Assembly (NCBI GenBank): GCA_009837205.1
Contig: VXTZ01000017.1
Span: 62,001 to 126,000 of the forward strand
Source: Candidatus Dadabacteria bacterium
GTDB taxonomy: Bacteria > Desulfobacterota_D > UBA1144 > Nemesobacterales > Nemesobacteraceae
DNA length: 64,000 nucleotides
Direction of reading: 5' to 3'
The notes beneath the pieces are model-generated. The model did not search any database. It worked only from the letters and a program-made list of their open reading frames with translations, and was not told the origin of the DNA. Position numbers and translations under genes: made by a program. Position 1 is the stretch's first letter. Every line of letters starts with the position of its first letter. Shown one piece after another: positions 1 through 64,000 of the stretch.

Positions 1-1
1 A

Positions 2-877
2 TATAAGGTTGAGTACGATTTCGGAAGAACTGGTGAACTTAAGGACATGAAGCTTTCGTTTGCAAAGAACAAGGCTTTTGTTCCCACGGTTGGTCAGTAC
101 AAGGTTCCGTTCAACAGGGAGGTGCTTAATTCCTCATCCGTCCTTCAGGTTGTAGGCCGTTCGATAATAACCGACTACTTTGAGTACGACAGGGATATCG
201 GTGGTGGTGTTTACGGTTTCCTCGGCGACGGTATGATCCGCTATGAAGCGGGTGTTTTCCAAGGCGAAGGTGCGAACCAGAAGAACGACAAGGGTGACAC
301 TGGTGTGCTCTGGGCAGGAAGGGTTCAGGCGGCCATTATCGGCGGAAAAGCCAAGAGTGTAAAAGAGAATTTCGCCAGGAGGCCAACGCTCACGGTTGCA
401 GCCGCTGTTGCGGGGATAGATGTTGAGGACGGCAATGATGGCAATATAGGAATTCCATCTGGAGAGAGAGCGCTTGAGAGCGGAACAGTCACTTCCTTTA
501 CGGCGGACATAAACTACAGGGATACAAGGTTCAACCTTACCGGTGAGTATGTAGGAAGGTGGGCCAATCCCGATGAGGGCGGAGTAGACACTGCCTATGA
601 TCAGGGTTTCAGGGTTCAGGGCGGTTTCTTCCTTCTTCCGAAAAGGGTTGAGCTTGCATCGAGGTACGCGATGGTCATCTTTGACGATGGGGCCAACGTT
701 CTCGGGGGCAATGACCTTGACAACGTATGGACGTTCACGCAGGGGTTTAGCTACTACCTGAGCGGCAATCACAAGTGGAAAGTGCAGCTTGACTACACGT
801 TCCAGAGGGAAGAGGATCTCGCTGGCGCAGAGTCTGATGAGTCGATGGTGAGAGCGCAGGTTCAGACCTACTTCTAG
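2..877 (+). CDS. outer-membrane porin, phosphate-selective porin O/P type (5' partial)
   Basis: This is the C-terminal part of a beta-barrel outer-membrane channel; the open frame runs in from before the window, so the true start is not visible. The protein shows alternating hydrophobic/polar strands separated by short turns, many aromatic residues, and ends in Gln-Thr-Tyr-Phe. A terminal Phe is the usual recognition signal for the BAM assembly machine. The segment near the start (KNKAFVPTVGQYKVPFNRE) resembles the region of OprO/OprP-like porins in which a strand leads to the 'G..K.PF..E' stretch. Substrate cannot be told from sequence; phosphate or another anion is only the family's default. 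The next gene, trpF, is unrelated. Family call is fairly sure, substrate is not. Confidence 0.8.
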   Translation, partial: YKVEYDFGRTGELKDMKLSFAKNKAFVPTVGQYKVPFNREVLNSSSVLQVVGRSIITDYFEYDRDIGGGVYGFLGDGMIRYEAGVFQGEGANQKNDKGDTGVLWAGRVQAAIIGGKAKSVKENFARRPTLTVAAAVAGIDVEDGNDGNIGIPSGERALESGTVTSFTADINYRDTRFNLTGEYVGRWANPDEGGVDTAYDQGFRVQGGFFLLPKRVELASRYAMVIFDDGANVLGGNDLDNVWTFTQGFSYYLSGNHKWKVQLDYTFQREEDLAGAESDESMVRAQVQTYF

Positions 878-1005
878 GACCCGCGCGAAGGAACAAGTTT
901 TTTCTCCTTTCTTTTAATCTGTTAGGCCAAGACTCCTTGCTTCGGAGACGGCGCGAGGGGCTTTTTTTATTCGCGCTCGGATACGGTTAATTAATTCTGT
1001 CTCAT

Positions 1006-1021
1006 CGGTTAGGATTAACCG
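1006..1021 (+). promoter_or_regulatory. small hairpin with Shine-Dalgarno in the loop, before trpF
   Basis: CGGTTA (1006-1011) and TAACCG (1016-1021) form a perfect 6-bp stem with a 4-base loop GGAT, ending three bases before the trpF ATG at 1025. The only Shine-Dalgarno-like bases, AGGA (1011-1014), lie in the loop and stem end. It could modulate trpF translation, or be a chance structure. Confidence 0.3.
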
Positions 1022-1024
1022 CAA

Positions 1025-1645
1025 ATGACAAGGGTAAAGGTGTGCGGAATAACCAACTCGGAGGACGCGCTCTGCGCGGTGCGACTCGGAGCCTCGGCCC
1101 TCGGTTTTGTTTTCTACGAAAAAAGTCCGAGGTTTATTAGTCCCGAAGAGGCGGGAGAAATAATAAGCCGGATCCCCCCGTTTGTAGCCAAGGTGGGAGT
1201 TTTTGTAAACGCCGAGGCGGATTACCTGAAGGAAGCAAAAGACATCGCGGGTTTTGATGTCTACCAGTTGCACGGGGATGAGACCCCAGAGTTTTGCGCC
1301 GCGTTCGCAGAGAACTACATAAAGGCCATAAGGGTTAAAAATGCGGGAAGTCTTGATGCAGTGGAACTCTACGATACGGACGCATTTCTTTTCGATGCCT
1401 ACTCGCCGGATGCCTACGGAGGCACGGGAGAGAATTTTTCGTGGGACGTTCTTTCCCGCCGGAAACTTGAGGATAAATTCGTTATACTTTCCGGAGGACT
1501 TAACTCGGGCAACGTGCGCGAGGCCATACAGGCGGTGAATCCCCACGCCGTCGACGTGAGTTCCGGGGTTGAAAGCTCCCCGGGCATAAAAGATCATCTT
1601 AAGCTTAAGCTGTTTATGGAGGCCGCGGGTTATGGGCAAGACTAA
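1025..1645 (+). CDS. trpF: phosphoribosylanthranilate isomerase
   Basis: TrpF converts N-(5-phosphoribosyl)anthranilate to CdRP, the third step of tryptophan synthesis, in the cytoplasm. The 206-residue protein is a full-length single-domain TIM barrel. The catalytic Cys7 sits in VKVCGIT and the catalytic Asp is about residue 124 in FLFDAYS. Other family signatures are [18 protein letters not shown] and the late phosphate-binding [10 protein letters not shown]. It starts at an ATG with AGGA ten bases upstream, and its last 14 bases overlap trpB, so the two are translationally coupled. trpE, trpD and trpC are not in the window, so the trp genes are at least partly dispersed. Confidence 0.96.
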
Positions 1646-2831
1646 CCGGAAATACAGCTATCCTGACACGGAAGGTCATTTCGGAGACTTCGGAGGTCGT
1701 TACGTCTCAGAAACCCTTATGCCCGCTCTGATCGAGCTTCAGAGGGCCTACGAGGAGGCCGCGGCCGACGAGACTTTTCACGAGGAGATCGATTACTACC
1801 TCAAGCAGTACGCAGGGAGGCCCACACCGCTTTATTACGCCCGCGCGATGACGGAGAGTCTCGGCGGCGCCAAGATTTATCTTAAAAGAGAGGATCTTGC
1901 CCACACCGGAGCGCACAAGATAAACAACACGATAGGCCAGGGGGTTCTCTGCGGGAGGATGGGCAAGGACAGAATAATAGCCGAAACCGGGGCGGGGCAG
2001 CACGGGGTCGCCACGGCCACGGTTGCTGCGCTTTTGAACAAAGAGTGCGTGATATATATGGGGGAGGAGGACACGAAACGCCAAGAGCTTAATGTCTTCC
2101 GCATGAAGCTTCTGGGAGCTGAGGTAAGGCCAGTGGTCTCGGGCACGAAGACACTCAAAGACGCCATGAACGAAGCCATGAGAGACTGGGTTACGAACGT
2201 GAGAAACACCTTCTACATAATAGGAAGCGTCGCCGGTCCCCATCCTTACCCGATGATGGTAAGGGATTTTCAGTCCGTGATCGGGCATGAGGCAATGGAG
2301 CAGATACTCGCCGCCGAGGGAAAGCTTCCCGACACCTTGGTTGCCTGCGTCGGTGGAGGCTCAAACGCCATGGGCCTTTTCTTCCCTTTCATAGAGGAAT
2401 CCGGGGTAAGGAAAATCGGCGTGGAGGCGGCGGGCCATGGTCTTGAGAGCGGCCTTCACTCCGCGACCATAACCGCGGGCTCAGTAGGGGTCCTTCACGG
2501 AAGCAAAACCTACCTGCTCCAGGATGAAGACGGCCAGGTACAGGGCGCCCATTCCGTCGCCGCTGGTCTTGACTACCCGGGCGTGGGTCCCGAGCATTCG
2601 TATTTCCAGGACGCGGGCGAGGTCGATTACGTTTCCGTAACGGACGAAGAAGCGCTCTCGGCGTTTTCCTATCTCTCGGAAGAAGAGGGAATAATACCCG
2701 CGCTTGAAACCGCACACGCAATAGCCCATGTGCGCAAAATCGCTCCGTCCATGTCCCCCGAGCAGATTATAGTTATCTGTCTCTCCGGCCGGGGGGATAA
2801 AGACATACATACCGCTTCCTCTCTTATATGA
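1632..2831 (+). CDS. trpB: tryptophan synthase beta chain
   Basis: TrpB is the PLP-dependent subunit that condenses indole and serine into tryptophan in the alpha2-beta2 complex. At 399 residues it has the usual length of the TrpB1 class. It carries [19 protein letters not shown] near the N-terminus, the PLP lysine at about residue 96 in [20 protein letters not shown], and the phosphate-cradle GGGSNAMG. The start has GGAGG nine bases upstream, inside the end of trpF, which it overlaps by 14 bases. Normally trpA follows directly. Here an opposite-strand helicase gene separates them, and trpA begins about 2.5 kb downstream with its own promoter. Confidence 0.97.
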
Positions 2832-2902
2832 AGCGGCGCGGACCGGTTTTTCTTACCTTACTACTTACACGTTTCAAGGCATTGCAGAAATTGCGAACAA
2901 GT

Positions 2903-5036
2903 TTATAACTCTGACAAGATATTCCAATTTTCTTCGTCAAAGCCTTCGAGAAAAGGAGATGGTTGGGATTGGTTGCCAACAACCAGCAAGCGCCGCATGG
3001 CCCGGCTACATGCTACGAAGAAGGTTCTGCGCAACTTTTGATCACTTTCCGATTGATCTTCATCGCTACCACTTCTTACTTTCCAAGGCATCTCGTTTCT
3101 TTTAAGTCCTACTACGGCGACAACAGGGAACTGGAGTCCTTTCGCAGCATGCATAGTCATCACCTTTATTCCCCTATGGGTAAGATCTACCTCAGCGGGT
3201 TTCATAGCTACTGCGTTGAATTTGCTAGGAAGTGCGTCAGCTATTTTCTCACAGTATGCGTTTGTTGGGCACAGAACCGCTGCACATCCGAGGCCGACTC
3301 GTTCTTCAAGAAGAGAACGAGGGATCCATTCTTTGAGTATTTTAGATTCTTGTTCTTCGGAGGTATAGGAAAGATCGGGCATTTCTCCTTGGAGAACATG
3401 TTGTTCGTTCAGTGTTTCATCATCTATTTGTTTATCAGTATCAAGGATATGGCGTATAGCATCCATAATTTCACGTGTCGTGCGATAATTGCGTTGAAAG
3501 ATCGTCGAGCGTCCCCGGAAGTCAAGATCTTCCTGAACGCGCTTCCAGGAAAATCCCGAGTTATATATAGACTGGTTGCGATCAGCAGTTACGAAAACAT
3601 TTTTCGAGTTGCTAACTAGTTTAAGACACATCCGCAATGCAATGGGAAGAATGTCTTGAGCTTCGTCTATGAAAACATAGTCGTAAATCGGTTTTGAATT
3701 CTTTAACGCTGCAGCAAAGCGTTGAGACCGAGTGCAGAGATTTTTACTCGTCAATTCTTTTTGAAAAACTTCCCAGAAACTCCATACATGTTTGCGTTGA
3801 TTCCTTCCAAGTCTTCGGCCCATTCCGATTCGCTCAAATGAAGCATATTGCTCAGCATCAAGGATTTCATTGCCGCCTATCAAATTATCTACTTCTTCAA
3901 ACAGAAACTCTTTATCGTTTTCATCAAAGGGAAATGATTTGTCCTTGGTTTGACAGATTCTGATTGCATTACTCAGAAGATTATTGATCTCGGGATTTCT
4001 TGAGGAATAAAAAATCGGTCTTAAGGTCCAAGTTGACGGCAGATGTTTTTTTACGAGTTCGTCTACGTGTACAATCTCTACCTGCTTTCTAAATTTTTCT
4101 CCGCCCATGAAGCCAATTAACTGTTGTGACGCTCTGACAAGAGACTTAGTATAGGTAGTCAGCAGAATGCGAAGGGGTCTCCGTTCAAAGTCAAACTGGC
4201 TTCGATAATTCCATAGCAGGTTCATGATACAGTGGAGCACCACTGTTGATTTCCCAGACCCGGGTCCGCCCTTAACTATCCATGGTCCTTTGACGTCGTC
4301 AGTTTTGAATCTGTTTGCAAGCGGTTTTTGGGTTTCATCAAGAACTAGCAGAAAAGATTCAAGAGGACGGGAGCCTCCAGCTAGTTCCTCAAGCGCTTCG
4401 ATCGAGCCTAGTTCTCTCTTGGGAGCATTTGCTACCTCTTCTATACGTGGTGGCCAGAGCGAATCAATGATTTTTTCGAGAAGCTTGTCTGGAATACCAC
4501 AGAAAAGTAGCTCTTCTCTAGTCTTGCAATTTAATAAAGGCTGTCGATAGTTCAAAGGAATATTAAGCGAGTCAAGTAATTCATCGTTGAACTCACTTGG
4601 AAGTGGAGCCGAATCAGCATCTTCAGAGTTTACAGACGGTTGTTCATTTAGTGTTTGCTCGTAGGCTTTTGCGAACTCCTCTTGGCTGGGTATGCGTTCA
4701 AGGAGCTTCTGAGCTTGCTCATCAGCGATTATCCGGCTGGTTGGCTGATTTTTGGCTGGGTCGTGTCCCAGCAGGTCGTACACCTTACTACGATGTTCAA
4801 TAAGTAGAAGCGTGACCGTTTTAGATTTCTCATCAACGTGATAGACAGCTCTATACTCATTCAGGCGCAATCGGTAAAGATTTTTCCATCCGTTCAATTT
4901 TTTTTATTGGGGAAACTGAGGTTCCAGGATTTGACCGAAGTCTGTTGCTTTCTCTAGAAAGTTTTTTTCGTATTTTCTCTGGAATTGATGAAATATGTCG
5001 TAATAAGCTATCAGTTATTTGTATGTCGTAATTCAT
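2903..5036 (-). CDS. RelE/ParE-like domain fused to UvrD-type superfamily 1 helicase, frame broken at A8
   Basis: The uninterrupted part (2903-4897, about 664 codons from a TTG) is an SF1 helicase: Walker A GGPGSGKST at about 209-217, Walker B YVFIDEAQD at about 407-415, FVTADRNQSIY, RNYRTT, IKVMTMHAAKGLQFPVV and FFVACSRAMRRLLVV. Its first 45 residues (LYRLRLNEYRAVYHVD, IEHRSKVYD) are the second half of a RelE/ParE toxin fold. I find the missing first half upstream in the +1 frame: ATG at 5036, four bases after GTGAGG, encoding MNYDIQITDSLLRHISSIPE and ending PIKK, which joins KKLNGWKNL if one A of the run 4898-4905 is lost. The full protein would be about 710 residues. The frame may be restored by slippage at A8, or the gene may be broken, or the extra A may be a sequencing error. 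The gene is more AT-rich than its neighbours and sits inside the trp operon, which suggests acquisition. Cellular role unknown; DNA repair or defence are possible. Confidence 0.85.
4898..4905 (-). other. A8 homopolymer at the helicase frame junction
   Basis: On the minus strand the RelE-half frame reads CCA-ATA-AAA-AAA-ATT, whereas the helicase frame needs CCA-ATA-AAA-AAA-TTG. The two differ by one A in a run of eight. The helicase frame itself has TAA immediately upstream (4904-4906), and no Shine-Dalgarno precedes the TTG at 4897, so separate initiation there looks poor. Confidence 0.7.
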
Positions 5037-5361
5037 TGAAACCTCACTCAGAACAATTTCAGATAAAACTGACTTATCAGCTCTCGGAGAATATGTATCG
5101 GAGTTCCAACCAGCTTTTTCAATTAACCCAAACTAATATTCGTGAAGAGAGTTATAGCGTCAAGTTTAGTTCAATCTAAGCTGTAAATTTAATAGGCTGC
5201 AACAAAGGAGAGAGTTGGTAATCGAAAATCGGATGATATTTTCAATTCTTGACAATAACCATACGCGCGTATATAAAGCTTCCGAAGGTTGGAGGTTCGT
5301 TTTTTATTCTGTCTGCTTGCGATTTCTGCGTTTCCAGACTGCCGGCTTCTTATAAAAGCAC
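5037..5361. other. divergent intergenic region between helicase and trpA
   Basis: These 325 bases separate the helicase start (minus) from trpA (plus). I see one strong plus-strand promoter, described separately, and the helicase Shine-Dalgarno at 5041-5047. The rest is AT-rich with no convincing gene, repeat or direct-repeat scar of an insertion. Confidence 0.5.
5249..5277 (+). promoter_or_regulatory. near-consensus sigma-70 promoter for trpA
   Basis: TTGACA (5249-5254) matches the -35 consensus 6/6 and TATAAA (5272-5277) matches the -10 consensus 5/6, with an optimal 17-base spacer. Transcription would start near 5284, about 78 bases before the trpA ATG. This would supply trpA independently of trpFB, from which it is cut off by the helicase gene. 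Confidence 0.75.
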
Positions 5362-6162
5362 ATGGGAAGGATAAAGGAAAAATTCCGCGAACTTCGGGAG
5401 AAAAACAAAGCGGCTTTAATCTGCTATGTTACCGCCGGGGATCCCGATATCGACTTGACCGAGCAGATCATTGACCACCTGGAGGCAAGCAGTGTCGACA
5501 TGGTGGAAATCGGCATACCCTTTTCGGACCCCATGGCGGACGGGCCGGTGATCCAGGCTGCCTCGGAACGGGCTCTTGCTAACTCGACATCCCTCTCCGA
5601 CGTGCTTTCGCTTGTTAAAAGGATAAGGTCCCGCTCGGATATTCCCGTGATACTTTTCGGCTACTACAACCCTTTTTTCTCCTATGGTACCGAGCGATTC
5701 GCGCGCGACGCCCGCGAGGCGGGAGCGGACGGAGTTCTGGTCGTTGATCTTCCGCCCGAGGAAGCCGGGGAACTGAACGTCCATGTCGAGCAAGAGGGGC
5801 TTGACCGCATTTTTTTGCTTGCCCCTACGAGTACCGAAGAAAGGATAGAGATGGTGTCGCAAAACGCCTCGGGTTTTATCTACGTGGTTTCGGTCACCGG
5901 GGTCACAGGAGCACGTCCTGACATGGACTACGATCTCGAGGATCTGGTGGAAAGAATAAAGCACCGCTCTGAGCTTCCCGTCGGGGTAGGTTTCGGGGTG
6001 TCCTCCGCACGCCAGGCTGCCGCGATAGCCTCTTTTTCCGATGCTGTTATCGTGGGGAGCGCCCTTGTGAGAATAATCGAGAGCGGTGGAGAGGGAAGGC
6101 AGGAAATGCTAGGCAGGATTTCAAGCTTCACAGAGGAACTTAGCGCCGCCTGCTACAGATAG
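5362..6162 (+). CDS. trpA: tryptophan synthase alpha chain
   Basis: TrpA cleaves indole-3-glycerol phosphate to indole and glyceraldehyde-3-phosphate and channels indole to TrpB. The 266-residue TIM barrel is full length. The catalytic residues fall at their classical positions, Glu49 in MVEIGIPFSDP and Asp60 in PMADGP. The C-terminal phosphate-binding loop is GVGFGVSSARQ followed by VIVGSALVRII. The start context lacks a clear Shine-Dalgarno, but the N-terminus MGRIKEKFRELREKNKAALI fits the family well. The gene is separated from trpB by the helicase and has its own promoter at 5249-5277. Confidence 0.96.
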   Translation: MGRIKEKFRELREKNKAALICYVTAGDPDIDLTEQIIDHLEASSVDMVEIGIPFSDPMADGPVIQAASERALANSTSLSDVLSLVKRIRSRSDIPVILFGYYNPFFSYGTERFARDAREAGADGVLVVDLPPEEAGELNVHVEQEGLDRIFLLAPTSTEERIEMVSQNASGFIYVVSVTGVTGARPDMDYDLEDLVERIKHRSELPVGVGFGVSSARQAAAIASFSDAVIVGSALVRIIESGGEGRQEMLGRISSFTEELSAACYR

Positions 6163-6183
6163 ATGCTCTGAATTCCAGATACT

Positions 6184-7500
6184 ATGAGTACGAACGGGGA
6201 AAGGCGATATATGTTCATCGGAGAATTTGATATTCTCCTGATGAGCCTTTTTAAGAACAGGGGTAAGGTAACAGAACTTGATTCTCCCGATGACGCGTTC
6301 AAGCAGAAGGGAACCTTTACGCTTATAGTCGTAAACAACGAATTTGCAACCAAGGAGTTTCTGGTATCCCTTGCTCGCAGTTATTCCACGAGCCCGATAG
6401 TTGTTTCCGCCGACGGTAAGAGGCGCAAGGACGGCTATATAGCGAGATACGTGAGATTCGATGAAGTCGCAACCAACCAGATATCCTTTGAGGAGAAGCT
6501 CGCGAGGTCCGATATCTCCGTAAGACTGATAAGAGAGGTTCACCGCGACGCGAAAAAGCTTCTCATACTCGTTCATAACCACCCCGACCCGGACGCGATC
6601 GCAAGCGCCATGGCCCTTCGGACCCTTCTTAGAAGAAACAGGAAAACGGCGACCATAGGCTACCTCGGGGAGAAAATTTCAAGACCCGAGAACGTGGCCA
6701 TGGTGGAGCTTATGGACATAGACTTGCAGGTGATTTCCCCCGATGACATAAAAAATTTCGATTCCATAGCGCTTGTCGATGTGCAGCCCTCTTATTTCAG
6801 AGGCGAGATTGCGGATGTCGATTCGGTGATCGACCATCATCCAATAACCCCCGAGTGCGATGCGAAATTCACAGAGATAAGTTCCGAGGAAGGAGCTACC
6901 GCGACGATCATGACCCGGCTCCTCAGGGCCGCGCAGGTTGAGATTTCCGCAAAACTCTCGACCGCGCTTCTCTACGGTATAAAAACTGACACCATGATTC
7001 TCAACAGGGGTGCGGATCTTGACGACCTTGAAGCGTTCACATATCTCTACAATCAGGCTGACTTGGGTTTGCTCAGGAGAATAGAGTCCAAAAACCTGTA
7101 TTCAGAAGAGATCAAACACTACGGCCAGGCACTCTCAAGACACTGGATAAATGACGGAATAATTTTCATGAACCTGGGAAGGATAGAAAAGGAACATCTT
7201 ATTGCCCAGGTGGCTGACATGGGGATGAGGGTGGAGGGGGTCAACTGGTCTGTTGCCTTCGGAATTGTTTCCGGTTCCCATGTGGTTATATCGATAAGAA
7301 ACAGCGGATCCGTCAAGAGCGCCGGGCGGCTGCTTTTCGAGCTTTTTGACGAAATAGGAAGCGCCGGAGGACATAGATCCTACGCCAAAGCCGTGATTCC
7401 CATGCAAGAAGTGAGGGAACTTATAGGAAAGACCTCGCGCAAGAACATAGAGCAGTGGATCGACAGGGTATTTAGAACCGCGACCGCTCAGAAGGCCTGA
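6184..7500 (+). CDS. DHH/DHHA1 family phosphoesterase with N-terminal TrkA-N-like domain
   Basis: The central domain has the DHH phosphoesterase signatures: motif I HNHPDPDAIAS (about residue 130), IALVDVQPSYF, and DHHPITPEC. The C-terminus has the DHHA1 substrate-binding signature GSAGGHRSYAKAVIP. This architecture is that of NrnA-like oligoribonuclease/pAp phosphatases and related cyclic-dinucleotide phosphodiesterases, Mn-dependent and cytoplasmic. The first 110 residues form a Rossmann-like TrkA-N type regulatory domain, as in a known subgroup. Two starts are possible: ATG 6184, or ATG 6211 which has GGGGAAAGG about six bases upstream and may be preferred. The gene follows trpA by 21 bases and may be co-transcribed. 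Exact substrate is unknown. Confidence 0.88.
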   Translation: MSTNGERRYMFIGEFDILLMSLFKNRGKVTELDSPDDAFKQKGTFTLIVVNNEFATKEFLVSLARSYSTSPIVVSADGKRRKDGYIARYVRFDEVATNQISFEEKLARSDISVRLIREVHRDAKKLLILVHNHPDPDAIASAMALRTLLRRNRKTATIGYLGEKISRPENVAMVELMDIDLQVISPDDIKNFDSIALVDVQPSYFRGEIADVDSVIDHHPITPECDAKFTEISSEEGATATIMTRLLRAAQVEISAKLSTALLYGIKTDTMILNRGADLDDLEAFTYLYNQADLGLLRRIESKNLYSEEIKHYGQALSRHWINDGIIFMNLGRIEKEHLIAQVADMGMRVEGVNWSVAFGIVSGSHVVISIRNSGSVKSAGRLLFELFDEIGSAGGHRSYAKAVIPMQEVRELIGKTSRKNIEQWIDRVFRTATAQKA

Positions 7501-7560
7501 GGATTGAAGCCAACCTCTTTTTTCCGCTGAACCCGGTTTTTCCCTTGCGCTTTTAAAGCT

Positions 7561-7589
7561 ATATTAATGATAGCAAGTCCCATATTAAT
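7561..7589 (+). repeat. two ATATTAAT direct repeats upstream of argC
   Basis: ATATTAAT occurs at 7561-7568 and again at 7582-7589, 21 bases apart (two helical turns), in the leader before argC. ATTAAT is itself palindromic. The arrangement could be a two-site operator, but AT-rich 8-mers recur by chance. Confidence 0.3.
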
Positions 7590-7631
7590 CAAGGTGGATT
7601 TGCGACGAACAGCTTGGTTTCCCAATAGAAG

Positions 7632-8660
7632 ATGAAACTCAAGACGGCAATTCTGGGAGTTACGGGTTATGTCGGCCAGCAGCTTCTTTCCCTTCTGGCG
7701 CGCCATCCTAACATTGATCTGCGGGTGCTTACGTCTGAGAAGTTCTCGGGCAGGAGGGCGGATGAGGCGTTTCCGCATCTTTTGGGCTACTCGGATATTA
7801 TCCTAAGTCCCGTATCGAAAATTCGTGACTCAGAACCTCTCGATCTTCTGTTCTCCTGTCTTCCCGGGGGAACCTCTTCTGTTTTCGTGCGGAAGTTCCT
7901 TGAGAAGGGCGTAAGGGTGATTGATCTCAGCTCCGACTTAAGATTCTCTGACCCTGCCGACTACTCCCAGGCTCACGGCGTAGCGCCGCGCTTTCCCGAA
8001 CTTCTCTCTCAAGCGGTCTACGGACTTAGCGAACTTAACCGCGAGAGAATAAAAAACGCCCCGTTGATTGCTAACGCGGGTTGCTACTCTACCTGCGTTT
8101 CTCTCGCCATAGTGCCTTTTCTTAAAGAGTATGAAGTGGAAAACGACATTATAGTGGACATAAAGTCCTCTTTTTCGACTTCGGGACGAGCGCCGAAACC
8201 CGAGAGTCACTACACCGAGGTAAAGGAGGACGTATCCGCCCGTGGGGCTGGAGGGGATGACCAGAAACATGAGATTCTTCGCGTGCTCGACGATTTCTGC
8301 GGCGTGAAGAAGAAACTGCTTTTCTTTAATACACGTATTCCGGTTAAAAGGGGAATAATGGCCACTTCGTATCTCAGGCTCCGCTCGGAGACCTCCCCCG
8401 ATGAGGTAAGGGAACTTTACGCCGGGTTCTACAGAGATGATGCTTTCGTCCGGGTCTGCGACGAGCCGCCCGGAATGGCGTCTGTTTCCGGTTCCAACTA
8501 TATCTCTTTGGGTTTCTGCGAGCGGGAAGGGCACTTTGTCATCGTCTCGGTTCTTGACAATCTCATGAAGGGAGCCGCGGGCCAGGCCGTTCAGAACATG
8601 AATATAGCCTTTGGATTTTCCGAGGACACTGGACTCGGACAAGTTCCCCTTTTCCCGTGA
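7632..8660 (+). CDS. argC: N-acetyl-gamma-glutamyl-phosphate reductase
   Basis: ArgC reduces N-acetylglutamyl phosphate to the semialdehyde with NADPH in arginine synthesis. The 342-residue protein is full length. The NADPH-binding GVTGYVGQQLL lies at the N-terminus and the catalytic cysteine at about residue 151 in ANAGCYSTCV. The family pattern VIDLSSDLRF and YGLSELNRE are also clear. The ATG follows AGAAG with little spacing. No other arg gene is nearby. The stop codon is followed eight bases later by the ATG of an acyl-AMP ligase, so argC heads a short run with two apparently unrelated genes. Confidence 0.95.
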   Translation: MKLKTAILGVTGYVGQQLLSLLARHPNIDLRVLTSEKFSGRRADEAFPHLLGYSDIILSPVSKIRDSEPLDLLFSCLPGGTSSVFVRKFLEKGVRVIDLSSDLRFSDPADYSQAHGVAPRFPELLSQAVYGLSELNRERIKNAPLIANAGCYSTCVSLAIVPFLKEYEVENDIIVDIKSSFSTSGRAPKPESHYTEVKEDVSARGAGGDDQKHEILRVLDDFCGVKKKLLFFNTRIPVKRGIMATSYLRLRSETSPDEVRELYAGFYRDDAFVRVCDEPPGMASVSGSNYISLGFCEREGHFVIVSVLDNLMKGAAGQAVQNMNIAFGFSEDTGLGQVPLFP

Positions 8661-8667
8661 CGGGGCG

Positions 8668-10113
8668 ATGAGAAACTACTGCGAAATACTTTATTCAAAC
8701 CTGGAGCGAAATCCCCGGGGAGCGGCCGTCTGGTATCAAGGAGAAATCTACAGCTACGCGCGGCTCTGCGGCTTTGTTGACGGCTTTTCCTCGTTTCTTT
8801 CCAACCTGGGGGTGTCACGGGGGGATAAGGTATGCGTCTTCCTTCCCAATTCACTTTCCCTTGCCGTATCCGTTTTCTCGATAGCGAGACTTGGAGCTGC
8901 CTGCGTTCCAGTTGACAGCGCATGCGGAACCGAGGAGATGAGGCACTATCTTGAGTTCTTGCATCCGGCCCTGATCGTTACGGACGAATCTATTGCGCAT
9001 ACCGTGAACGCCGTTTCCGGAGGCATAACCACCGTTTGCGTGACCCGGGACAACTTTCTTGGCGACGCTCCCGCGGATCCGCCAGGAAACCGTCCTTCGG
9101 AGAAAGCCATCTACCTTTTTTCCACTGGCTCAACCGGAAAGCCCAAGTGTGTTGCGAGAAGCCACGCCAACATGATCGCCCTTGCCCGGAATCACACGGC
9201 TACCATAAACTGGGATAGCGGGGACAGGATTCTTTTTTCGATTCCGATATCGCATACCTATGGCTTTGGGAACTTCGTAAGCGCCGTAAGCGTCGGGGCG
9301 TGCTGCTATTTCCTTCCGAGGTTTACCAGAAAAGAGGTCCTCGGCGTGCTTGAAGAAGAACAGATAACGATCTTTCCCGCCGTTCCGTTCATGCTAGAGC
9401 CCCTCGCTCGAAGCGTGAGCCGTGGGGATTATGATTTCCCGCGGCTAAAGCACGTTATTTCCGCCGGGGCCCCCCTGCCCGAAGAAACCTTTTTTTCCTT
9501 CCACCGGGCTTTCGGCGTCTATCCCCGCCAGCTCTACGGTTCCTCCGAGACCGGGGTGATGGCAATTAATATCGCGGAGAACATGGAGGAGAAGCGTCTT
9601 TCAGTCGGAGTACCGGTTGAAAACGTCGTTATAAGGGTGGTCTCGGAAACCGGGGGCGAATTTCCGGTCGGGCAGATCGGCGAGATAATAATAAGGAGCC
9701 CTTCCATGACAGACGGCTACGTTGATTTTCCGGAAGAGACCGAGAGGGTTTTTGTCGACGGTTTTTACCACACCGGGGACCTCGGAATGTTCGACGGCGA
9801 CGGGTATCTTTTCATTCGCGGAAGAAAGAAGCTTTTCATCAATATCTCTGGGAACAAGGTTGACCCGTTCGAGGTTGAAAACCTGCTTATGACTCACGGG
9901 GGAATAACGGAAGCTGCGGTGATAGGAGCCCCTGGAGCCGGGGGCAGGGAAGAGGTAAAGGCCTTTATCGTCGCGGACGGACTCACGAGGCGGGAAGTTG
10001 TCAGCTTCTGCAGGGGGAAAATTTCCGACTACAAGATTCCCGCGAAGATGGAATTCGTAGACGCACTTCCGAGAAGCCCTGCGGGCAAGGTATTGAGGGA
10101 GAGACTTAAGTGA
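8668..10113 (+). CDS. acyl-AMP ligase (AMP-dependent synthetase, ANL superfamily)
   Basis: This 481-residue enzyme should activate a carboxylic acid as its acyl-adenylate and load it on a thiol. All core adenylation motifs are present: A3 YLFSTGSTGKPKCVARSH, A5 LYGSSETG, A7 YHTGDLGMFDGDGYL, A8 FIRGRKKLFINISGNKVDP and the catalytic-lysine A10 PRSPAGKVLRERLK. A TTG-initiated frame extends 57 bases further upstream into argC, but ATG 8668 with GGGG just before it is the better start. The stop overlaps the start of a discrete acyl-carrier protein, which is the probable acceptor. Substrate is not predictable; the pair resembles stand-alone ligase-carrier modules of secondary metabolism. Confidence 0.88.
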   Translation: MRNYCEILYSNLERNPRGAAVWYQGEIYSYARLCGFVDGFSSFLSNLGVSRGDKVCVFLPNSLSLAVSVFSIARLGAACVPVDSACGTEEMRHYLEFLHPALIVTDESIAHTVNAVSGGITTVCVTRDNFLGDAPADPPGNRPSEKAIYLFSTGSTGKPKCVARSHANMIALARNHTATINWDSGDRILFSIPISHTYGFGNFVSAVSVGACCYFLPRFTRKEVLGVLEEEQITIFPAVPFMLEPLARSVSRGDYDFPRLKHVISAGAPLPEETFFSFHRAFGVYPRQLYGSSETGVMAINIAENMEEKRLSVGVPVENVVIRVVSETGGEFPVGQIGEIIIRSPSMTDGYVDFPEETERVFVDGFYHTGDLGMFDGDGYLFIRGRKKLFINISGNKVDPFEVENLLMTHGGITEAAVIGAPGAGGREEVKAFIVADGLTRREVVSFCRGKISDYKIPAKMEFVDALPRSPAGKVLRERLK

Positions 10114-10391
10114 GCGCGCGGAAAGAAATTCTGGGAGAGAAAATAAGGCGGCTTGTCATCGGCAAGTTCAATCTTGACATTGAGCCTCAGGATATATCGG
10201 CCGAGCAGTCGCTGATTGAACTCGGAGTCGGCGTTGATTCTGTGTCAACCCTTGAGTTCATTATGGAGCTTGAAGAGGAACTAGGAGTTTCCATTGACGA
10301 ATCCGAAGTCAACCTCGGGGTTCTTGAGACTGTTGAGAGCCTTTCTGAATTTATAATATCAATCGGGTCTGTTGGTAAGGACAGAACTTAG
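10110..10391 (+). CDS. acyl carrier protein (phosphopantetheine-binding)
   Basis: The 93-residue, strongly acidic protein is a stand-alone carrier domain. The phosphopantetheine serine is about residue 44 in GVDSVSTLEF, so the common DSL motif is DSV here. It begins at GTG 10110 and overlaps the stop of the acyl-AMP ligase by four bases (GTGA type), so both should be made in fixed ratio. It is too divergent and in the wrong context to be the fatty-acid synthase AcpP. A BtrH-like protein, a family that handles carrier-bound acyl groups, is encoded at 56358, but no direct link is visible. Confidence 0.88.
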   Translation: MSARKEILGEKIRRLVIGKFNLDIEPQDISAEQSLIELGVGVDSVSTLEFIMELEEELGVSIDESEVNLGVLETVESLSEFIISIGSVGKDRT

Positions 10392-10500
10392 AAACGAGTC
10401 GGCGTCTTTGTGAGCAGGGGGGGTAGATATAATTCCTCTATCCTCTTTGATCATTGCTACGGTCTTTTACGTATTCACGTAACCTTGAACTAGACCGGAT

Positions 10501-10544
10501 CAACCCGAACTCCACCGGCTTTTGAGAAGGTGAAATTCGGGTTG
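10501..10544. terminator. large inverted repeat between convergent genes, candidate bidirectional terminator
   Basis: CAACCCGAA (10501-10509) pairs with TTCGGGTTG (10536-10544), and inside it CACC (10513-10516) pairs with GGTG (10529-10532). It lies between the carrier-protein gene (plus) and the Cache-like gene (minus), where a shared terminator is expected. T-runs near it are short and not directly abutting, so efficiency is uncertain. Confidence 0.5.
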
Positions 10545-10569
10545 AAGAAATACCAAACCGGTTTTGCTT

Positions 10570-11820
10570 TTATCCTAGAGTCGGGCGTCTTTTAAATGAA
10601 ACTGCCAAAAACAGGACTGACATAACCAGAAACAGGTTGAGCAGGCTGCTTTGAGTCGTATTTCGGGTTCCCGAGATTGCGCACCCTCCGTCATCTGGAG
10701 TTTCCATCTCCGGCGTCTCCGTTTCCGGTGTCTCCATTTCTGGTGTCTCCGATCCTAAGTAAAGTCCAGAACCAAAGATGAAGATTTGACTGGGATTAAA
10801 GGGATTAGGAAAGGGTTCGACATAACCCAACTTGGGCGAGGAACCGCCGGCGCCACCGCCGGGGGCTTCGTCTCCTTCTATAGCCGGATCGTCCCAATCA
10901 TAATTGACAAAGCGCTCGTCTTCCTCTGTTTTCTTTGACGCTTCTATGAGTCTTTCAATAATGTCAACCAGGGTCTGGTTCTGGCCTCGCAGCAGATTTG
11001 TCTGCTCAATATTTCTGTTTCCCCCGTTAAAGATCACGTTGCCTTCGTCATCCATGATCCAGATGTAGGTCGATACGTGTCTCCAAGGTCCATCCTCGGC
11101 CCTGAAGAGCTTCCGTGTTTTTACTAGATCGATTTCGGGATCCTCCAGAGCTCTGCCGAAGAAATCAATCGCCGCTTTCACGAACATTTTCAGTTCTTCC
11201 CTGGTATCGACCTCCTCGGCTGTTATGGAGGGGGTTATTGTCTCGGCGCCGGGCAGTTGTTCATAGGGAATTTTGTCAACCTCGGGCTGCAGGTCGAAAC
11301 CGCCGATCAGGATATAACGCTGCATGGTGAAGGGATCGGTAAACGGGATCGCGTAGCTTCTCTTGTCTCCGTCGTTGTAGTAGTCGACAAACCCTCCAGT
11401 CAGGAGTGGCGCGTTTAGAAAGCCCTGTCCAACCATGTTCCCCCGGTCGTCTTCAAGCATGGACCAGTCCTCATCTTCAAGCTCCCTGTTGTCCATGTGG
11501 GCTTGTACGCCGCCGCCGCCCGTAAGAAGAACAAGGTATGTGGAACCGTCATTCCAGTCCCCAATCTTCCTGAACTCGTCAACGAGTTCGGTTGCTTCTG
11601 CAAAGGTCGTGACCCGCGCAAGATGAGCTGCCGCGTGTCCTACAAAAGTTGGTAAATTTGACCTGTCCGCGGTTACATCCGAGGCGGTTGAAGTTAGAGG
11701 TATAGGTGAAGGAGGGGAATGAGGATCATCTTGATGTGCAAAGGCCGGGAACATGTAGGAAAAAACGCCGAGCAGCCCCAGCACGGAACAGAAAAAAACC
11801 ATTAGCCTTAAACTTTTCAT
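10570..11820 (-). CDS. exported Cache-like domain protein with Gly-Gly-Cys C-terminal sorting tail
   Basis: From ATG 11820, preceded by AAAAAGGAG at ideal spacing, the protein has about 416 residues. It starts with a signal peptide (MKSLRLMVFFCSVLGLLGV then cleavage near AFA-HQ). The body contains two segments like Cache small-molecule sensing domains: ATELVDEFRKIGDWNDGS with YLVLLTGGGGVQAHMDNRE, and a second half with VSTYIWIMDDEGNVIFNGG. A proline/threonine/glutamate spacer of four ETPEx repeats follows. The tail is GGCAISGT, then a hydrophobic helix, then FKRR. This tripartite Cys-helix-Arg tail is typical of MYXO-, JDVT- and Synerg-CTERM type sorting signals. No signalling output domain is present. 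A candidate processing protease lies at 14005-14610. Ligand is unknown. Confidence 0.72.
   Translation of the reverse strand: MKSLRLMVFFCSVLGLLGVFSYMFPAFAHQDDPHSPPSPIPLTSTASDVTADRSNLPTFVGHAAAHLARVTTFAEATELVDEFRKIGDWNDGSTYLVLLTGGGGVQAHMDNRELEDEDWSMLEDDRGNMVGQGFLNAPLLTGGFVDYYNDGDKRSYAIPFTDPFTMQRYILIGGFDLQPEVDKIPYEQLPGAETITPSITAEEVDTREELKMFVKAAIDFFGRALEDPEIDLVKTRKLFRAEDGPWRHVSTYIWIMDDEGNVIFNGGNRNIEQTNLLRGQNQTLVDIIERLIEASKKTEEDERFVNYDWDDPAIEGDEAPGGGAGGSSPKLGYVEPFPNPFNPSQIFIFGSGLYLGSETPEMETPETETPEMETPDDGGCAISGTRNTTQSSLLNLFLVMSVLFLAVSFKRRPTLG
10690..10749 (-). repeat. four tandem 15-base repeats encoding ETPEx
   Basis: The 60 bases encode ETPEM-ETPET-ETPEM-ETPDD on the minus strand, a perfect four-unit repeat of period 15. 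It forms the extended spacer between the Cache-like body and the membrane-anchoring tail, as often found in surface-anchored proteins. Copy number may vary between strains. Confidence 0.85.
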
Positions 11821-11879
11821 AATATTCTCCTTTTTGCCTGAGTTAGGTGAATTTTGAATTCGCCCAAGCATTTTTCCGC

Positions 11880-11908
11880 ATTATAAATACTGGATGATCC
11901 TGTTTCTA
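11880..11908 (-). promoter_or_regulatory. promoter of the Cache-like gene
   Basis: On the minus strand TATAAT (11885-11880) is a perfect -10, with TAGAAA (11908-11903, 4/6 to -35 consensus) 17 bases upstream. Transcription would begin near 11873, about 53 bases before the ATG at 11820, leaving room for the strong Shine-Dalgarno. Confidence 0.55.
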
Positions 11909-12193
11909 ATAGGAGTTTCTTTAAAAGCCGGGTCAGAGTCAAGATTTTTTCTGAATCTCCCTGCTGCTTCTTTGTACCCGAACCCGCAGTAGTCTATTGG
12001 GGCTGGTTGTGATTTTCGCTCTGAAATTGACCGGTATGGCGGAAGCTGACTGTAGGGGCCGATCAATTATTGAAAAAATCGACACGGATTTACGTCATGT
12101 AGGCATATGCACTGATGTACGTCTCCTCATGAATCAAGTTGAACAGTAAACAAGCGGGCACCGAACCTCCGCAAACTCATCATGCTGGCGTCT
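11909..12193. other. intergenic region without recognised gene
   Basis: Together with the promoter and leader described above, about 370 bases separate nadE from the Cache-like start. A 61-codon minus-strand frame (11881-12066) is open but matches nothing I know, has no Shine-Dalgarno and overlaps the promoter. No RNA gene or repeat was recognised. Confidence 0.4.
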
Positions 12194-13933
12194 TTATTTT
12201 TTGTAGAGGTTGGTTATCGGGAAGCGACGGTCCTTTCCGAAGGCAAGGGACGTTATTTTTATCCCTGGAGCGCTCTGCCTTCTTTTGTATTCGTTGGTGT
12301 TAACCATTCTGATTACTCTCCGCACGACGCTTCTTTTCTCCCCGAGCTTTACTATGTCGTCGACCCCGAGGCCGTCTTCCACATAGGCTTTCAGTATCCT
12401 GTCGAGCGTGTCGTATTCGGGAAGCGAGTCGATGTCTTTCTGGTCGGGGCAAAGTTCGGCTGAAGGGGGTTTTTCAATTACTGATTTTGGTATTATCTGC
12501 TTTCCCCGAAGACGGTTGTAATAATGGGAAAGTTCGTAAACCATGGTTTTGGGCACGTCCTTTATCACCGCGAATCCCCCTGACATATCGCCGTAGAGGG
12601 TAGAATAGCCGACCGCGAGTTCACTTTTGTTCGATGTGGCAAGCACGAGCCACCCGAACTTGTTTGAAAGCGCCATGAGGATATTTCCTCTTATCCTCGC
12701 CTGGATGTTCTCTTCCGTTACGTCTGACTCCATTCCGGAGAAAAACTCGGCGAACATTTCCTCGTAGCACCTGAAGACGTCTTCTATGGGAATGCTTAAA
12801 AGTTCGATTCCGAGATTGTGCGCGAGCTTTTTCGCATCAGTGACGCTTCCCTTGGAACTGTACATTGAAGGCATGGAAACTCCGACGACTTTTGAGGGTC
12901 CGACGGCTTCTGTGGCAATGACGGTTGTAAGCGAAGAATCTATCCCGCCGCTTAACCCAATCACCACCTTTTCAAAGCCGTTTTTTCTTATGTAATCCCC
13001 GGTGCCGAGGACAAGTGCCGAGAAGGCGCATTTTAAAGGATCTCCTGAAGGATCAGTCTGTTTCCCCGGGATTTTCACTTTCCGCTTTGTTTTCGTAGTC
13101 TTAAGCGTGAATGTTTCGAGCTGGTTTTCCTCGAAGGAGAGCTCGTATCTTGTCTTTCTTATGGTCGGAGTGTTAAGCCTTGATTTGTAAACCCTTTCGG
13201 TGTTAACGTCGCAGACCAGCATGTCTTCTTCGAAATGTCGTGCAGTGGCGACGATGTTGCCTTTTTCATCTATCAACATGCTGTTTCCGTCAAACACAAG
13301 CTCGTCCTGCCCGCCGACCATGTTGCAGTAGGCTATTATTGTGTTGTAGTCAACCGCCCTTGTGGCGAGCATCCTCTCCCTCGCCAGAGGCTTTCCCATG
13401 TAGTAGGGTGAAGCCGAGAGGTTGAATATGATCTGGGCGTTTCCCAGCAGAACTTGGCTTCTTATAGGTTCTCCGGGATACCATATGTCCTCGCAGATCG
13501 TAACCCCGAAAGTCATTTTTCCCATGGAGTAAACGGGAAACCGTCTTTCTGACTGGAAATAGCGGTTCTCGTCGAACACTCCGTAGTTGGGAAGGCGGAG
13601 TTTGTGGTATACGTCGATTAGTTCTCCTCTCTGGATTACGGCTGCCGAGTTGAATATGTCGTCCTTTTTATCGACAAAGCCCACTATGACGACCATGTTG
13701 TCCGGACAGTGCTTCTTTATTTCGTCAAGCGCCCGGATGTTGTCGTCGATGAACTCGGGTTTAAGAAGAAGATCCTCGGGGGGATAGCCGGTCACGGAAA
13801 GCTCGGGGAAACACAAAATGTCTATATCGAGACCTCGCGCCGCCTCGATCACTTTGGTTATTTTCTTAGTGTTTCCGGTTATATCCCCCACGCTCGGGTT
13901 GATCTGGGAGAGCCCGGTCCGCAACTGTTTCAT
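12194..13933 (-). CDS. nadE: glutamine-dependent NAD+ synthetase
   Basis: NadE converts deamido-NAD to NAD with ATP, taking ammonia from glutamine. The 579-residue protein has the two-domain eukaryote-like layout. An N-terminal nitrilase-type glutaminase carries the Glu in FPELSVTGYPPEDLL and the nucleophile Cys in FGVTICEDIWYPG. The C-terminal NAD-synthase domain carries the PP-loop GLSGGIDSSLT and the later LATSNKSELAVGYSTLYGD. The ATG is preceded by no Shine-Dalgarno; instead a TATAGT -10 box lies six bases upstream, so the message is predicted to be leaderless. Confidence 0.95.
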   Translation of the reverse strand: MKQLRTGLSQINPSVGDITGNTKKITKVIEAARGLDIDILCFPELSVTGYPPEDLLLKPEFIDDNIRALDEIKKHCPDNMVVIVGFVDKKDDIFNSAAVIQRGELIDVYHKLRLPNYGVFDENRYFQSERRFPVYSMGKMTFGVTICEDIWYPGEPIRSQVLLGNAQIIFNLSASPYYMGKPLARERMLATRAVDYNTIIAYCNMVGGQDELVFDGNSMLIDEKGNIVATARHFEEDMLVCDVNTERVYKSRLNTPTIRKTRYELSFEENQLETFTLKTTKTKRKVKIPGKQTDPSGDPLKCAFSALVLGTGDYIRKNGFEKVVIGLSGGIDSSLTTVIATEAVGPSKVVGVSMPSMYSSKGSVTDAKKLAHNLGIELLSIPIEDVFRCYEEMFAEFFSGMESDVTEENIQARIRGNILMALSNKFGWLVLATSNKSELAVGYSTLYGDMSGGFAVIKDVPKTMVYELSHYYNRLRGKQIIPKSVIEKPPSAELCPDQKDIDSLPEYDTLDRILKAYVEDGLGVDDIVKLGEKRSVVRRVIRMVNTNEYKRRQSAPGIKITSLAFGKDRRFPITNLYKK

Positions 13934-13939
13934 CTGAAA

Positions 13940-13968
13940 ACTATACTTGTAACCGCAGGATATTTCGA
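13940..13968 (-). promoter_or_regulatory. nadE promoter, leaderless arrangement
   Basis: On the minus strand TCGAAA (13968-13963) and TATAGT (13945-13940) are separated by 17 bases. The -10 ends only six bases before the nadE ATG (13933), so transcription should begin at or next to the start codon. There is no Shine-Dalgarno. Confidence 0.55.
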
Positions 13969-14004
13969 GAATTCTACGGCTTGCGGGCTTAAGGGAGACT
14001 CTGA

Positions 14005-14610
14005 CTAAGCAAGTCTAAAAGACAGGTAAACGATATTTGCGGCGAAGTGAAAGAAGACGCTTGACCAGATGTTTCCGGTTCTCATGTATAGGTACCCCAT
14101 GACAAGCGAAGGGAAAAAGGTAAGGGCGTTCTGCGCGCAGTAGGCCCCACCGGAGAATACGCAGATCACGAGAAGATGCGCCAAGGCGAAAAGCACACTT
14201 GCCGCAATAATCGCGCCCCATCCGTTGCCGAGAGTTCTCTGAAGGTATCCCCTGAAGAAAAACTCCTCGGGAAACGCGATAACTACAAGGTGCGTGAGCA
14301 CGAAAAGCGCCGTCGGTTCAACGAATCTAACCGTTTTTCCCAAATAGGCTGAAAAAAGGTATAGGCAGATCAGGTAGGAGAAAAGCACCGCAATAGAAAT
14401 TACCGCTCCCCGAACCAGTCCCCGCAGATCAAACCTCAAAACATCCACCGCGCCGCGGCCAAGCAGAAACGGAACCCAGAGCATGAACCCCGCCGAGAGT
14501 AAAAGGGCGTACTCACGGCCAATCGCGGCTCTTGAGATTATGATCGCCACTATCACCACCCCGTAGGCGGCAAACGGTATCGCAAGGTTTTTCGGAAGAA
14601 GTCGTTTCAC
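14005..14610 (-). CDS. CPBP family intramembrane glutamic endopeptidase
   Basis: The 201-residue integral membrane protein has about six helices and all CPBP (Abi/CAAX) catalytic motifs: the Glu-Glu-x3-Arg motif at residues 115-120 in FPEEFFFRGYL, His145 in FALAHLLV, and the final His188 in FFHFAANIVY. Start is GTG 14610. This family includes Rce1-type prenyl proteases, bacteriocin-immunity proteins and the MrtX/MrtJ/MrtS proteases that process Cys-containing C-terminal sorting tails. Because a protein with exactly such a tail is encoded at 10570-11820 on the same strand, a sorting role is a reasonable inference. It lies between nadE and birA without overlap. Confidence 0.88.
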   Translation of the reverse strand: MKRLLPKNLAIPFAAYGVVIVAIIISRAAIGREYALLLSAGFMLWVPFLLGRGAVDVLRFDLRGLVRGAVISIAVLFSYLICLYLFSAYLGKTVRFVEPTALFVLTHLVVIAFPEEFFFRGYLQRTLGNGWGAIIAASVLFALAHLLVICVFSGGAYCAQNALTFFPSLVMGYLYMRTGNIWSSVFFHFAANIVYLSFRLA

Positions 14611-14646
14611 GGAACCGGGTTTTTTTTCTTGAGCAGGAGTTCCGAC

Positions 14647-14652
14647 TATAAT
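14647..14652 (+). promoter_or_regulatory. -10 element of birA promoter
   Basis: TATAAT (14647-14652) is a perfect -10 box; a T-rich stretch (14621-14630) lies where the -35 is expected but matches poorly. The predicted start near 14659 lies after the alternative TTG start at 14655, which supports ATG 14688 as the birA start. Confidence 0.5.
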
Positions 14653-14687
14653 ACTTGAATATCTCGCAAAAGGGGTGCTTTATCTGC

Positions 14688-15473
14688 ATGGAAATTTCGA
14701 GAATAAGAAAACATCTTCAAGCGGAAAAAGTTGGCGGGCAGCTTTTTGTTTTCAATGAGTTAGGTTCCACAAATGACGTCCTGCGTGAACTCGTAGCGGA
14801 AGGCTCAGACGCGGACGGAACGGTAGTGGTTTCCGATTCGCAGACCGGGGGCAGGGGACGGCTTGGGCGAAAGTGGGTATCTCCCGGGGGCATGAATCTT
14901 TATCTCTCCGCCTTGTTTCGCCCGGAGGTCTCTCCGAAGATATCCTCCGTCTTTACCTTCCTTGCGTCCTGCGCCCTTGTCGAGGTTTTCTCAGCCTATG
15001 GCGTGGACGCCGAGATAAAGTGGCCGAACGATATTCTTGTCGGCGGGAAGAAAATTTCGGGGGTGCTCACGGAACTTGGAACCTCCGGCGGCGCTATCGA
15101 CTATCTCGTAATCGGCATCGGGGTTAATCTCAATTTGCCTGAGGAATTCATCCGCAGTGAAATGGAGGATATTTCAGAGAAAACCACCTCTCTTTCTATA
15201 CTCCTCGGAGAGGAAGTTAACAGGGAGAAGTTCTGCGCGGAGCTTATTAACGCCCTTGACCGGTTCTACGGGGAGTTTCGTCGCCGCGGGACAGGGGCGA
15301 TTGTGGATACGTGGATCGAGATGTGGGGATTTCTGGGAAAGGAGGTATCCGTAGACGTCTCGGGAGAGGTTGTAAGCGGAGTCGTGGAACGCGTCGATGC
15401 AAATGGATTTCTTTACCTGAGAACGGATGAAGGCGACCTTCGCAAGGTGATTACTGGAGATACTGTTTTTTAG
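14688..15473 (+). CDS. birA: biotin-[acetyl-CoA-carboxylase] ligase
   Basis: BirA makes biotinyl-AMP and transfers biotin to the carrier lysine of acetyl-CoA carboxylase. The protein of about 261 residues has the catalytic domain with STNDVLRELV, the nucleotide/biotin loop GGRGRLGRKWVSPGG, IKWPNDILVGGKKISG and GIGVNLN, followed by the C-terminal SH3-like domain. The N-terminal helix-turn-helix of repressor-type BirA is absent, so this is a monofunctional ligase and should not regulate bio genes directly. ATG 14688 is preferred to TTG 14655 because of promoter position; AAAAGGGG lies about 14 bases upstream. It ends convergently with the next gene, overlapping it by four bases. Confidence 0.93.
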   Translation: MEISRIRKHLQAEKVGGQLFVFNELGSTNDVLRELVAEGSDADGTVVVSDSQTGGRGRLGRKWVSPGGMNLYLSALFRPEVSPKISSVFTFLASCALVEVFSAYGVDAEIKWPNDILVGGKKISGVLTELGTSGGAIDYLVIGIGVNLNLPEEFIRSEMEDISEKTTSLSILLGEEVNREKFCAELINALDRFYGEFRRRGTGAIVDTWIEMWGFLGKEVSVDVSGEVVSGVVERVDANGFLYLRTDEGDLRKVITGDTVF

Positions 15474-15811
15474 AGAACCTCGATTATTTCATGGCGAAGC
15501 CTGCGCATCAGGTCCATCCATTCGTTTATCGTCTCCTCAGGTTCGTCGCTTACGTCTTTTTTTATGACTATTCCGTAGACCCTGGGTTCTACGGCGCATT
15601 TCCCGTATTTTTCTGCGACGATGGAGCCGAATCTGTAGAGTATATCGAGAGCCTTTCTGTCCTTTCCCTCGAACCTGCTCACGAGGACCATCTCGGAGGA
15701 AAAACCCTCGAATATCCTGTTCCACAAAGTCGCGCTTGACTCCATGTGGAAAGAGAGGATTATGCTTTCAGGGTCTTTTTTCTCTTTGATTTTCTGGGGA
15801 TTAATTGCCAT
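15470..15811 (-). CDS. conserved-looking hypothetical protein
   Basis: I do not recognise this 113-residue protein. It is predicted cytoplasmic, mixed alpha/beta, highly charged, with no membrane segment or signal. Features are SIILSFHMESSATLWNRIFE near the N-terminus, FEGKDRKALDILYRFG in the middle and a C-terminal helix ETINEWMDLMRRLRHEI. Its frame fills the gap between birA and gltB, and its amino-acid composition looks like a real protein. It is convergent with birA, overlapping the stop codons by four bases. Function unknown. Confidence 0.6.
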   Translation of the reverse strand: MAINPQKIKEKKDPESIILSFHMESSATLWNRIFEGFSSEMVLVSRFEGKDRKALDILYRFGSIVAEKYGKCAVEPRVYGIVIKKDVSDEPEETINEWMDLMRRLRHEIIEVL

Positions 15812-15864
15812 CTTTCCTTGTTTATTATAACCGTGAGAGGTGCGTGTGCGGAGTTTCGGATTTA

Positions 15865-15873
15865 TGTTATAAT
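15865..15873 (+). promoter_or_regulatory. extended -10 promoter for gltB
   Basis: TG-T-TATAAT (15865-15873) is a perfect extended -10 element. The -35 region (about 15845-15850) is poor, as is usual for extended -10 promoters. The start site would be about 15880, which coincides with the ATG of a small leader ORF, 80 bases before gltB. Confidence 0.6.
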
Positions 15874-15879
15874 TACACG

Positions 15880-15936
15880 ATGGCGTCTGAAGAGGTTGCT
15901 TACGCCGGCATCAGTTCTCGCGTTGTTTTTTCATAA
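15880..15936 (+). CDS. possible 18-codon leader ORF before gltB
   Basis: An ATG sits six bases after the TATAAT box and opens an 18-codon frame ([18 protein letters not shown]) that ends 23 bases before the gltB start. It would be translated from a leaderless message. It contains two adjacent Glu codons, but no strong codon run typical of attenuators. It may be chance. Confidence 0.25.
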
Positions 15937-15959
15937 CAACACAACAGGCGGACAGTTAT

Positions 15960-18900
15960 ATGAATTTTAAGAAACTTCCCGAAAAAAGGGGGCTTTACGA
16001 CCCTGCGTTTGAACACGATTCCTGCGGAATAGGATTCGTTGTTAACGTTAAGGGCGTCAGATCAAATTCCATAATCCGCGATGCTATAACCGTCCTAAAA
16101 AACTTGGAGCACCGCGGGGCTTGCGGATGCGAGCCGAACACGGGAGACGGTGCCGGAATACTGTTCCAGAAACCCCACGCGTTTTTCGTCGACGCCTTGA
16201 AATCTGAGGGAATCATTCTCCCGTCAGAAGAGGATTACGGAGTCGGAATGATGTTTCTTTCTCCGGATCCATCTGTTGAGAAGAAAACGAAAAAGAGGCT
16301 TGAGGATATAGTCACCGAGGAAGGCCAGAGCGTTTTGGGCTGGCGAGCCGTTCCGACCGACAATTCCTCTCTGGGTGCGACCGCTCTAGGGTGTGAGCCC
16401 GGGATAAGGCAGATATTCATCGGCCGGGGAGACGGAACCCCCGCCGGGGACGATTTTGAGAGAAGGCTCTACATAATAAGAAAGCGCGCGGAGAACGAAA
16501 TAAAGACCGCGGGGCGCGACGAGTCTTTCTATGTGCCTAGCCTTTCGTCGAGGACAATAGTTTACAAGGGAATGCTTGTTACCTGGCAGCTTGTGCCCTA
16601 TTTCCCGGACCTTACCTCTGAGCTCATGGAAAGTGCAATAGCGCTTGTGCACTCGCGTTTCAGCACGAACACGTTTCCGAGCTGGGACAGGGCTCACCCT
16701 TACAGATACGTGATACATAACGGTGAGATAAACACGCTTCGTGGGAACATAAACTGGATGCACTCAAGGCAGGCCGTTTTGGAATCCGAGTTCTACGGCG
16801 ACGACATAGAAAAAATCTTTCCGGTGATAGCTCCCGAGGGAAGCGATTCCGCCTCTTTTGATAACGCGATGGAATTTCTTTGCCTGTCGGGCTACTCGAT
16901 AGAACACGCCGTGATGATGATGATTCCCGAGCCGTGGTCAAAGCACGAGAGCATGTCCGAGGAGAAAAAGGATTTCTACAGGTTTCACAGCTGCCTTATG
17001 GAACCTTGGGACGGTCCTGCTTCCATAGCTTTTACAGATGGCGAGAAAGTGGGAGCGGTGCTTGACAGAAACGGGCTTCGTCCCACGAGATATTACGTTA
17101 CCAAGGACGACACCGTGGTGCTGGGTTCAGAAGTGGGAGTCCTCGACATACCGCCTGAGAGGGTGAGCTACAAGGGCCGCCTGCTCCCGGGAAGGATGCT
17201 TCTTATAGACACGCGTGAAGGCCGCATCGTTGGCGATACGGAACTCAAAAAGAGACTTTCAACGGAAAAACCCTACGGAAAGTGGCTCAGAGAAAACATG
17301 GAGAGCTTCTCCAGGATTATGGAAGGAGAGCCGGCGGAGACTCCGCCCGAGTATGACTCCGAAACGCTTCTTACGAGGCAGAGGGTCTTCGGCTACACCT
17401 TCGAGGATCTGCGCATTCTCCTGGGTCCGATGTCGAAAAACGCGGTCGAACCTGTGGGTGCCATGGGAGTCGATACCCCGCTTGCGGCGCTCTCTGACGA
17501 ATCGAAGCTTCTTTACAACTATTTCAAGCAGATGTTCGCTCAGGTCACAAATCCCGCTATTGACGCCATACGCGAAGAACTTATAACCGGGACCATGGTC
17601 ACGCTGGGCAAGACGGCCAACATACTCCGTCCCGAGGCGAAAAGCTCCGAGAAATTAGAACTTGCGACCCCGTTTCTTACGAACCCGGAAATCGAAAAGC
17701 TGAAAACCATTCGCGGGGAAAAGTTCCGCTGCGAAGTAATCCCCACCCTTTTTGATCCCGAAAAGGGAACCGAGGGACTCGAGGAGGCGCTCTCCGGGAT
17801 ATTCGCCCGCGCCGATGAACTCATAGAAAAGGGAGCCAACATCCTGGTTCTCTCGGACAGGGGTTTTGATGCTGAAAATGCCCCCATTCCTGCCTTGCTG
17901 GCGGTCTCGGGGCTTCACCACCATCTGATAAAAAACGGAAACAGGATGCGCACGGCGCTCGTTATTGAATCGGGCGAACCGAGGGAGACTCACCACATGG
18001 CGCTTCTTATAGGCTACGGCGCAAGTGCCGTTGCCCCCTACATGGCTTACGAGACTCTAAACGGCATGATCCACCAGAACATGCTTGTGGGCATATCTTA
18101 CGAGGAAGCGGTCTCCGGGTACGTGAAGAGTCTCGTGAAGGGCATAGTGAAAATAATGTCCAAAATAGGTATTTCCACGGTGCAAAGCTACCATGGGGCA
18201 CAGATATTCGAGGCCCTCGGGCTAAATACCGAGTTTGTCGGGAAATACTTCACCTGGACGGCTTCCCGTATACAGGGAGTAGGAATTGACGTCATAGCGG
18301 AGGAATCGATAAAACGCCACTCCAAGGCTTACGCGGAAAGGGATGTTGAGACCGCGACGCTTGAGACCGGAGGGGTTTACAGGTGGAGACCCGACGGAGA
18401 GCGTCACATGTACCACCCGCGCACAGTGCACAAGCTTCAGGAAGCCTGCCAGACGAGAAGCTACGAGAAATTCAAGGAATACACGAAGCTTGCAAACGAT
18501 GAGGAAAAGGAACATTTTACGCTCCGCGGTCTGATGGAGCTTAAGTACTCGGATAACCCCGTGCCGCTTGACGAGGTGGAGTCGGTCGAGAGCATATGCA
18601 GAAGGTTCAAGACGGGGGCTATGTCCTACGGGGCGATAAGCAAGGAGGCCCACGAAAGCCTTGCGATCGCGATGAACCGGATAGGAGCCAAGAGCAACAC
18701 GGGGGAAGGGGGAGAAGATTCCGACAGATATACCCCCGATCCGAACGGGGACCTCAGAAGAAGCGCCATAAAGCAGGTTGCTTCCGGCCGTTTCGGCGTC
18801 ACGAGCGAATACCTGGTGAACTCGGACGAAATACAGATAAAGATAGCCCAGGGAGCGAAGCCGGGTGAAGGGGGACAGCTTCCCGGGAGAAAGGTTTACC

Positions 18901-20558
18901 CGTGGATAGCCAAGGTGAGGCTCTCGACTCCGGGAGTGGGGCTGATATCGCCTCCCCCGCACCACGACATCTACTCGATCGAGGACCTGGCGCAGCTCAT
19001 CTACGATCTTAAAAACGCGAACAAGCACGCGAGGATAAACGTCAAGCTGGTTTCCGAGGTCGGCGTCGGTACCATAGCCGCTGGTGTGGCGAAGGGTCAT
19101 GCGGACGTGATACTCATAAGCGGAACCTCTGGGGGAACGGGAGCATCCCCGCAAAGCAGCATACACCACGCGGGACTTCCCTGGGAACTGGGCATAGCCG
19201 AGACGCATCAGACGCTTGTTCTTAACAATCTTAGAAGCAGGGTGGTTCTTGAGACGGACGGTCAGATGAAAACCGGAAGGGATGTGGCCATCGCGGCCCT
19301 TCTGGGTGCCGAGGAGTACGGGTTTTCCACGGCTCCGCTCATAGTTCTCGGATGCATAATGATGAGGGTCTGCCATCTTGACACCTGTCCCGTGGGAGTT
19401 GCCACGCAAAACCCCGAGCTTCGAAAAAAATACACCGGAGATCCGGCGCACGTGGTCGATTTCATGCATTTTGTTGCCTCTGAGTTCCGCGAAATAATGG
19501 CGAAGATGGGCTTTAGGACCGTAAACGAGATGATAGGCAGAACAGACTGCCTCGAGATGAGAAAATCGCTTGATCACTGGAAGGCCAAAGGCATAGATAT
19601 AAGCAGCATCCTTTTCCGTCCCGAAGTTCCCGAGGACTGGGGAACCTACTGCCAGATCGAACAGGACCACGGTATACAGAACTCTCTTGACGAAACCGTC
19701 CTGATGGATCTATGCCGTCCGACGATTGAAAAGGGAGAGAAGGTCCGTGCCGATGTCTCCATAAAGAATGTTAACAGAACTGTAGGGACCATAGTTGGAA
19801 GCGAGCTTACGAGAAGATACGGCCTTGATGGGCTTGAGGAGGATACGATAAGGCTTCATTTCTCTGGTTCGGCGGGCCAAAGCTTCGGAGCCTTCGTTCC
19901 CAAGAGCATGACACTTATTCTCGAGGGTGACTCGAACGACTACACGGGAAAGGGGTTTTCTGGAGGGAAAATGATTATTTATCCACCGAAGGAGTCCACC
20001 TTCGTTGCGGAGGAGAATATAATAATCGGGAACGTAGCGTTCTACGGTGCCACCGGAGGGGAAGCCTACGTGAGAGGTGTTGCCGGGGAGAGGTTCTGCG
20101 TGAGAAACAGCGGAGTCCGCACCGTGGTGGAGGCTGTTGGGGATCACTGCTGCGAGTACATGACCGGGGGCCGCGTCGTGGTGCTGGGTTCGACCGGGAG
20201 GAATTTTGCGGCCGGGATGTCGGGCGGCATGGCGTATGTTTACGATCCCGAGGGGGGTTTCCACGGAAGGTGCAATACCGAATCCGTGTTCCTTGAATTC
20301 GTGGAGGAGAATGACGAAGCGGAACTTCTTGGGATGATAAGGAAGCACTTTGAGTACACTGGAAGCGAGGTAGCGCAGCGGATATTGGAGAACTGGTCCG
20401 GGAGTCTTCCCAGATTCGTTAAGGTAATACCAAAAGACTACAAGAGAATGCTCGAGCACATAAACCGCGCGCAACAGAGCGGTCTTTCAGGTGACGAAGC
20501 TCTTATGGCAGCCTTTGAGGAAAACAAACGAGATCTCGCGCGCGTAAGCGGAAACTGA
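15960..20558 (+). CDS. gltB: glutamate synthase large subunit
   Basis: GltB is the alpha subunit of NADPH-dependent GOGAT: it releases ammonia from glutamine and adds it to 2-oxoglutarate. At 1532 residues it is full length. After a short propeptide the catalytic N-terminal Cys is about residue 22 in HDSCGIGF, followed by a class II glutaminase domain with [19 protein letters not shown] and [11 protein letters not shown]. The central and FMN-binding domains contain [20 protein letters not shown] and the 3Fe-4S cysteines in [15 protein letters not shown]. The C-terminal GxGxG beta-helix closes the protein ([17 protein letters not shown]). Shine-Dalgarno GGCGGA lies upstream; gltD follows by 32 bases. 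Confidence 0.97.
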
Positions 20559-20590
20559 CGCGGAAGCTCTGACGGAGGAGAAGTTTTTCA

Positions 20591-22075
20591 ATGGGTGATC
20601 CCACAGGTTTTATGAATTACAAAAGGAAGCTCGGGCCTGACAGGGATCCTGCCCGCAGAATCGCCGACTGGGACGAGTTTCACGGCCATCTCCCCGAAAA
20701 AGAACTCGCCACTCAGGGTGCAAGGTGCATGGACTGCGGGGTCCCCTTCTGCCAGACGGGCCAGATAATCGGCGGCATGACCGCGGGATGCCCCATAAAC
20801 AACCTTATACCCGAGTGGAACGACCTGATTTATTCGGGACTCTGGAGAGAGGCTCTCGAGAGACTTCACAAGACGAACAATTTCCCCGAGTTCACGGGCC
20901 GGATATGCCCCGCTCCCTGCGAGGGGTCGTGCGTTCTGGGCATTAACGAGCCCGCGGTCACCATAAAAAGCATAGAGTGCGCCATAGTCGACAGGGGTTT
21001 TGAGGAAGGATGGATAACCCCCGAGCCCCCCGAGATCAGAACCGGGAAGAAAGTCGCCGTCATAGGCTCCGGGCCCGCGGGACTTTCCTGCGCCGCGCAG
21101 CTTAACAAGGCGGGACATTTGGTCACCGTGTTTGAGAGGGACGACCGCATCGGTGGACTGCTCATGTATGGAATTCCCAATCCTCACCTCGACAAGAAGA
21201 TAGTCGACCGCCGCGTCGATATACTCGCGGAAGAGGGAATCGAGTTCGTCACCAACACGGAAGTGGGAAAGGATATCGACGGAAACGAACTCGTAGAGAA
21301 CTTTGACGCGGTCGTGATATGCACGGGAGCTACGAAGCCTAGGGATCTTCCGATTGAGGGAAGGGACCTTGATGGAATCCACTTTGCTATGGAGTTTCTG
21401 AGGGCCAACACGAAGAGCCTTCTTGACAGTGGGCTCGCCGACGGCTGCTACATCTCCGCTGCGGACAAAGACGTTATCATTCTCGGGGGTGGCGACACCG
21501 GAACTGACTGCGTCGCGACATCCATGAGACACGGATGCAGGAGCCTTCTTCAGTTCGAAATACTTCCCAAGCCTCCGCTCGAAAGGACTGCGGATAACCC
21601 GTGGCCGCAATGGCCTAGGGTGTACAGGCTTGATTACGGCCAACAGGAGGCCATGGCGGTTTTCGGAGAAGATCCGAGAAGGTATCAGGTTCTTACCAAA
21701 AGATTCGTAGGAGACGCAGAGGGCAGAGTGGCGGAACTTGAGACCGTACGCATTGAGTGGTACATTGGGGATGACGGAAGGATGGCTTTTCGGGAAGTTG
21801 AGGGTTCCGAGCAGAAATGGCCATGCGGGCTAGTGCTTTTGGCCCTCGGATTCTTGGGACCCGAGCAGGAACTCCTCCAGCAGATGAATATCCATACCGA
21901 CGAGCGCTCAAACGCCATGGCGGAATACGGAAAGTACATGACGAACGTCGAGGGAGTCTTCGCCGCGGGGGACTCGCGCAGGGGGCAAAGCCTTGTGGTC
22001 TGGGCTATAAACGAGGGAAGAGAAGCCGCAAGAGAGTGCGACAGGTATCTTATGGGGTCAACCGATCTTCCATAA
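20591..22075 (+). CDS. gltD: glutamate synthase small subunit (NADPH)
   Basis: GltD passes electrons from NADPH through FAD and two 4Fe-4S clusters to GltB. The 494-residue protein has the N-terminal cysteine set ([29 protein letters not shown]). Next come the FAD Rossmann motif [15 protein letters not shown], the NADPH motif [11 protein letters not shown], and the C-terminal [19 protein letters not shown]. It has the strong Shine-Dalgarno GGAGGAG and lies 32 bases after gltB, so the two subunits are co-expressed. tyrS follows 34 bases later and is probably in the same transcript. Confidence 0.96.
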
Positions 22076-22109
22076 ATAGGCTAAACCCGCTGCGAGGAGG
22101 AATTTCCAG

Positions 22110-23309
22110 ATGGCCTTCGCTGATCCTAAAGAACAATTAAAGGTAATAAGACGAGGAACCGAGGCGATAATTCCCGAAGAGGAGCTTCTTTTGAAGCTTG
22201 AAGCTTCAAGAGCGAACGACCGTCCCCTGAAGGTAAAGGCAGGGTTTGACCCCACCTCCCCCGACCTGCATCTGGGTCACGGGATAATCCTCAAGAAACT
22301 CCGCGATTTTCAGACCTTGGGCCACGAAGTTCTTTTCCTGATAGGGGATTTCACTGCCTACATAGGAGATCCCTCCGGCAGGAGCGAAACCCGCCCTTCG
22401 ATTTCAAAAGAGGAGATAATCAAGAATTCAAGGACCTACGAACGTCAGGTTTTCAAGGTTCTTGACAGAAAAAAGACCCAAATTCTTTCAAACTCCCGCT
22501 GGCTCAGCAATCTTGATCCAGAAGAGTTCCTCGGGCTTACCTCTCTGGTTAACGTATCGCGGATACTTGACCGGGATGATTTCTCAAAGAGGTACAGGGA
22601 GGGAGTGTCCATTTCCCTCAGGGAGTTCATATATCCCCTGGTGCAGGCGTACGACTCGGTGCAGATGCACTGCGACGTTGAACTTGGCGGTACGGATCAG
22701 ACCTTCAACATACTGCTCGGCCGCGATTTCCAGAGACATTACGGACAATCTCCGCAGGTAGGAGTTTTTCTTCCAATACTTGAGGGAACAGATGGGGTAA
22801 AGAAGATGTCAAAGTCGCTTGGAAACTATATAGGTCTTGACGAATCTCCGCAGGATATATACGGGAAAATGATGTCGATTTCTGACGATCTTATGTGGAG
22901 ATACTATCTTCTTTTAAGCACCTGCAATGAAAAAAAGATACGAAAATTAAGAACTGAGCATCCCATGGATGCAAAAAAAGGGCTTGCTAGGGAAGTTGTT
23001 TCCTGGCTCCACGACACCCAGAGTGCCCTTGAAGCCGAACGGGATTTTGAGACCAAGTTCTCAAAGAGATCTTTTCCAGAAGACGCAAAGGAAAAAGACT
23101 ATGTTCCCGGCTCCCGAAAGATAGTTGATCTTGTTATAGGAGTGTCCGATTCCGTCAGCACTAAAGGGGAGGCTAAAAGGCTCATATCTCAGGGAGGACT
23201 TGTCATAGACGGAGAGAAGTACACCGATCCGAATTCGGAATTTCCTGACAAAATCGCTTTCGAGATTAAAATCGGGAAAAAAGAGTTCCTGAAAGTCGTT
23301 ATCAAGTAA
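22110..23309 (+). CDS. tyrS: tyrosyl-tRNA synthetase
   Basis: This class I enzyme charges tRNA-Tyr. The 399-residue protein carries the HIGH-type motif as HLGH in PTSPDLHLGHG, the tyrosine-binding region around GDFTAYIGDPSGR, LGGTDQTFN, and KMSKS in VKKMSKSLGNY. A C-terminal S4 RNA-binding domain contains GEAKRLISQGGLVIDG. A GAGGAGGAA Shine-Dalgarno lies upstream. The HLGH form and length fit the TyrZ-like bacterial subgroup. It ends the gltB-gltD-tyrS run and is convergent with rnpB. Confidence 0.96.
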   Translation: MAFADPKEQLKVIRRGTEAIIPEEELLLKLEASRANDRPLKVKAGFDPTSPDLHLGHGIILKKLRDFQTLGHEVLFLIGDFTAYIGDPSGRSETRPSISKEEIIKNSRTYERQVFKVLDRKKTQILSNSRWLSNLDPEEFLGLTSLVNVSRILDRDDFSKRYREGVSISLREFIYPLVQAYDSVQMHCDVELGGTDQTFNILLGRDFQRHYGQSPQVGVFLPILEGTDGVKKMSKSLGNYIGLDESPQDIYGKMMSISDDLMWRYYLLLSTCNEKKIRKLRTEHPMDAKKGLAREVVSWLHDTQSALEAERDFETKFSKRSFPEDAKEKDYVPGSRKIVDLVIGVSDSVSTKGEAKRLISQGGLVIDGEKYTDPNSEFPDKIAFEIKIGKKEFLKVVIK

Positions 23310-23378
23310 TCAGGCCCGTTTTTTTTCCAGATGATTCTGACCGTATCGAACCTGTCTACGCGAGAACATGGGAAGGAA

Positions 23379-23743
23379 GCGAGTCAGCCTGTAAGCCGAG
23401 TTCTGTCAAGTACAGTCATCCATCTGAGATATCTGTTGCCAGGATACCTTAAGCGACTACCCGAAAACCAGGACGGGCCGCCCTGACCGGACAGTTGTCC
23501 GGATGTTTTCCTATTTGTCTTTCTTCAGGCGGGGTTTGCCTTGCCTCCTCCATCACTTTCGGAGCGGTGGTCTCTTACACCACCTTTTCACCCTTACCGG
23601 GACGCCTACGGCGCCCAGGCGGTATGCTTTCTGCTGCACTTTCCGTTGTCTCGCGACACCTGGTTGTTAACCAGCGCCCTGCCCTGCGAAGCTCGGACTT
23701 TCCTCCCGCGTACAAGCCGCGGGCGACCGCACGACTGACTCGC
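23379..23743 (-). ncRNA. rnpB: RNase P RNA (bacterial type A)
   Basis: Reading the minus strand, the universally conserved GAGGAAAGTCCG block follows the 5' stem, with GCAGGGCAGGGCGCTGG and a 3' terminal CTCGGCTTAC. The ends pair: GCGAGTCAG (23743-23735) with CTGACTCGC (23387-23379) gives the P1 helix and fixes the approximate borders, for about 365 nt. The RNA is the catalytic component that removes tRNA 5' leaders. It begins exactly at the stop codon of the RNase H-like gene, so it is very probably processed from, or transcribed with, that operon. Confidence 0.95.
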
Positions 23744-24159
23744 TAATCATTAAAATATCTATCTATCGCTTGGTTCGCAAGACTGTCAGCCTCTGCGTTA
23801 TTCTCCCTAGGGATATATTCTATTTCGAGTGCCGGAAGGGATGAAGCGAGTTTTTTCGCTTCCGAGTGAAGTATTCTAAGCTTTGAATCCTTTACTTTCC
23901 AGAGCCCGTTCATCTGACTTGCGACAAGCTGGGAATCAGTGTGAATTTTCACCTTTGAGCTGTCTTTAGCCACGAGATAACCGAGCGCTTTTATGAGCGC
24001 CTTGTACTCCGCCTCGTTGTTCGTTCCGCTCCCGATATATTCCCTTATTTCCTCTCTTGTTCCGTCCGGGCGGATAACAAGAACCCCGATTCCGGATTTT
24101 CCCGGGTTTCCCCTTGACGCTCCGTCTATATAGACTTCGGTTGTTTTTTCTGGGGACAT
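23743..24159 (-). CDS. RNase HI family protein
   Basis: The 138-residue protein has the RNase H fold with the catalytic Asp/Glu set: YIDGASRGNPG (first Asp), TNNEAEYKALI (Glu), IHTDSQLV (second Asp) and RENNAEADSLA (last Asp). Such RnhA/RnhB-like small proteins cleave RNA in RNA-DNA hybrids. The usual basic handle of E. coli RnhA is missing, as in the shorter 'ribonuclease HI family' group. It lies 28 bases after the DUF164 gene, and its TAG stop overlaps the first base of rnpB. Confidence 0.9.
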   Translation of the reverse strand: MSPEKTTEVYIDGASRGNPGKSGIGVLVIRPDGTREEIREYIGSGTNNEAEYKALIKALGYLVAKDSSKVKIHTDSQLVASQMNGLWKVKDSKLRILHSEAKKLASSLPALEIEYIPRENNAEADSLANQAIDRYFND

Positions 24160-24187
24160 GTTTTTAATTGCATAACCGCTTGGGCGG

Positions 24188-24889
24188 TTACGGATTCGTG
24201 TAAAGAATTTTCTTACAGTTCGGGCACTGAACCAATTTTGTCTGTTTCAGTATTTCATTGTAGAGCTGAGGCGGGATGTTTATGTTGCAGCTTGTGCATT
24301 TCTCGTTTTCAGCAAGCGCAAGCGCCCTGCCGTTTCTTTTGAAGATTTTTTCGTAAAGGGGAAGTATTTTCGGGTCTATGGTGGATAGGATTTCGCTTTT
24401 TTCCTTCTCCGCCGGTTCGCGGGAAATCTCGAGTTCTTCGATCTTTTTTTCTTTTTCCGCGATCTGCCCCGCGTATTGCTCTTTTAGAGTCGCGTAGTTT
24501 TCCTTCTCTTCGGCAAGTGTTTCCTCGGTCTCTTCGATTTCCCCCATTACCGAGATCGTGCGGTCTTCTATCTCGAGGTTTTCTTTTCTGGTATCGGTTA
24601 TTTCCTTCTGGAGCGCCTCGTATTCCTTGTGGGTCTTTATGGCAAACAGCCTTTCCTCGGATTTTTTTATGGATTCCTGATTGGAGAGAAGAGAGGATTC
24701 AAGACCGTCTCTTTGCGCCTTGAGTTCTGAGAGAGTGGTTTCCTTGAGATTTATCGATTCTTCTTTTTCAAGGAGGTCTTTTTTAAGGTTGTCGATTTCG
24801 TTTGGGTATCTTTCCAGCCCTTCAGTTAACTCTCTGATTCTTAAGTCAACTGTCTCAAGTTTCTGCAGGCTTTCAATATGCTGTTGCAT
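24188..24889 (-). CDS. coiled-coil protein with C4 zinc ribbon (DUF164)
   Basis: The 233-residue protein is mostly a long antiparallel coiled coil (about residues 5-175, rich in Glu, Lys and Leu heptads). It ends with a zinc ribbon with CTSC (near residue 200) and CPNC (near 222). This is the DUF164/C4-type zinc ribbon family, for which RNA- or DNA-handling roles have been proposed. The gene heads a minus-strand run with an RNase H-like gene and rnpB, which supports an RNA-related role by association only. No Shine-Dalgarno of note precedes the ATG. Confidence 0.88.
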   Translation of the reverse strand: MQQHIESLQKLETVDLRIRELTEGLERYPNEIDNLKKDLLEKEESINLKETTLSELKAQRDGLESSLLSNQESIKKSEERLFAIKTHKEYEALQKEITDTRKENLEIEDRTISVMGEIEETEETLAEEKENYATLKEQYAGQIAEKEKKIEELEISREPAEKEKSEILSTIDPKILPLYEKIFKRNGRALALAENEKCTSCNINIPPQLYNEILKQTKLVQCPNCKKILYTNP

Positions 24890-25017
24890 AACTTTTTACT
24901 TCAGGCGAAGCAATCCCGATGTGCTTTTTAGAGGGAAAGATGGTATTTCGGGGGCTTTTGGATGGGGTTGCTTCGGCTTTCTCTTTATTGACCTTCATGG
25001 TCTCTGTTTCTCAATTC

Positions 25018-25091
<74 letters not shown>

Positions 25092-25185
25092 TAATAAAAC
25101 TAGGAAACACAATATAGTTGATCGAATTTTTTTGTCAAATCATCGTTTCAAAAAGTGTAAAAACCGGTATTTAGGCCTACTGTTC

Positions 25186-25953
25186 TTACCGGAAGACAAG
25201 AAGATTTTCGTTTCTGGGGTCCCATGAACCCCTTACTTTAAATACCGACGAGAGAAGCTTTTCCGAAAGCACGCGGGACGGTCCTCCCAAGGCTGCGACT
25301 CGTCCATTCTCAAGTACAAGGATCCTTTCGCAGAACTTGCTCGCAAGATCAAGGTCGTGGAGAACGGCCACGACCCCTTTTCCTTCTTGCGCTAGCGACT
25401 CGAGCAGTTCCATGAGGGCGAACTTGTGGTGTATGTCAAGGTGGGAGGATGGCTCGTCAAGGAAAATAAAATCGGTTTCCTGTGCAAGAACCCTTGCGAT
25501 CGACACTCTCTGCTGCTCTCCTCCCGAGAGTGTCGTTACTTTTCTTCGAGAAAACCCTTTCAAGTCCACAAGCGAAAGGCAATCCTCGGCGCGCTTTATA
25601 TCTTCTTTGCTTTCGCTTTCGAGAATTCCTAGGTACGGATACCTTCCCGTAAGTACTACCTCAAGCACGCTCAGCGGAAAATCGAAATACGAGGTTTGAG
25701 GGAGAAACGATATTTTTTTGTAAAGTTCTTTTGCTTCGTATCCCGAGATATTCTCTCCATCAAGCAGGATGCGGCCTCTGGTGGGATTGATTATACGGGC
25801 AAGAAGGCGAAGAAGCGTGGATTTCCCCGCGCCGTTGGGGCCGACTATGCCCAGAAACTCGTTTCTTTTGATCTCGAAGCTTACGTCGTCAACTATGATT
25901 TTTCCGTTTACTCCGTAACTGAGTCCCGATGTTTTTAAGGGTTCTCCTTGCAT
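25186..25953 (-). CDS. ABC transporter ATP-binding protein, FecE/BtuD family
   Basis: This is the ATPase of an importer for a metal-chelate or cobalamin. It has Walker A GPNGAGKST, the Q-loop region SFLPQTSY, signature LSGGEQQRVSIARVL, Walker B FIFLDEPSSHLD and the switch His in AVLHDLDLA. The start chosen is ATG 25953, one base after the permease stop and with GGGAGGGG eleven bases upstream; a TTG at 25962 is an alternative. It is the last gene of a four-gene minus-strand run with permease, binding protein and a quinone oxidoreductase. Confidence 0.92.
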   Translation of the reverse strand: MQGEPLKTSGLSYGVNGKIIVDDVSFEIKRNEFLGIVGPNGAGKSTLLRLLARIINPTRGRILLDGENISGYEAKELYKKISFLPQTSYFDFPLSVLEVVLTGRYPYLGILESESKEDIKRAEDCLSLVDLKGFSRRKVTTLSGGEQQRVSIARVLAQETDFIFLDEPSSHLDIHHKFALMELLESLAQEGKGVVAVLHDLDLASKFCERILVLENGRVAALGGPSRVLSEKLLSSVFKVRGSWDPRNENLLVFR

Positions 25954-25954
25954 T

Positions 25955-26992
25955 CTACGCAATTCCCCTCCCGCTGAAATTTCGCCTCAGCAGAAACACG
26001 AAGAAAGGAACTCCGATGAAGGAAGTGATTATCCCGAGACGAAGTTCCTCAGGGCTCATGACGGTTCTTGCTATAAGGTCTGCTACAGGCAGAAATATGG
26101 CTCCGGCGATAAAACTTGCGGGCAGGAGCCGGCGATGATCTACTCCGATTAGCAACCTTATTGAGTGCGGAATTATAAGTCCGACGAACCCCACGATGCC
26201 GCTTACCGCCACGCTTGCTCCAACTATTAGGGAACTCAGGACTATGAGATGTTTGGTTGTTTTCTCTATGTCGATACCGACGGTCTTCGCTGTCTCGTAG
26301 CCTAGGAGTCTTGCGTTTAGGTTCTTAGCGTAAAAAAGCAGCATGATCGAGGCGGCAAGCACGGGAACCGCGGCCATTGCAAAATGCATCCAGGTGCGCG
26401 AGTCGACTCCACCCATTATCCAGAAGAGCATTTCCTTCATTGACCACGCGTTTGACACCGAAAGCACGAAAGTCGTGAGAGAGACAAAAAGTGTTCCTAG
26501 AGCTACCCCGCAGAGAAGAAGCGTCGTATTCTCGACAAAACCCCTGTAACGTGATATTCCGTAGACTGCGTATGCCGTGAGAAGTGTGCCTGCAAACGCT
26601 GCGAGAGGGAGCAGAAGAAACCACTGCTGATGAATACCTGTGTAGATTGCCAGAACGGCGAAAAAAGCCCCTCCACTTGACCAGCCCAGTATTCCAGGTT
26701 CGGCCAAGGGGTTTCTGAACATCGCCTGCATTACCGCTCCCACAATTGAGAGTCCTCCTCCTATTGTGGCGGCGAGAAGAACCCTAGGGAGCCTAACGTT
26801 CCAAACGATAAGTTCCTGTGATTTTTCGATTCCCGCTCCGGTATCAAGCCAGAGCAGCTTGCCGGCTATCACGCTGATTACTTTGTCAAACGGAACGCTC
26901 ACCGTCCCGAGCGATACGCACACAACGACGGTCAACAAAAGCAGTGAGGCAAGTATTGCATATAGGGAAAGCGTTTTCTTACCGGTCGGCAT
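25955..26992 (-). CDS. FecCD-family ABC transporter permease
   Basis: The 345-residue membrane protein has about ten helices and the FecCD/BtuC signatures: VWNVRLPRVLLAATIGGGLS (coupling start), GAVMQAMFRNPLAEPG, and near the C-terminus GFVGLIIPHSIRLLIGVDH. It forms the homodimeric channel for siderophore, heme or B12 import. It overlaps the binding-protein gene by 14 bases and abuts the ATPase gene, so all three form one transporter operon. Substrate cannot be determined from the permease. Confidence 0.93.
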   Translation of the reverse strand: MPTGKKTLSLYAILASLLLLTVVVCVSLGTVSVPFDKVISVIAGKLLWLDTGAGIEKSQELIVWNVRLPRVLLAATIGGGLSIVGAVMQAMFRNPLAEPGILGWSSGGAFFAVLAIYTGIHQQWFLLLPLAAFAGTLLTAYAVYGISRYRGFVENTTLLLCGVALGTLFVSLTTFVLSVSNAWSMKEMLFWIMGGVDSRTWMHFAMAAVPVLAASIMLLFYAKNLNARLLGYETAKTVGIDIEKTTKHLIVLSSLIVGASVAVSGIVGFVGLIIPHSIRLLIGVDHRRLLPASFIAGAIFLPVADLIARTVMSPEELRLGIITSFIGVPFFVFLLRRNFSGRGIA

Positions 26993-27833
26993 TGTTCTCT
27001 GCTCTGAATATCAGGTTCACCAGATCAATTACGGCCTGTGCCGCATAATGAGACGCGGCGTCCAGATGTTTTCCCGCGACGACTATGATCTTTTTGTCTC
27101 TGAAGGCGGAATTTTTGAACATCTGGCCTACAAAATCCGGGTGAGATGGATTATAACTACTTGTAAGCACTAGGTCAGGGTTGTTCTGGATTACGTATTC
27201 GGTAGATATGTTGCTGTATCCGCTTAGCCCGAGGCGTGCCGGGAGGTTTATGGCTCCGGAACTTTCTATTATGTCGTTTATGGTTGAGCGTTTGCCGACC
27301 GTGAACCCTGGAGCTCCGTAGAAAAGAACCGTCGGGACTTTTGCGTGAGGCGGAATCTTTGCCTTGGCATCCGCGATCTGGGTTTCCATTTTTTTTACGA
27401 GGTTTTTCGCCGCAGCTTCCTCGCAGACAGCTTCTCCAACTAGTTTTATATTCTTTTTTATACTCTCAAGAGAGACGATTTTGTGGAGCACCAGTACTTT
27501 TATCCCCGCTGCCTCAAGATGTGCCCGTATGTTCGGGTTGGTGTGATCCGCGACTATCACGAGATCCGGAGATTTTACAATTACCTGCTCGAGGTTTGCT
27601 TGGACCTGTGGAATTCCCCGCGCTTTTTCCACGACATTTGAGATCAGAGGGTCGGTCGAGAAATAGGTAAGCGCAGCTATTTTTTTTCTGTCGCCGATTA
27701 TATCGACTAGGATTTCATCTGAAGCCAAAGTGAGCGATATTATGCTTTTTGGGCAGGGCGGTTTTGCTAGGCATACAACTGGCGCGGCGAAGAGGGCAAA
27801 CAGGAACGCCGCGAACAGATTTCTGATACTCAC
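26979..27833 (-). CDS. periplasmic substrate-binding protein, BtuF/FepB-like
   Basis: The 284-residue protein begins with a signal peptide (MSIRNLFAAFLFALFAAPV, cleavage near CLA-KP) and has the class III binding-protein fold: IISLTLASDEILVDI at the first strand, DLVIVADHTNPNIRAHLEAAG, and DLVLTSSYNP in the second lobe. It should capture the ligand for the FecCD/FecE pair encoded directly downstream. Start is GTG 27833, 20 bases after the stop of the quinone oxidoreductase gene. Cobalamin, heme and ferric siderophore are all possible; there is no TonB receptor gene next to it. Confidence 0.88.
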   Translation of the reverse strand: MSIRNLFAAFLFALFAAPVVCLAKPPCPKSIISLTLASDEILVDIIGDRKKIAALTYFSTDPLISNVVEKARGIPQVQANLEQVIVKSPDLVIVADHTNPNIRAHLEAAGIKVLVLHKIVSLESIKKNIKLVGEAVCEEAAAKNLVKKMETQIADAKAKIPPHAKVPTVLFYGAPGFTVGKRSTINDIIESSGAINLPARLGLSGYSNISTEYVIQNNPDLVLTSSYNPSHPDFVGQMFKNSAFRDKKIIVVAGKHLDAASHYAAQAVIDLVNLIFRAENNADR

Positions 27834-27853
27834 CTTGAAAATCAGGCTTTTCC

Positions 27854-28849
27854 TTACGGGTTCAGGATGACTTTTCCGAACTGCTGGCGGTCTTCGAGAA
27901 TTTTCTGCGCCGCAGCTGTTTCACTCAGGTGAAACCTGCTATGTATCGAAGGTTTCAGGGCACCTTCCTCAGCAAGCTGTGCGACTTTTTCGAAGTGTTC
28001 CGCCCGGGCGTTAAACACCGTTACTCCCAGTACGGAGAGGTCTTTCATAATAAGCGGGCCGAGGGCTGCTTCCGTGGCGCCACCCCCGGCAACTCCGATC
28101 AGCAGAAGTTTTCCCCCGGGGGCTAGGTACTGCGTGTTCTCTTTCCACACCGAAGCTCCCACGGGATCGAAGATCATGTTTATCTTATGCGTTTTTGTAA
28201 TTTTCTTTAGTTCTTCTCCGAGGTCTGAGGAGTTATAGTTTATGGTGACGTCGGCTCCGATTTCTTTTGCCTTCTCAAGTTTTTCGTCGCTTCCCGCGGT
28301 AGCTATCACGAAGGAGTCGAAGAGCTTGGCTACCTGGATCGCCGCGCTTCCGGTTCCGCTTCCCGCCGCGTGCACAAGCACTGTTTCTCCCTTGGCGATA
28401 TTCGCTCTTTCGCAGAAGCCGTACCAGGCGGTGACGTAGCAGGTTGGAAGGGTCGCCGCGTCGTCAAAGGAGAGCCCTTCGGGAATCGATACCACGTTGG
28501 ATGAAGGTATCTTTACATATTCGGCGAATCCTCCGTGGAGATTGACCCCGACTATCTCAAGACCCCTTTCCGAGCGCACGGCCGGCATGATCATGACCCG
28601 ATCGCCCGTTTCCACGTCAGACACGTCCTCGCTTTTCTCGCATACAATGCCCGCCACGTCTACTCCCCCCACGTGCGGCAGGGGCACTGGACGGGGTGAT
28701 TTCCCGCTTCTGAGCCTCAGGTCGACGAAGTTTATGGAGGAGGATTTTACCTCTACAAGGACTTCTCCCGGTCCAAGTTCCGGCTTACTTACCTCTTCGT
28801 ATTTAAGAACGTCAGTTTCTCCGAATTCGTGATAGATAATCGCTTTCAT
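27854..28849 (-). CDS. zinc-independent MDR oxidoreductase, NADPH:quinone reductase-like
   Basis: The 331-residue protein has the quinone-reductase branch of the medium-chain dehydrogenase family: an N-terminal GroES-like domain (GETDVLKYEEVSKPE, HVGGVDVAGIV) and a Rossmann domain with VLVHAAGSGTGSAAIQVAKL. Zinc-ligand cysteines are lacking. It probably reduces quinones or enones with NADPH. AAAGGAG lies upstream of the ATG. It is followed after 20 bases by the ABC importer genes, but no functional link is evident. Confidence 0.88.
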   Translation of the reverse strand: MKAIIYHEFGETDVLKYEEVSKPELGPGEVLVEVKSSSINFVDLRLRSGKSPRPVPLPHVGGVDVAGIVCEKSEDVSDVETGDRVMIMPAVRSERGLEIVGVNLHGGFAEYVKIPSSNVVSIPEGLSFDDAATLPTCYVTAWYGFCERANIAKGETVLVHAAGSGTGSAAIQVAKLFDSFVIATAGSDEKLEKAKEIGADVTINYNSSDLGEELKKITKTHKINMIFDPVGASVWKENTQYLAPGGKLLLIGVAGGGATEAALGPLIMKDLSVLGVTVFNARAEHFEKVAQLAEEGALKPSIHSRFHLSETAAAQKILEDRQQFGKVILNP

Positions 28850-28984
28850 TGTTACGAACTCCTTTGGAATATTTGCTGCAATTAAGGTACTTGGCTTTGC
28901 GGGTTTGGCAATAACGGGAGCTATACTGTCGATAACCTAATAAGTTGCGAACCTTCTAGGGACCTGTGACACGATCAAAGACTT

Positions 28985-30265
28985 TTATAGAACAGGGGCG
29001 GGGAATAACAATCCGCCGAAAAGAATCCAGGCTATAATCAGTGTCCAGATGATGTTCATTCCCTGCGCTATGAGAAACGCATAGGCGGGACGGCCTTCCT
29101 CCATGCTGACCAGGGTGGAAAAACGGGTCTCAAGGCCTATACAGACAAATGCAAGGGCGAACCACCAGCCGCGAAGCCCTTTCATGAGCCCCTTGGTCTG
29201 CGAAACAAGATCGTCCCCAACTGCGAAGGAAAAAAGAAGAGATGCCGCCATGAAACCCAGAATGAACTTTGGGAAGCGCTCCCAGATGACCCCGATCGAC
29301 GGCTTTACCCCTTCATCCGCTCCCTGGCGAAATGTCCACCAAAGAGAAAGAGCGAAAGCTGCTAGACCCAGCATGGCGTTCTGCGAAAACTTCACCACCA
29401 CGGCAGCGTTCATCGCCGATTCTCCCACCAGTTCCCCCGCGGCTACCACGGCTCCTGTGGTGTCAATGGTTCCTCCGATCCATGCTCCTCCGATCACCGC
29501 AGGAATTTGGAAATGCTCTACAGCCCAAGGCATGATGAGCATCATGGGGACGGCCACTATGAGAACGAGAGAAGTTACGTAGGAGAGCTTCTTTCTGTCT
29601 CCGCCTATGGCTCCGCAGGCTGCAATGGCGGCAGAGACTCCGCAGATGGAAACGGCCGTGGAGAGCATGGCGGCAAACTCGGAATCCACGGCAAGCCTCC
29701 TGCAGATCCAGTAGCATGCGTACCAGATGACGAGCACAACGAACAGGGCTTGCAGAATTCCCGCCGACCCCGCGGAGAGTATCTTGCCGAACAGGATTCC
29801 GGAACCCAGAATTATAAGCCCAATCTTGATGTAGTACTCGGTGCGGACCGCCTCTCGGAAGCGATCGGGGAAAACATTGCCAACGAACATTCCGATTAAA
29901 AGAGCAAAGATGACATAGCTTACGCCCCATTCCTTGGCCATTGCGTTTCCGGCGAGAAACTTGGACGCCCACGCAAGTGCGAAGACTAGGGGAAAGCCCA
30001 CGACGTAGCGGGTAACCGACCCGCCCATCATACGGATTCCAAAGCTTGAAAAAAACAAAAAGACCACTCCCAGCGAAAGGGAAAGAGAGATGTTCTTTGC
30101 GCTTAAGACCTCGCCCAGAGAATCCGGGGCCCACGAAAACTTGGGAAGAGAAAGATAGGGAAAAAGAAGCCCGAGGGCTATAAGGATGAAAGCCGGTCCG
30201 AAAACCACCCAGTCTTCGGAGAGTCCGTGGTTTTCCTCGGGGGAGTCTGCTGCTTCATTTTCCAT
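28985..30265 (-). CDS. YeiH family (UPF0324) putative sulfate exporter
   Basis: The protein of about 426 residues has ten or more transmembrane helices and family hallmarks: LLIGMFVGNVFPDRFREAV, YYIKIGLIILGSGILFGKI, STAVSICGVSAAIAACGAIG and GAWIGGTIDTTGAVVAAGE. YeiH-type proteins are annotated as sulfate exporters with thin experimental support. I chose ATG 30265 because the longer frame would run into the upstream nuclease gene and its extra N-terminus is not hydrophobic. It lies 50 bases downstream of the nuclease gene. Confidence 0.85.
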   Translation of the reverse strand: MENEAADSPEENHGLSEDWVVFGPAFILIALGLLFPYLSLPKFSWAPDSLGEVLSAKNISLSLSLGVVFLFFSSFGIRMMGGSVTRYVVGFPLVFALAWASKFLAGNAMAKEWGVSYVIFALLIGMFVGNVFPDRFREAVRTEYYIKIGLIILGSGILFGKILSAGSAGILQALFVVLVIWYACYWICRRLAVDSEFAAMLSTAVSICGVSAAIAACGAIGGDRKKLSYVTSLVLIVAVPMMLIMPWAVEHFQIPAVIGGAWIGGTIDTTGAVVAAGELVGESAMNAAVVVKFSQNAMLGLAAFALSLWWTFRQGADEGVKPSIGVIWERFPKFILGFMAASLLFSFAVGDDLVSQTKGLMKGLRGWWFALAFVCIGLETRFSTLVSMEEGRPAYAFLIAQGMNIIWTLIIAWILFGGLLFPAPVL

Positions 30266-30315
30266 GCAGGTAAGATTGACATGAACTCCTGATTTTTCAA
30301 CATTTTGCTGCCGAC

Positions 30316-30858
30316 TTACTTGCCGGGATGTAGAGAACTGTTCGTAAGCCGTTCCCCTTTTCGCCAGCTCCAAGGCACGACGAATTCCCCGGCCCACACA
30401 CCGCGGCTGTTTTCGCGGGCCTCCTGCTCTGCGGAGACGTAACGGCGTGAGTAGCGCCTGTAAGCGAGTGCGTAGCCGTTTTGGACCATCCAGCTGTTTA
30501 AGTCAACCTCGTTTATGTAGCAGGTTCCGAGAAAGCGTCCGTAGCGGTCGCGCTTTGTTCCCTCGCACGTAATGGAATTGCGCCCTATTTTGTTTCTAAG
30601 AGCTGCGGTTGAAACAATGCCGCAGTCATAGCTTTTTCCGGAAGCATCTTTGCAGCGCTGGTTTCTTTCCGGTGCGTCAATTCCTTCGAGTCTGATCCGT
30701 TCCCCCGAAACTTTGACCGTATCGCCGTCTGTTACATAAGGCTTGCCGGTCAGGGTCTCGGCTTCTGCTGACGCCGGGCAAAGCAGCAGAAGAAGCGTTA
30801 AGCACAATGATTGACAGAGCAATCCGGCATTGCACTTTGAATCAGGGGTATTTTTCAT
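30316..30858 (-). CDS. secreted thermonuclease-family (SNase) protein
   Basis: The 180-residue protein starts with a signal peptide (LCLTLLLLLCPASAEA) and contains the staphylococcal-nuclease OB fold with catalytic residues: VTDGDTVKV, IRLEGIDAPE (Arg, Asp, Glu), DRYGRFLGTCYIN (Arg) and LNSWMVQNGYALAY. It has two cysteine pairs that suit the periplasm. It would cleave DNA or RNA outside the cytoplasm, for nutrient scavenging or defence. It sits between the GGQ-protein gene and yeiH. Confidence 0.9.
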   Translation of the reverse strand: MKNTPDSKCNAGLLCQSLCLTLLLLLCPASAEAETLTGKPYVTDGDTVKVSGERIRLEGIDAPERNQRCKDASGKSYDCGIVSTAALRNKIGRNSITCEGTKRDRYGRFLGTCYINEVDLNSWMVQNGYALAYRRYSRRYVSAEQEARENSRGVWAGEFVVPWSWRKGERLTNSSLHPGK

Positions 30859-30883
30859 TGCCCACTCGACAACTGGCGGTTTA

Positions 30884-31252
30884 TCATTGGGTATTACCGG
30901 CGAGCTTTTTCGCCGTCTTTCTTTTTCTTCTTTTTTTCTGTTTTATTATCTTCTGCGCTTTTTTTCTTTCAGCGGAGTCTTCTCCGTGGATCTGCGTTGC
31001 GATTTTTTCGGTGAGGCTTCTCCTCGCAAAGAATCTGTTAAGCGCCTGGGAACGCTCTCTCATAACCTTCACGGTAATGCCGCTTGGACGGTGTCGCAGG
31101 TGAACGCAAGTGGCCAACTTGTTTACGTTCTGTCCGCCGGGTCCCGAAGATCTCGTGAAAGTTTCCTCGATATCTTCTTCCCTTATGCCAAGACGCTTCA
31201 TTTCCCGCTCGAGTGCCGTTTGTTTCTCCTTTGAAACTCCGAAGTTTTTCAT
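30884..31252 (-). CDS. peptide-chain release factor-like GGQ protein
   Basis: The 122-residue protein is a class I release-factor catalytic domain alone: TRSSGPGGQNVNKLATCV with the GGQ tripeptide that hydrolyses peptidyl-tRNA, and VHLRHRPSGITVK. A basic C-terminal tail (KQKKRRKRKTAKKLAG) follows. There is no codon-recognition domain. ArfB/YaeJ and the 'peptide chain release factor-like' family share this layout and rescue ribosomes stalled without a stop codon. No tmRNA gene is visible in the window. It is 26 bases after the CBS-protein gene stop region in a minus-strand run. Confidence 0.88.
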   Translation of the reverse strand: MKNFGVSKEKQTALEREMKRLGIREEDIEETFTRSSGPGGQNVNKLATCVHLRHRPSGITVKVMRERSQALNRFFARRSLTEKIATQIHGEDSAERKKAQKIIKQKKRRKRKTAKKLAGNTQ

Positions 31253-31277
31253 GATGGCACGGCGGGCCGAAGGCGGA

Positions 31278-31721
31278 TTATCTTACTATCAGTTTCAGAA
31301 AATCGGATACCGAGACAAGCCCCACGGGTTTTTCCTCCTCGACCACGACAACGCTGTGGATTCCAGTTCCGGCTAATTCTTCGAATACCTCTTTTACAGA
31401 TGCGTCCGGGCCGACGGATATGACAGGGCTGCTCATTACTTCCTTCACCATGATACGCCCGGCATCCTCATATATCTTCTCAATTTCTCCCTGGTCAAAC
31501 CACTGTCCGAAGAGTTCGAGGATTTCGGTTCTCGAGAAGGAGACGGTGGTTTTTTTAGCGATAAAGTCGCTTGCGGCTACGAATCCTGTGAGGACTCCGT
31601 CATTGTTAACCACCGGAAGTTGGGCAATTTTGAGTTCAAGCATCTTGCGCGCGCACTGCTCAAGCGAGTCATTCTCCTTGGCGGTGACCACTGGGCTGTT
31701 CATTATCTCTTTTACTTTCAT
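31278..31721 (-). CDS. CBS-domain pair protein
   Basis: From ATG 31721 the protein has about 147 residues and consists of two CBS domains: MKVKEIMNSPVVTAKENDSL with QLPVVNNDGVLTGFVAASDF, and KEVMSSPVISVGPDASVKE with VVEEEKPVGLVSVSDFL. Such tandem CBS pairs bind adenine nucleotides and regulate partners; the partner is unknown. A longer frame to 31889 is rejected because its extra residues are Arg/Cys-rich, unlike a protein start, and overlap bolA. A helical insert (FGQWFDQGEIEKIYEDAG) separates the two domains. Confidence 0.87.
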   Translation of the reverse strand: MKVKEIMNSPVVTAKENDSLEQCARKMLELKIAQLPVVNNDGVLTGFVAASDFIAKKTTVSFSRTEILELFGQWFDQGEIEKIYEDAGRIMVKEVMSSPVISVGPDASVKEVFEELAGTGIHSVVVVEEEKPVGLVSVSDFLKLIVR

Positions 31722-31808
31722 CTGTGTATTAGAACCTCTTTTTCCGGACAGATTAAGGATAAGACAGCCGGGGATTTTTGCAAGGCAGCTTGCTCTGGAT
31801 CTCCTTTC

Positions 31809-31837
31809 TTGGAAACGCACTGATATGCGTATATAAT
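31809..31837 (+). promoter_or_regulatory. bolA promoter, near-leaderless
   Basis: TTGGAA (31809-31814, 4/6) and TATAAT (31832-31837, 6/6) are 17 bases apart. The -10 ends 11 bases before the bolA ATG at 31849, so the mRNA leader should be only about five bases, too short for a Shine-Dalgarno. Confidence 0.65.
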
Positions 31838-31848
31838 TCCCCGCTGTG

Positions 31849-32088
31849 ATGGAAACGCAGCGGATCCGTGAGATGATAGAGCAGGGCATTTCAACGTCGT
31901 TTGTCGAGGTTGAAGGGGACGGAACGCATTTTCAGGCAGTCGTCGTATCCGAACAGTTCAGGGGCAAGCCGCCTATTGAACGTCACAAGCTTGTTTACGC
32001 GGCGCTTGGAGACGCTATGGAATCCGAAATTCATGCCATCTCTATAAAAACCTACACGGACGATCAGTGGGAGAAACTTAAAAAGTAA
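31849..32088 (+). CDS. BolA family protein
   Basis: The 79-residue protein has the BolA/IbaG fold signature: IREMIEQGISTSFVEVEGDG, then VSEQFRGKPPIERHKLVYAAL with the conserved His, and the final EIHAISIKTYTDDQW. BolA proteins form Fe-S bridged heterodimers with monothiol CGFS glutaredoxins and take part in iron-sulfur trafficking. The gene eleven bases downstream encodes exactly such a glutaredoxin. The start is ATG 31849; an in-frame GTG directly before it is less likely. Confidence 0.9.
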   Translation: METQRIREMIEQGISTSFVEVEGDGTHFQAVVVSEQFRGKPPIERHKLVYAALGDAMESEIHAISIKTYTDDQWEKLKK

Positions 32089-32099
32089 GGAGCGAGGCA

Positions 32100-32420
32100 A
32101 TGTCGGATATACAGAAAAAAATAGGGCGTCAGATCGAAGAGAACCCTATTATCCTTTACATGAAGGGGTCAAAAGAGATGCCGCAGTGTGGTTTTTCGGC
32201 GCAGGTGGTGAACATTCTCAACTACTACGGGGTGGATTACGAGACCGTCGATGTTCTTTTGGATCCGAAGATCCGCCAAGGGATAAAGGACTACTCGCAG
32301 TGGCCAACCCTTCCGCAGCTCTACGTTAACGGCAATTTCATAGGCGGATGCGATATATGTACCGACATGCATGTAAATGGGGAGCTGGGGGAAATTCTTA
32401 AGGAAGACGCCGGGGGCTGA
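32100..32420 (+). CDS. grxD: monothiol glutaredoxin, Grx4/GrxD family
   Basis: The 106-residue protein carries the CGFS active site in MPQCGFSAQVVNIL, the GSH-binding WPTLPQLYVNG, and GGCDICTDMHVNGEL near the C-terminus. CGFS glutaredoxins bind a 2Fe-2S cluster with glutathione and hand it on, often in complex with BolA. It has a GGAGCGAGG Shine-Dalgarno and follows the bolA gene, so a BolA-Grx complex is strongly suggested by co-transcription. Confidence 0.95.
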   Translation: MSDIQKKIGRQIEENPIILYMKGSKEMPQCGFSAQVVNILNYYGVDYETVDVLLDPKIRQGIKDYSQWPTLPQLYVNGNFIGGCDICTDMHVNGELGEILKEDAGG

Positions 32421-32447
32421 GGAGATTTGGTGGTTGGCTGGTGGGTA

Positions 32448-32475
32448 TTAACATTTCTCGGGGATTCGGTATAAT
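32448..32475 (+). promoter_or_regulatory. ilvN promoter
   Basis: TTAACA (32448-32453, 5/6) and TATAAT (32470-32475, 6/6) are separated by 16 bases. The start near 32482 gives a leader of about 33 bases with TGGAGG before the ATG. There is no room for a leucine/valine/isoleucine attenuator. Confidence 0.6.
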
Positions 32476-32514
32476 TGCGTTTTCCTGACAATTTTTCACC
32501 ACTTTGGAGGTTCC

Positions 32515-33009
32515 ATGAAATCGAGACACACGATATCAATAACGGTAGATAATGAAGCCGGAGTACTCTCAAGAATCGCGGGGCTTTTCAGCGCCAGGGA
32601 TTTTAACATAGAGAGTCTTAATGTCGCGGAAACTCAGGAACCGGGGACGTCCAGAATAACTCTGGTCACAACCGGCGACGAAGCCATAATTCAGCAGATA
32701 ATAAAAAGGTTCAACAACATGGTCAATGTGATCAAGGTTGTTGACATGACCGAACTTGACCGCGTGGAAAGAGAGATGATTCTCATCAAGGTCGATGCGA
32801 AGGTCGATTCCAAGCCGGAAATTCTGCGGATTGCCGACATATTCCGGGCCAAGGTCGTCGATGTGTCTCCAAGATCCTACACGTTCGAGGTTACCGGGGA
32901 TGAACAGAAGATTCAGGCGTTTGTTGAACTTCAACGACCCTTCGGGATAAAGGAAATCGCGAGAACGGGAACCGTCGCCATGTCCCGGGCGAATAAGAAG
33001 AACAAGTAA
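32515..33009 (+). CDS. ilvN: acetolactate synthase small (regulatory) subunit
   Basis: The 164-residue protein is the regulatory subunit of acetohydroxyacid synthase, with an N-terminal ACT domain (HTISITVDNEAGVLSRIAGL, FNIESLNVAETQ) that binds valine for feedback control, and a C-terminal domain (FVELQRPFGIKEIARTG). The catalytic subunit gene, usually directly upstream, is not here; grxD precedes instead. It starts at ATG after TTGGAGG and leads into ilvC after 15 bases. Confidence 0.95.
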   Translation: MKSRHTISITVDNEAGVLSRIAGLFSARDFNIESLNVAETQEPGTSRITLVTTGDEAIIQQIIKRFNNMVNVIKVVDMTELDRVEREMILIKVDAKVDSKPEILRIADIFRAKVVDVSPRSYTFEVTGDEQKIQAFVELQRPFGIKEIARTGTVAMSRANKKNK

Positions 33010-33024
33010 AGGAGGATATAACCG

Positions 33025-34038
33025 GTGAAAGTTTACTACGATGAGGATATTGACCCGTCTAAGCTTAAGAAGAAGATTGCGATCATAGGCTACGGAAGCC
33101 AGGGTCACGCCCATGCCCAGAATCTAAGAGAGAGCGGAGTCTCGGTCACGGTCGCAGATATTAAGGACAGTCCCAACTGGAAAAAGGCCAAGGAGGCTGG
33201 TTTTAACGTGAAGTCGGTTTCCGCCGCTTCCAAATCTGCGGACATAGTGGTTATGCTGGCTCCAGACACTTACCAGCCGGCGATATACCATGAGCATGTC
33301 GAAAAGAACTTGGTTGCCGGAAACGCGCTTATGTTCAGTCACGGTTTTAATATTCACTACGGACAGATCAGACCGCCTGCGGGCGTGGACGTGTTCATGG
33401 TCGCTCCCAAGGCCCCGGGGCACACGGTAAGGGACCAGTATGTTGGGGGTGCTGGTGTGCCGGGACTCATAGCTGTTCACCAGAACTCGACGGGCGACGC
33501 TAAAGATCTTGCTCTTGCTTACGCCAGAGCCATCGGATGTTCAAGGGCGGGAGTTATAGAGACGACTTTCAAGGACGAGACGGAAACCGATCTTTTCGGG
33601 GAGCAGTCAGTTCTGTGCGGAGGGCTCACGGCCCTTATCTTGGCAGGATACGAGACGCTTGTTGAAGCCGGTTATCCGCCCGAGATGGCTTATTTCGAGT
33701 GCTGCCACGAAGTCAAGCTTATAGTTGACCTCATATACGAGGGCGGGATAGCTAACATGCGTTACTCGGTGAGCGATACGGCCAAGTACGGAGACATAAC
33801 TAGGGGCCCGAGGCTTATAGACGACTCCGTAAAACAGGAGATGAAAAAAATAATCGGGGAGATTCAGTCCGGACAGTTCGCCTCGGAATGGATACTTGAG
33901 AATCAGGCTGGAAGGCCTTCCTATAACGCGCTTCTCAGGCAGGGTGAAGAGCATCCGATCGAAAAAGTCGGCGCCGAGCTTAGGGGAATGATGAGCTCGC
34001 TTTTCCAGAAGAAACTGGTCGATAAAGACAAGAATTGA
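33025..34038 (+). CDS. ilvC: ketol-acid reductoisomerase
   Basis: IlvC isomerises and reduces acetolactate and acetohydroxybutyrate with NADPH and Mg, in Val, Leu and Ile synthesis. The 337-residue class I enzyme has the Rossmann motif [15 protein letters not shown] and [15 protein letters not shown]. The metal-binding knot is seen in [17 protein letters not shown] and [18 protein letters not shown]. It starts at GTG 33025 after GGAGG. Its TGA stop overlaps the psd ATG by one base (TGATG), an indication of translational coupling. Confidence 0.97.
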
Positions 34039-34685
34039 TGGATTTCCGATTTGTGAGGGTCGCAAGCGATGGGCTCAGTATAATTTACGTTTCAGCCGCG
34101 CTTTGTATTCTCTTCGCGCTTCTGGGTTCTCTCTCTTTATTTTTAGTATTTCTTCTGCTCACCGCTTTTTTCGTCTTTTTCTTCAGGGATCCTGAAAGGG
34201 AACTTCCTACACTTGAACCCGGTTCCGTGATCTGTCCCGCAGACGGGAAAATAATAGATATTTCGGAGACGCTTGAAGACGATTATCTTAAGCGGAACGC
34301 CCGAAGAATAAGCATTTTTCTCTCTATCTTCGACTGCCATATAAACAGATTTCCCGTTTCGGGTAAGGTAGTCGGAACCACTTATTACCCCGGGGAATTC
34401 AAAATGGCTTTTAAGGGTGATTCATCCGAGGCCAACGAGCGGCTTGTCACCCTGATTGAGTGCGAGGGGGAAGTCCAGGTGGTTATAGTCCAGGTGGCTG
34501 GTTTTCTCGCGAGAAGAATTGTATCGCGTGCGAAATTCGGCGACGTATTGGAAATCGGGGAAAAATTCGGGATTATAAAGTTTGGTTCAAGGGTGGATGT
34601 TTACCTGCCCGAGGATGTGAAGGTGGGAGTTGAGGTGGGGCAGAAAGTCGTGGGCGGCAGGACGGTTATAGCGTGGCTAACTTGA
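34038..34685 (+). CDS. psd: phosphatidylserine decarboxylase proenzyme
   Basis: Psd makes phosphatidylethanolamine. The roughly 215-residue protein is the short PSD-A type: two N-terminal membrane helices, then CPADGKIIDI, IFLSIFDCHINRFPVSG with the conserved histidine, and the self-cleavage site FGSRVDVYLP near the C-terminus. There Gly-Ser is cut to give the pyruvoyl group. It begins at ATG 34038, overlapping the ilvC stop, and its end overlaps pssA by 13 bases, so the two phospholipid genes are coupled. Confidence 0.93.
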   Translation: MDFRFVRVASDGLSIIYVSAALCILFALLGSLSLFLVFLLLTAFFVFFFRDPERELPTLEPGSVICPADGKIIDISETLEDDYLKRNARRISIFLSIFDCHINRFPVSGKVVGTTYYPGEFKMAFKGDSSEANERLVTLIECEGEVQVVIVQVAGFLARRIVSRAKFGDVLEIGEKFGIIKFGSRVDVYLPEDVKVGVEVGQKVVGGRTVIAWLT

Positions 34686-35506
34686 GAAAAAAAAGAAGGA
34701 GAAGACATCCCCGTCCGAGGAGGGTTATCCCCCTGCTACCGAGCATGCTCACGACCGTAGGCCTTGCGTTCGGGCTTGCGTCCATAGTGACTTCGATTTC
34801 CATCCACGGGGACCGTGCCTCAGCCGTAGTTTCTGAGGAATGGCTTTTTAATCGCTTCTGGTGGGCAGCGGGATTTATCGGCATGGCGGTACTTGTCGAC
34901 ATGCTTGACGGCAGAATAGCAAGAGCTCTTAACTCGGAGAGCCGCTTTGGCGCGTCCTATGATTCGCTCTGCGATCTTGTATCGTTCGGGGTCGCCCCGG
35001 CAGTGCTTCTTTACGTTTGGGGGCTTTCGGAATATGGAAATCCGGGACTGATGGCGATGCTTTTCTACGTGGTCTGCGCAGCACTTAGGCTTGCGCGTTT
35101 TAACGTGCAGTTTACAACCAAGGAAAAGCGCATGTTCACGGGTCTTCCGAGTCCTATGGCTGCGGGACTTATTCTCTCTCCGATACTCCTTCTCTCTGAG
35201 TTTCAGATCGTTGCTACCCCACTTATGAAATCTTTTTATCTTTTCTTCGTTCCTGTTGTGGGACTTGTTATGGTTAGCGAGGTTCCATACAGAAAGTTCC
35301 CGCGAATTGCCAGATTTGGACCTTTCAGCACTCTTGTTGCGGGCTCCATAATAATTGCGGCGCTTATTACCAATCCCGGAGTGATCGCGGTCGTTATAAC
35401 TTACTGCTATTTTATCCTCGAGCTCGGACGTTGTGCCTGGAAGCTGGCCGCGAAGGCTACATCGCGGGACAAAGAGTCAGAAGCCTTGGCCAGCGACGAG
35501 TCCTAG
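34673..35506 (+). CDS. pssA: CDP-diacylglycerol--serine O-phosphatidyltransferase
   Basis: PssA joins serine to CDP-diacylglycerol, giving the substrate of Psd. The 277-residue membrane protein has the CDP-alcohol phosphatidyltransferase signature D-G-x2-A-R-x8-G-x3-D-x3-D in MLDGRIARALNSESRFG followed by ASYDSLCD. It has about seven helices. The basic N-terminus (LRKKRRRRHPRPRR) is typical of the membrane-integral type II enzyme. It starts at GTG 34673 within psd. Biosynthetic order of the two genes (psd, pssA) follows ilvC, as in several deltaproteobacterial genomes. Confidence 0.94.
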   Translation: MANLRKKRRRRHPRPRRVIPLLPSMLTTVGLAFGLASIVTSISIHGDRASAVVSEEWLFNRFWWAAGFIGMAVLVDMLDGRIARALNSESRFGASYDSLCDLVSFGVAPAVLLYVWGLSEYGNPGLMAMLFYVVCAALRLARFNVQFTTKEKRMFTGLPSPMAAGLILSPILLLSEFQIVATPLMKSFYLFFVPVVGLVMVSEVPYRKFPRIARFGPFSTLVAGSIIIAALITNPGVIAVVITYCYFILELGRCAWKLAAKATSRDKESEALASDES

Positions 35507-35533
35507 GGGTTTTCCCTCTGGAGGCTGGAGTCG

Positions 35534-38200
35534 ATGAAAGGGGTTTTCAAATTACTTTTTTTATTCATTCTGATTACGGGAGCAAGTCTTATGAGTTTAA
35601 ATGCCCAGACCTTTGCGGTTGTCGAAGGAGTAACGAAATATAGTCTTTCTAACGGCATGACCGTGCTTCTTGAGAGAAACGATTCTTCTCCGGTTGTCGC
35701 CGTTAACGTGTGGGTGAAGACCGGAAGCGCATGCGAGGTGGAGGGCGAGTACGGCCTCGCGCATGTGCACGAACACATGCTTTTCAAGGGGACAGAAGGA
35801 AGACGGGTCGGCGAGATAGCCGGGATGGTCGAGGCGGGAGGCGGAGACATAAATGCGTTTACTTCCTTTGATGAGACGGTTTACTACATCGTAAGCGCGC
35901 GGCGCTTTCTGCCTATGGCTCTCGATGTGCTCTCAGACGTCATGGAGAACTCGACTTTTGACCCCGCGGAGCTTGAGAAAGAGCTTGAAGTTGTCCAGGA
36001 AGAGATAAGAAGGGGAGAGGATTCTCCCTCAAGGGTAATCAGCCAGAAGCTTTTCTCCACGGCCTACAGCGTTCATCCCTACGGAAGGCCCATAATAGGA
36101 ACCAAGCAGAGCGTGGGGAGCTTCACCAGAGACGGAGTACTGGATTTCTACAGAAAGTGGTATTCTCCGGACAACATGATTCTTGTTGTGGTCGGGGATT
36201 TTGATCCTGAGGGAATAAAGGACGCGGTTGCCCGGACTTTCGGAAAAATAAAGAAAAGAAAAACTCCTGAGTGCAAACTTCCCCCGGAACCCGAGCAGAA
36301 ACGCACAAGAACTTTCGTTATCGGCCGCGACGTAAACACGGGCTACTTCAGCTTTGCCTTTCATACCCCCTCGGCGAGCCACGCTGACACTCCCGTTCTT
36401 GACGTTATAAGCGGCATACTCGGTACCGGGGAAAGCTCCAGGCTCTACAGAGAACTAAAGGAGCAAAACGCCACCGTAAACGACATATACGCCTACGCCT
36501 ACAGCCTCAAGGAAAACGGTCTTTTCCTCGTGGGCGGAGTTTTTGATCCCGGTAAAGTGGAAAAAGCCTCAAAGGAGATAGTGGCAGAGATAGAGCTTAT
36601 AAAAAACGAACCCGTCGGGGCCGAGGAGCTTGCCCGCGCCAAAACTAACATAGAGAGGGACTTCATCCGCGCCAAGGAGACCATGCAGGGACAGGCGAGA
36701 AAGCTTGGTTACTTCGAGCTTGAAACGGGAGATTACGGCTACGAACGCCTCTACCTTGAGAGGGTGAGGAATGTTACCCCAGAAGACATATTGCGGGTGG
36801 CCAGAGAATACTTCAAGCAGAAAAACCTCACCGCGGGAGTGCTGCTTCCTAAAGACAAAACCAAGGGGGTTGAGAAGGGCTTCAGGAAAGCCCTTGTTTT
36901 TCCTGGAGCGACTCAGGAAAAAGAAAAGAAAAAAGCTTCCTCAACGCAGGCGGAATTTAAGAAATACGAGCTTTCAAACGGAATCCGGGTTCTTTTGAAA
37001 CGTAACCCTGCCGTTCCACTTTTCTCCGTTCACGCGGCTTTCCTGGGCGGTCTCAGATATGAGGACGAAAACACAAACGGAATTTCGAACTTCATGTCCG
37101 GGATGTTCACCCGTGGTACCTCGAGCCGCTCCGCAGAAGATATAGCCACTCAGATAGAAGGGCTGGGGGGAACGGTCGACGGCTTTTCTGGGAAAAACAG
37201 CGTTGGGGTGACTCTCTCAGCCTTAAGTGAGAACTTTGAAGGGGCAATGGATATTTTCTCAGACGTGATACTTGATCCTTCTTTTTCCGATGAGGAAATG
37301 GAGAGAGAGAGAAGGGAAATCCTGGCCGCTTTGGAAAAACAGAAGGATAACCTCACGGGAAAGGCGGTCAGGAATTTTCTCAGGACCCTTTTCCTCAAGC
37401 ACCCCTACAGGTTCAACGTTCTGGGAACCGAGGAAAACGTAGACGGATTTACCTCGGCCGATGTCCGGGAGTTTTACAAAAAAGTCATAAGGCCCGAGAA
37501 CATGGTTATTTCCGTTGCGGGTGATATTGATGCGGAGAAAACCCCTGCCCTTCTTGAAAAACTGTTTGGTAGCATGAAGCAGGGCGTCTTCGAAAAGATC
37601 CGGCCGCCCCGCGAATCTGCGCTTTCTGCTGCGAGGGAAATCGTCGAGTTTGAGAGAGACAAGGCCCAGACCCACATCATCGCGGGTTTTCACGCCCCGG
37701 GGTTTAAAAGTCGCGACCGCTATGCGTTCGAGGTGCTGAATTCGGTGCTCTCAGGTCAGGGGGGAAGGCTCTTCATTGAGCTTCGGGACAAGAAAAGCCT
37801 CGCCTATGCCGTTACCTCGTTCTACGTTCCTGGGATGGAAGGTGGCTATTTCGGCGTCTATATAGGAACTGCTCCGCAGAAGGAAAAAGAGGCGCTCGGA
37901 GCGATAAAGGAACAGCTCCAGCTTGCCTTGGAGGGTATCGGGGAACATGAGCTTGAGAGGGCGAAGAACTACATAGTCGGCAGCTTCGAGATAGGGCTTC
38001 AGAGGAACTCCGCCCAAGCGTCCACGGTCGGATTTGACGAACTTTACGGAATAGGTACTTACGAATACAGAAAGTTCCCGGAGAAGATCCTTTCTGTTAC
38101 GGCTGATGACGTAGCTAGGGTGGCTAGGAAGTACATAAATCCTGAGACAGCTGCGGTTTCCATCCTGAAACCCGAAGGAGATTCCACTGAGAACAGGTAG
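35534..38200 (+). CDS. M16 family zinc metallopeptidase, two fused halves
   Basis: The 888-residue protein begins with a signal peptide (MKGVFKLLFLFILITGASL, then SLNAQ) and contains two M16 modules. The first has the inverted zinc motif HxxEH as HVHEH in GLAHVHEHMLFKG (about residue 76) and is catalytic. The second (from about residue 470, YELSNGIRVLLKRNP) lacks HxxEH and is the inactive partner that closes the chamber. Many bacteria encode the two halves as separate genes; here they are fused. It should act in the periplasm on peptides. It follows pssA by 27 bases and may belong to the same transcript. Confidence 0.93.
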   Translation: MKGVFKLLFLFILITGASLMSLNAQTFAVVEGVTKYSLSNGMTVLLERNDSSPVVAVNVWVKTGSACEVEGEYGLAHVHEHMLFKGTEGRRVGEIAGMVEAGGGDINAFTSFDETVYYIVSARRFLPMALDVLSDVMENSTFDPAELEKELEVVQEEIRRGEDSPSRVISQKLFSTAYSVHPYGRPIIGTKQSVGSFTRDGVLDFYRKWYSPDNMILVVVGDFDPEGIKDAVARTFGKIKKRKTPECKLPPEPEQKRTRTFVIGRDVNTGYFSFAFHTPSASHADTPVLDVISGILGTGESSRLYRELKEQNATVNDIYAYAYSLKENGLFLVGGVFDPGKVEKASKEIVAEIELIKNEPVGAEELARAKTNIERDFIRAKETMQGQARKLGYFELETGDYGYERLYLERVRNVTPEDILRVAREYFKQKNLTAGVLLPKDKTKGVEKGFRKALVFPGATQEKEKKKASSTQAEFKKYELSNGIRVLLKRNPAVPLFSVHAAFLGGLRYEDENTNGISNFMSGMFTRGTSSRSAEDIATQIEGLGGTVDGFSGKNSVGVTLSALSENFEGAMDIFSDVILDPSFSDEEMERERREILAALEKQKDNLTGKAVRNFLRTLFLKHPYRFNVLGTEENVDGFTSADVREFYKKVIRPENMVISVAGDIDAEKTPALLEKLFGSMKQGVFEKIRPPRESALSAAREIVEFERDKAQTHIIAGFHAPGFKSRDRYAFEVLNSVLSGQGGRLFIELRDKKSLAYAVTSFYVPGMEGGYFGVYIGTAPQKEKEALGAIKEQLQLALEGIGEHELERAKNYIVGSFEIGLQRNSAQASTVGFDELYGIGTYEYRKFPEKILSVTADDVARVARKYINPETAAVSILKPEGDSTENR

Positions 38201-38243
38201 CAGGGATCCTGTTTTTCCCAGTTCAGGGAGAGAGTTCTGTTTT

Positions 38244-39179
38244 TTAAGGACTCTCGGGCAGAGGAGTATAGAAGCGCGTCGTCGGGTAAGCGAAATCGAT
38301 GTCGGAATGCTTTCCAAACTCGGTTAGTATCGCTTCCCAAATAGTTTGTTCGGAGCCTCTTTTCTGTCTCGGATTTATTATGTATCTGATTGAGAAAAGC
38401 ACTCCACTGTCTCTTGTCGACATGTAAACCGCCGGGGTTAGCTTCGAGAAATGTATCATGTATCTCTCGGCGGCTAGGCGGAGCTGTTGTTCAGCCTGCC
38501 CTGAAGAAGATTCAATTTTTTCTTTTGCTATTCTCTCAAGAATTTCACGGGTCTTTTTCCAGTCGCTCTCAAACGTTACGAGGACATGTATCTCATTCCA
38601 TATATAGTTAAACGCGCCGTGGTAATTCGCGGTTCTCTCCTTCAGCACATGACTGTTGGGAATATGTATGATCCTGCCCGTACTCTGTTCAGCTTCAACC
38701 CAGTTTCCGACCTCGACTATGCTGAACTGAAAAAGCCTTAAATCTATTACGTCCCCCTTGGTTTCTCCTATCTGTATGCGGTCCCCTATTACGAAGGGTT
38801 TTCTCCAGAGGATGAAGAACCAGCCTGCAATGTTGGCTATGGTCTCATGAAGTGCTATGGCGAGACCGGCGCTCGCGATACCCAGATAGGTTCCTATGGG
38901 GCCCAGGCCCTTTATCCACAAGCTGCCGACCAGTATTATGGCAAGGAAGGCGTAGATGTATCCTATAATGCGTTTTGAGTAATAGACTGTCCTGGGATCT
39001 TTCGTGTTCTTGGTTATGATCGAGATCAGGATTTTTCTTAGGAAGAACAGTATTGCCACTATCAGAATAGAAAGCACCAGGTTTTCTATCTGCGAGCTGT
39101 AAGCATTGTTGTATTCCCTGAGGTGATTTATTAGATTTTCCACAACTTCAAAAATAAACGATCTTAGCTGAGAGTTCAA
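38244..39179 (-). CDS. small-conductance mechanosensitive channel (MscS family)
   Basis: The 311-residue protein has an N-terminal hydrophobic region with about four helices. It is followed by the pore-lining helix and beta domain of MscS (GPIGTYLGIASAGLAIALHE, FILWRKPFVIGDRIQIGETKGDV, IIHIPNSHVL). The channel opens on membrane tension to release osmolytes. The C-terminal cytoplasmic domain is somewhat longer than in E. coli MscS. It is convergent with the M16 gene and divergent from tRNA-Lys. Confidence 0.9.
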   Translation of the reverse strand: MNSQLRSFIFEVVENLINHLREYNNAYSSQIENLVLSILIVAILFFLRKILISIITKNTKDPRTVYYSKRIIGYIYAFLAIILVGSLWIKGLGPIGTYLGIASAGLAIALHETIANIAGWFFILWRKPFVIGDRIQIGETKGDVIDLRLFQFSIVEVGNWVEAEQSTGRIIHIPNSHVLKERTANYHGAFNYIWNEIHVLVTFESDWKKTREILERIAKEKIESSSGQAEQQLRLAAERYMIHFSKLTPAVYMSTRDSGVLFSIRYIINPRQKRGSEQTIWEAILTEFGKHSDIDFAYPTTRFYTPLPESP

Positions 39180-39257
39180 AAGGGCGGGAAATTTTAGCTG
39201 CTTGAGACGACGGGCGCCTCGATTTTCATTTATTTTCTTTTCTGTTATTCTGTTTGC

Positions 39258-39331
39258 GGGCTGCTAGCTCAGCCTGGTAGAGCAGCTGACTCTTAATCAG
39301 TCGGTCGTGGGTTCGAATCCCTCGCAGCCCA
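39258..39331 (+). tRNA. tRNA-Lys (CTT)
   Basis: Complete 74-nt cloverleaf: acceptor GGGCTGC with GCAGCCC, D-arm AGCTCAGCCTGGTAGAGC, anticodon stem GCTGA/TCAGT with loop CTCTTAA (anticodon CTT), T-arm GTGGGTTCGAATCCCTC, discriminator A. CCA is not encoded. It reads the AAG codon. Confidence 0.96.
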
Positions 39332-39357
39332 ATTCATTTTGCATCTTACGGTGCTGT

Positions 39358-39375
39358 CCGGAACCATGATTCCGG
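39358..39375 (+). terminator. hairpin between tRNA-Lys and tRNA-Leu
   Basis: CCGGAA (39358-39363) pairs with TTCCGG (39370-39375) around a six-base loop, 27 bases after tRNA-Lys. A T5 tract lies about 13 bases further on, too far for a classic intrinsic terminator. It may be a processing signal. Confidence 0.3.
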
Positions 39376-39402
39376 GTGCTTGGCGATTTTTGACTGTAAA
39401 GG

Positions 39403-39484
39403 GCGAGAGTGGCGGAACAGGCAGACGCGCTAGATTTAGGATCTAGTACCTTAGGGTGTGAGGGTTCGACTCCCTCCTCTCGCA
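39403..39484 (+). tRNA. tRNA-Leu (TAG)
   Basis: 82-nt cloverleaf with the long variable arm of class II tRNAs: acceptor GCGAGAG with CTCTCGC, anticodon stem CTAGA/TCTAG with loop TTTAGGA (anticodon TAG), T-arm GAGGGTTCGACTCCCTC, discriminator A. CCA is not encoded. It reads CUA/CUG. The apbE gene begins 29 bases downstream on the same strand. Confidence 0.95.
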
Positions 39485-39512
39485 GAAAAACGCTTTACGT
39501 GATTCTCAAGAT

Positions 39513-40490
39513 ATGCGCCTTCTTGTGCTTTTAGCTTTGCTTCTTTGTTCCTGCTCCCACGGTACGGAGAATCTTTACGAGAGATCTTTTTACTCGATGG
39601 GTTCAACGGTGAAACTTAAGTTTTATTCCCCGAGCGAAGAACTTTTTCACCGGGTTGTTGATGCCTGCGTGAAGAGAACCAAGGAAATAGACCGGCTTTT
39701 CAGTAACTACAGGGATGACAGTGTTCTTGCTGAGGTGAACAGGAATGCGGGAGTTGCTCCCGTTTCCGTTCCCACAGAGTTTCTACGTCTCGTGCGGACC
39801 TCGATTAAGTACTCAGAGCTTACCGAAGGGGCTTTTGACATAACTATCGGCAGTCTTTTCGAACTCTGGGGGACTGAGACCAAGGCGGGGCGGTTACCCG
39901 GCCGGTCACGGATCCGCGACGCACTTGGGTGTACGGGTTTTCGGAAAATAAAGATAGACGAAGTTAAATCCCAGGTTTTCCTTGACGGCGACTGTGTCAG
40001 ACTCGACTTCGGAGCTATAGGAAAAGGCTATGCGGTTGACGAGATGGTAAATATCGCCAGGCAAAACGGGATCAAGAGGGGGCTTGTGAATTTCGGGGGA
40101 AACATATACGCAATGGACCCCCCCGCAGGCAAAAAGTTCTGGGATGTGGGAGTGAGAAAACCCGGGAGCGGAAGCGAAATCATCTCGAAGCTTGACCTTG
40201 TGGACAAGGGTGTCGCGACTTCAGGAGATTATGAGCGCTACTTTGAGCACGATGGGAAAAGATACTCCCATATAATTGATCCCAGGACGGGTTGGCCGGC
40301 TGAGGACGTGACTTCCGTTGTAGCCGTTTCCAAAACCGCTACGGAAGCCGATATCTTCTCGACTGCCGTTTCGGTTCTGGGTCCGCGTGGCGCGAAGATG
40401 TTTGCCAGGAAGGATAAATCACTGGGTTTTCTCGTCGTTTGGAAAAGCGGAAAGAAAAAGTCCTGCTTCGGGTCTTATGCGTGCCCGTAG
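39513..40490 (+). CDS. apbE: FAD:protein FMN transferase (ApbE)
   Basis: ApbE covalently attaches FMN from FAD to a Ser/Thr in exported FMN-binding domains. The 325-residue protein has an N-terminal lipoprotein-type signal (LLVLLALLLCSC), then YSMGSTVKLKF, the FAD-binding GAFDITIGSLFELWG, LDFGAIGKGYAVDEMV and VNFGGNIYA. The Mg-binding and catalytic region HIIDPRTGWPA and ATEADIFSTAVSVLG follows. The neighbouring minus-strand gene at 41018 encodes an FMN-binding protein, the obvious substrate. apbE is convergent with that gene run; it may be co-transcribed with the upstream tRNAs. Confidence 0.94.
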   Translation: MRLLVLLALLLCSCSHGTENLYERSFYSMGSTVKLKFYSPSEELFHRVVDACVKRTKEIDRLFSNYRDDSVLAEVNRNAGVAPVSVPTEFLRLVRTSIKYSELTEGAFDITIGSLFELWGTETKAGRLPGRSRIRDALGCTGFRKIKIDEVKSQVFLDGDCVRLDFGAIGKGYAVDEMVNIARQNGIKRGLVNFGGNIYAMDPPAGKKFWDVGVRKPGSGSEIISKLDLVDKGVATSGDYERYFEHDGKRYSHIIDPRTGWPAEDVTSVVAVSKTATEADIFSTAVSVLGPRGAKMFARKDKSLGFLVVWKSGKKKSCFGSYACP

Positions 40491-40502
40491 GGTGCAGGGG
40501 AG

Positions 40503-40997
40503 TCACTGCTGCTTCGGATATTCTGGTTTTTTTCTGTAGAGATAAAACGTTACGAAAATGATCAGGTAAAGAAGAGATATCTGAAGGACAACAAAAGAGC
40601 CGATTTTAACATAGGCAAACTCGGGGCTTACATATCTTACTAGCCAGCCGCCGGCTATATCGAGGAAGGCCGAGCCGTAAGACGCTATTATGACGAGAAG
40701 CTTCTCAGCGGAGCTTCTGTTAGTGAAAAGAAAGAGATGATTTAGCGTTACAAGTAAAACGGCCATTGAGAAAAAGTGGAAATGGGCTTCTTCAAGCAGT
40801 CCAAGGTAGCTTCTCGGAGGCCTGAAACTCTCCTCGGAACCCCTGTAGTACTCAACAACGCTTTCATAGCTGAACCCCACCTTAAGGAAAAGCAGCAGGT
40901 TTGTTAGCCACAGAAAGAGGAAGAAAATAGTCGTGAGCAGAACGACAAGTTTTAACAGATCGTTTTTTCTTATGTCCGATGAAATGAAGAATTTCAT
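40503..40997 (-). CDS. four-helix membrane protein of unknown function, linked to FMN-binding protein
   Basis: I do not recognise a named family. The 164-residue protein has four predicted helices (about 14-38, 72-92, 99-120, 130-154). Histidines at 72 and 74 (EAHFHFF) and 87 (TLNHLFLF) lie at or in helix 2, where they could bind heme or quinone. It has the good Shine-Dalgarno CAGGAGAG and follows the FMN-binding gene by 20 bases, so the two are co-expressed. Membrane partners feeding electrons to flavinylated domains are common in ApbE loci; assigning that role here is inference. Confidence 0.65.
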   Translation of the reverse strand: MKFFISSDIRKNDLLKLVVLLTTIFFLFLWLTNLLLFLKVGFSYESVVEYYRGSEESFRPPRSYLGLLEEAHFHFFSMAVLLVTLNHLFLFTNRSSAEKLLVIIASYGSAFLDIAGGWLVRYVSPEFAYVKIGSFVVLQISLLYLIIFVTFYLYRKKPEYPKQQ

Positions 40998-41017
40998 TTT
41001 TCTCTCCTGGATAGAAG

Positions 41018-41569
41018 TTATTGATCAGCCGTAGTGCCGAACATAACCCTGTAGACTGCGAGGACTCTTCTCGTGGCTTGCGAAAAAGATACCGCACTTA
41101 TCGTGGCTCCGGTAATATTGGGAACTCCTTTTCCTACCTTCATTCTGTCCATCTTGGTTTTTTCCAGGAACAAGTTTATCCATTTTCCGCTCGGCATGTA
41201 ATCTGTGGGTTCGAAAAATGCGAGAGTTTCGGCGTGGCGAAGCGTCCCATCGGGATTTATTACGAACATTACGGTTTCGGTCAAGGTACGAAGAGTGTGG
41301 GTATCGATAACCGCGTAGCCTGTCTCTTTTGCGCCGGATTTCGCTATGTAGAAAGTGTAGAGTCTTGAATCTACCTCTACCCTGGCCATTTCACGTACGC
41401 TTTCGGCCTGGGGCTTGGTGAGAAAAACGTGTCTTTTTTCTATTTCTTCTGCTTCAGGGAAAAGGAGCTCAAGCGCCTTGCCTTTGGTAAGAAAGACCTT
41501 GGCGGAGACATCTCCGGCACCATGCAGAAAAAACAAAAGCGTTATTAAGATAAGGATTCTCATATTCAT
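41018..41569 (-). CDS. exported FMN-binding domain protein (RnfG/NqrC-like), ApbE substrate
   Basis: The 183-residue protein has a signal peptide (ILILITLLFFLHGAGDVSA) and one FMN-binding domain: a lead with FYIAKSGAKETGYAVIDT, then PDGTLRHAETLAF and the flavinylation site NITGATISA near residues 151-159, with the predicted modified Thr at 156. The usual Asp three residues before the S/T of the motif Dxx(S/T)GA(T/S) is a Pro here. It should shuttle electrons outside the cytoplasm. Neighbours are a four-helix membrane protein downstream, a porin upstream, and convergent apbE. Confidence 0.87.
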   Translation of the reverse strand: MNMRILILITLLFFLHGAGDVSAKVFLTKGKALELLFPEAEEIEKRHVFLTKPQAESVREMARVEVDSRLYTFYIAKSGAKETGYAVIDTHTLRTLTETVMFVINPDGTLRHAETLAFFEPTDYMPSGKWINLFLEKTKMDRMKVGKGVPNITGATISAVSFSQATRRVLAVYRVMFGTTADQ

Positions 41570-41577
41570 GATGAAAG

Positions 41578-41608
41578 AAGGGCAACATTCTATCTGAATA
41601 TTGCCCTT
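41578..41608 (-). terminator. intercistronic hairpin between porin and FMN-binding gene
   Basis: AAGGGCAA (41578-41585) pairs with TTGCCCTT (41601-41608), and ATTC (41587-41590) with GAAT (41596-41599) extends the stem across one mismatch. T-runs are short on both strands. It could partially terminate porin transcripts or stabilise the porin mRNA end, setting porin above FMN-protein expression. Confidence 0.5.
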
Positions 41609-41682
41609 TTGAAGAGAGAGAAAGAGAGAAAAAAAAGAAGCATAAACCCGCGCCCGTTTATCGCGGATTTAAGTTCTGCATA

Positions 41683-42999
41683 CTAAAACACATATCCAAT
41701 CCCGAAGTTGTACTGGTCCTTTGCCTGACCCGCGGCGGTATCAAGATTCTGATACTCTGCCTTTATGACCACGTTTGGAATCGGCTTGTAATTTATCCCG
41801 ATAGTGTACTGGGTTCTGTCGTTCGCTGGATTTCTCTCATATCCGGCGGGAACCTTCTCCTGGGTATCAAATTGTTCATATCGGAAAAAAGGCGCTAGGT
41901 ACTCCATGTATTTGCTTCCAGAGTTAAGCGCGGAGAAAATGTTATATGCTCCTAGAATATACCAGCCGGACTGTTCCTCCCCGACGGATTTGTTGCCTTC
42001 ATACTCTTTAAGTTGGTTTATAAGCGCGGCGTCATCAAGACTGGTCCAGACTGCTAAAGCCTTCAGGTCTAACCCTGCATACTGAAACTGTCCGTCAACC
42101 GAGTACATCTGGAAGAGGCCGTCTATAGTCTGGCCGTTAACTTCCTCGTCCTGACCGGTGTTACCGTAGTACATGGATCCTCCGATTCTGATTCCCGGAA
42201 TAGGATCGTACTCAAGCCTTCCGACAAAAGCCATGTCCTCGAATCTTGCCCTGTTTCCCTTGATTCGAAGACTTCTGTTATCCGATGCCTTGAACCCCCG
42301 AGCATCGGCGCTCGACATCACGTAGGCCCTGTAAGAAAGCTCTCCGCCGCTGCCCAGATCAAACGTTCCATGTGCCCCGGCTCCAGACTCTCTCCATGTG
42401 CTCGGAATTATCCGTCTCTCCACCTCGGGTCGCCCCACTCCGTAAAACGTTGTCGGCTCATGAATCTCGTTTACAACTCCGAAAGGAGTCAGCAGAAGCC
42501 CACCCCGAAGGTTAAGCTCATCCCTTATAAGGAAATCGACGTACGCGAACTCAACCGAGGCCGATCCTGATTGTCCATCTTTGTTGCTTCCCGTCGTACC
42601 GTGCTCGAACTCGATTTCCGAGTTGAAAATTATGTGGTCGTTGTACTTGTAGCCGTTATAGAGAACCAGTCTCAGGGTATCCACTACATCGTTCGCATCC
42701 CCCTCTTTTACGTTGCCTATAAGCACCTCACCGTATCCTCCGAACGATATTCCCTGATCAACCCTGTAGACCTTAGAAGCCGCGGGGGCCAAGCCGAATT
42801 CCGTCTCATAGACCGTAGGCTCTGTTACCGAAGCGGACTTTATGGCTTCTATCTCATCCGCTAGAACTTTTATCTGTTCCTCAAGCTTTTTTATCTTTTC
42901 GTCCGAAGCCGTACCCGCTAGAGAAATCTGCGTACCTCCGAGTGAAAAAATCAGGAAAAAGACAAAAAGCGTTTTCCACCTTTTTGTATAATTAACCAT
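41683..42999 (-). CDS. outer-membrane porin with N-terminal coiled coil
   Basis: The 438-residue protein has a signal peptide, a short coiled coil (KIKKLEEQIKVLADEIEAIK), then a beta barrel ending in FGIGYVF with the terminal Phe needed for assembly. Strand-turn patterns such as GISFGGYGEVLIG and NSEIEFEHGTTG are porin-like. The coiled coil near the N-terminus recalls porins that trimerise or contact peptidoglycan. Shine-Dalgarno AAAGGAGGA is strong. It is divergent from the iron permease and shares a regulatory region with it, so a role in iron entry is plausible but unproven. Confidence 0.85.
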   Translation of the reverse strand: MVNYTKRWKTLFVFFLIFSLGGTQISLAGTASDEKIKKLEEQIKVLADEIEAIKSASVTEPTVYETEFGLAPAASKVYRVDQGISFGGYGEVLIGNVKEGDANDVVDTLRLVLYNGYKYNDHIIFNSEIEFEHGTTGSNKDGQSGSASVEFAYVDFLIRDELNLRGGLLLTPFGVVNEIHEPTTFYGVGRPEVERRIIPSTWRESGAGAHGTFDLGSGGELSYRAYVMSSADARGFKASDNRSLRIKGNRARFEDMAFVGRLEYDPIPGIRIGGSMYYGNTGQDEEVNGQTIDGLFQMYSVDGQFQYAGLDLKALAVWTSLDDAALINQLKEYEGNKSVGEEQSGWYILGAYNIFSALNSGSKYMEYLAPFFRYEQFDTQEKVPAGYERNPANDRTQYTIGINYKPIPNVVIKAEYQNLDTAAGQAKDQYNFGIGYVF

Positions 43000-43053
43000 C
43001 TGTTGACATCCTCCTTTTGCGACCTGTTAGGGTTGCCTAATTAGTAGATATTA

Positions 43054-43070
43054 TGGATATTACATATCCA
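43054..43070. promoter_or_regulatory. palindrome at the porin transcription start, operator-like
   Basis: TGGATAT (43054-43060) and ATATCCA (43064-43070) form a 7-bp inverted repeat with a three-base spacer. It lies directly downstream of the predicted porin start site (about 43073), a classic place for a repressor operator. The regulator is unknown. Confidence 0.5.
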
Positions 43071-43079
43071 GAATGTAGA

Positions 43080-43108
43080 TTAATAACATCCTGGAGTTAT
43101 GATGTCAA
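43080..43108 (-). promoter_or_regulatory. porin promoter
   Basis: On the minus strand TTGACA (43108-43103, 6/6) is followed after 17 bases by TATTAA (43085-43080, 4/6). Transcription would begin near 43073, about 74 bases before the porin ATG. Confidence 0.6.
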
Positions 43109-43135
43109 TAATTTTTTTTAAAAATATTTGCAGAT

Positions 43136-43170
43136 AAGAAAATCAGCGAAATTACCCGTCTGATTTTCTT
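43136..43170. repeat. 11-bp perfect inverted repeat in the divergent control region
   Basis: AAGAAAATCAG (43136-43146) and CTGATTTTCTT (43160-43170) are perfect complements separated by 13 bases. The element lies midway between the two divergent promoters. It may insulate them as a bidirectional terminator (T-rich arms) or bind a regulator. Confidence 0.55.
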
Positions 43171-43200
43171 CACGGAACTATGTAGATAGGCGAAAATGAC

Positions 43201-43219
43201 GACAATGAGAATTATTGAC
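43201..43219. promoter_or_regulatory. Fur-box-like operator overlapping the FTR1 -35
   Basis: The 19 bases GACAATGAGAATTATTGAC match the Fur consensus GATAATGATAATCATTATC at 14 of 19 positions and are themselves an imperfect palindrome (CAATnAnAnTnATTG). They overlap the TTGACA -35 element of the iron permease gene, so iron-loaded Fur would block RNA polymerase. This fits an iron-uptake function. Confidence 0.65.
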
Positions 43220-43243
43220 AATAAAGGTCTAGAATGGTAAAAA
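43215..43243 (+). promoter_or_regulatory. promoter of cytochrome c-FTR1 gene
   Basis: TTGACA (43215-43220, 6/6) with a 17-base spacer to TAAAAA (43238-43243, 4/6). The start near 43250 leaves only a short leader before ATG 43265. The -35 is inside the Fur-like box. Confidence 0.5.
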
Positions 43244-43264
43244 ATACCTTCCCTGACCCCCAAG

Positions 43265-45217
43265 ATGGGGAGATATTCGCGGACTATGCTTAAAAAAAGT
43301 TTCTTCTATTTGTCAGTTCTCATATTTTTTCTTTTTCCCGCGCTCTCTTATGCCGCAGAGATAGACAGGATCCTCTCTCTTGTCGATTACATAGGAGGAG
43401 ACTACGCAAATGCCGTAAAAGAAGGGAAGATCATAAACGAATTTGAGTATCAGGAGATGCTGGACTTTTCTTCCGTAGCGGCTGGCCTGTGGGAAAAAAC
43501 GGGTGAGAAGAGAGAAGGAACAGCTGATTTTTCCGAAAAATTCGCACGTCTGCACTCAATTATAGTATCCAAGGGGCCCGTCTCAGAAGTGGAAAGCCTT
43601 GCAGGTGAACTGAAGGGGCGGATCATTTCAGTCTATGACATCAAACCCTATCCGGCGAATATACCCGATTACGAAAGCGGAAAAGAGCTTTACGTGAGGA
43701 ACTGTTCCTCCTGTCATGGGCTCTCAGGAAGGCCGGACGATGCTTTCTCTAAGACCCTCAATCCTCCTCCCACGGATTTCACAGACCCTGATATAAATCT
43801 CGGGCTCTCACCTTTTAAAGTTTACAACACCACCACTTTCGGGATCGAAGGTACCGCCATGACCTCGTTCGAAAAGGTGCTTGACGAAAAACAGAAATGG
43901 GATGTGGCGTTTTACGTTCTCTCGCTCGGGTATCCAGATATTCCCTCAGGCGGAGGTGCTTCTGGACTTTCCACGGAGAATATTCCCCATGATGTAAGAA
44001 AGCTTGAAAATCTTGCCCTGGCCAGCAATGCGGAGATTCTTCTTAATGCCGGAGCCGGGGGCAGTGACGAGGAAGTTCTTTTTTACCTGAGAACCGCTTA
44101 TCTTCGGGATGGAATTGCTGGAGGTGCATCCGAAGCTATAGCCCATACCCTGAGGAAGCTTGAAGAGGCCATCGATCTTTACGAGGCCGGCAGAAAGGAC
44201 GAGGCTTTCAAGGAGGCTCTCGACGGGTACTTGGGAGGGTTTCAGAGAATCGAACCTGCCCTGGTATCGAAAAAAAGACCGCTTGTTCTTGAGGTTGAAA
44301 AAAAAATGGGATTTTTCAGGTCATTAGTGATGTCCGACCGGGATTCCTCCGAGCTTCATGATCTGAAAGCTAGCATAGAGGAGGATCTTCGCGAGTCGGA
44401 GCGCATCCTGCAAGGCGGCTCATCGCTCGGCAAATACCTGAGTTTTGTCAATTCTTTTGCCATAATACTCAGAGAAGCGCTTGAAGCTCTGCTGATAATC
44501 GCGGCCATTATCGCCGCTTTAGCGCATTCAGGTAACCGCGGGATGATCAGGTACGTTCACTACGGGTGGGTGCTTGCCCTCTTTGCAGGACTGGCGACGT
44601 GGGTTGCGGCAAGAACCATAATAGATATCTCGGGGGCTAGGAGGGAGATTGTGGAAGGAGTGACTTCTCTTCTGGCAGCAGTGATTCTTTTTTACGTAAG
44701 TTACTGGCTTATCTCAAAGGCGGACGTAAAAAAATGGAAGGAATACGTCCGCTCCAAAACCCAAGGCGCGCTTACCCGAAGAAGCGGCCTTACTCTTGCT
44801 TTCGTCTCGTTCCTTGCTGTCTACAGGGAAGCTTTCGAGACAATGCTTTTTTACCAGGCACTTTTCTTCCAGACAGGTTCCTCCATGCCACACGTGATCT
44901 ATGGACTTATTGCGGGGGTGGCGGTTGTGTTCGTAATAGGTTTTCTTATGTACAGGTTTACCCTCAGGATTCCTCTTAAATACTTCTTTTCCTTCACGAG
45001 CGTTTTCCTCTACCTGCTCTGTTTCATACTTCTCGGCAAGGGAATACTTGAACTCCAGGAGGCGGGAATTATTTCTTCAACTACGGCGGATTTCATTCCT
45101 TACATGGATACCCTTGGGATATATCCTTCTTATGAGACCGCGATCCCCCAAGCTGTCCTTCTTCTTGCCTTTTGTTTGTTTGCACGAAATTACGTATACC
45201 GGGAAAAACATTCGTAA
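43265..45217 (+). CDS. cytochrome c / FTR1 family iron permease
   Basis: The 650-residue protein joins a periplasmic part to a membrane permease. After a signal peptide it has a single c-type heme site CSSCH (about residues 147-151) in LYVRNCSSCHGLSG, with a likely axial Met in GTAMTSF. From about residue 398 there are seven helices with the two FTR1 iron-binding motifs RExxE: REALE (403-407) and REAFE (521-525). FTR1 permeases import ferric iron after oxidation of ferrous iron. The attached cytochrome probably accepts those electrons. ATG 43286 (MLKKSFF) is an alternative start. The gene is divergent from the porin and controlled by a Fur-like box. Confidence 0.92.
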   Translation: MGRYSRTMLKKSFFYLSVLIFFLFPALSYAAEIDRILSLVDYIGGDYANAVKEGKIINEFEYQEMLDFSSVAAGLWEKTGEKREGTADFSEKFARLHSIIVSKGPVSEVESLAGELKGRIISVYDIKPYPANIPDYESGKELYVRNCSSCHGLSGRPDDAFSKTLNPPPTDFTDPDINLGLSPFKVYNTTTFGIEGTAMTSFEKVLDEKQKWDVAFYVLSLGYPDIPSGGGASGLSTENIPHDVRKLENLALASNAEILLNAGAGGSDEEVLFYLRTAYLRDGIAGGASEAIAHTLRKLEEAIDLYEAGRKDEAFKEALDGYLGGFQRIEPALVSKKRPLVLEVEKKMGFFRSLVMSDRDSSELHDLKASIEEDLRESERILQGGSSLGKYLSFVNSFAIILREALEALLIIAAIIAALAHSGNRGMIRYVHYGWVLALFAGLATWVAARTIIDISGARREIVEGVTSLLAAVILFYVSYWLISKADVKKWKEYVRSKTQGALTRRSGLTLAFVSFLAVYREAFETMLFYQALFFQTGSSMPHVIYGLIAGVAVVFVIGFLMYRFTLRIPLKYFFSFTSVFLYLLCFILLGKGILELQEAGIISSTTADFIPYMDTLGIYPSYETAIPQAVLLLAFCLFARNYVYREKHS

Positions 45218-45373
45218 GCTGCGAGCGACGTTCAAGACATGACGTGCAAAAGGTGTGACGTTCGGTTTTTAACTTCGGATTTAAAAATTCACTTTGAGTT
45301 ACGGAGCATACTAGAATTTTTCGAATAATGATATATTGTTACCTGAATTCTTTGCTGAGGGGTTTTAGACAAA

Positions 45374-46681
45374 ATGAAGATAGATGTTGAGGATATCGAC
45401 AGCACCAGAAAAAAGATAAGGGTTTCTCTTTCCTCAGATCAGGTTGCGGAAAAAAGAAATTCCGTGTTCCGTGACGTTATGGGGGGAGTAAGCGTCAAGG
45501 GGTTTAGGAAGGGAAAGGTCCCCCGTCACGTGGTCGAGTCAATGTACGGAAAGGAGGTCGATCAGGAAACCGCATCTAACCTTGTTTCGGAAACCTTGTC
45601 CGAAGCCCTTGCGCAGCGCTCGCTTTTGCCAGTGACACGCCCCGACATCACGGAGATGGGTGAGGTAAAGACTGGAGAGGACTTCGCCTATTCGGCTGAA
45701 TTCGAGGTTGTTCCTGATTTTGAGCTTTCTGACTACAGCTCAATTCCGGTTAAGAAAACCGTCCGCCAGGTGACCGAGGAGGATATAGACGCCGAGGTGC
45801 AGAAACTCAGGGAAAGGTCTGCGCAGTCAAGGCTTATCGAGGAAGACCGTTCTGCCAAGGAGGGCGATTACCTTTTTGTCGACTACAGCGGCAAGTTTGA
45901 AGACGGGGAGACCATAGACGATCTTAACAGGCAGAATGTAAGGTTTTTGCTGGGCGAAGAACAGTTTGCCCCCGAGTTCGAAGAGAACTTGCTTGGGAAG
46001 AAAGCGGGCGAGGAAGCTCAATTCTCGGTTTCCTACCCGGAAGATTTCCTAATACCCGAGGCCGCCGGGAAAACCGTCAGTTTCACCGTCAAGATAAATG
46101 AGATTCACGACAGGATTCTGCCCGAGGCGGACGATGATTTCACTAAGGATTTTGACGTCGAGGGTATCTCTGAGCTAAAAGAGGCCATAAAAGAGCAGCT
46201 TGAGCACCTTCATGAAGACGAACAGCTCTCATCCATGAGGGAACAGATAGTCGACGACCTTCTCTCGAAAAACCAGTTCGACGTTCCTCCGTCGCTGCTT
46301 GAAAAGGAAGAGGAGAGCCTTAAAGCGAGATTCCTCTCCGACATGCAGAGAGGCGGAGTCACGGAGCCCGAGATCGGGGAGGACATGGCTCCAAAATTCA
46401 CCGAGAAGGCCGCCGAGAGTGTCAGGACATCTATAATTCTCGGCCGCATCGCTCAGAAGGAGAACGTGAGAGTTACCCGTAAGCAGTTAAACGAGCACAT
46501 AGACCGCCTGGCCGCTTCATATAATCTTCCCCCCGATCAGGTGCACAAGGCTTATGAACAGCCGGGGACTATGGAGCATCTGGAATCCCAGATCAAAACC
46601 CGAGGGGTTTTGGATCTTCTCTTGGAGCGGGCCCAGATTGAGGAAGTAGAGGGCGAACCCGCGCAGATTGACAAGGAATAA
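45374..46681 (+). CDS. tig: trigger factor
   Basis: Trigger factor is the ribosome-bound chaperone and prolyl isomerase. The 435-residue protein has the N-terminal ribosome-binding signature [17 protein letters not shown], the FKBP-type domain ([38 protein letters not shown]), and the helical C-terminal chaperone arms. It heads the conserved tig-clpP-clpX run. The last codons contain a consensus promoter for clpP. Confidence 0.96.
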
Positions 46682-46697
46682 CACGCTTAGTTATAAT
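46668..46697 (+). promoter_or_regulatory. consensus promoter for leaderless clpP, inside the end of tig
   Basis: TTGACA (46668-46673) and TATAAT (46692-46697) are both perfect, with an 18-base spacer. The -10 ends seven bases before the clpP ATG at 46705, so the transcript should begin at the start codon or one base before it. No Shine-Dalgarno precedes clpP. Confidence 0.75.
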
Positions 46698-46704
46698 CGG
46701 TTCG

Positions 46705-47307
46705 ATGATAACCGATTTCATACCCTATGTTATTGAGCGTACGAGCAGGGGCGATCAGGGCTACGATATTTTCTCAAGGCTCCTTAAGGACAGGATCGTC
46801 TTTATAGGTTCCGACATAAACGATGCGGTAGCCAACGTCGTAATCGCCCAGCTCCTTTTTCTTGAATCCGAGAACCCCGAGACGCCTATTTACCTCTACA
46901 TAAATTCTCCCGGAGGGCATGTTACTTCCGGTCTTGCCATCTACGACACAATACAGTACGTGAAGCCCGAAGTCTCCACCATATGCATCGGGCAGGCGGT
47001 CAGCATGGCTGCGGTTCTTCTGGCAAGCGGCGCGGCGGGCAAAAGGTATGCGTTGCCTCACTCAAGGGTGATGATTCACCAGGTGCTCGGAGGTGTTTCC
47101 GGGCAGGCAAGCGACATAGAGATACACGCAAAGGAGATCGTCAGGGTGAAAGAGCAGCTCAACTCCATACTTGAGAAGCACACCGGGCAGACTCTTGAGA
47201 AGATAGCGAGCGATACGGACAGAGACTTTTTCATGACCGCCCAGGATTCTATTGATTACGGTATAGTGGATGCCATAATTACCGAAAGGGAGGAGGCAAC
47301 CGGATGA
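46705..47307 (+). CDS. clpP: ATP-dependent Clp protease proteolytic subunit
   Basis: ClpP forms the tetradecameric serine-protease barrel fed by ClpX. The 200-residue protein begins [19 protein letters not shown] and has the catalytic Ser at about residue 100 in [13 protein letters not shown], His at about 125 in RVMIHQ, and the Asp in the DRDFFM region. The short N-terminus suggests little or no propeptide. It overlaps clpX by four bases (ATGA), and a perfect promoter lies directly upstream. Confidence 0.97.
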
Positions 47308-48596
47308 GTCCCAGAAAAAGCAAAGAAGAAACGAAGCACTACTGTTCTTTCTGCGGGAAGAACCAGGAAGAGATCAACAAGCTCATAGCGGGCCACGGCG
47401 TCTATATCTGTGATGAGTGCATAGACCTCTGTAACCAGATTATAGCGGAAGAGAGGACCAAGGACAGCGCTTTTCCGAAACCGAAGAAATCCTTTCCGAC
47501 CCCACAGCAGATGAAATCTTTCCTTGACGGATACATAATAGGTCAGGAAAACGCCAAGAAGGTACTTTCCGTCGCCGTCTACAATCACTACAAGCGGATG
47601 CAGTTTAACGAATCCGGTAGGAGAAGAAGCGACAAGGTGGAAGTGGAGAAAAGCAACATACTTCTCATAGGCCCAACGGGTTCAGGAAAAACCCTGCTTG
47701 CGCAGACGCTGGCCAAGATTCTCGACGTTCCCTTCACCATAGTGGACGCTACCTGCTATACGGAAGCTGGCTATGTGGGCGAGGACGTGGAAAACATGAT
47801 AGTGAGTCTCCTTCAGGCGGCAAACTACGATGTCGAAAAGGCTTCCCGTGGAGGCATTATCTATATAGACGAGATAGACAAGCTCACGCGCAAATCAAGC
47901 GACAGTCCCTCGATCACGAGAGATGTCTCGGGAGAGGGTGTGCAGCAGGCGTTGCTCAAGATAATGGAAGGGACTCTGGCAAATGTTCCTCCCAAGGGGG
48001 GAAGGAAGCATCCGCAGCAGGAATTTACCCAGGTGGACACCACGAACATTCTTTTCATATGCGGCGGTGCTTTCTGCGGCCTTGAGGATATTATCCGCGC
48101 GAGAATCGGGGAGAAATCCATCGGCTTCGGAGCTAAATTGTCAGACAGGACTGCGGAGGACGAAAGCAACTTTCTCAACAAGGTCCAACCTGAGGACCTC
48201 GTTCAGTTCGGACTGATTCCCGAATTCGTCGGGAGGGTCCCGATTATCGCCAGTCTGAGCGAACTTACCGAAGAGCAACTGATCGAAATTCTGACCGAAC
48301 CCAAAAACGCTATCGTGAAGCAGTTTGAGAGGATGATGGAAATCGAGAAGGTGCAGCTGGAGATAACGGAAGATGCGAGAAAGGCCATTGCCGGGGAAGC
48401 CGTCTTGAGAAATACCGGGGCCAGGGGGCTTCGGGCCATCATAGAAGCGATTATGCTTGAGGTCTTCTATGAAGTGCCTTCGCTGCAGGGAGTAACGCGC
48501 TGTGTGATTGACGAGAGCGTTATAGCCGGGCGCAACGATCCCAAGTTTTATTTTGAGAAGTCGGATGAGGAAGCCCAGAAGTTGCTAGGAACATAG
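47304..48596 (+). CDS. clpX: ATP-dependent Clp protease ATPase subunit
   Basis: ClpX unfolds substrates and threads them into ClpP. The 430-residue AAA+ protein has the N-terminal C4 zinc-binding domain (C14, C17, C36, C39 in HYCSFCGKN and [10 protein letters not shown]), Walker [16 protein letters not shown], Walker [10 protein letters not shown] and sensor/arginine region [12 protein letters not shown]. The pore loop GYVGEDVEN is present. It overlaps clpP by four bases, ensuring coupled synthesis. Confidence 0.97.
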
Positions 48597-48673
48597 AAAA
48601 TTTCTTGCGGGCGGAAGTTTCACTGCACCCGTGCCCCAAGGGCTCCCTTCTGAAACCGCTAATCCCGAAACCG

Positions 48674-48922
48674 ATGATTGACAAGGAACTGCTTGAAATT
48701 CTTGTGTGTCCTGAGACCGGGGAACCTCTTGAAGAGGCCGGTCGGGAGATCATTGTGCGGCTTAACGAACTTGTTGAGCTCGGAACTCTGGTTGACAGGT
48801 CGGGAGAGCGGGTTTCCGAGAAAATCGAAGGGGGTCTTATTTGCCGCGGCGGGGAATATCTCTATCCCGTAAGGGAAAATATACCGATTCTGCTAATTGA
48901 AAATTCTATTCCCGTTGCTTGA
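48674..48922 (+). CDS. Trm112 family protein
   Basis: The 82-residue protein starts MIDKELLEILVCPETGEPL and ends GEYLYPVRENIPILLIE, the zinc-ribbon-like fold of the Trm112/YcaR (UPF0434) family. In eukaryotes and some bacteria such proteins activate methyltransferases; the partner here is unknown. Only one Cys of the first CPxC-type pair is kept (LVCPETG), with another at ICRGG, so zinc binding is doubtful. The upstream in-frame extension to 48605 is not family-like, so ATG 48674 is chosen. Confidence 0.85.
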   Translation: MIDKELLEILVCPETGEPLEEAGREIIVRLNELVELGTLVDRSGERVSEKIEGGLICRGGEYLYPVRENIPILLIENSIPVA

Positions 48923-49036
48923 TTTGTCGCTTGTCTGGCGAGGCACAATGTGCGCCTGCTGAGCCGGGCGTTTGATGTCGCGTTGTAAGTTCTGTTACGT
49001 ACTAAACTGATGACTTCGATTTTTCGTGCAGTATTA

Positions 49037-49045
49037 TGTTATAAT
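49037..49045 (+). promoter_or_regulatory. extended -10 promoter of the TonB receptor gene
   Basis: TG-T-TATAAT (49037-49045) is a perfect extended -10, the same nonamer as before gltB. The start near 49052 precedes a GAGGGGG Shine-Dalgarno and the ATG at 49069. No Fur-like box was seen. Confidence 0.55.
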
Positions 49046-49068
49046 TCCTGACAAGAGGGGGCATCGAA

Positions 49069-51291
49069 ATGATTAAAAGGAAGTTCCAGTCCGCAATGAA
49101 GGGGTTCTTGTGCCTGTTTCTCGCAGGTTTACTCTTGGCATCGCTCGGCGGCGGCGACGCATCCGCGCAGGACGACGACACAGTCGCACAGAATGTATTC
49201 GGGGTAAGCGGCGTATTTCTCAAAAAAATCACGGTCACGGCCCGAAAACGGGAGGAGCTGATTCAGGATGTTCCCCTGTCGATTACCCATTTCAGTTCGG
49301 AACAGCTTGAAACCCTTAAGGTAAACGATCTTGAAAGTCTCACGGTGCGCATGCCCAACGTGGCGCTTGACGATGCCATCTCGGGACTGTCAATAGCCAA
49401 CTTTTCCATCCGTGGCGTAGGAATAAACGAATCCATAGCGTCTGTTGATCCGACAGTGGGAGTGTTTGTCGACGGCATATATATGGGGCAGATAAGCATC
49501 GTTTTATTTGATACCTTCGATGTTGAAAGCATAGAGGTGCTGAGAGGACCTCAGGGAACGCTCTTCGGGCGGAATGTCACTGGGGGGGCCATACTGATTA
49601 ACACCAAGAAGCCGGGAGATGTTTTTGAGATATCAGCCCGCACCTCGTTTGAAGGAGGGGGTGAGAGTCTTAACAGCTACTACATGGGCACGATCGGAGG
49701 CCCGATCAGCGAGACGGTAAGCGTGAAGGTAAGTGCGTATACGAATCAGGATAACGGCTGGTTTAAGAATCTCCACACGGGCGAGGCTTTCGGAGAAAAC
49801 GACATACGGATGGTACGACCGATGATTGTGTGGAATCCGACGGATGACGTAAGTCTTGTTCTGCGCTACCAGTACGAAAGCACGAGGAACGACGGCACTG
49901 CTTCACAGAACCAGCGCGACTTCGACCTCAATAGTCATGATTTTAGCATTGACGAAGAAGGCTTCAGGAGGCATAAACATCACTTTTTCACCGCTCAGCT
50001 GGACTGGGATGTGGATTTCGGAGACGGCACCGTGACCAATATATTCGGTTTTTACGATGCGGAAGGTACCGCTTTGCTTGATATCGATTCTACCCCGGAA
50101 AACGTTTTCAGCATACGCGGATGGACCCCATACAGGCAGTGGAGCAACGAACTGCGCTACGCAGGCAGATTCTTCGAAAGTCTCCACGCGACGACTGGTC
50201 TTTATTACTTTACAAACGAGATAAACTACCATGATAGCCGTTATATATTGGGAGGAGCTTTGACCCAAAACTTGGGAGGGGATTATTTTGTTGATACCCT
50301 GGGCGTGTTTCTCTCGCTTGATTACGATCTTACGGATCGTGTAACGCTTATCTCGGGCACCCGTTACAGCCATGAAAAGAGGAAGGTGGAGACCGTTTCC
50401 GCTACCGCGGTGCCATGCAACGTCGCGGTCGGACCGGCATGCGAGTTTGATTTCACCGACGAGGAGACCTGGAACAGCTGGTCGCCCAAGCTCGGCGCCG
50501 TCTACCATATAAGTGGAGGAGCTAACATTTACGGACACTGGACCAGGGGATTCCGCTCCGGAGGCTATAACCTGCGGAACAGTTTCCCCCCAGATCAGGA
50601 ACTCCCGGGGCCGTACGATGAGGAAAGAATCGATACCTTTGAGGCGGGATTCAAGATATCCACAAACAGGGGGATCTTAAACGGCGCGGTTTTCTATAAC
50701 ATGATCGACGATGTGCAGCGGATAATAACTCTTCCTAGATCGGCCAGCGTGTTCGCACAGGAGATTCGCAACACTGCGGATGTGGAAGCCTTCGGCTTTG
50801 AACTTGACGGACTGCTCGCCGTTACCGGGAACTTTTTTCTTCTGGGTTCGATCGGATACGCAGATCCCGAGTACACCAAAATAAAATATGACCTTAATGT
50901 AGATGGCGTTCTTGACAAAAAAGACCTGGCTCTTGAACTTCCTCGGGCCGCGAAGCTGACCTGGAGCGTTGGCGCGACTCATAACGCCGGATTTGCGAAC
51001 TGGGGGAAGATGACTTCAAGGGTAAGCTATTCGTATCGCGACAAGTCATATCTGACGGATAACAACGTAGGATATACTCCCGAGCAGAACATTGTTGAAG
51101 CCGGAATTGACATCGCCCCGATGAACGACAGGTTTTCAGTCGGATTCTACGGAAAGAACCTCCTTAACGAAGTCAGGCACGGAAGCTATCAATCGCTTGA
51201 CAATCCTCTCTTTCCACAATTGGGAGGTTCATTCGCGCCGCTTTCCAAGGGCAGGACCTTCGGCGTGCAGCTGACCTACCGGTACAGGTGA
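49069..51291 (+). CDS. TonB-dependent outer-membrane receptor
   Basis: The 740-residue protein has a signal peptide (GFLCLFLAGLLLASLGGG), then the TonB-box region ITVTARKREELIQDVPLSI, a plug domain (VESIEVLRGPQGTLFGRNVTGGAI) and a 22-strand barrel ending in GVQLTYRYR. The C-terminus is Tyr-Arg rather than aromatic-terminal, which is tolerated. It resembles the large group of FecA-unlike 'TonB-dependent receptor' proteins of marine Proteobacteria with unknown substrates. Neighbours give no clear substrate. Segments such as RGFRSGGYNLRNSFPPDQEL are typical of the CirA/Fiu-like class. Confidence 0.92.
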   Translation: MIKRKFQSAMKGFLCLFLAGLLLASLGGGDASAQDDDTVAQNVFGVSGVFLKKITVTARKREELIQDVPLSITHFSSEQLETLKVNDLESLTVRMPNVALDDAISGLSIANFSIRGVGINESIASVDPTVGVFVDGIYMGQISIVLFDTFDVESIEVLRGPQGTLFGRNVTGGAILINTKKPGDVFEISARTSFEGGGESLNSYYMGTIGGPISETVSVKVSAYTNQDNGWFKNLHTGEAFGENDIRMVRPMIVWNPTDDVSLVLRYQYESTRNDGTASQNQRDFDLNSHDFSIDEEGFRRHKHHFFTAQLDWDVDFGDGTVTNIFGFYDAEGTALLDIDSTPENVFSIRGWTPYRQWSNELRYAGRFFESLHATTGLYYFTNEINYHDSRYILGGALTQNLGGDYFVDTLGVFLSLDYDLTDRVTLISGTRYSHEKRKVETVSATAVPCNVAVGPACEFDFTDEETWNSWSPKLGAVYHISGGANIYGHWTRGFRSGGYNLRNSFPPDQELPGPYDEERIDTFEAGFKISTNRGILNGAVFYNMIDDVQRIITLPRSASVFAQEIRNTADVEAFGFELDGLLAVTGNFFLLGSIGYADPEYTKIKYDLNVDGVLDKKDLALELPRAAKLTWSVGATHNAGFANWGKMTSRVSYSYRDKSYLTDNNVGYTPEQNIVEAGIDIAPMNDRFSVGFYGKNLLNEVRHGSYQSLDNPLFPQLGGSFAPLSKGRTFGVQLTYRYR

Positions 51292-51584
51292 CGGAAAAAA
51301 GGAGACACACGTGCCGGTGAATGTCATGTCCGTGATTCTGATGGATCTGCGTGTGCCCGGACGAGTCCAGCATCTTTTTCCAAGACAGGGACGCATTTCG
51401 AACCACGTGCGGTAAATATCTTTCAGCCCGCCAGCGGTCAGATTAACGGGTTTCTGGCGGAATCCCCCGGGGGAGCGTGGCGGGAGGAATTGCCGTCGGT
51501 CTCGCCATAATTGTTCACGGAGTCGGTGCACGGGCTCGGAGCGGGCAAGATTGACGGACGCCGGTGTCGGCGCCGCGGCGGTTG

Positions 51585-52844
51585 TTACTCAAAGTAAAGA
51601 GTATGCTCGACCGGGTAGATTTCCCCTGCCTGCCGGCAGATGGCGGAGGGAATGCCTGAATTTCTCCGCGTTCGTCCTGCTGCGTACTGAAACCCTGGGC
51701 CGGAAGCGTGCTCGTCACAGGCCAGACATGAGTTCAGGTTCCCCCGCTCGTCGGCATGCGCGTCGTCCATGTCATTTGTCAGCATGTTCCAGAGCCCGTA
51801 GTGCTCCACGCAGGTCTTCATGCACCAGCGTCTGGTGTGCAATACGTTGTATGTCCAAGTCTCGGCGCACGGCTCTGCAAAGCCGACTTTTTCCATGAGA
51901 CACTTCTTGATGCCATCTGCCGTAAGCTTCCTCCCGCACGTTCTTGCTGGCTTCGTCAGATCCGGTTTTGCCAGGTAGACGGCGAGATCACGCAAGGAGG
52001 AGCACGTTCCGCAGTGATAGCGGTGTGTAACGACATGGCCTTGTGAAAGCGCGCTTTCTTGGTCGGGAAACGTGCGTAGCCGGTAGTCCACGCGATCCGG
52101 GTCCACGAACTGGACGGCACACACCTCGGTATTTGAGCCCAGTGACGAGTGCCACCGCAGCACCGGCTCCTGACCGTAGAATAGAAACGTTGCTCTGGTC
52201 TCATCGATCTCGTAGCTCCTCGTGTCCGGGGGCAGGGGATAGCGTAGTCCCGCAATGCCGGAGTAGGATTCACGGTACCGGGGCTCGAACGGACTGGACG
52301 TAAGAAAGCCGCCCGCGCCTCTTGAGGGTGAAGCACCGGTTTCTGTATCGCCGCTCCCGAGATCCAGATGGTCATAGACCTCGTTGCCGTTTAGAAGGTT
52401 TGTATTCCGCAGACGTTCAACCAGTGCGCCGGTTCCGGACAGACTGGGCGCACGATCGTCGGTGCAGACAGGATCATCCCGGGAAACTTCCTGGCCCGAA
52501 GATGGGGGAAGCGGCAGGAGCCACGCGATCAGCACCAGCACGGTCCCCAAGCCGGCGTACTTCCCCACCTTGGCGATGCGGGTTCCGTTTGAACCGCCCG
52601 CCGTACGCGGTCGGGGATTCCCGCTGTCGGCGCGGTGAGCTTTGATTTCCGAGTGTCCGGAACTTTTTCCCGCCGCCCGAATGTCATCAATTGCATCTCT
52701 TCCCGCTTTTTGTGTTCCACGCTCAGATTCCGGAATGTTTTTTACACCCGCGCCGGTGCTCCGGCGAGGAAGCCTCGGGCTCGGGGCAGACGCACTCAGA
52801 AAGAAACTCCTTATTTTTTCTCTCAGGTTCTTGAACCTCTTCAT
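51585..52844 (-). CDS. Cys-rich exported or membrane-anchored protein of unknown function
   Basis: I cannot assign a function. The 419-residue protein has a basic, low-complexity N-terminus of about 90 residues, one hydrophobic segment (residues 96-115, YAGLGTVLVLIAWLLPLPP) and an external domain. That domain has paired cysteines in HYHCGTCSSLRDLAVYL, ARTCGRKLT, RRWCMKTCVEHYG and NSCLACDEHASGP, and ends with AGRTRRNSGIPSAICR. The pattern is highly conserved-looking, with likely disulfides. I have the impression that similar Cys-rich proteins exist in marine protists, but cannot verify it. The GC content is higher than in neighbours, which hints at transfer. It is convergent with the TonB receptor. 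Confidence 0.65.
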   Translation of the reverse strand: MKRFKNLREKIRSFFLSASAPSPRLPRRSTGAGVKNIPESERGTQKAGRDAIDDIRAAGKSSGHSEIKAHRADSGNPRPRTAGGSNGTRIAKVGKYAGLGTVLVLIAWLLPLPPSSGQEVSRDDPVCTDDRAPSLSGTGALVERLRNTNLLNGNEVYDHLDLGSGDTETGASPSRGAGGFLTSSPFEPRYRESYSGIAGLRYPLPPDTRSYEIDETRATFLFYGQEPVLRWHSSLGSNTEVCAVQFVDPDRVDYRLRTFPDQESALSQGHVVTHRYHCGTCSSLRDLAVYLAKPDLTKPARTCGRKLTADGIKKCLMEKVGFAEPCAETWTYNVLHTRRWCMKTCVEHYGLWNMLTNDMDDAHADERGNLNSCLACDEHASGPGFQYAAGRTRRNSGIPSAICRQAGEIYPVEHTLYFE

Positions 52845-52922
52845 TTTCTCTAAAACAAGCCAAAAACAGCTTGCAGCAACGTATCTCTATCTGAACAGAA
52901 AGGGGAGCAGGCACGGGGCAAT

Positions 52923-53714
52923 TCAGTTTTTTGCGAGAAAATCAAGCACGGTCTTGTCCGCCTCGGCTTGACACTCCCTCCAGAATCCGTGGCCAACGTC
53001 CGCAAACGCTTTTTCAACCGTATTCGGTATAAGTTCCACCAGTTTCTTCGATCTCTCGGGAGGCGTGACTATATCACGCTCCCCGTACATGATCAGGGTT
53101 TCCGCGGAGATCTTCCCGAGTCGGGCCAGTACGTCGTGGTTCTCGCATGCGTAGCTCTGGTTTCTGTATCCGGCAGCCGCATCGGGGTCAGCGGGAACTT
53201 CCCGGATTCTGCCTACCAAGGAGTCGTAGTTCTCTTCTATGTATTTCCTTCGGTATCCGAGGAAAAGCGCAAAAACCCATCCCGCCCCGGGCCCCGCTTT
53301 ATCCACTATGTCCCTCGCGGTTTTGATGAGCAGATTTCCGACCTCATCCCTGTGTGCGGAGGAGCATCCCATAACGAGCCTGTTTACCCTCTCGGGGTAT
53401 TTTATGCCCAGCCACTGGCATATCATTCCGCCCATTGATTTTCCGACGAAGTGGGCTTTCTCTATACCGAGAAAGTCCAGAAGCCCTGCGGTGTCAACCG
53501 CCATCTGCTCCATCGTATAGGGATAATCGGGTTTATCGGAGCGGCCCGAACCCCTGTTATCAAGTGCTATCACGCGGAAATGCTCCGAGTAGATGGGAAC
53601 CTGCACATCCCAGCTCTCAAGACTGCTCCCAAGGCCGTGGATGAGTACGAGCGGATCCCCCTTCCCATGCTCTTTATAATAAAGATTTATTCCGTTTGTC
53701 TCTGCGTATGGCAT
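52923..53714 (-). CDS. alpha/beta-fold hydrolase
   Basis: The 263-residue protein has the classical fold: oxyanion motif LVLIHGLGSSLESWD, nucleophile Ser in GKSMGGM, acid Asp in YGERDIVTP and His in DVGHGFWRE. DNRGSGRSDKPD is typical of the 3-oxoadipate enol-lactonase/epoxide-hydrolase-like branch. Substrate is unknown and there are no catabolic neighbours. The stop is 24 bases after ruvX's end, so it is probably co-transcribed with ruvX. Confidence 0.9.
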   Translation of the reverse strand: MPYAETNGINLYYKEHGKGDPLVLIHGLGSSLESWDVQVPIYSEHFRVIALDNRGSGRSDKPDYPYTMEQMAVDTAGLLDFLGIEKAHFVGKSMGGMICQWLGIKYPERVNRLVMGCSSAHRDEVGNLLIKTARDIVDKAGPGAGWVFALFLGYRRKYIEENYDSLVGRIREVPADPDAAAGYRNQSYACENHDVLARLGKISAETLIMYGERDIVTPPERSKKLVELIPNTVEKAFADVGHGFWRECQAEADKTVLDFLAKN

Positions 53715-53737
53715 GTCGGGTCTCTCCCGAGGTTTGC

Positions 53738-54184
53738 CTAGTACCTGCTCAGAAGATACTCTTCCAGTATTATTGTAGCGGCCATCTTGTCTATTACTGT
53801 TTTTCGCTTCTTTCTTCCCGTACCGGCTTCTATCAGTGTCTGCTCCGCAGTCCTGGTGGAGAAGCTCTCATCCCAGTATTTCACCGAAAGGCCCAGAGAA
53901 TCTCGAATGCGTTCGGAGAATTTCCTGATGTTCTTTGCCCTGTTCCCGAGAGAACCGTCCTGGTTGTAAGGTATCCCTACGAGGATTTCGCAGGGGGAGT
54001 ATGGCTCTATTATATCGCGAAGCCGCACAAGGTCTTTTTTCTCGTTTTCCCGACTTATGGTACAGACGCCGTTTGCCGTGATCCCCAGCTCGTCGCTTAC
54101 GGCAACCCCTATCGTCTTGGTCCCTATATCAAGCGAGATTATCCTTCCCGAAGTTCTGTTTTGCTTCTCAGCCGGTGTTTTCAT
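53738..54184 (-). CDS. ruvX: Holliday-junction resolvase-like pre-16S rRNA nuclease (YqgF)
   Basis: The 148-residue RNase H-fold protein has [20 protein letters not shown], the Asp/Glu catalytic points with [15 protein letters not shown], and [12 protein letters not shown] at the C-terminus. YqgF matures the 16S rRNA 5' end and has been described as a resolvase. ATG 54184 has CTGGAG upstream. Its start codon lies inside the final codons of a degraded symporter gene, so it was once coupled to that gene. Confidence 0.93.
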
Positions 54185-54290
54185 CGGGCTCCAGTTTCTC
54201 TATGACTGCCGCTCCTATGCTGTTTCCCCATACGTTTATGGTAGTACGGAACCTGTCCAAAAACCAGTCTGTTTTTTGATATGAAGGATT
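54168..54290 (-). pseudogene. C-terminal remnant of a dicarboxylate/amino acid:cation symporter (DAACS)
   Basis: In the minus strand an open stretch of 40 codons ends at TGA 54170-54168 and reads [19 protein letters not shown] followed by AAVIEKLEP. This matches the last transmembrane segment and C-terminus of the GltP/GltT/EAAT family, including the conserved Asp and the NV pair. In-frame TGA (54293-54291) lies just upstream and no further symporter sequence is seen before the DUF3568 gene, so only the end survives. It overlaps the ruvX start by 17 bases, showing the ancestral operon order symporter-ruvX. Confidence 0.82.
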
Positions 54291-54372
54291 TCATGGATGT
54301 TGACTCTTTTTCTTCCTAAGTTAAGTTAAGTAACCATACAGGTTTTTTTTGTAAAGCCTGCCGGGAGTGAAA

Positions 54373-54771
54373 ATGAATTTCCTGCCAAAAAAGTATCACG
54401 CCGTGCTTTTCTGCTTGCTTGCATTTGTTTTTTCTTCGGGTTGCGTGCTGGTGATGGGTGGAGCGGTCGGCGGCGGTACTGCGGCTTATCTCAGGGGAGT
54501 TCTAAAGAGCAAGGAAACCACCTCGTTTGACAATGTCTGGTTTGCGGTGGTGGAGGTGGTGGAACAGCAGGAGTTTGAGGTAACAAAAAAAGAAAGCAAT
54601 GTGGGCAAGGCGCTTATCGAAGCCAAGCTTCGCGACCAAGCTAAAATGATTTATATGACCGTCAAGTACGACAAGCCCGAGATAACCGATCTGATTATCC
54701 GCGTGGGCATCTGGGGAGATGAGGAAGAGTCAAGGCGCATACTCAAGCTTATTCACGAAAAACTCTACTGA
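54373..54771 (+). CDS. DUF3568 family lipoprotein
   Basis: The roughly 132-residue protein has a lipoprotein signal with lipobox FSSGC after a hydrophobic stretch, then VMGGAVGGGTAAYLRGVL, a glycine-rich segment. The body is VWFAVVEVVEQQEFEVTKKE, matching DUF3568 proteins of deltaproteobacteria. It should be anchored in the outer or inner membrane. ATG 54373 has CGGGAG at good spacing and is preferred to GTG 54367. It probably replaced the lost symporter upstream region. Function unknown. Confidence 0.82.
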   Translation: MNFLPKKYHAVLFCLLAFVFSSGCVLVMGGAVGGGTAAYLRGVLKSKETTSFDNVWFAVVEVVEQQEFEVTKKESNVGKALIEAKLRDQAKMIYMTVKYDKPEITDLIIRVGIWGDEEESRRILKLIHEKLY

Positions 54772-54838
54772 ACAACAGAGACGACCGGTCTGACACCCCA
54801 CCTCAGGGAAGGGGTCTGGACCTGGGTGATGTGCGATT

Positions 54839-55192
54839 ATGAAAGAAGACTCCCGGATCAATTATGTCGAGTTGCCGGCAGAAGACTTCACTAAGGCCAA
54901 GGCGTTTTACGGCGATGTGTTCGGCTGGACCTTTCAGGACTACGGCGACTGCTACTGCGCCTTCAATGACGGCAGCATGGACGGCGGCTTCTACCGCTCT
55001 CCGCTACAGTCCGACAGCAGCCAGTGCGCTGCGCTGGTGGTGCTTTACGCGGAAGATCTGGAAGCCACGCTGGAACGCATCACTGCCGCCGGAGGCGAAC
55101 TCTGCAAGCCGATATTCTCCTTCCCCGGAGGGCGGCGGTTTCATTTTCTAGATCCCAACCGCAATGAACTGGCGGTCTGGAGCGAGCGGTAG
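54839..55192 (+). CDS. VOC family (glyoxalase/bleomycin resistance-like) protein
   Basis: The 117-residue single-module protein begins with INYVELPAEDFTKAKAFYGD and VFGWTFQDYG, and ends PGGRRFHFLDPNRNELAVWS, the two beta-alpha-beta-beta-beta halves of the vicinal oxygen chelate fold. The final Glu is the usual metal ligand. Its first metal ligand position is not clear. Substrate unknown; family members act in glyoxalase, antibiotic binding or dioxygenase chemistry. It is a lone gene between DUF3568 and DUF1152, with locally higher GC. Confidence 0.85.
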   Translation: MKEDSRINYVELPAEDFTKAKAFYGDVFGWTFQDYGDCYCAFNDGSMDGGFYRSPLQSDSSQCAALVVLYAEDLEATLERITAAGGELCKPIFSFPGGRRFHFLDPNRNELAVWSER

Positions 55193-55203
55193 GAAGCGGC
55201 TTT

Positions 55204-55234
55204 CCCGATGACCCGTGAAAATGCTACCATCGGG
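55204..55234. terminator. possible stem-loop between convergent VOC and DUF1152 genes
   Basis: CCCGATG (55204-55210) pairs with CATCGGG (55228-55234). It sits just after the VOC stop and before the DUF1152 stop (minus), a natural terminator site. There is no T-run, so it is only a candidate. Confidence 0.25.
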
Positions 55235-55271
55235 TCGGCGGTATAGTTTCAACTGTGGGCTATAAGTGCCA

Positions 55272-56213
55272 TTAGTTTTTCCCGAGATTTTCGTAAAGTT
55301 CCATTTCAACATCAAGTTCCGTCCTGATTCCCGCTTCGTTAAGCTTTGTGTTTGCTTCCCCTATCGTCTTGCATCCGTAGACTGCTTGCGCTGGTCTTGA
55401 CACCTTTTCGTAAACCACTTGGGGATCTACGTAGAAAGTTACTGTGGAACTTATATCGAGTTCGACTTTTCTTCTGCCATTCCTTATTGAAGTAGTGCTG
55501 AAAACTCCTTTTGCGTATTCAACGGGTCCTCTGCTTGCCTCGGTGGGTATCAAGCTTATCGCTTTTTCCATTAATTCCAGTGTGGTTGCGGATATACCCC
55601 AGCTCCCGAAAATTCCATTGTTCCGTGCTATGATGCCGAATGACCTCTCAAGTTCTTCCTTGGAGAGTTCTCCGTCGCTTCCGAAACCGAATACTCCCAT
55701 TACGGTAGGTATCTGGAAGCTCTGTCTGTAAAGCGCCGCGGTCATTATGGCGTCGGCGAGCGGACTCATGAGTCCCTTTTCGTCTCCGAATCCAAGCACA
55801 TCTCCGCCGACGTCTATTCCCACCACCAGATCTGCGCCGAGTTTTTCGGCGGCGTCCGTTATTCCCTCAAAAACCTTCTCCGGACCGTAACTTATATCGA
55901 CAAGAAGAGTTTCCTCTCCCAGAACTTCGGCCATGCCTGCCTCGGCGAATCTCGCTCCGCCTCGGGTGGTGGAATCTTTGTTGCACTTCCAGACCACGTC
56001 GTTTATCTCGCGGACATTGTGTGATTCTTCAAGCTTTCTGGGCCCTGGATCGGGGTCTATTGTGAAGCGCTCCCAGCTAAGTCCTCCCAGAACGCATTGC
56101 GTTCCGTTTATCTCGAGCAGGTTTGCCGTCGGAAGAGTTCCGACTATATCCCCCCCTCCTCCTATTCCGAGCAAAATAGCCTTTTTCGAATTTTTAAGGA
56201 TTTTCTCAAGCAT
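55272..56213 (-). CDS. DUF1152 domain protein
   Basis: The 313-residue cytoplasmic protein has the DUF1152 pattern: an N-terminal Gly-rich loop AILLGIGGGGDIVGTLPTAN, then LVVGIDVGGDVLGFGDEKG and SPLADAIMTAALYR. The Gly-rich start suggests nucleotide or sugar-phosphate binding. Function is uncharacterised in bacteria and archaea. It is divergent from the BtrH-like gene, whose chosen ATG lies 145 bases away. Confidence 0.85.
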   Translation of the reverse strand: MLEKILKNSKKAILLGIGGGGDIVGTLPTANLLEINGTQCVLGGLSWERFTIDPDPGPRKLEESHNVREINDVVWKCNKDSTTRGGARFAEAGMAEVLGEETLLVDISYGPEKVFEGITDAAEKLGADLVVGIDVGGDVLGFGDEKGLMSPLADAIMTAALYRQSFQIPTVMGVFGFGSDGELSKEELERSFGIIARNNGIFGSWGISATTLELMEKAISLIPTEASRGPVEYAKGVFSTTSIRNGRRKVELDISSTVTFYVDPQVVYEKVSRPAQAVYGCKTIGEANTKLNEAGIRTELDVEMELYENLGKN

Positions 56214-56357
56214 GCTGATTTATCCGTGGTGATGATTACTAATATCCGTTCTGGCGCAATGATCAAGATGGCTTCCCCGAGTGATGAGTGTTGTTCCGGG
56301 GTCTTTATGGAATATCGATTTCCGGCTATATTAATTTCCTCGGTTCTGCGGCTTTTT

Positions 56358-57401
56358 ATGAAGAAGATAATAAATGACTGGAAACACTTAAAAGGGGTGC
56401 ACTGCGGTTCTGCGGCGCTGAGAGATATATGCCTCTACTACGGACACGATCTCTCGGAGCAGATGTGTTTCGGGCTGGGAGCCGGGCTCGGTTTTTATTA
56501 CTCCTGTGAAGAGGGAATGAATCCGAGCAGGATTATACAGCCTCGCGGTCCCCTGATGGAAATTAATTTCCTGAGAAGTTTCGGTGTTGATGTCACCGAC
56601 TGGAAGTACGAGGACGACAACGAGCGGGCCTCGGATGACCTCAGGGAGTTTATTGACATGGACGTTCCGGTGTTGATACAGGCCGATATCTGCTACCTTG
56701 AATACTTTGACTCCAAGACCCATTTTCCCGGGCACATAATAGCGGTATGCGGATACGACGACTCCGAATCCGTTTTTTACGTGGCGGACAATTCGTTTGA
56801 AGATCTCCAGACTGTCTCTTTTGAGAATATGGCGAAAGCGAGAAGCTCAAAAGCAAGGCCGTACCCCCTTTCCAACAACTGTGTTGAAGTGAAGTTTCTT
56901 GAAGACGGCTTCGATGCTGAGGAGATGATTCTTAGTGCCGTGAGGAAAAACGCCGAGATGATGCTTGAAGGCAGGACCACTCTAAGAGGGACTTCAGGCA
57001 TTGAGATTATAAGGAAATGGGCCGAGGACCTTCCTGGCTGGGGGGATCTTGCCGACTGGAAGTGGGCCTCTAGGTTTACTTACCAGGTCATATGCAGAAG
57101 AGGGGTCTGCGGTGCTGCTTTCAGGTGGTTTTACAGGGATTTCCTCGAAGAAGTCTCTCCGGTGCTTTCCACTTTTTACGGGGCGGGCCTCCCCGACGAG
57201 ATGAACAGTATCGGTCAGAATTGGTACGACATGGGAATGCTTTTCAAGGAGATAAGCGAGAGTGCTTCATGTGGAGAGGGATTCGAGCGTGCCTCGGAAC
57301 TAGCTTTTGATATATATGATCTTGAAAAGCGGTATTTTTGTTCCGTGCTTGAAAACTTCCCTGTCGTCGCTCCGGCGGGAGAAACAAAACGGAGTGAGTG
57401 A
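56358..57401 (+). CDS. BtrH N-terminal / DUF4872 domain protein
   Basis: The 347-residue protein begins MKKIINDWKHLKGVHCGSAAL with the Cys that BtrH-like peptidase-C39-fold proteins use, followed by ICLYYGHDLSEQMCFGLGAG and the His-Asp region HFPGHIIAVCGYDDSESVF. The C-terminal half is DUF4872. In butirosin synthesis BtrH moves an acyl group from a carrier protein to the antibiotic; more generally such proteins are acyltransferases. No antibiotic genes are nearby. A stand-alone carrier and ligase are encoded at 8668-10391. No Shine-Dalgarno is visible, so the start is somewhat uncertain. Confidence 0.82.
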   Translation: MKKIINDWKHLKGVHCGSAALRDICLYYGHDLSEQMCFGLGAGLGFYYSCEEGMNPSRIIQPRGPLMEINFLRSFGVDVTDWKYEDDNERASDDLREFIDMDVPVLIQADICYLEYFDSKTHFPGHIIAVCGYDDSESVFYVADNSFEDLQTVSFENMAKARSSKARPYPLSNNCVEVKFLEDGFDAEEMILSAVRKNAEMMLEGRTTLRGTSGIEIIRKWAEDLPGWGDLADWKWASRFTYQVICRRGVCGAAFRWFYRDFLEEVSPVLSTFYGAGLPDEMNSIGQNWYDMGMLFKEISESASCGEGFERASELAFDIYDLEKRYFCSVLENFPVVAPAGETKRSE

Positions 57402-57502
57402 GCATTGCACAAATATTTAAAAAATCGCTGTGGGATATCGATTCAAATTGCGAGGTTTTCTTGAGCTACGTCTCCGCGACGATGGAAATGTTGAAAAAAT
57501 AA
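57398..57502 (+). CDS. possible 34-codon small ORF coupled to the BtrH-like gene
   Basis: A GTG at 57398 overlaps the BtrH-like TGA stop and opens 34 codons beginning MSIAQIFKKSLWDIDSNCEV and ending in MLKK. Composition looks protein-like (amphipathic helix at start). GGAG lies three bases before the GTG, which is close. Too short to judge; may be a small protein or chance. Confidence 0.3.
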   Translation: MSIAQIFKKSLWDIDSNCEVFLSYVSATMEMLKK

Positions 57503-57518
57503 GGCATTCTATTAAATT
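57491..57518 (+). promoter_or_regulatory. possible promoter of the type II secretion operon
   Basis: TTGAAA (57491-57496, 5/6) and TAAATT (57513-57518, 4/6) are spaced by 16 bases. A start near 57525 would leave a 20-base leader with AAGGAA before the gspC ATG. Confidence 0.4.
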
Positions 57519-57545
57519 ATGTGGGATTAATTTAAGGAATTGACT

Positions 57546-58493
57546 ATGGTTTTGTTTATTTTAAGGAAGTATGTTTGGGTCGTAAACGTCTTGCTGATAG
57601 TCGCCATTGCGTACTCGGTTTCGGCCACGGTCAACAACGGCCTGCGCGACAAGATAGAGTCCGACAAGGGAGGCCTGACAGGCGAACACCTTTACAAGGA
57701 GAAGTACGGACAGGTTAAGATTCCCTATCGTTCAAGAGAGTACTACGACTCTATACTGAGAACAAACCTGTTTGGAACGGGCGGGTATGCTGGACAGATA
57801 GAAACGGGTGGTTTCTCGGAAGTTTTTGAGGGGGAAATTACCCCGAAAACTTCCCTCAAGCTTGAACTGCTTGGAACTTTCATACTCAAAAGCCGCACTA
57901 ATTCTGCGGCCAACAAGAGCATCGCCGTGATAAAGAATATGGAAAATAGCAAAATAAAGGGTTATTCTGAAGGGCAGTTGGTTGATCTTGTAACATCCGA
58001 AAAAGTGGAGGTAGTGAAAATAGACGACTGCGAAGTGACTATACGAAGAGCGGAAGGTCCCGAATTGATTACCTGCGGAAACGAGCTTGAATCCGTTTTT
58101 GCAAAAAGCCCCGCGAGTTCTTCAGTAAGGAACAGACCTTCTGTTAAGTCAAAAAAGTCGTCGGCTTCAGGGGTCAGCAAGGTCAGCGAGGGCTTGTACC
58201 AGATAGAGAGAGTGATGTTTGAAGAGCTGCTCGCTGAACCCAGCAGTTTAATAACCGAGGCTAAGATTGTGCCGCGCGATGACGGCATCAAGATCTTCGG
58301 AGTGAAAAGCCGGAGCGTGTTTTATAAAATGGGTCTTAGAAACGGGGATATAGTTCACCAGATAAATGAAGTTGCTTTAAACGATGTGCAGAGCGCTCTT
58401 TCACTTTTTACCGACTTGAGGGGCCAGAGTGAGTTTACCGTTGATTTCACGAGACAAGGTAAAAGAAAGAGTAACCGGTACACGGTTTACTAG
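57546..58493 (+). CDS. gspC: type II secretion system inner-membrane protein GspC, with PDZ domain
   Basis: GspC links the inner-membrane platform to the outer-membrane secretin and helps choose substrates. The roughly 315-residue protein has one N-terminal membrane helix (YVWVVNVLLIVAIAYSVSA), a periplasmic homology region (LKLELLGTFILKS, then IAVIKNM), a Ser/Lys-rich linker, and a C-terminal PDZ domain (GIKIFGVKSRSVFYKMGLR, NGDIVHQINEVAL). ATG 57546 with AAGGAA upstream is chosen over TTG 57540. It begins the gspC-D-E-F operon. Confidence 0.92.
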   Translation: MVLFILRKYVWVVNVLLIVAIAYSVSATVNNGLRDKIESDKGGLTGEHLYKEKYGQVKIPYRSREYYDSILRTNLFGTGGYAGQIETGGFSEVFEGEITPKTSLKLELLGTFILKSRTNSAANKSIAVIKNMENSKIKGYSEGQLVDLVTSEKVEVVKIDDCEVTIRRAEGPELITCGNELESVFAKSPASSSVRNRPSVKSKKSSASGVSKVSEGLYQIERVMFEELLAEPSSLITEAKIVPRDDGIKIFGVKSRSVFYKMGLRNGDIVHQINEVALNDVQSALSLFTDLRGQSEFTVDFTRQGKRKSNRYTVY

Positions 58494-58536
58494 GCCTAAT
58501 ACGAAAAAATTCAGTTTCTTAAGGTTAAAACAGATT

Positions 58537-61032
58537 ATGAAATACTTTCTGAATAAAAATCTTTTCCCAATTCTGTCAGCGGTTCTCGTCTTTTCCGCTT
58601 CCGTTCTCTGTCCCCAGTTGGCTCCTGCAGAGAAATCCGAGCCGCTTCCGGACCTTACGAGGGCTAAGGTTGTTGTCGCCCCGGGCACAAGGCTTAAAAA
58701 AGCGAACGGGGAGGATTCACCCGCGGAACCCACTGATATTGCCAAGGAAGCCACGGAGTTGCTGGCCGAGGAGGCCGCAAAGGATCCGGATAAGCAAGAC
58801 TTAAGGTCTCTCGGAAAAGATGCGTTGAAAGTTTCTGGCAACGAGACTTTGGAAGGCTTGGTCGAGGATCCTGGTCTACCGCTCGATTTAGCGGAGGAAG
58901 AAATTGTAGCCGAAGTTGAGAGGGCTCCTGGGCCGGAGACGAAGAAGCCTGAGGAAACAGTTGCGGTCTCGGGCGATGAAACTCTCGGTGAAGAGGGTGA
59001 GGAAATTCCCGAGGGCGAGGGGATGGTCAACCTTCGCTCCAACATGACGCTTAATGAGATGGTAAAGACCATAAGCGAGATCACCTCCGAGGTTTATCTC
59101 CTGAGTGACAAGATCAGGGACAAGAATGTGACGATCATAACTCCCGAGGGCGGTTTCGAGAAAGAGAATGCGTTTAGAATTTTTGAAATACTGCTCGATA
59201 TGAACGGCTATTCGGTCATAAGCGCGGAGGGAGTTAACAAGGTTGTCCCCAAAAAGGGGATAAAGTCAGAGAGCATACCGTTAAGACTGGATTTCGACCC
59301 TGCGGAGTCTTCCCAGAAATACGTGATGAAGCTGATAAAGCTTAAGAGCGTAAAAGCCAAAGGAATTTCCAACGTCCTTCGAGCTCTGGTTAGCAAGGAT
59401 GGGTTTATGAAGGCCCACGAACCGTCGAATACCCTGGTTGTGGTTGATAATGAACAGAACGTGAACAAGATAGCCGAAGTGATTGCGAATATTGATTACG
59501 AGAAGAAAATAGAGTTCATCAAAGTGCATAACACAAACTCGGCCAACGTTATTTTTAAGCTGCTTGAGATCTTCAATCCTAAAAGCGCCAAGGCCAAGCC
59601 GTCAAAAAGCAAGGATGGCGGTTTGATATCTGGAAGTTCTGAGCTATTAGGGTTTAAAGTGATAAACGACGAGAGGACAAATTCCATAATAGTGATTGCC
59701 GACCCGAGGGATCTTCCCCTGATAAAGGAGACGATCGCTGTTTTGGACATCGAGAGCGAGCACGCGGAACAGGACGTTTACGTTATAGCGGTTAAAAACG
59801 CCGACGCTGAGCAGATAATCGAAGTTCTGGGAAATCTGTTCGCGGAGGGGAAAGGGGGCGTAGTGTCTTCAGTTTCCTACCGTGATCAGACGCGGCAACC
59901 CGGCAGAACCGGCCAGCCTTCAAGCCGTCTCGGAGAGGGGAAAGTGGGCGGCAGCGGAAATGTCGGTGGTTTAGGTTCCCAGGGCGGGAACATCCAGAGG
60001 GGAGGGAGCGAGCAGACCGGCGCTTCAGTCATAGTGTCTTCGGGCGATGGGCTTAAGATAACTTCGGACCCGGCGACAAATTCCATCATAGTGATCGGTT
60101 CTCTCACGCAGTACAGAATGGTCAAGCAGATAGTGGATAAGCTTGACGTAAGGAGAAGGCAGGTGTTCGTGGAAGCCGCCATACTCGAGGTGGGCCTTGA
60201 TAACCTTAATGCGCTGGGAACCAATTTCGGTCTCGGCGTTACAATCGAGGGCGACAACCTAGGTTTTATCGGACAGCAACTGCCGGGCATCCCAAGTCTT
60301 CTCGGAGTTGCGGCTGATCCCACAATTGCAACTGCTTCCATAGGCAGTCTCTCGGGGCTCTTTCTCGGAGTGGTGGGAGAGGAAGTTGACCCCGACGGTT
60401 CGGGTCCGCTTCCGTCTCTTCCTTCGTTCTCCGCGGTGTTTCAGGCGCTGAGTTCCGTGACCGACGTCAACGTTCTTTCAACCCCGAGTATTATTACAAC
60501 CGACAACGAACCGGCCGAGATAGTAGTGGCTGACATAATACCGTTTCCGATGGGTAGCACTGTGGGAACAAGCGGCGTGACAGTTCAGACGATCGAGAGA
60601 TTGCCGGTGGGAATAAGGCTCAGCATCACCCCTCAGATAAGCGAAGGAGAATACCTTAACCTTGACATAGTGACCGAGGTTTCCTCTACCCGAGAGGCGC
60701 CCGCGGGACTTAACACCGCCCAGTTCGGCATTGCGACTACAACAAGAAGTGCCGATTCGTCGGTTATAGTCAAAAATGGGCAGACCCTCGTTATAGGTGG
60801 GCTGGTTCAGGACAGAGAAGAGGTGCTTCACAACAAAACACCTCTGCTCGGAGATATTCCGCTGATTGGAAACCTGTTCAGGTTCAAGCGCAATCAGAAC
60901 AGGAAGCTTAACCTGATGATACTTCTTACCCCACGGATAGTTGAGACGGAAAGCGATATGAAGCAGTTGCTTATGGATTACCAGAGAAGAAAGACCTTGC
61001 TTCATAGAAGGGATCTGAATACGCTTGAGTAA
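58537..61032 (+). CDS. gspD: type II secretion system secretin GspD
   Basis: GspD forms the outer-membrane channel. From ATG 58537 the protein has about 831 residues, longer than usual. It has a signal peptide (ILSAVLVFSASVLCPQLAP), an acidic low-complexity region (about 35-160), N0 (MVNLRSNMTLNEMVKTISE), N1, N2 and N3 domains with a Gly/Ser-rich insert (about 450-495, GKVGGSGNVGGLGSQGG), and the C-terminal secretin domain (VEAAILEV, DVNVLSTPSIITTDNEPAEI, RSADSSVIVKNGQTLVIGG). The acidic extension is unusual. The start lies 43 bases after the gspC stop. Confidence 0.94.
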   Translation: MKYFLNKNLFPILSAVLVFSASVLCPQLAPAEKSEPLPDLTRAKVVVAPGTRLKKANGEDSPAEPTDIAKEATELLAEEAAKDPDKQDLRSLGKDALKVSGNETLEGLVEDPGLPLDLAEEEIVAEVERAPGPETKKPEETVAVSGDETLGEEGEEIPEGEGMVNLRSNMTLNEMVKTISEITSEVYLLSDKIRDKNVTIITPEGGFEKENAFRIFEILLDMNGYSVISAEGVNKVVPKKGIKSESIPLRLDFDPAESSQKYVMKLIKLKSVKAKGISNVLRALVSKDGFMKAHEPSNTLVVVDNEQNVNKIAEVIANIDYEKKIEFIKVHNTNSANVIFKLLEIFNPKSAKAKPSKSKDGGLISGSSELLGFKVINDERTNSIIVIADPRDLPLIKETIAVLDIESEHAEQDVYVIAVKNADAEQIIEVLGNLFAEGKGGVVSSVSYRDQTRQPGRTGQPSSRLGEGKVGGSGNVGGLGSQGGNIQRGGSEQTGASVIVSSGDGLKITSDPATNSIIVIGSLTQYRMVKQIVDKLDVRRRQVFVEAAILEVGLDNLNALGTNFGLGVTIEGDNLGFIGQQLPGIPSLLGVAADPTIATASIGSLSGLFLGVVGEEVDPDGSGPLPSLPSFSAVFQALSSVTDVNVLSTPSIITTDNEPAEIVVADIIPFPMGSTVGTSGVTVQTIERLPVGIRLSITPQISEGEYLNLDIVTEVSSTREAPAGLNTAQFGIATTTRSADSSVIVKNGQTLVIGGLVQDREEVLHNKTPLLGDIPLIGNLFRFKRNQNRKLNLMILLTPRIVETESDMKQLLMDYQRRKTLLHRRDLNTLE

Positions 61033-61047
61033 GGAAGTTTTTAGAAA

Positions 61048-62730
61048 ATGAAGGCTCTTGACGAAATAATAGGCAGGCGTTACCCCGAGGTTATGGGGAG
61101 GATTGAAGAGCTTAAAGGGAAGAACGGTCGGAACACAGAAGACATACTACTCAAAACTGACGTACTCAAAGACTCCCCGGCTCTAGATGTTCTTTCCGAG
61201 TTTTACGGAGTCGAAAAAGTCGAATCGATTCCCGAAGACGATATAGATTATGAACTGATAAAGCAGTTTCCGATCAGCTTCGCGAAGAGATTCAGAATAC
61301 TCCCAATAAGCAAAGACAACGGAACGCTCAAAGTCGTATTCGCCCCGCCTCAGGAACTCTATGCCCTTGACGAAGTCCGCTCCCGCTTTAACTGCTCGCT
61401 TGAAACTTACATTGCCCTTGAGCGCGTGCTGACCGACAGCATTAACAGGGTTTACGAGCAGGGCAAAGATGTTGTGTCAGAGGATATAAACGAAGGTTCG
61501 GGACTCTCCGACATGGAGTTTACCGAGCCCCAGGATCTGATTGAGGCTGAAGATGAAGCCCCGATCATAAAATTCATAAACACGCTTCTTTTTCAGGCGG
61601 TAAGGGAGCACGCAAGCGATATTCACATAGAGTGTTTCGAAAAAGAAGTGCTGGTACGGTTCAGAAAGGACGGCATTCTGCACGACGTGACGAAAGTTCC
61701 GAAGACAGTGCAGTCTTCGGTGATCTCGCGCGTGAAGATCATGTCTGAACTTGATATAGCCGAGAGAAGAAAGCCTCAGGACGGAAGCATAAGGCTGAAG
61801 ATCGGGGGAAGGGATATCGATGTAAGGGTTTCGACGGTTCCCACCTCATGGGGAGAGAGCGTGGTAATGAGGCTGCTTTACAGGTCTTCGGTGCTGATGA
61901 GCTTCGAGCAGCTGGGTCTTGAAGGAGAAAAACTCGAGACGGTGGAATCCCTTATCAAATGTCCTCACGGGATCATTCTCGTTACGGGACCCACGGGAAG
62001 CGGAAAGACAACAAGCCTCTATGCTGCCCTGCAGAGAATCAATCTTCCCGACAAGAAAATAATCACTATAGAAGACCCGGTTGAATACCAGATACAGGGA
62101 ATTAACCAGATCCAAGTCAACACCAAGGTCGGTCTTACGTTCGCAAACGGACTTCGCTCAATACTCAGGCAGGACCCCGACGTTATACTAGTCGGAGAGA
62201 TAAGGGACAGGGAAACTGCCGATATTTCCATGAACGCTTCACTCACTGGGCATCTCGTGTTTTCCACGCTGCATACCAATGACTCGGTAAGCGCCGTGAC
62301 CAGACTTGCCGATATGGGAGTGGAGTCCTTTCTTATAGCTTCTACCCTCTCGGCAGTTATAGCTCAGAGACTTGTCAGGATTCTTTGCACGCAGTGCAGA
62401 GAACAGTACGTGCCGGTTGATGAGGAGCTCGGTCGTATAGGACTTGCTCGCGAGGCCTGTCCAGAAGGAAAAATATACAGAGCCAAGGGATGCCAAGAGT
62501 GCATGGAGACAGGATTTTCGGGAAGAATAGCGATTTTTGAGATACTGCTTATCGATGATGAACTCAAAAACACTATTCTTACACACCCGGATTCTTCAAC
62601 TCTTAAGGAGAAGGCCCTGAGAAACGGACTCATTACCCTTAGAATGGACGGTGCCGACAAAGTCGCAAAAGGCATAACGTCAATTGACGAAGTGCTCAGG
62701 GTTACGGAAGAGGAGCTGGCGGAGAGCTAG
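61048..62730 (+). CDS. gspE: type II secretion system ATPase GspE
   Basis: GspE drives pseudopilus assembly. The 560-residue cytoplasmic ATPase has an N-terminal GspE-N domain, then HASDIHIECFEKEVLVRFRK, Walker [13 protein letters not shown] (about 313-324), the Asp box DPDVILVGEIRDRETAD, and a tetracysteine zinc motif (C447, C450, C482, C485 in CTQC and CQEC). It starts 15 bases after the gspD stop, with only a weak AAGGAAG signal. Its end is 31 bases before gspF. Confidence 0.95.
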   Translation: MKALDEIIGRRYPEVMGRIEELKGKNGRNTEDILLKTDVLKDSPALDVLSEFYGVEKVESIPEDDIDYELIKQFPISFAKRFRILPISKDNGTLKVVFAPPQELYALDEVRSRFNCSLETYIALERVLTDSINRVYEQGKDVVSEDINEGSGLSDMEFTEPQDLIEAEDEAPIIKFINTLLFQAVREHASDIHIECFEKEVLVRFRKDGILHDVTKVPKTVQSSVISRVKIMSELDIAERRKPQDGSIRLKIGGRDIDVRVSTVPTSWGESVVMRLLYRSSVLMSFEQLGLEGEKLETVESLIKCPHGIILVTGPTGSGKTTSLYAALQRINLPDKKIITIEDPVEYQIQGINQIQVNTKVGLTFANGLRSILRQDPDVILVGEIRDRETADISMNASLTGHLVFSTLHTNDSVSAVTRLADMGVESFLIASTLSAVIAQRLVRILCTQCREQYVPVDEELGRIGLAREACPEGKIYRAKGCQECMETGFSGRIAIFEILLIDDELKNTILTHPDSSTLKEKALRNGLITLRMDGADKVAKGITSIDEVLRVTEEELAES

Positions 62731-62761
62731 ACCGCAGCTATCTTTAACATCGGTATTTCAA

Positions 62762-63970
62762 ATGCCTGTTTATAACTATAAAGCCATCAACGACAAGGGC
62801 GAATCGGTAAAGGGAGTTGTCAGCGCGGAATCGGTCAAGATCGCAAGCGACAGGCTCAGAAAAGGCGGCATCTATCTTTCCTCTATAAAGGAGGCGAGCG
62901 GGTCTCGCCGCTCGTCGGTGAGCCTTCCGTGGAACAGGGTGAGCATCTCGGAACTTGCCGTTATGACAAGACAGTTCTCAACCCTGATTTCATCAGGTCT
63001 TCCTCTTGAGACCTCACTTGTGGCTCTTTACGAGCAGACCGATGACCAGAAGCTCAAGGGAATTCTCTCTCAGGTGCGAAGCCGGGTGAGTGAAGGCAGT
63101 TCTCTTCACGCCGCACTTGAGGAGCACGAAGGAGCTTTCTCTGATCTTTACGTGAGCATGGTTCGTGCCGGCGAGGCTAGCGGCACTCTTGATGTCGTGC
63201 TCGACCGTCTTGCGGATTTCCTTGAAAAGCAGCTTGAACTGACTTCGAAGATCAGGGGTGCCATGATATATCCGGCAATAATGTTTGTCGTCGGACTCGG
63301 GGTACTGGTTTTCATGATGACTTTCGTAATTCCCAAAGTCGCCGATATATTCGAGGCCAGTAACAAGGCTTTGCCGTTTGTTACCGTAATGCTTATAGGT
63401 GCAAGTGATTTTCTCAGGGAAAATTTTATCCTTCTGCTGGTTTTCTTGGCCGTCGTATTGTTTTTTGGACACAGGTACGTAAAAACTCCTTCCGGAAGGA
63501 AGGTCTACGACAGGTTTTCCCTGAGGATTCCAGTGTTCGGGAAAATGTCTTCAAAAGTGATGATTTCCCGTTTCACAAGAACGCTTGCCACGCTACTTTC
63601 AAGCGGCATTCCTCTTCTTGAATCCATCAGGGTGAGCGAATCGGTTATGGGAAACAGTCTTTATGTTGACAATATAAGGGATGTTCGGGTCAAGGTTGCA
63701 GAGGGAGCGGCATTCGGAGGCTGCCTTGGACAGACCGGGATTTTTCCTCCCTTAATGGTGAGAATGGTGTCTGTGGGCGAGGAAGCGGGTAAAATGGAAG
63801 TCATGCTGTCGAAGGTGGCCGATATGTATGATACCGAGGTCGACGGCATGCTTGCCACGCTGACTTCCCTTCTTGAGCCGGTAATGATACTGATTATGGG
63901 CGTCGTGATGGGTTTTATAGTTTTTGCTATACTTTTACCTGTGTTGAATCTAACTTCTGTAATAAGCTGA
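62762..63970 (+). CDS. gspF: type II secretion system inner-membrane protein GspF
   Basis: GspF is the multi-helix platform protein that contacts GspE. From ATG 62762 the protein has 402 residues: N-terminal MPVYNYKAINDKGESVKGVV, then two repeated T2SF domains, the first with SELAVMTRQFSTLISSGLPL and the second with MISRFTRTLATLLSSGIPL. Three helices are spread through the protein and end in LEPVMILIMGVVMGFIVFA. An in-frame extension upstream lies inside gspE and is not used. Confidence 0.95.
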   Translation: MPVYNYKAINDKGESVKGVVSAESVKIASDRLRKGGIYLSSIKEASGSRRSSVSLPWNRVSISELAVMTRQFSTLISSGLPLETSLVALYEQTDDQKLKGILSQVRSRVSEGSSLHAALEEHEGAFSDLYVSMVRAGEASGTLDVVLDRLADFLEKQLELTSKIRGAMIYPAIMFVVGLGVLVFMMTFVIPKVADIFEASNKALPFVTVMLIGASDFLRENFILLLVFLAVVLFFGHRYVKTPSGRKVYDRFSLRIPVFGKMSSKVMISRFTRTLATLLSSGIPLLESIRVSESVMGNSLYVDNIRDVRVKVAEGAAFGGCLGQTGIFPPLMVRMVSVGEEAGKMEVMLSKVADMYDTEVDGMLATLTSLLEPVMILIMGVVMGFIVFAILLPVLNLTSVIS

Positions 63971-63988
63971 ACAGGGAGGTAGAGAAAA

Positions 63989-64000
63989 ATGAGATCCCAG
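63989..64000 (+). CDS. start of the next gsp gene, probably gspG (3' partial)
   Basis: An ATG at 63989 with a strong GGGAGGT (63974-63980) follows gspF by 18 bases; only four codons (MRSQ) are in the window. In gsp operons gspG, the major pseudopilin, normally follows gspF, and Met-Arg-Ser suits a pseudopilin start. The identity is inferred from position only. Confidence 0.5.

Follow-up and report, generated by a model that had tools for sequence, protein, structure and literature searches.

Does the Gly-Gly-Cys tail at the end of an exported protein, together with a CPBP glutamic intramembrane protease encoded close by, belong to a dedicated protein-sorting system? We asked this of a 64,000-nucleotide stretch of DNA (the window) taken from a MAG that is 1.69 Mb long and 97% complete. 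The nearest named homologues of the CPBP protein come from Candidatus Dadabacteria (81%–95% identical), and judging by isolate names we take several of these Dadabacteria MAG series to be sponge-derived.

An exported Cache protein with a cysteine-containing tail

The tailed protein is encoded on the minus strand at 10570–11820, in an ORF that is open from 11871 and has its probable start, MKSLRL, at 11820. Its signal peptide, MKSLRLMVFFCSVLGLLGVFSYMFPAFA (11737–11820), was recognized by eye from the n-, h-, and c-regions. Pfam detects a Cache domain (dCache_2, E 1e-14; sCache_2, E 6e-10), with the best stretch of PF08269 dCache_2 at 10804–11073. A low-complexity spacer with repeated ETPE, ETPEMETPETETPEMETP (10696–10749), leads into the sorting tail, DDGGCAISGTRNTTQSSLLNLFLVMSVLFLAVSFKRRPTLG (10573–10695; DDGGCAISGT...KRRPTLG), which consists of a GGC motif, a transmembrane (TM) helix, and a basic end. 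The invariant Cys codon of the tail lies at 10681–10683, where C-A-I-S fits the pattern C-[AST]-[ILV]-[AGS], and the helix, LLNLFLVMSVLFLAVSF (10594–10644), is followed by KRR. The original prediction of an exported Cache-like protein with an ETPE spacer and a GGCAISGT-helix-KRR end is therefore borne out by the sequence and by Pfam. Next to the Cache gene but on the other strand (8611–10391, +), adjoining genes encode an acyl-CoA ligase-like protein and an acyl carrier protein.

The tail recurs across the genome as a module

Tails were located in the genome by sequence and profile searches, which give a total of at least 13. With the single tail as query, we found 12 other Cys tails, 10 of them at E ≤ 0.01 (best 1.5e-10); the remaining two scored E 0.07–0.15 and were confirmed by profile. 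A profile built from the 13 tails recovers all of them in the genome (E 3e-22 to 3e-12), a result that is partly circular because the same tails built the profile. An RND transporter (L014), also matched in the tail search, was discarded as unrelated. Uniqueness of the tail in its genome had been named beforehand as an argument against a sorting signal, and with 12 further copies this does not hold. Judged on sequence, such recurrence is far beyond chance.

Genome-wide, the 13 tails sit in 12 ORFs. In their alignment (consensus [GD]GGC-A-I-A ... LLNLFL ... RR), the Cys is kept in 13 of 13 and is the sole invariant residue. When the carriers were compared with their tails removed, nine of the 12 proved to be homologous Cache proteins, and the other three were unrelated to the Cache proteins and to each other; one of the three is an exported Spondin_N-domain protein (L015:1480–2445, −). 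We regard the tail as a module because its carriers include these three nonhomologous proteins. In other families of the order, the same tail is found at the end of yet more unrelated proteins, among them DUF4331 and DUF7151 proteins. A signal peptide is seen in most intact carriers, so that an invariant Cys, a TM helix, a basic end, and occurrence on many exported proteins, the general marks of Cys-containing C-terminal sorting signals, are all present here. One Cache carrier (L003; C13:3909–4019) lies in an ORF without a clean signal peptide; its copy in genome G009 has one, and a frameshift or assembly error is possible.

No NCBIfam model matches the Dadabacterial tail above its cut-off. 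MYXO-CTERM (TIGR03901, 20 bits) matched three of the 13 tails weakly (best E 0.027) and JDVT-CTERM (NF033191, 27 bits) two of the 13 (best E 0.0055), in both cases below the cut-off and without a match to the protein of the window, and Synerg-CTERM (TIGR04564, 22.5 bits) matched zero of the Dadabacterial tails. A search with these three models had been proposed as a check.

The protease is related to the myxosortase group

The protease (14005–14610, −; 201 aa) carries the PF02517 domain at E 1e-19. It lies upstream of the Cache gene on the same strand, across a gap of 2134 bp, as the predicted distance of about 2.2 kb had it. Its catalytic residues are invariant in 47 homologues: the EExxxR motif (E115, E116, and R120; 14251–14268), His145 (14176–14178), and the HxxxN motif (H188 and N192; 14035–14049). 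An FFPS segment (14107–14118), of which F165 and P167 are likewise invariant in the 47, is common to proteins of the myxosortase (Mrt) group and missing in those generic CPBP paralogues of relatives that were inspected. The genome encodes only this one PF02517 protein.

All of the top seven NCBIfam matches of the protease are Mrt models, from MrtP at 78 bits down to MrtZ at 39.5 bits, with Mrt_core at 73.9, MrtS at 62.9, MrtC at 59.3, MrtX at 47.9, and MrtJ at 41.8 bits; the best non-Mrt CPBP family, ABC_perm_CPBP, reaches 38.5 bits. Every curated Mrt cut-off lies above its score (100 bits for Mrt_core, NF040914), and on these sequence scores we file the protease as related to the Mrt families and not as a curated member. 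A tree was built from Dadabacterial, Nitrospirota, and Mrt_core proteins and three outgroups, with no MrtJ, MrtS, or Rce1 among them. Support of 100/100 separates the first three sets from two generic CPBP paralogues; the branch of the third outgroup is very long and its placement uncertain. The scores side with the expectation of an Mrt-type enzyme over another CPBP branch, and the tree agrees as far as the two generic paralogues go.

The AlphaFold model of the protease is a confident (pLDDT 93.4) all-helical membrane protein. A sequence search of the PDB gave no match, and a Foldseek search of the PDB with the model gave nothing below E 0.6, so neither search confirms the fold.

Second or third PF02517 proteins occur in family f3 and in genome G014 (L198–L216), and those read are generic. 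We considered the second CPBP proteins of f3 as alternative enzymes and rejected them: the readable ones are generic, with HxxxD and without the FFPS motif.

Tail and protease co-occur across the Dadabacteria class

The protease is present in 33 of 58 genomes of the class. At E ≤ 1e-3, 29 of these 33 hold tails (32 when the threshold is E ≤ 0.1), as do seven of the 25 protease-negative genomes, with G038 a marginal case. Fisher's exact test, which ignores kinship, gives p = 5e-6 over the 58 genomes and p = 0.09 when family f8 is left out.

The eight apparent counter-examples, positive for the tail and negative for the protease, were traced to their assemblies. Across the order, the conserved neighbor of the protease is nadE, and in eight of eight of these genomes the site of the protease is unassembled: a contig ends inside nadE in three (G033, G041, and G043), a contig begins 0.3 kb before nadE in one (G037), and a nadE match is absent altogether in four (G008, G011, G038, and G040). 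The place for the protease therefore falls in an assembly gap, which explains all eight. Genomes G019 (a single contig) and G023 have an intact nadE preceded by a different gene and hold neither the protease nor tails at E ≤ 1e-3; G017, with part of nadE, also has neither. None of the 14 genomes of family f8 (∼1 Mb each) encodes the protease or yields a tail at E ≤ 1e-3. In f6 and f8, the absence of both tail and protease goes together with that of GspD and, in the two genomes tested, of a rhomboid, so part of the pattern could reflect a wider loss of envelope functions.

The same neighborhood removes one argument from the original prediction. The gene between the Cache gene and the protease is nadE (NAD synthase; 12194–13933, −), which the original prediction leaves unmentioned and which lies outside the system. 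The order protease then nadE is found both in the window and in family f3, and no plausible tail gene was seen near the protease (within ∼10 kb) in 20 relatives outside the genus. Since the protease sits with nadE across the order, its closeness to the Cache gene in the window is incidental, and we rejected this closeness as evidence.

Nitrospirota pair the same kinds of tail and protease

In Nitrospirota, the association is found at the level of adjacent genes. Among 30 homologues of the protease, 19 have, no more than 220 bp away, a gene whose product ends in GGGGCS[IV]G-helix-RRK (L119–L146), and several of the other 11 sit on short contigs or close to the end of a contig. Only one or two tails per genome were found in 12 of these Nitrospirota genomes, and the substrates that we inspected are subtilisin-like proteases that carry an fn3 domain. 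Profiles of the Dadabacterial and Nitrospirota tails align at E 5e-14. The Nitrospirota proteases tested score 49–71 bits with Mrt_core (cut-off 100), their best model being MrtS (67–79 bits). Synerg-CTERM (TIGR04564) matches one Nitrospirota tail only, at 14.1 bits (cut-off 22.5), and no NCBIfam model passes for the three tails and three proteases tested. The dedicated anchoring system and new signal variant of the original prediction thus gain from the gene pairs and from the co-occurrence in the class, although its proximity argument falls away.

A type II secretion system is the probable export route

The far end of the window encodes, on the plus strand, GspC (57540–58493; NF041515, 151 bits, cut-off 150), the GspD secretin (58429–61032; TIGR02517, 449.6 bits, cut-off 351), the GspE ATPase (61048–62730; TIGR02533, 681 bits, cut-off 630), and GspF (62684–63970; above its cut-off) of a type II secretion system (T2SS). 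By eye, the operon runs past the window end with pseudopilin-like genes (L233). GspD is the only secretin of the genome, and large secretins of GspD size were found in 10 of 10 tail-positive genomes tested. Among tail-less genomes, G019 and G023 encode PilQ as their only secretin and no GspD, and the four f8 genomes tested have no secretin. MYXO-CTERM proteins depend on a T2SS (PMC11980579), and the T2SS is the probable export route of the tailed proteins.

A proposed sorting mechanism and its alternatives

We consider it very likely that the tails belong to a myxosortase-like system that sorts proteins by their C termini, with many substrates for a single Mrt-like CPBP protease and export by the T2SS. 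The observations at its base are the shared modular tail, the Mrt-group protease with its motifs intact, their co-occurrence, the Nitrospirota pairs, and the T2SS. Cleavage, the cleavage site, lipidation of the Cys, and surface display are proposed by analogy with MrtX/MYXO-CTERM. Exported proteins, Cache-domain proteins above all, would cross the inner membrane by Sec and be held there by the tail helix, its K/R end on the cytoplasmic side and the G-G-C motif facing the periplasm. The Cys would probably be lipidated first, before the single Mrt-like CPBP protease acts; the protease would then cleave at or just after the invariant Cys, removing the helix, and the T2SS would move the lipid-anchored protein to the cell surface. 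Cleavage of a C-terminal Cys tail has been demonstrated for MrtX, the closest proven case, which is of a different subfamily from the Dadabacterial protease (PMC11980579).

Sorting might proceed as proposed with the Cys left unlipidated, the CPBP protease releasing the proteins and the T2SS exporting them in soluble form. A lipidating enzyme has been identified neither here nor in the MrtX work (PMC11980579), which agrees with this view, but proven CPBP/Rce1 substrates are lipidated at the corresponding Cys (PMC11980579), and the Cys of the tails is invariant, within C-[AST]-[ILV]-[AGS] in 22 of 24 distinct contexts across the Dadabacterial and Nitrospirota tails. In sequence, this context resembles a CaaX box. 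Rce1 proteases cut CaaX boxes after the Cys. The likeness is a lead and not a test, because the motif is internal here and stands before a helix. On balance, soluble release seems unlikely to us.

The tail might instead be a mere membrane anchor of duplicated Cache proteins, and the CPBP protease an unrelated enzyme with another role. The predominance of homologous Cache proteins among the carriers in the source genome would fit this, as would the position of the protease outside the genus, beside nadE and not beside tail genes. Duplication does not account for the three unrelated carriers or for the further unrelated proteins that bear the tail in other families, and a plain anchor sits poorly with tail alignments in which the Cys and its C-[AST]-[ILV] context are kept and the helix varies. 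With the Nitrospirota pairing the same kinds of tail and protease, we find this explanation quite improbable.

It is very improbable indeed that the tail is cut by another enzyme, either a rhomboid, as in GlyGly-CTERM/rhombosortase, or an exosortase: the Gly-Gly before the tail helix and the presence of a rhomboid in nine tail-positive genomes speak for it, but the sole rhomboid of the source genome looks generic (19 bits with rhombosortase TIGR03902, cut-off 84) and was rejected as the processing enzyme, exosortase (PF09721) has no match in that genome (G000), and the Nitrospirota tail genes adjoin a CPBP homologue. The phyletic pattern alone does not exclude the rhomboid, which is also absent from two tail-less genomes tested; what excludes it is the pairing of genes in Nitrospirota together with the scores against the models. 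To our knowledge, the GlyGly-CTERM signal has no invariant Cys, and that of the present tails is foreign to it. Two f3 genomes have weak exosortase-like matches of 188–190 aa (G016:C3:559872–560297 and G025:C23:8534–8956), and a second sorting system may exist in them.

Fused tandem ORFs

One carrier (L011:301–2874, +; genome C19) is a stop-free ORF of 858 aa with the order signal peptide-Cache-tail-signal peptide-Cache-tail. Its internal tail passes directly into another signal peptide, which is followed by a further Cache protein that has a tail of its own, and the basic end of the first tail doubles as the n-region of the signal peptide that follows it. There are nine such tandem ORFs (835–901 aa; L011 and L246–L253) in six genomes of the genus (G000, G002, G009, G010, G011, and G013), which, judged by their junction sequences, appear to fall into three or more orthologue groups; the second tail of L253 was missed by a simple motif and found by the profile. 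Across the junction, dN was below dS in seven of seven pairs compared (ratios 0.13 to 0.44). We put at about even the chances that several tailed members are true bacterial polyproteins, in which the Mrt protease and signal peptidase would excise a two-helix hairpin and turn one chain into two separately anchored surface proteins. Processing of the junction would require both sortase and signal peptidase to act there, and these fused tail-signal-peptide junctions provide a natural way to test for actual cutting of the tail.

Relation to known systems and significance

The proposed system is most readily compared with MYXO-CTERM/MrtX of Myxococcota (TIGR03901, NF040593; PMC11980579), with which it shares an invariant Cys, a helix, and a basic end in the tail, the EExxxR and HxxxN motifs of a CPBP protease, the use of one enzyme for many substrates, and a T2SS in the genome. 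It departs from it in the signal, GG-C-[AST]-[ILV]-[AGS] as against a GCGC-like MYXO-CTERM, and in the enzyme, at 47.9 bits against an MrtX cut-off of 180. JDVT-CTERM/MrtJ (NF033191, NF033192) likewise joins a Cys tail to a CPBP protease, and its described two-gene arrangement (PMC11980579) is also that of the Nitrospirota version; the Dadabacterial protease scores 41.8 bits against the MrtJ cut-off of 75, and Dadabacteria have one enzyme for many targets. Synerg-CTERM/MrtS (TIGR04564, NF040589) again has a Cys tail with a CPBP protease, but the Dadabacterial protease scores 62.9 bits against the MrtS cut-off of 130. GlyGly-CTERM/rhombosortase (TIGR03902) is alike in its many-to-one C-terminal signal, with Gly before the helix, and is T2SS-linked (PMC3237569; PMC13393428); its enzyme, however, is a serine rhomboid, and the Dadabacterial genome has no rhomboid of the rhombosortase class.

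The Dadabacterial tail and protease are therefore probably a new, unnamed variant of myxosortase, as measured against the NCBIfam models of June 2026 and open literature outside the 2024 in silico myxosortase survey; neither tail nor protease is covered by an NCBIfam model at cut-off. The only experimentally proven myxosortase that we found in the literature is from Myxococcota, and a second lineage, set apart from it and using another signal that is CaaX-like, would offer a way to learn how these proteases read their substrates. Set beside the one-to-one pairs of Nitrospirota, the one-to-many arrangement of Dadabacteria may reveal how a sorting system that serves a whole genome arises from a dedicated pair. 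For this uncultured, sponge-associated group, the tail would supply a rule for predicting surface proteins, mostly stand-alone Cache (ligand-binding) proteins.

Follow-up and report, generated by a model that had tools for sequence, protein, structure and literature searches.

A predicted flavin-based redox module with a four-helix membrane protein beside a cytochrome c-FTR1 permease in a sponge-associated Dadabacteria bacterium

Do a flavin transferase, a secreted flavoprotein and a small histidine-bearing membrane protein serve the iron permease encoded next to them? The question is raised by a five-gene locus in a Candidatus Dadabacteria MAG, from an uncultured, sponge-associated bacterium, of which a stretch of 64,000 nucleotides (hereafter, the window) was analysed; we computed gene content and conservation, the fold and motif of the FMN protein, an operator motif shared with rrf2-suf and the neighbourhoods of FTR1 genes. 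A sequence-only reading had described five ORFs here, and all are present. On the plus strand, apbE (39513..40490) codes for an FAD:protein FMN transferase (PF02424, E 2e-81), predicted to be an extracytosolic lipoprotein (lipobox-like LLLC). The minus strand carries a run of three genes, the first for an outer-membrane porin with an N-terminal coiled coil (41683..42999; similar to BBP2 at E 1e-4, a weak match below the Pfam cut-off), followed by those for a secreted FMN_bind (RnfG/NqrC-like) protein (41018..41569) and a 4-TM membrane protein, TM4 (40503..40997). Diverging from the porin gene, on the plus strand, is the gene for a cytochrome c-FTR1 fusion, c-FTR1 (43265..45217; an ATG at 43286, directly ahead of the signal peptide, is a possible alternative start), which matches PF03239 (FTR1, E 1e-28) and PF00034 (Cytochrom_C, E 3.5e-9) and has a signal peptide, a CSSCH heme site and both REXXE motifs (REALE and REAFE). 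Scans of c-FTR1 and TM4 against viral contigs gave no match.

The pairing of a flavin transferase with a predicted substrate, proposed in the sequence-only reading, is supported, as the sole ApbE of the genome (one genome hit) adjoins the run that encodes the FMN protein. On its own, the FMN protein reaches PF04205 at E 0.0047, under the Pfam cut-off; 37 of its 38 homologues match this family at E <= 0.01, its AlphaFold model retrieves RnfG/NqrC (Foldseek E 3.9e-5) and an HMM comparison matches PDB 9eri_G at E 1e-10. The TGAT at residues 153-156 corresponds to the [S/T]GA[S/T] site, and T156, the predicted flavinylation site, is invariant in our alignment of FMN proteins (A3); SNST or ANST replaces TGAT in some members of the marine family f8. 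The fold and the threonine attachment motif are common to the FMN subunits RnfG/NqrC, but the window protein is soluble, secreted and encoded outside any Rnf/Nqr gene cluster. A PF04205 search of its own genome returned nothing at E 0.001, which leaves the window protein as the sole FMN_bind candidate seen there; it is probably covalently flavinylated.

TM4 is predicted to have four helices (residues 13-40, 64-89, 96-122 and 125-154; AlphaFold pLDDT 87.5). Residues G53, H72, H74, F76, H87 and W118 are invariant in alignment A2, and H72 and H74, which form an HxH motif (HFH in the window protein), are nearly universal. H87 is absent from the f69 group of TM4 proteins, where flavinylation motif and ApbE nevertheless persist, and this counts against a universal two-heme helix; an association between loss of H87 and loss of flavinylation, hinted at by locus L050, was overturned by the same group. 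None of 41 members matched any Pfam or NCBIfam family, the PepSY, MsrQ, NapH and DsbD families included; identity with DUF4405 was ruled out (hhalign probability of 1% against a DUF4405 set), and a Foldseek search of the PDB with the TM4 fold gave no match (best E 1.6). The suggestion that the four-helix protein is undescribed thus holds against these collections. Like the membrane cytochromes associated with flavinylation (PepSY-like, MsrQ-like, DUF4405 and FezC, the last modelled as a working homodimer; PMC8238504, PMC10979944), TM4 is a small His-bearing membrane protein encoded beside a flavinylated protein and ApbE; it differs from them in having four helices with conserved His confined to helix 2, and in its lack of a Pfam/NCBIfam match. 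In two genomes (L127 and L128) a TM4-like domain is fused to FMN_bind, an apparent physical link between both parts, which we count in favour of the explanation preferred below. We infer that TM4 carries electrons from quinol.

Across lineages, the conserved core is the porin-FMN_bind-4-TM trio, usually with ApbE; the FTR1 permease is not part of it. The trio recurs in Dadabacteria, Tectomicrobia, Methylomirabilota, Acidobacteria and one further lineage, and the porin neighbours the run in nearly all relatives. The sequence-only reading had taken absence of the cluster from all other genomes as evidence against its model; the porin-FMN-4TM order is kept in other genomes, including relatives whose TM4 is only about 45% identical, so the arrangement is not due to chance. 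In the f69 group, no FTR1 lies near the porin-FMN-TM4-ApbE set, and iron need therefore not be the universal substrate.

FTR1 adjoins the cassette in five lineages, in four arrangements. Family f1 has c-FTR1, as in the window, and the marine family f8 (L069, L071, L075, L082) has a lone FTR1 of 258-260 aa with both REXXE motifs, which in genomes G050 and G051 lies within 0.6 kb of the cassette. In Tectomicrobia (L055) and in a delta lineage (L095) the permease is an FTR1-FtrD fusion, found nowhere else in our set, accompanied by two FtsX and an ABC ATPase, and in Methylomirabilota (L093) the order is FTR1-porin-multicopper oxidase-FMN-ApbE-TM4, the multicopper oxidase being seen this once. At the level of whole genomes, FTR1 was matched in 32 and gave no hit in 10 of the 42 genomes of the class with a 4-TM gene, and it is present in eight of the 16 that lack one. 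The congener G003 has an intact c-FTR1 and has lost the FMN, 4-TM and ApbE genes, and in families f3, f5 and f7 c-FTR1 is located elsewhere. As cassette and permease each occur alone, the direct coupling of the cassette to this c-FTR1 that had been envisaged is not established. No FeoB turned up in any of the genus's 14 genomes, which leaves c-FTR1 as their only evident ferrous-type permease.

The control region that porin and permease were suggested to share is real: the 265-bp divergent gap holds two facing predicted promoters and conserved blocks. The porin promoter (43080..43108, minus strand), read from the sequence and lying in a block conserved in aligned relatives, has a -35 element TTGACA (43103-43108), a 17-bp spacer and a -10 element TATTAA (43080-43085). 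Candidate operators were scored with a weight matrix trained on 17 rrf2 (rrf2-sufBC) promoters, from other genera only. Its top site across the whole window is Box A, the palindrome TATGGATATTACATATCCAGA (43052..43072; score 19.3), just 3' of the predicted porin transcription start; the second-ranking is Box B, TGGAG-N7-GTCAA (43090..43110; score 13.7), which lies over the porin -35 and has the counterpart TGGAC-N7-GTCAA in a relative (L065). Over the predicted -35 of c-FTR1 (TTGACA, 43215-43220) lies Box C, TATTGACAATAAAGGTCTAGA (43213..43233), of the form TTGAC-N7-GTCTA and closely resembling the RisR site reported as T(t/g)GAC-N7-GTCC(t/a) (PMC9973013); its score of 6.6, near the 95th percentile of chance scores, is weak alone, and the box is conserved in the aligned f1 relatives. 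Porin promoters of f1, f7 and f8, the families with an adjacent FTR1 or cytochrome, reach scores of 14-23 at 15 of 17 loci, against 0 matches among 268 control upstream regions (maximum 11.4), and in marine f8 the same box lies directly ahead of FTR1. The matrix found no box in the f3 and f5 porin promoters, nor in the two f8 rrf2 promoters examined. A genome-wide pattern search returned two exact operator copies only, at the porin gene and ahead of a cytochrome c gene beside rrf2-suf, a result which alone proves little, the pattern having been derived from those same two sites. A Fur box at 43201-43219 (14/19 match) was considered and rejected, as most relatives lack it.

The Rrf2 protein, encoded in Dadabacteria at L170:3562-3981 on the minus strand, has three Cys conserved in 32/32 sequences, and sufB is always the next gene. 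In these features, and in an operator like the RisR site, it resembles the regulators RisR, IscR and RirA (PMC9973013, PMC6748827); it differs in its Cys spacing (C-x6-C-x5-C) and in a predicted reach to an iron-uptake/flavin operon, binding being predicted. The common operator motif places the cassette in a putative Rrf2/IscR-type regulon, with Rrf2 as the presumed binder. Together with the FTR1 neighbours in five lineages, the motif shared with rrf2-suf supports the link to iron made in the sequence-only reading.

The reading that we prefer, and judge about evenly balanced between right and wrong, is that of an Fe-S/iron-regulated, flavin-based module for reductive iron uptake. Iron would enter via the porin; electrons would pass from the membrane quinone pool to TM4 and on to the covalently flavinylated periplasmic FMN protein, which would perform an extracytoplasmic reduction of Fe(III) to Fe(II). 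In genomes with an FTR1 (c-FTR1 in this case), the Fe(II) would be oxidised again during import, and the fused cytochrome c would return the electron towards the respiratory chain, much as the multicopper oxidase Fet3 acts with yeast Ftr1. Under Fe-S cluster or iron shortage the IscR/RisR-like Rrf2 repressor would leave boxes A-C, and the whole set would thereby be switched on. Both iron as the substrate and the direction of electron flow are presumed in this scheme.

The cassette might instead be a general quinol-to-periplasm flavin shuttle, or a periplasmic respiratory or redox-repair system, with a non-iron acceptor; its control by an Fe-S regulator would then reflect the replacement of iron-containing cytochromes by flavin under iron scarcity. 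Such swapping of flavin for cytochrome has been proposed (PMC8238504), the cytochrome c gene beside rrf2-suf also bears the box, and many genomes, as well as the f69 group, carry the module without FTR1. We nevertheless consider this unlikely, given the FTR1 neighbourhoods repeated in separate lineages, the f8 box ahead of FTR1 itself and the multicopper oxidase with FTR1 in L093. The same repetition, in at least five lineages, and the conserved boxes over both facing promoters make it improbable that two independently useful loci are adjacent by coincidence, with c-FTR1 and the porin run merely sharing a divergent promoter region in this genus, even though c-FTR1 is kept alone in G003 and lies elsewhere in f3, f5 and f7, and the genome-level co-occurrence (32/42 against 8/16) is weak.

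Electrons could also flow the other way, from Fe(II) oxidised during FTR1 import to the flavoprotein and TM4 and thence to quinone. FTR1 permeases do require ferrous oxidation (PMC11966278), and an electron sink of some kind is needed. In those loci, however, the oxidase role seems already taken by the cytochrome domain, FtrD or the multicopper oxidase. Covalently bound flavins, moreover, are usually of low potential and better suited as reductants, and we regard this oxidase-side role as quite improbable.

Reductive uptake, as preferred here, has partial precedents. Clusters of P19/FTR1 with FMN-binding genes, proposed to serve iron assimilation (Meheust et al. 2021, PMC8238504), likewise pair an FTR1 permease with an extracytosolic protein that binds FMN; the present locus adds a porin, a new 4-TM partner, a cytochrome-fused FTR1 and an Rrf2-type operator, and P19 (PF10634) is not among its five genes. 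FtrABCD and yeast Fet3/Ftr1 (PMC11966278) also rely on a permease of the FTR1 family that receives Fe(II), which a partner must oxidise, but the partner here would be the fused cytochrome c, and the predicted reductase module is extra; none of the five genes codes for FtrA, FtrB, FtrD, EfeO or EfeB.

More broadly, and more tentatively, since we hold it somewhat likelier to be wrong than right, the 4-TM proteins, found in a fixed trio with porin and FMN_bind in several phyla, may be one more widespread class of membrane protein that partners ApbE-flavinylated proteins, forming a ferric reductase for different FTR1s under a RisR-like Fe-S regulator whose reach extends from suf to iron uptake. 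Published surveys list five membrane-partner classes for flavinylated proteins, plus DUF4405, and many ApbE loci without a partner; a TM4 family spanning several phyla would fill part of that gap. We found no paper on iron uptake in this uncultured, sponge-associated Dadabacteria lineage, in which the locus predicts control by iron or Fe-S; it also offers a testable account of how permeases of the FTR1 type that lack FtrB or EfeB may obtain their redox partners.

The five genes proposed in the sequence-only reading, apbE (39513-40490, + strand), a gene for a four-transmembrane protein (TM4; 40503-40997, −), FMN_bind (41018-41569, −), a porin gene (41683-42999, −) and cytochrome c-FTR1 (43265-45217, +), were all found where it placed them, with the expected domains. 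In a motif check, c-FTR1 showed REXXE motifs and a single CSSCH, the FMN protein showed TGAT and TM4 showed HFH, all consistent with the predicted functions. Genes for tRNA-Lys and tRNA-Leu lie directly upstream of apbE. The genome is a 1.69-Mb MAG, and a near-identical locus occurs in another Candidatus Dadabacteria contig (L079; JAPPFE010000020.1).

TM4 was confidently predicted to form four helices (pLDDT 87.5). The model has no structural neighbour in the PDB, no Pfam or NCBIfam family matched the protein, and profile comparison revealed no relationship to DUF4405; to this extent, the protein is indeed undescribed, as had been suspected. H72 and H74 are retained in essentially all members, and H87 is retained outside two groups (f69, a separate lineage, and the BBP2 group; see below), in which it is absent. 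Judging from the charge distribution, both termini are probably cytosolic, so that H72 and H74 would lie in the half of helix 2 nearer the periplasm; TM4 may bind heme or quinone. In two of the genomes outside Dadabacteria (L127, L128) a TM4-like domain is fused to the FMN protein, which argues for a physical complex between the two. The FMN protein is RnfG/NqrC-like by profile (37 of 38 members match FMN_bind; PDB 9eri, E 1e-10) and by Foldseek analysis of its fold model (pLDDT 89.9; E 3.9e-5). Its predicted attachment threonine is invariant in the alignment, and flavinylation is very likely. In FMN proteins of the marine family f8 (L044, L069, L072, L085), the flavinylation motif is SNST or ANST, with Asn replacing the Gly of [S/T]GA[S/T]; ApbE is still adjacent.

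The porin-FMN-TM4 core of the cluster was found across Dadabacteria and in other lineages. Of 119 genomes, 46 carry TM4; 42 of these, the window's own included, belong to the same class. The gene order porin-FMN-TM4 is kept at practically all Dadabacteria loci, with ApbE adjoining in some families, and the module extends to Tectomicrobia, Methylomirabilota, Acidobacteria/Blastocatellia, other deltaproteobacterial MAGs and f69 (porin-FMN-TM4-ApbE). A looser group of BBP2 porin, TM4-like and FMN-like genes (L050, L141-L145) lacks the flavinylation threonine, ApbE and H87. At L049:6267-7766, FMN_bind and ApbE are fused in a single protein, followed by a TM4-like gene. In the window's genus (45374-48596) as well as in the unrelated f69 group (L127:10824-14070; L130:9562-12724), the cassette has tig-clpP-clpX as neighbours, which reflects either ancient synteny or coincidence.

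FTR1 genes adjoin the module in five lineages and four arrangements: cytochrome c-FTR1 in f1, the family of the window's genus; a lone FTR1 in f8; FTR1-FtrD with FtsX/ABC genes in Tectomicrobia (L055) and a deltaproteobacterial locus (L095); and FTR1 accompanied by a multicopper oxidase, a pairing that resembles Fet3/Ftr1, in Methylomirabilota (L093). At this last locus (FTR1-FMN-ApbE-TM4), the oxidase gene sits between porin and FMN_bind (L093:7100-8344). Family f7 (G020) has, in the divergent position of c-FTR1, a cytochrome c gene on its own. A link to iron is supported by gene neighbourhood; the association across genomes is loose, FTR1 being present in 32 of 42 module-bearing and 8 of 16 module-free genomes of the class. 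A congener without FMN, TM4 and ApbE genes (G003; L160:6191-8478) is a natural deletion, in which an 81-aa porin remnant adjoins an intact c-FTR1. No FeoB turned up in the genus (14 genomes). In f8, a small secreted protein (116-137 aa) with no Pfam match adjoins FTR1 (L071:10492-10842, L069:7516-7905, L044:5805-6218), and stays next to the porin where FTR1 was lost.

The control region thought to be shared by porin and permease is a 265-bp divergent gap kept in conserved blocks. The window's genome codes for one Rrf2 regulator (IscR/RisR-like), immediately 5′ of sufB and sufC; homologues at 32 Dadabacteria loci all have C-x6-C-x5-C and a sufB neighbour (32/32), and their promoters have in common the palindrome TATGGA-N9-TCCATA. 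A weight matrix was built from 17 rrf2 promoters (16 from other families, one from a sister genus and none from the window's genus); its top site in the 64 kb is Box A, in the porin promoter (43052-43072; score 19.3), and the runner-up (13.7) lies in the same gap. Scores of at least 14 were obtained at 15 of 17 porin promoters of f1, f7 and f8, which are not 15 independent events because the loci share descent; none of the 9 in families f3 and f5, and no control upstream region among 268, scored that high. The two loci that fell short are L075, where the gene is fragmented and rich in N, and L082, which reaches 23.8 if the start is set by homology. An operator copy also lies immediately 5′ of FTR1 in f8; the box was not found in the f8 rrf2 promoters checked. 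Box C, over the predicted c-FTR1 −35 (43213-43233), scores weakly (6.6) yet is conserved, and is close to the RisR site of Myxococcus xanthus, T(t/g)GAC-N7-GTCC(t/a) (PMC9973013). The related Rrf2 protein RirA represses iron uptake (PMC6748827). The simplest reading of these sequences is that Rrf2 binds the boxes, and control of the set quite probably responds to iron or Fe-S. A porin operator copy also precedes a cytochrome c gene adjoining rrf2-sufBC (L170:4864-4884; G000:C12), and a second palindrome, TGGTAA-N3-TTACCA, separate from the first, is conserved in many rrf2-suf promoters (L170:4020-4045; L189-L217).

P19 clusters are an already described case of flavinylation combined with FTR1. 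What the present locus and its relatives add is a membrane partner that recurs (the TM4 family), a fixed porin, a variety of FTR1 types and an operator motif in common with rrf2-suf. FTR1 permeases take up Fe(II), the oxidation of which is thought to power import (PMC11966278), and flavinylated proteins close to iron transporters have been proposed to be assimilatory iron reductases (PMC8238504). Combining the two models gives a chain to which, as a whole, we assign roughly even chances: the porin would admit iron complexes, TM4 and the flavinylated protein would reduce Fe(III), c-FTR1 would oxidise and import the iron, its cytochrome accepting the electrons, and the set would be switched on when Fe-S runs short.
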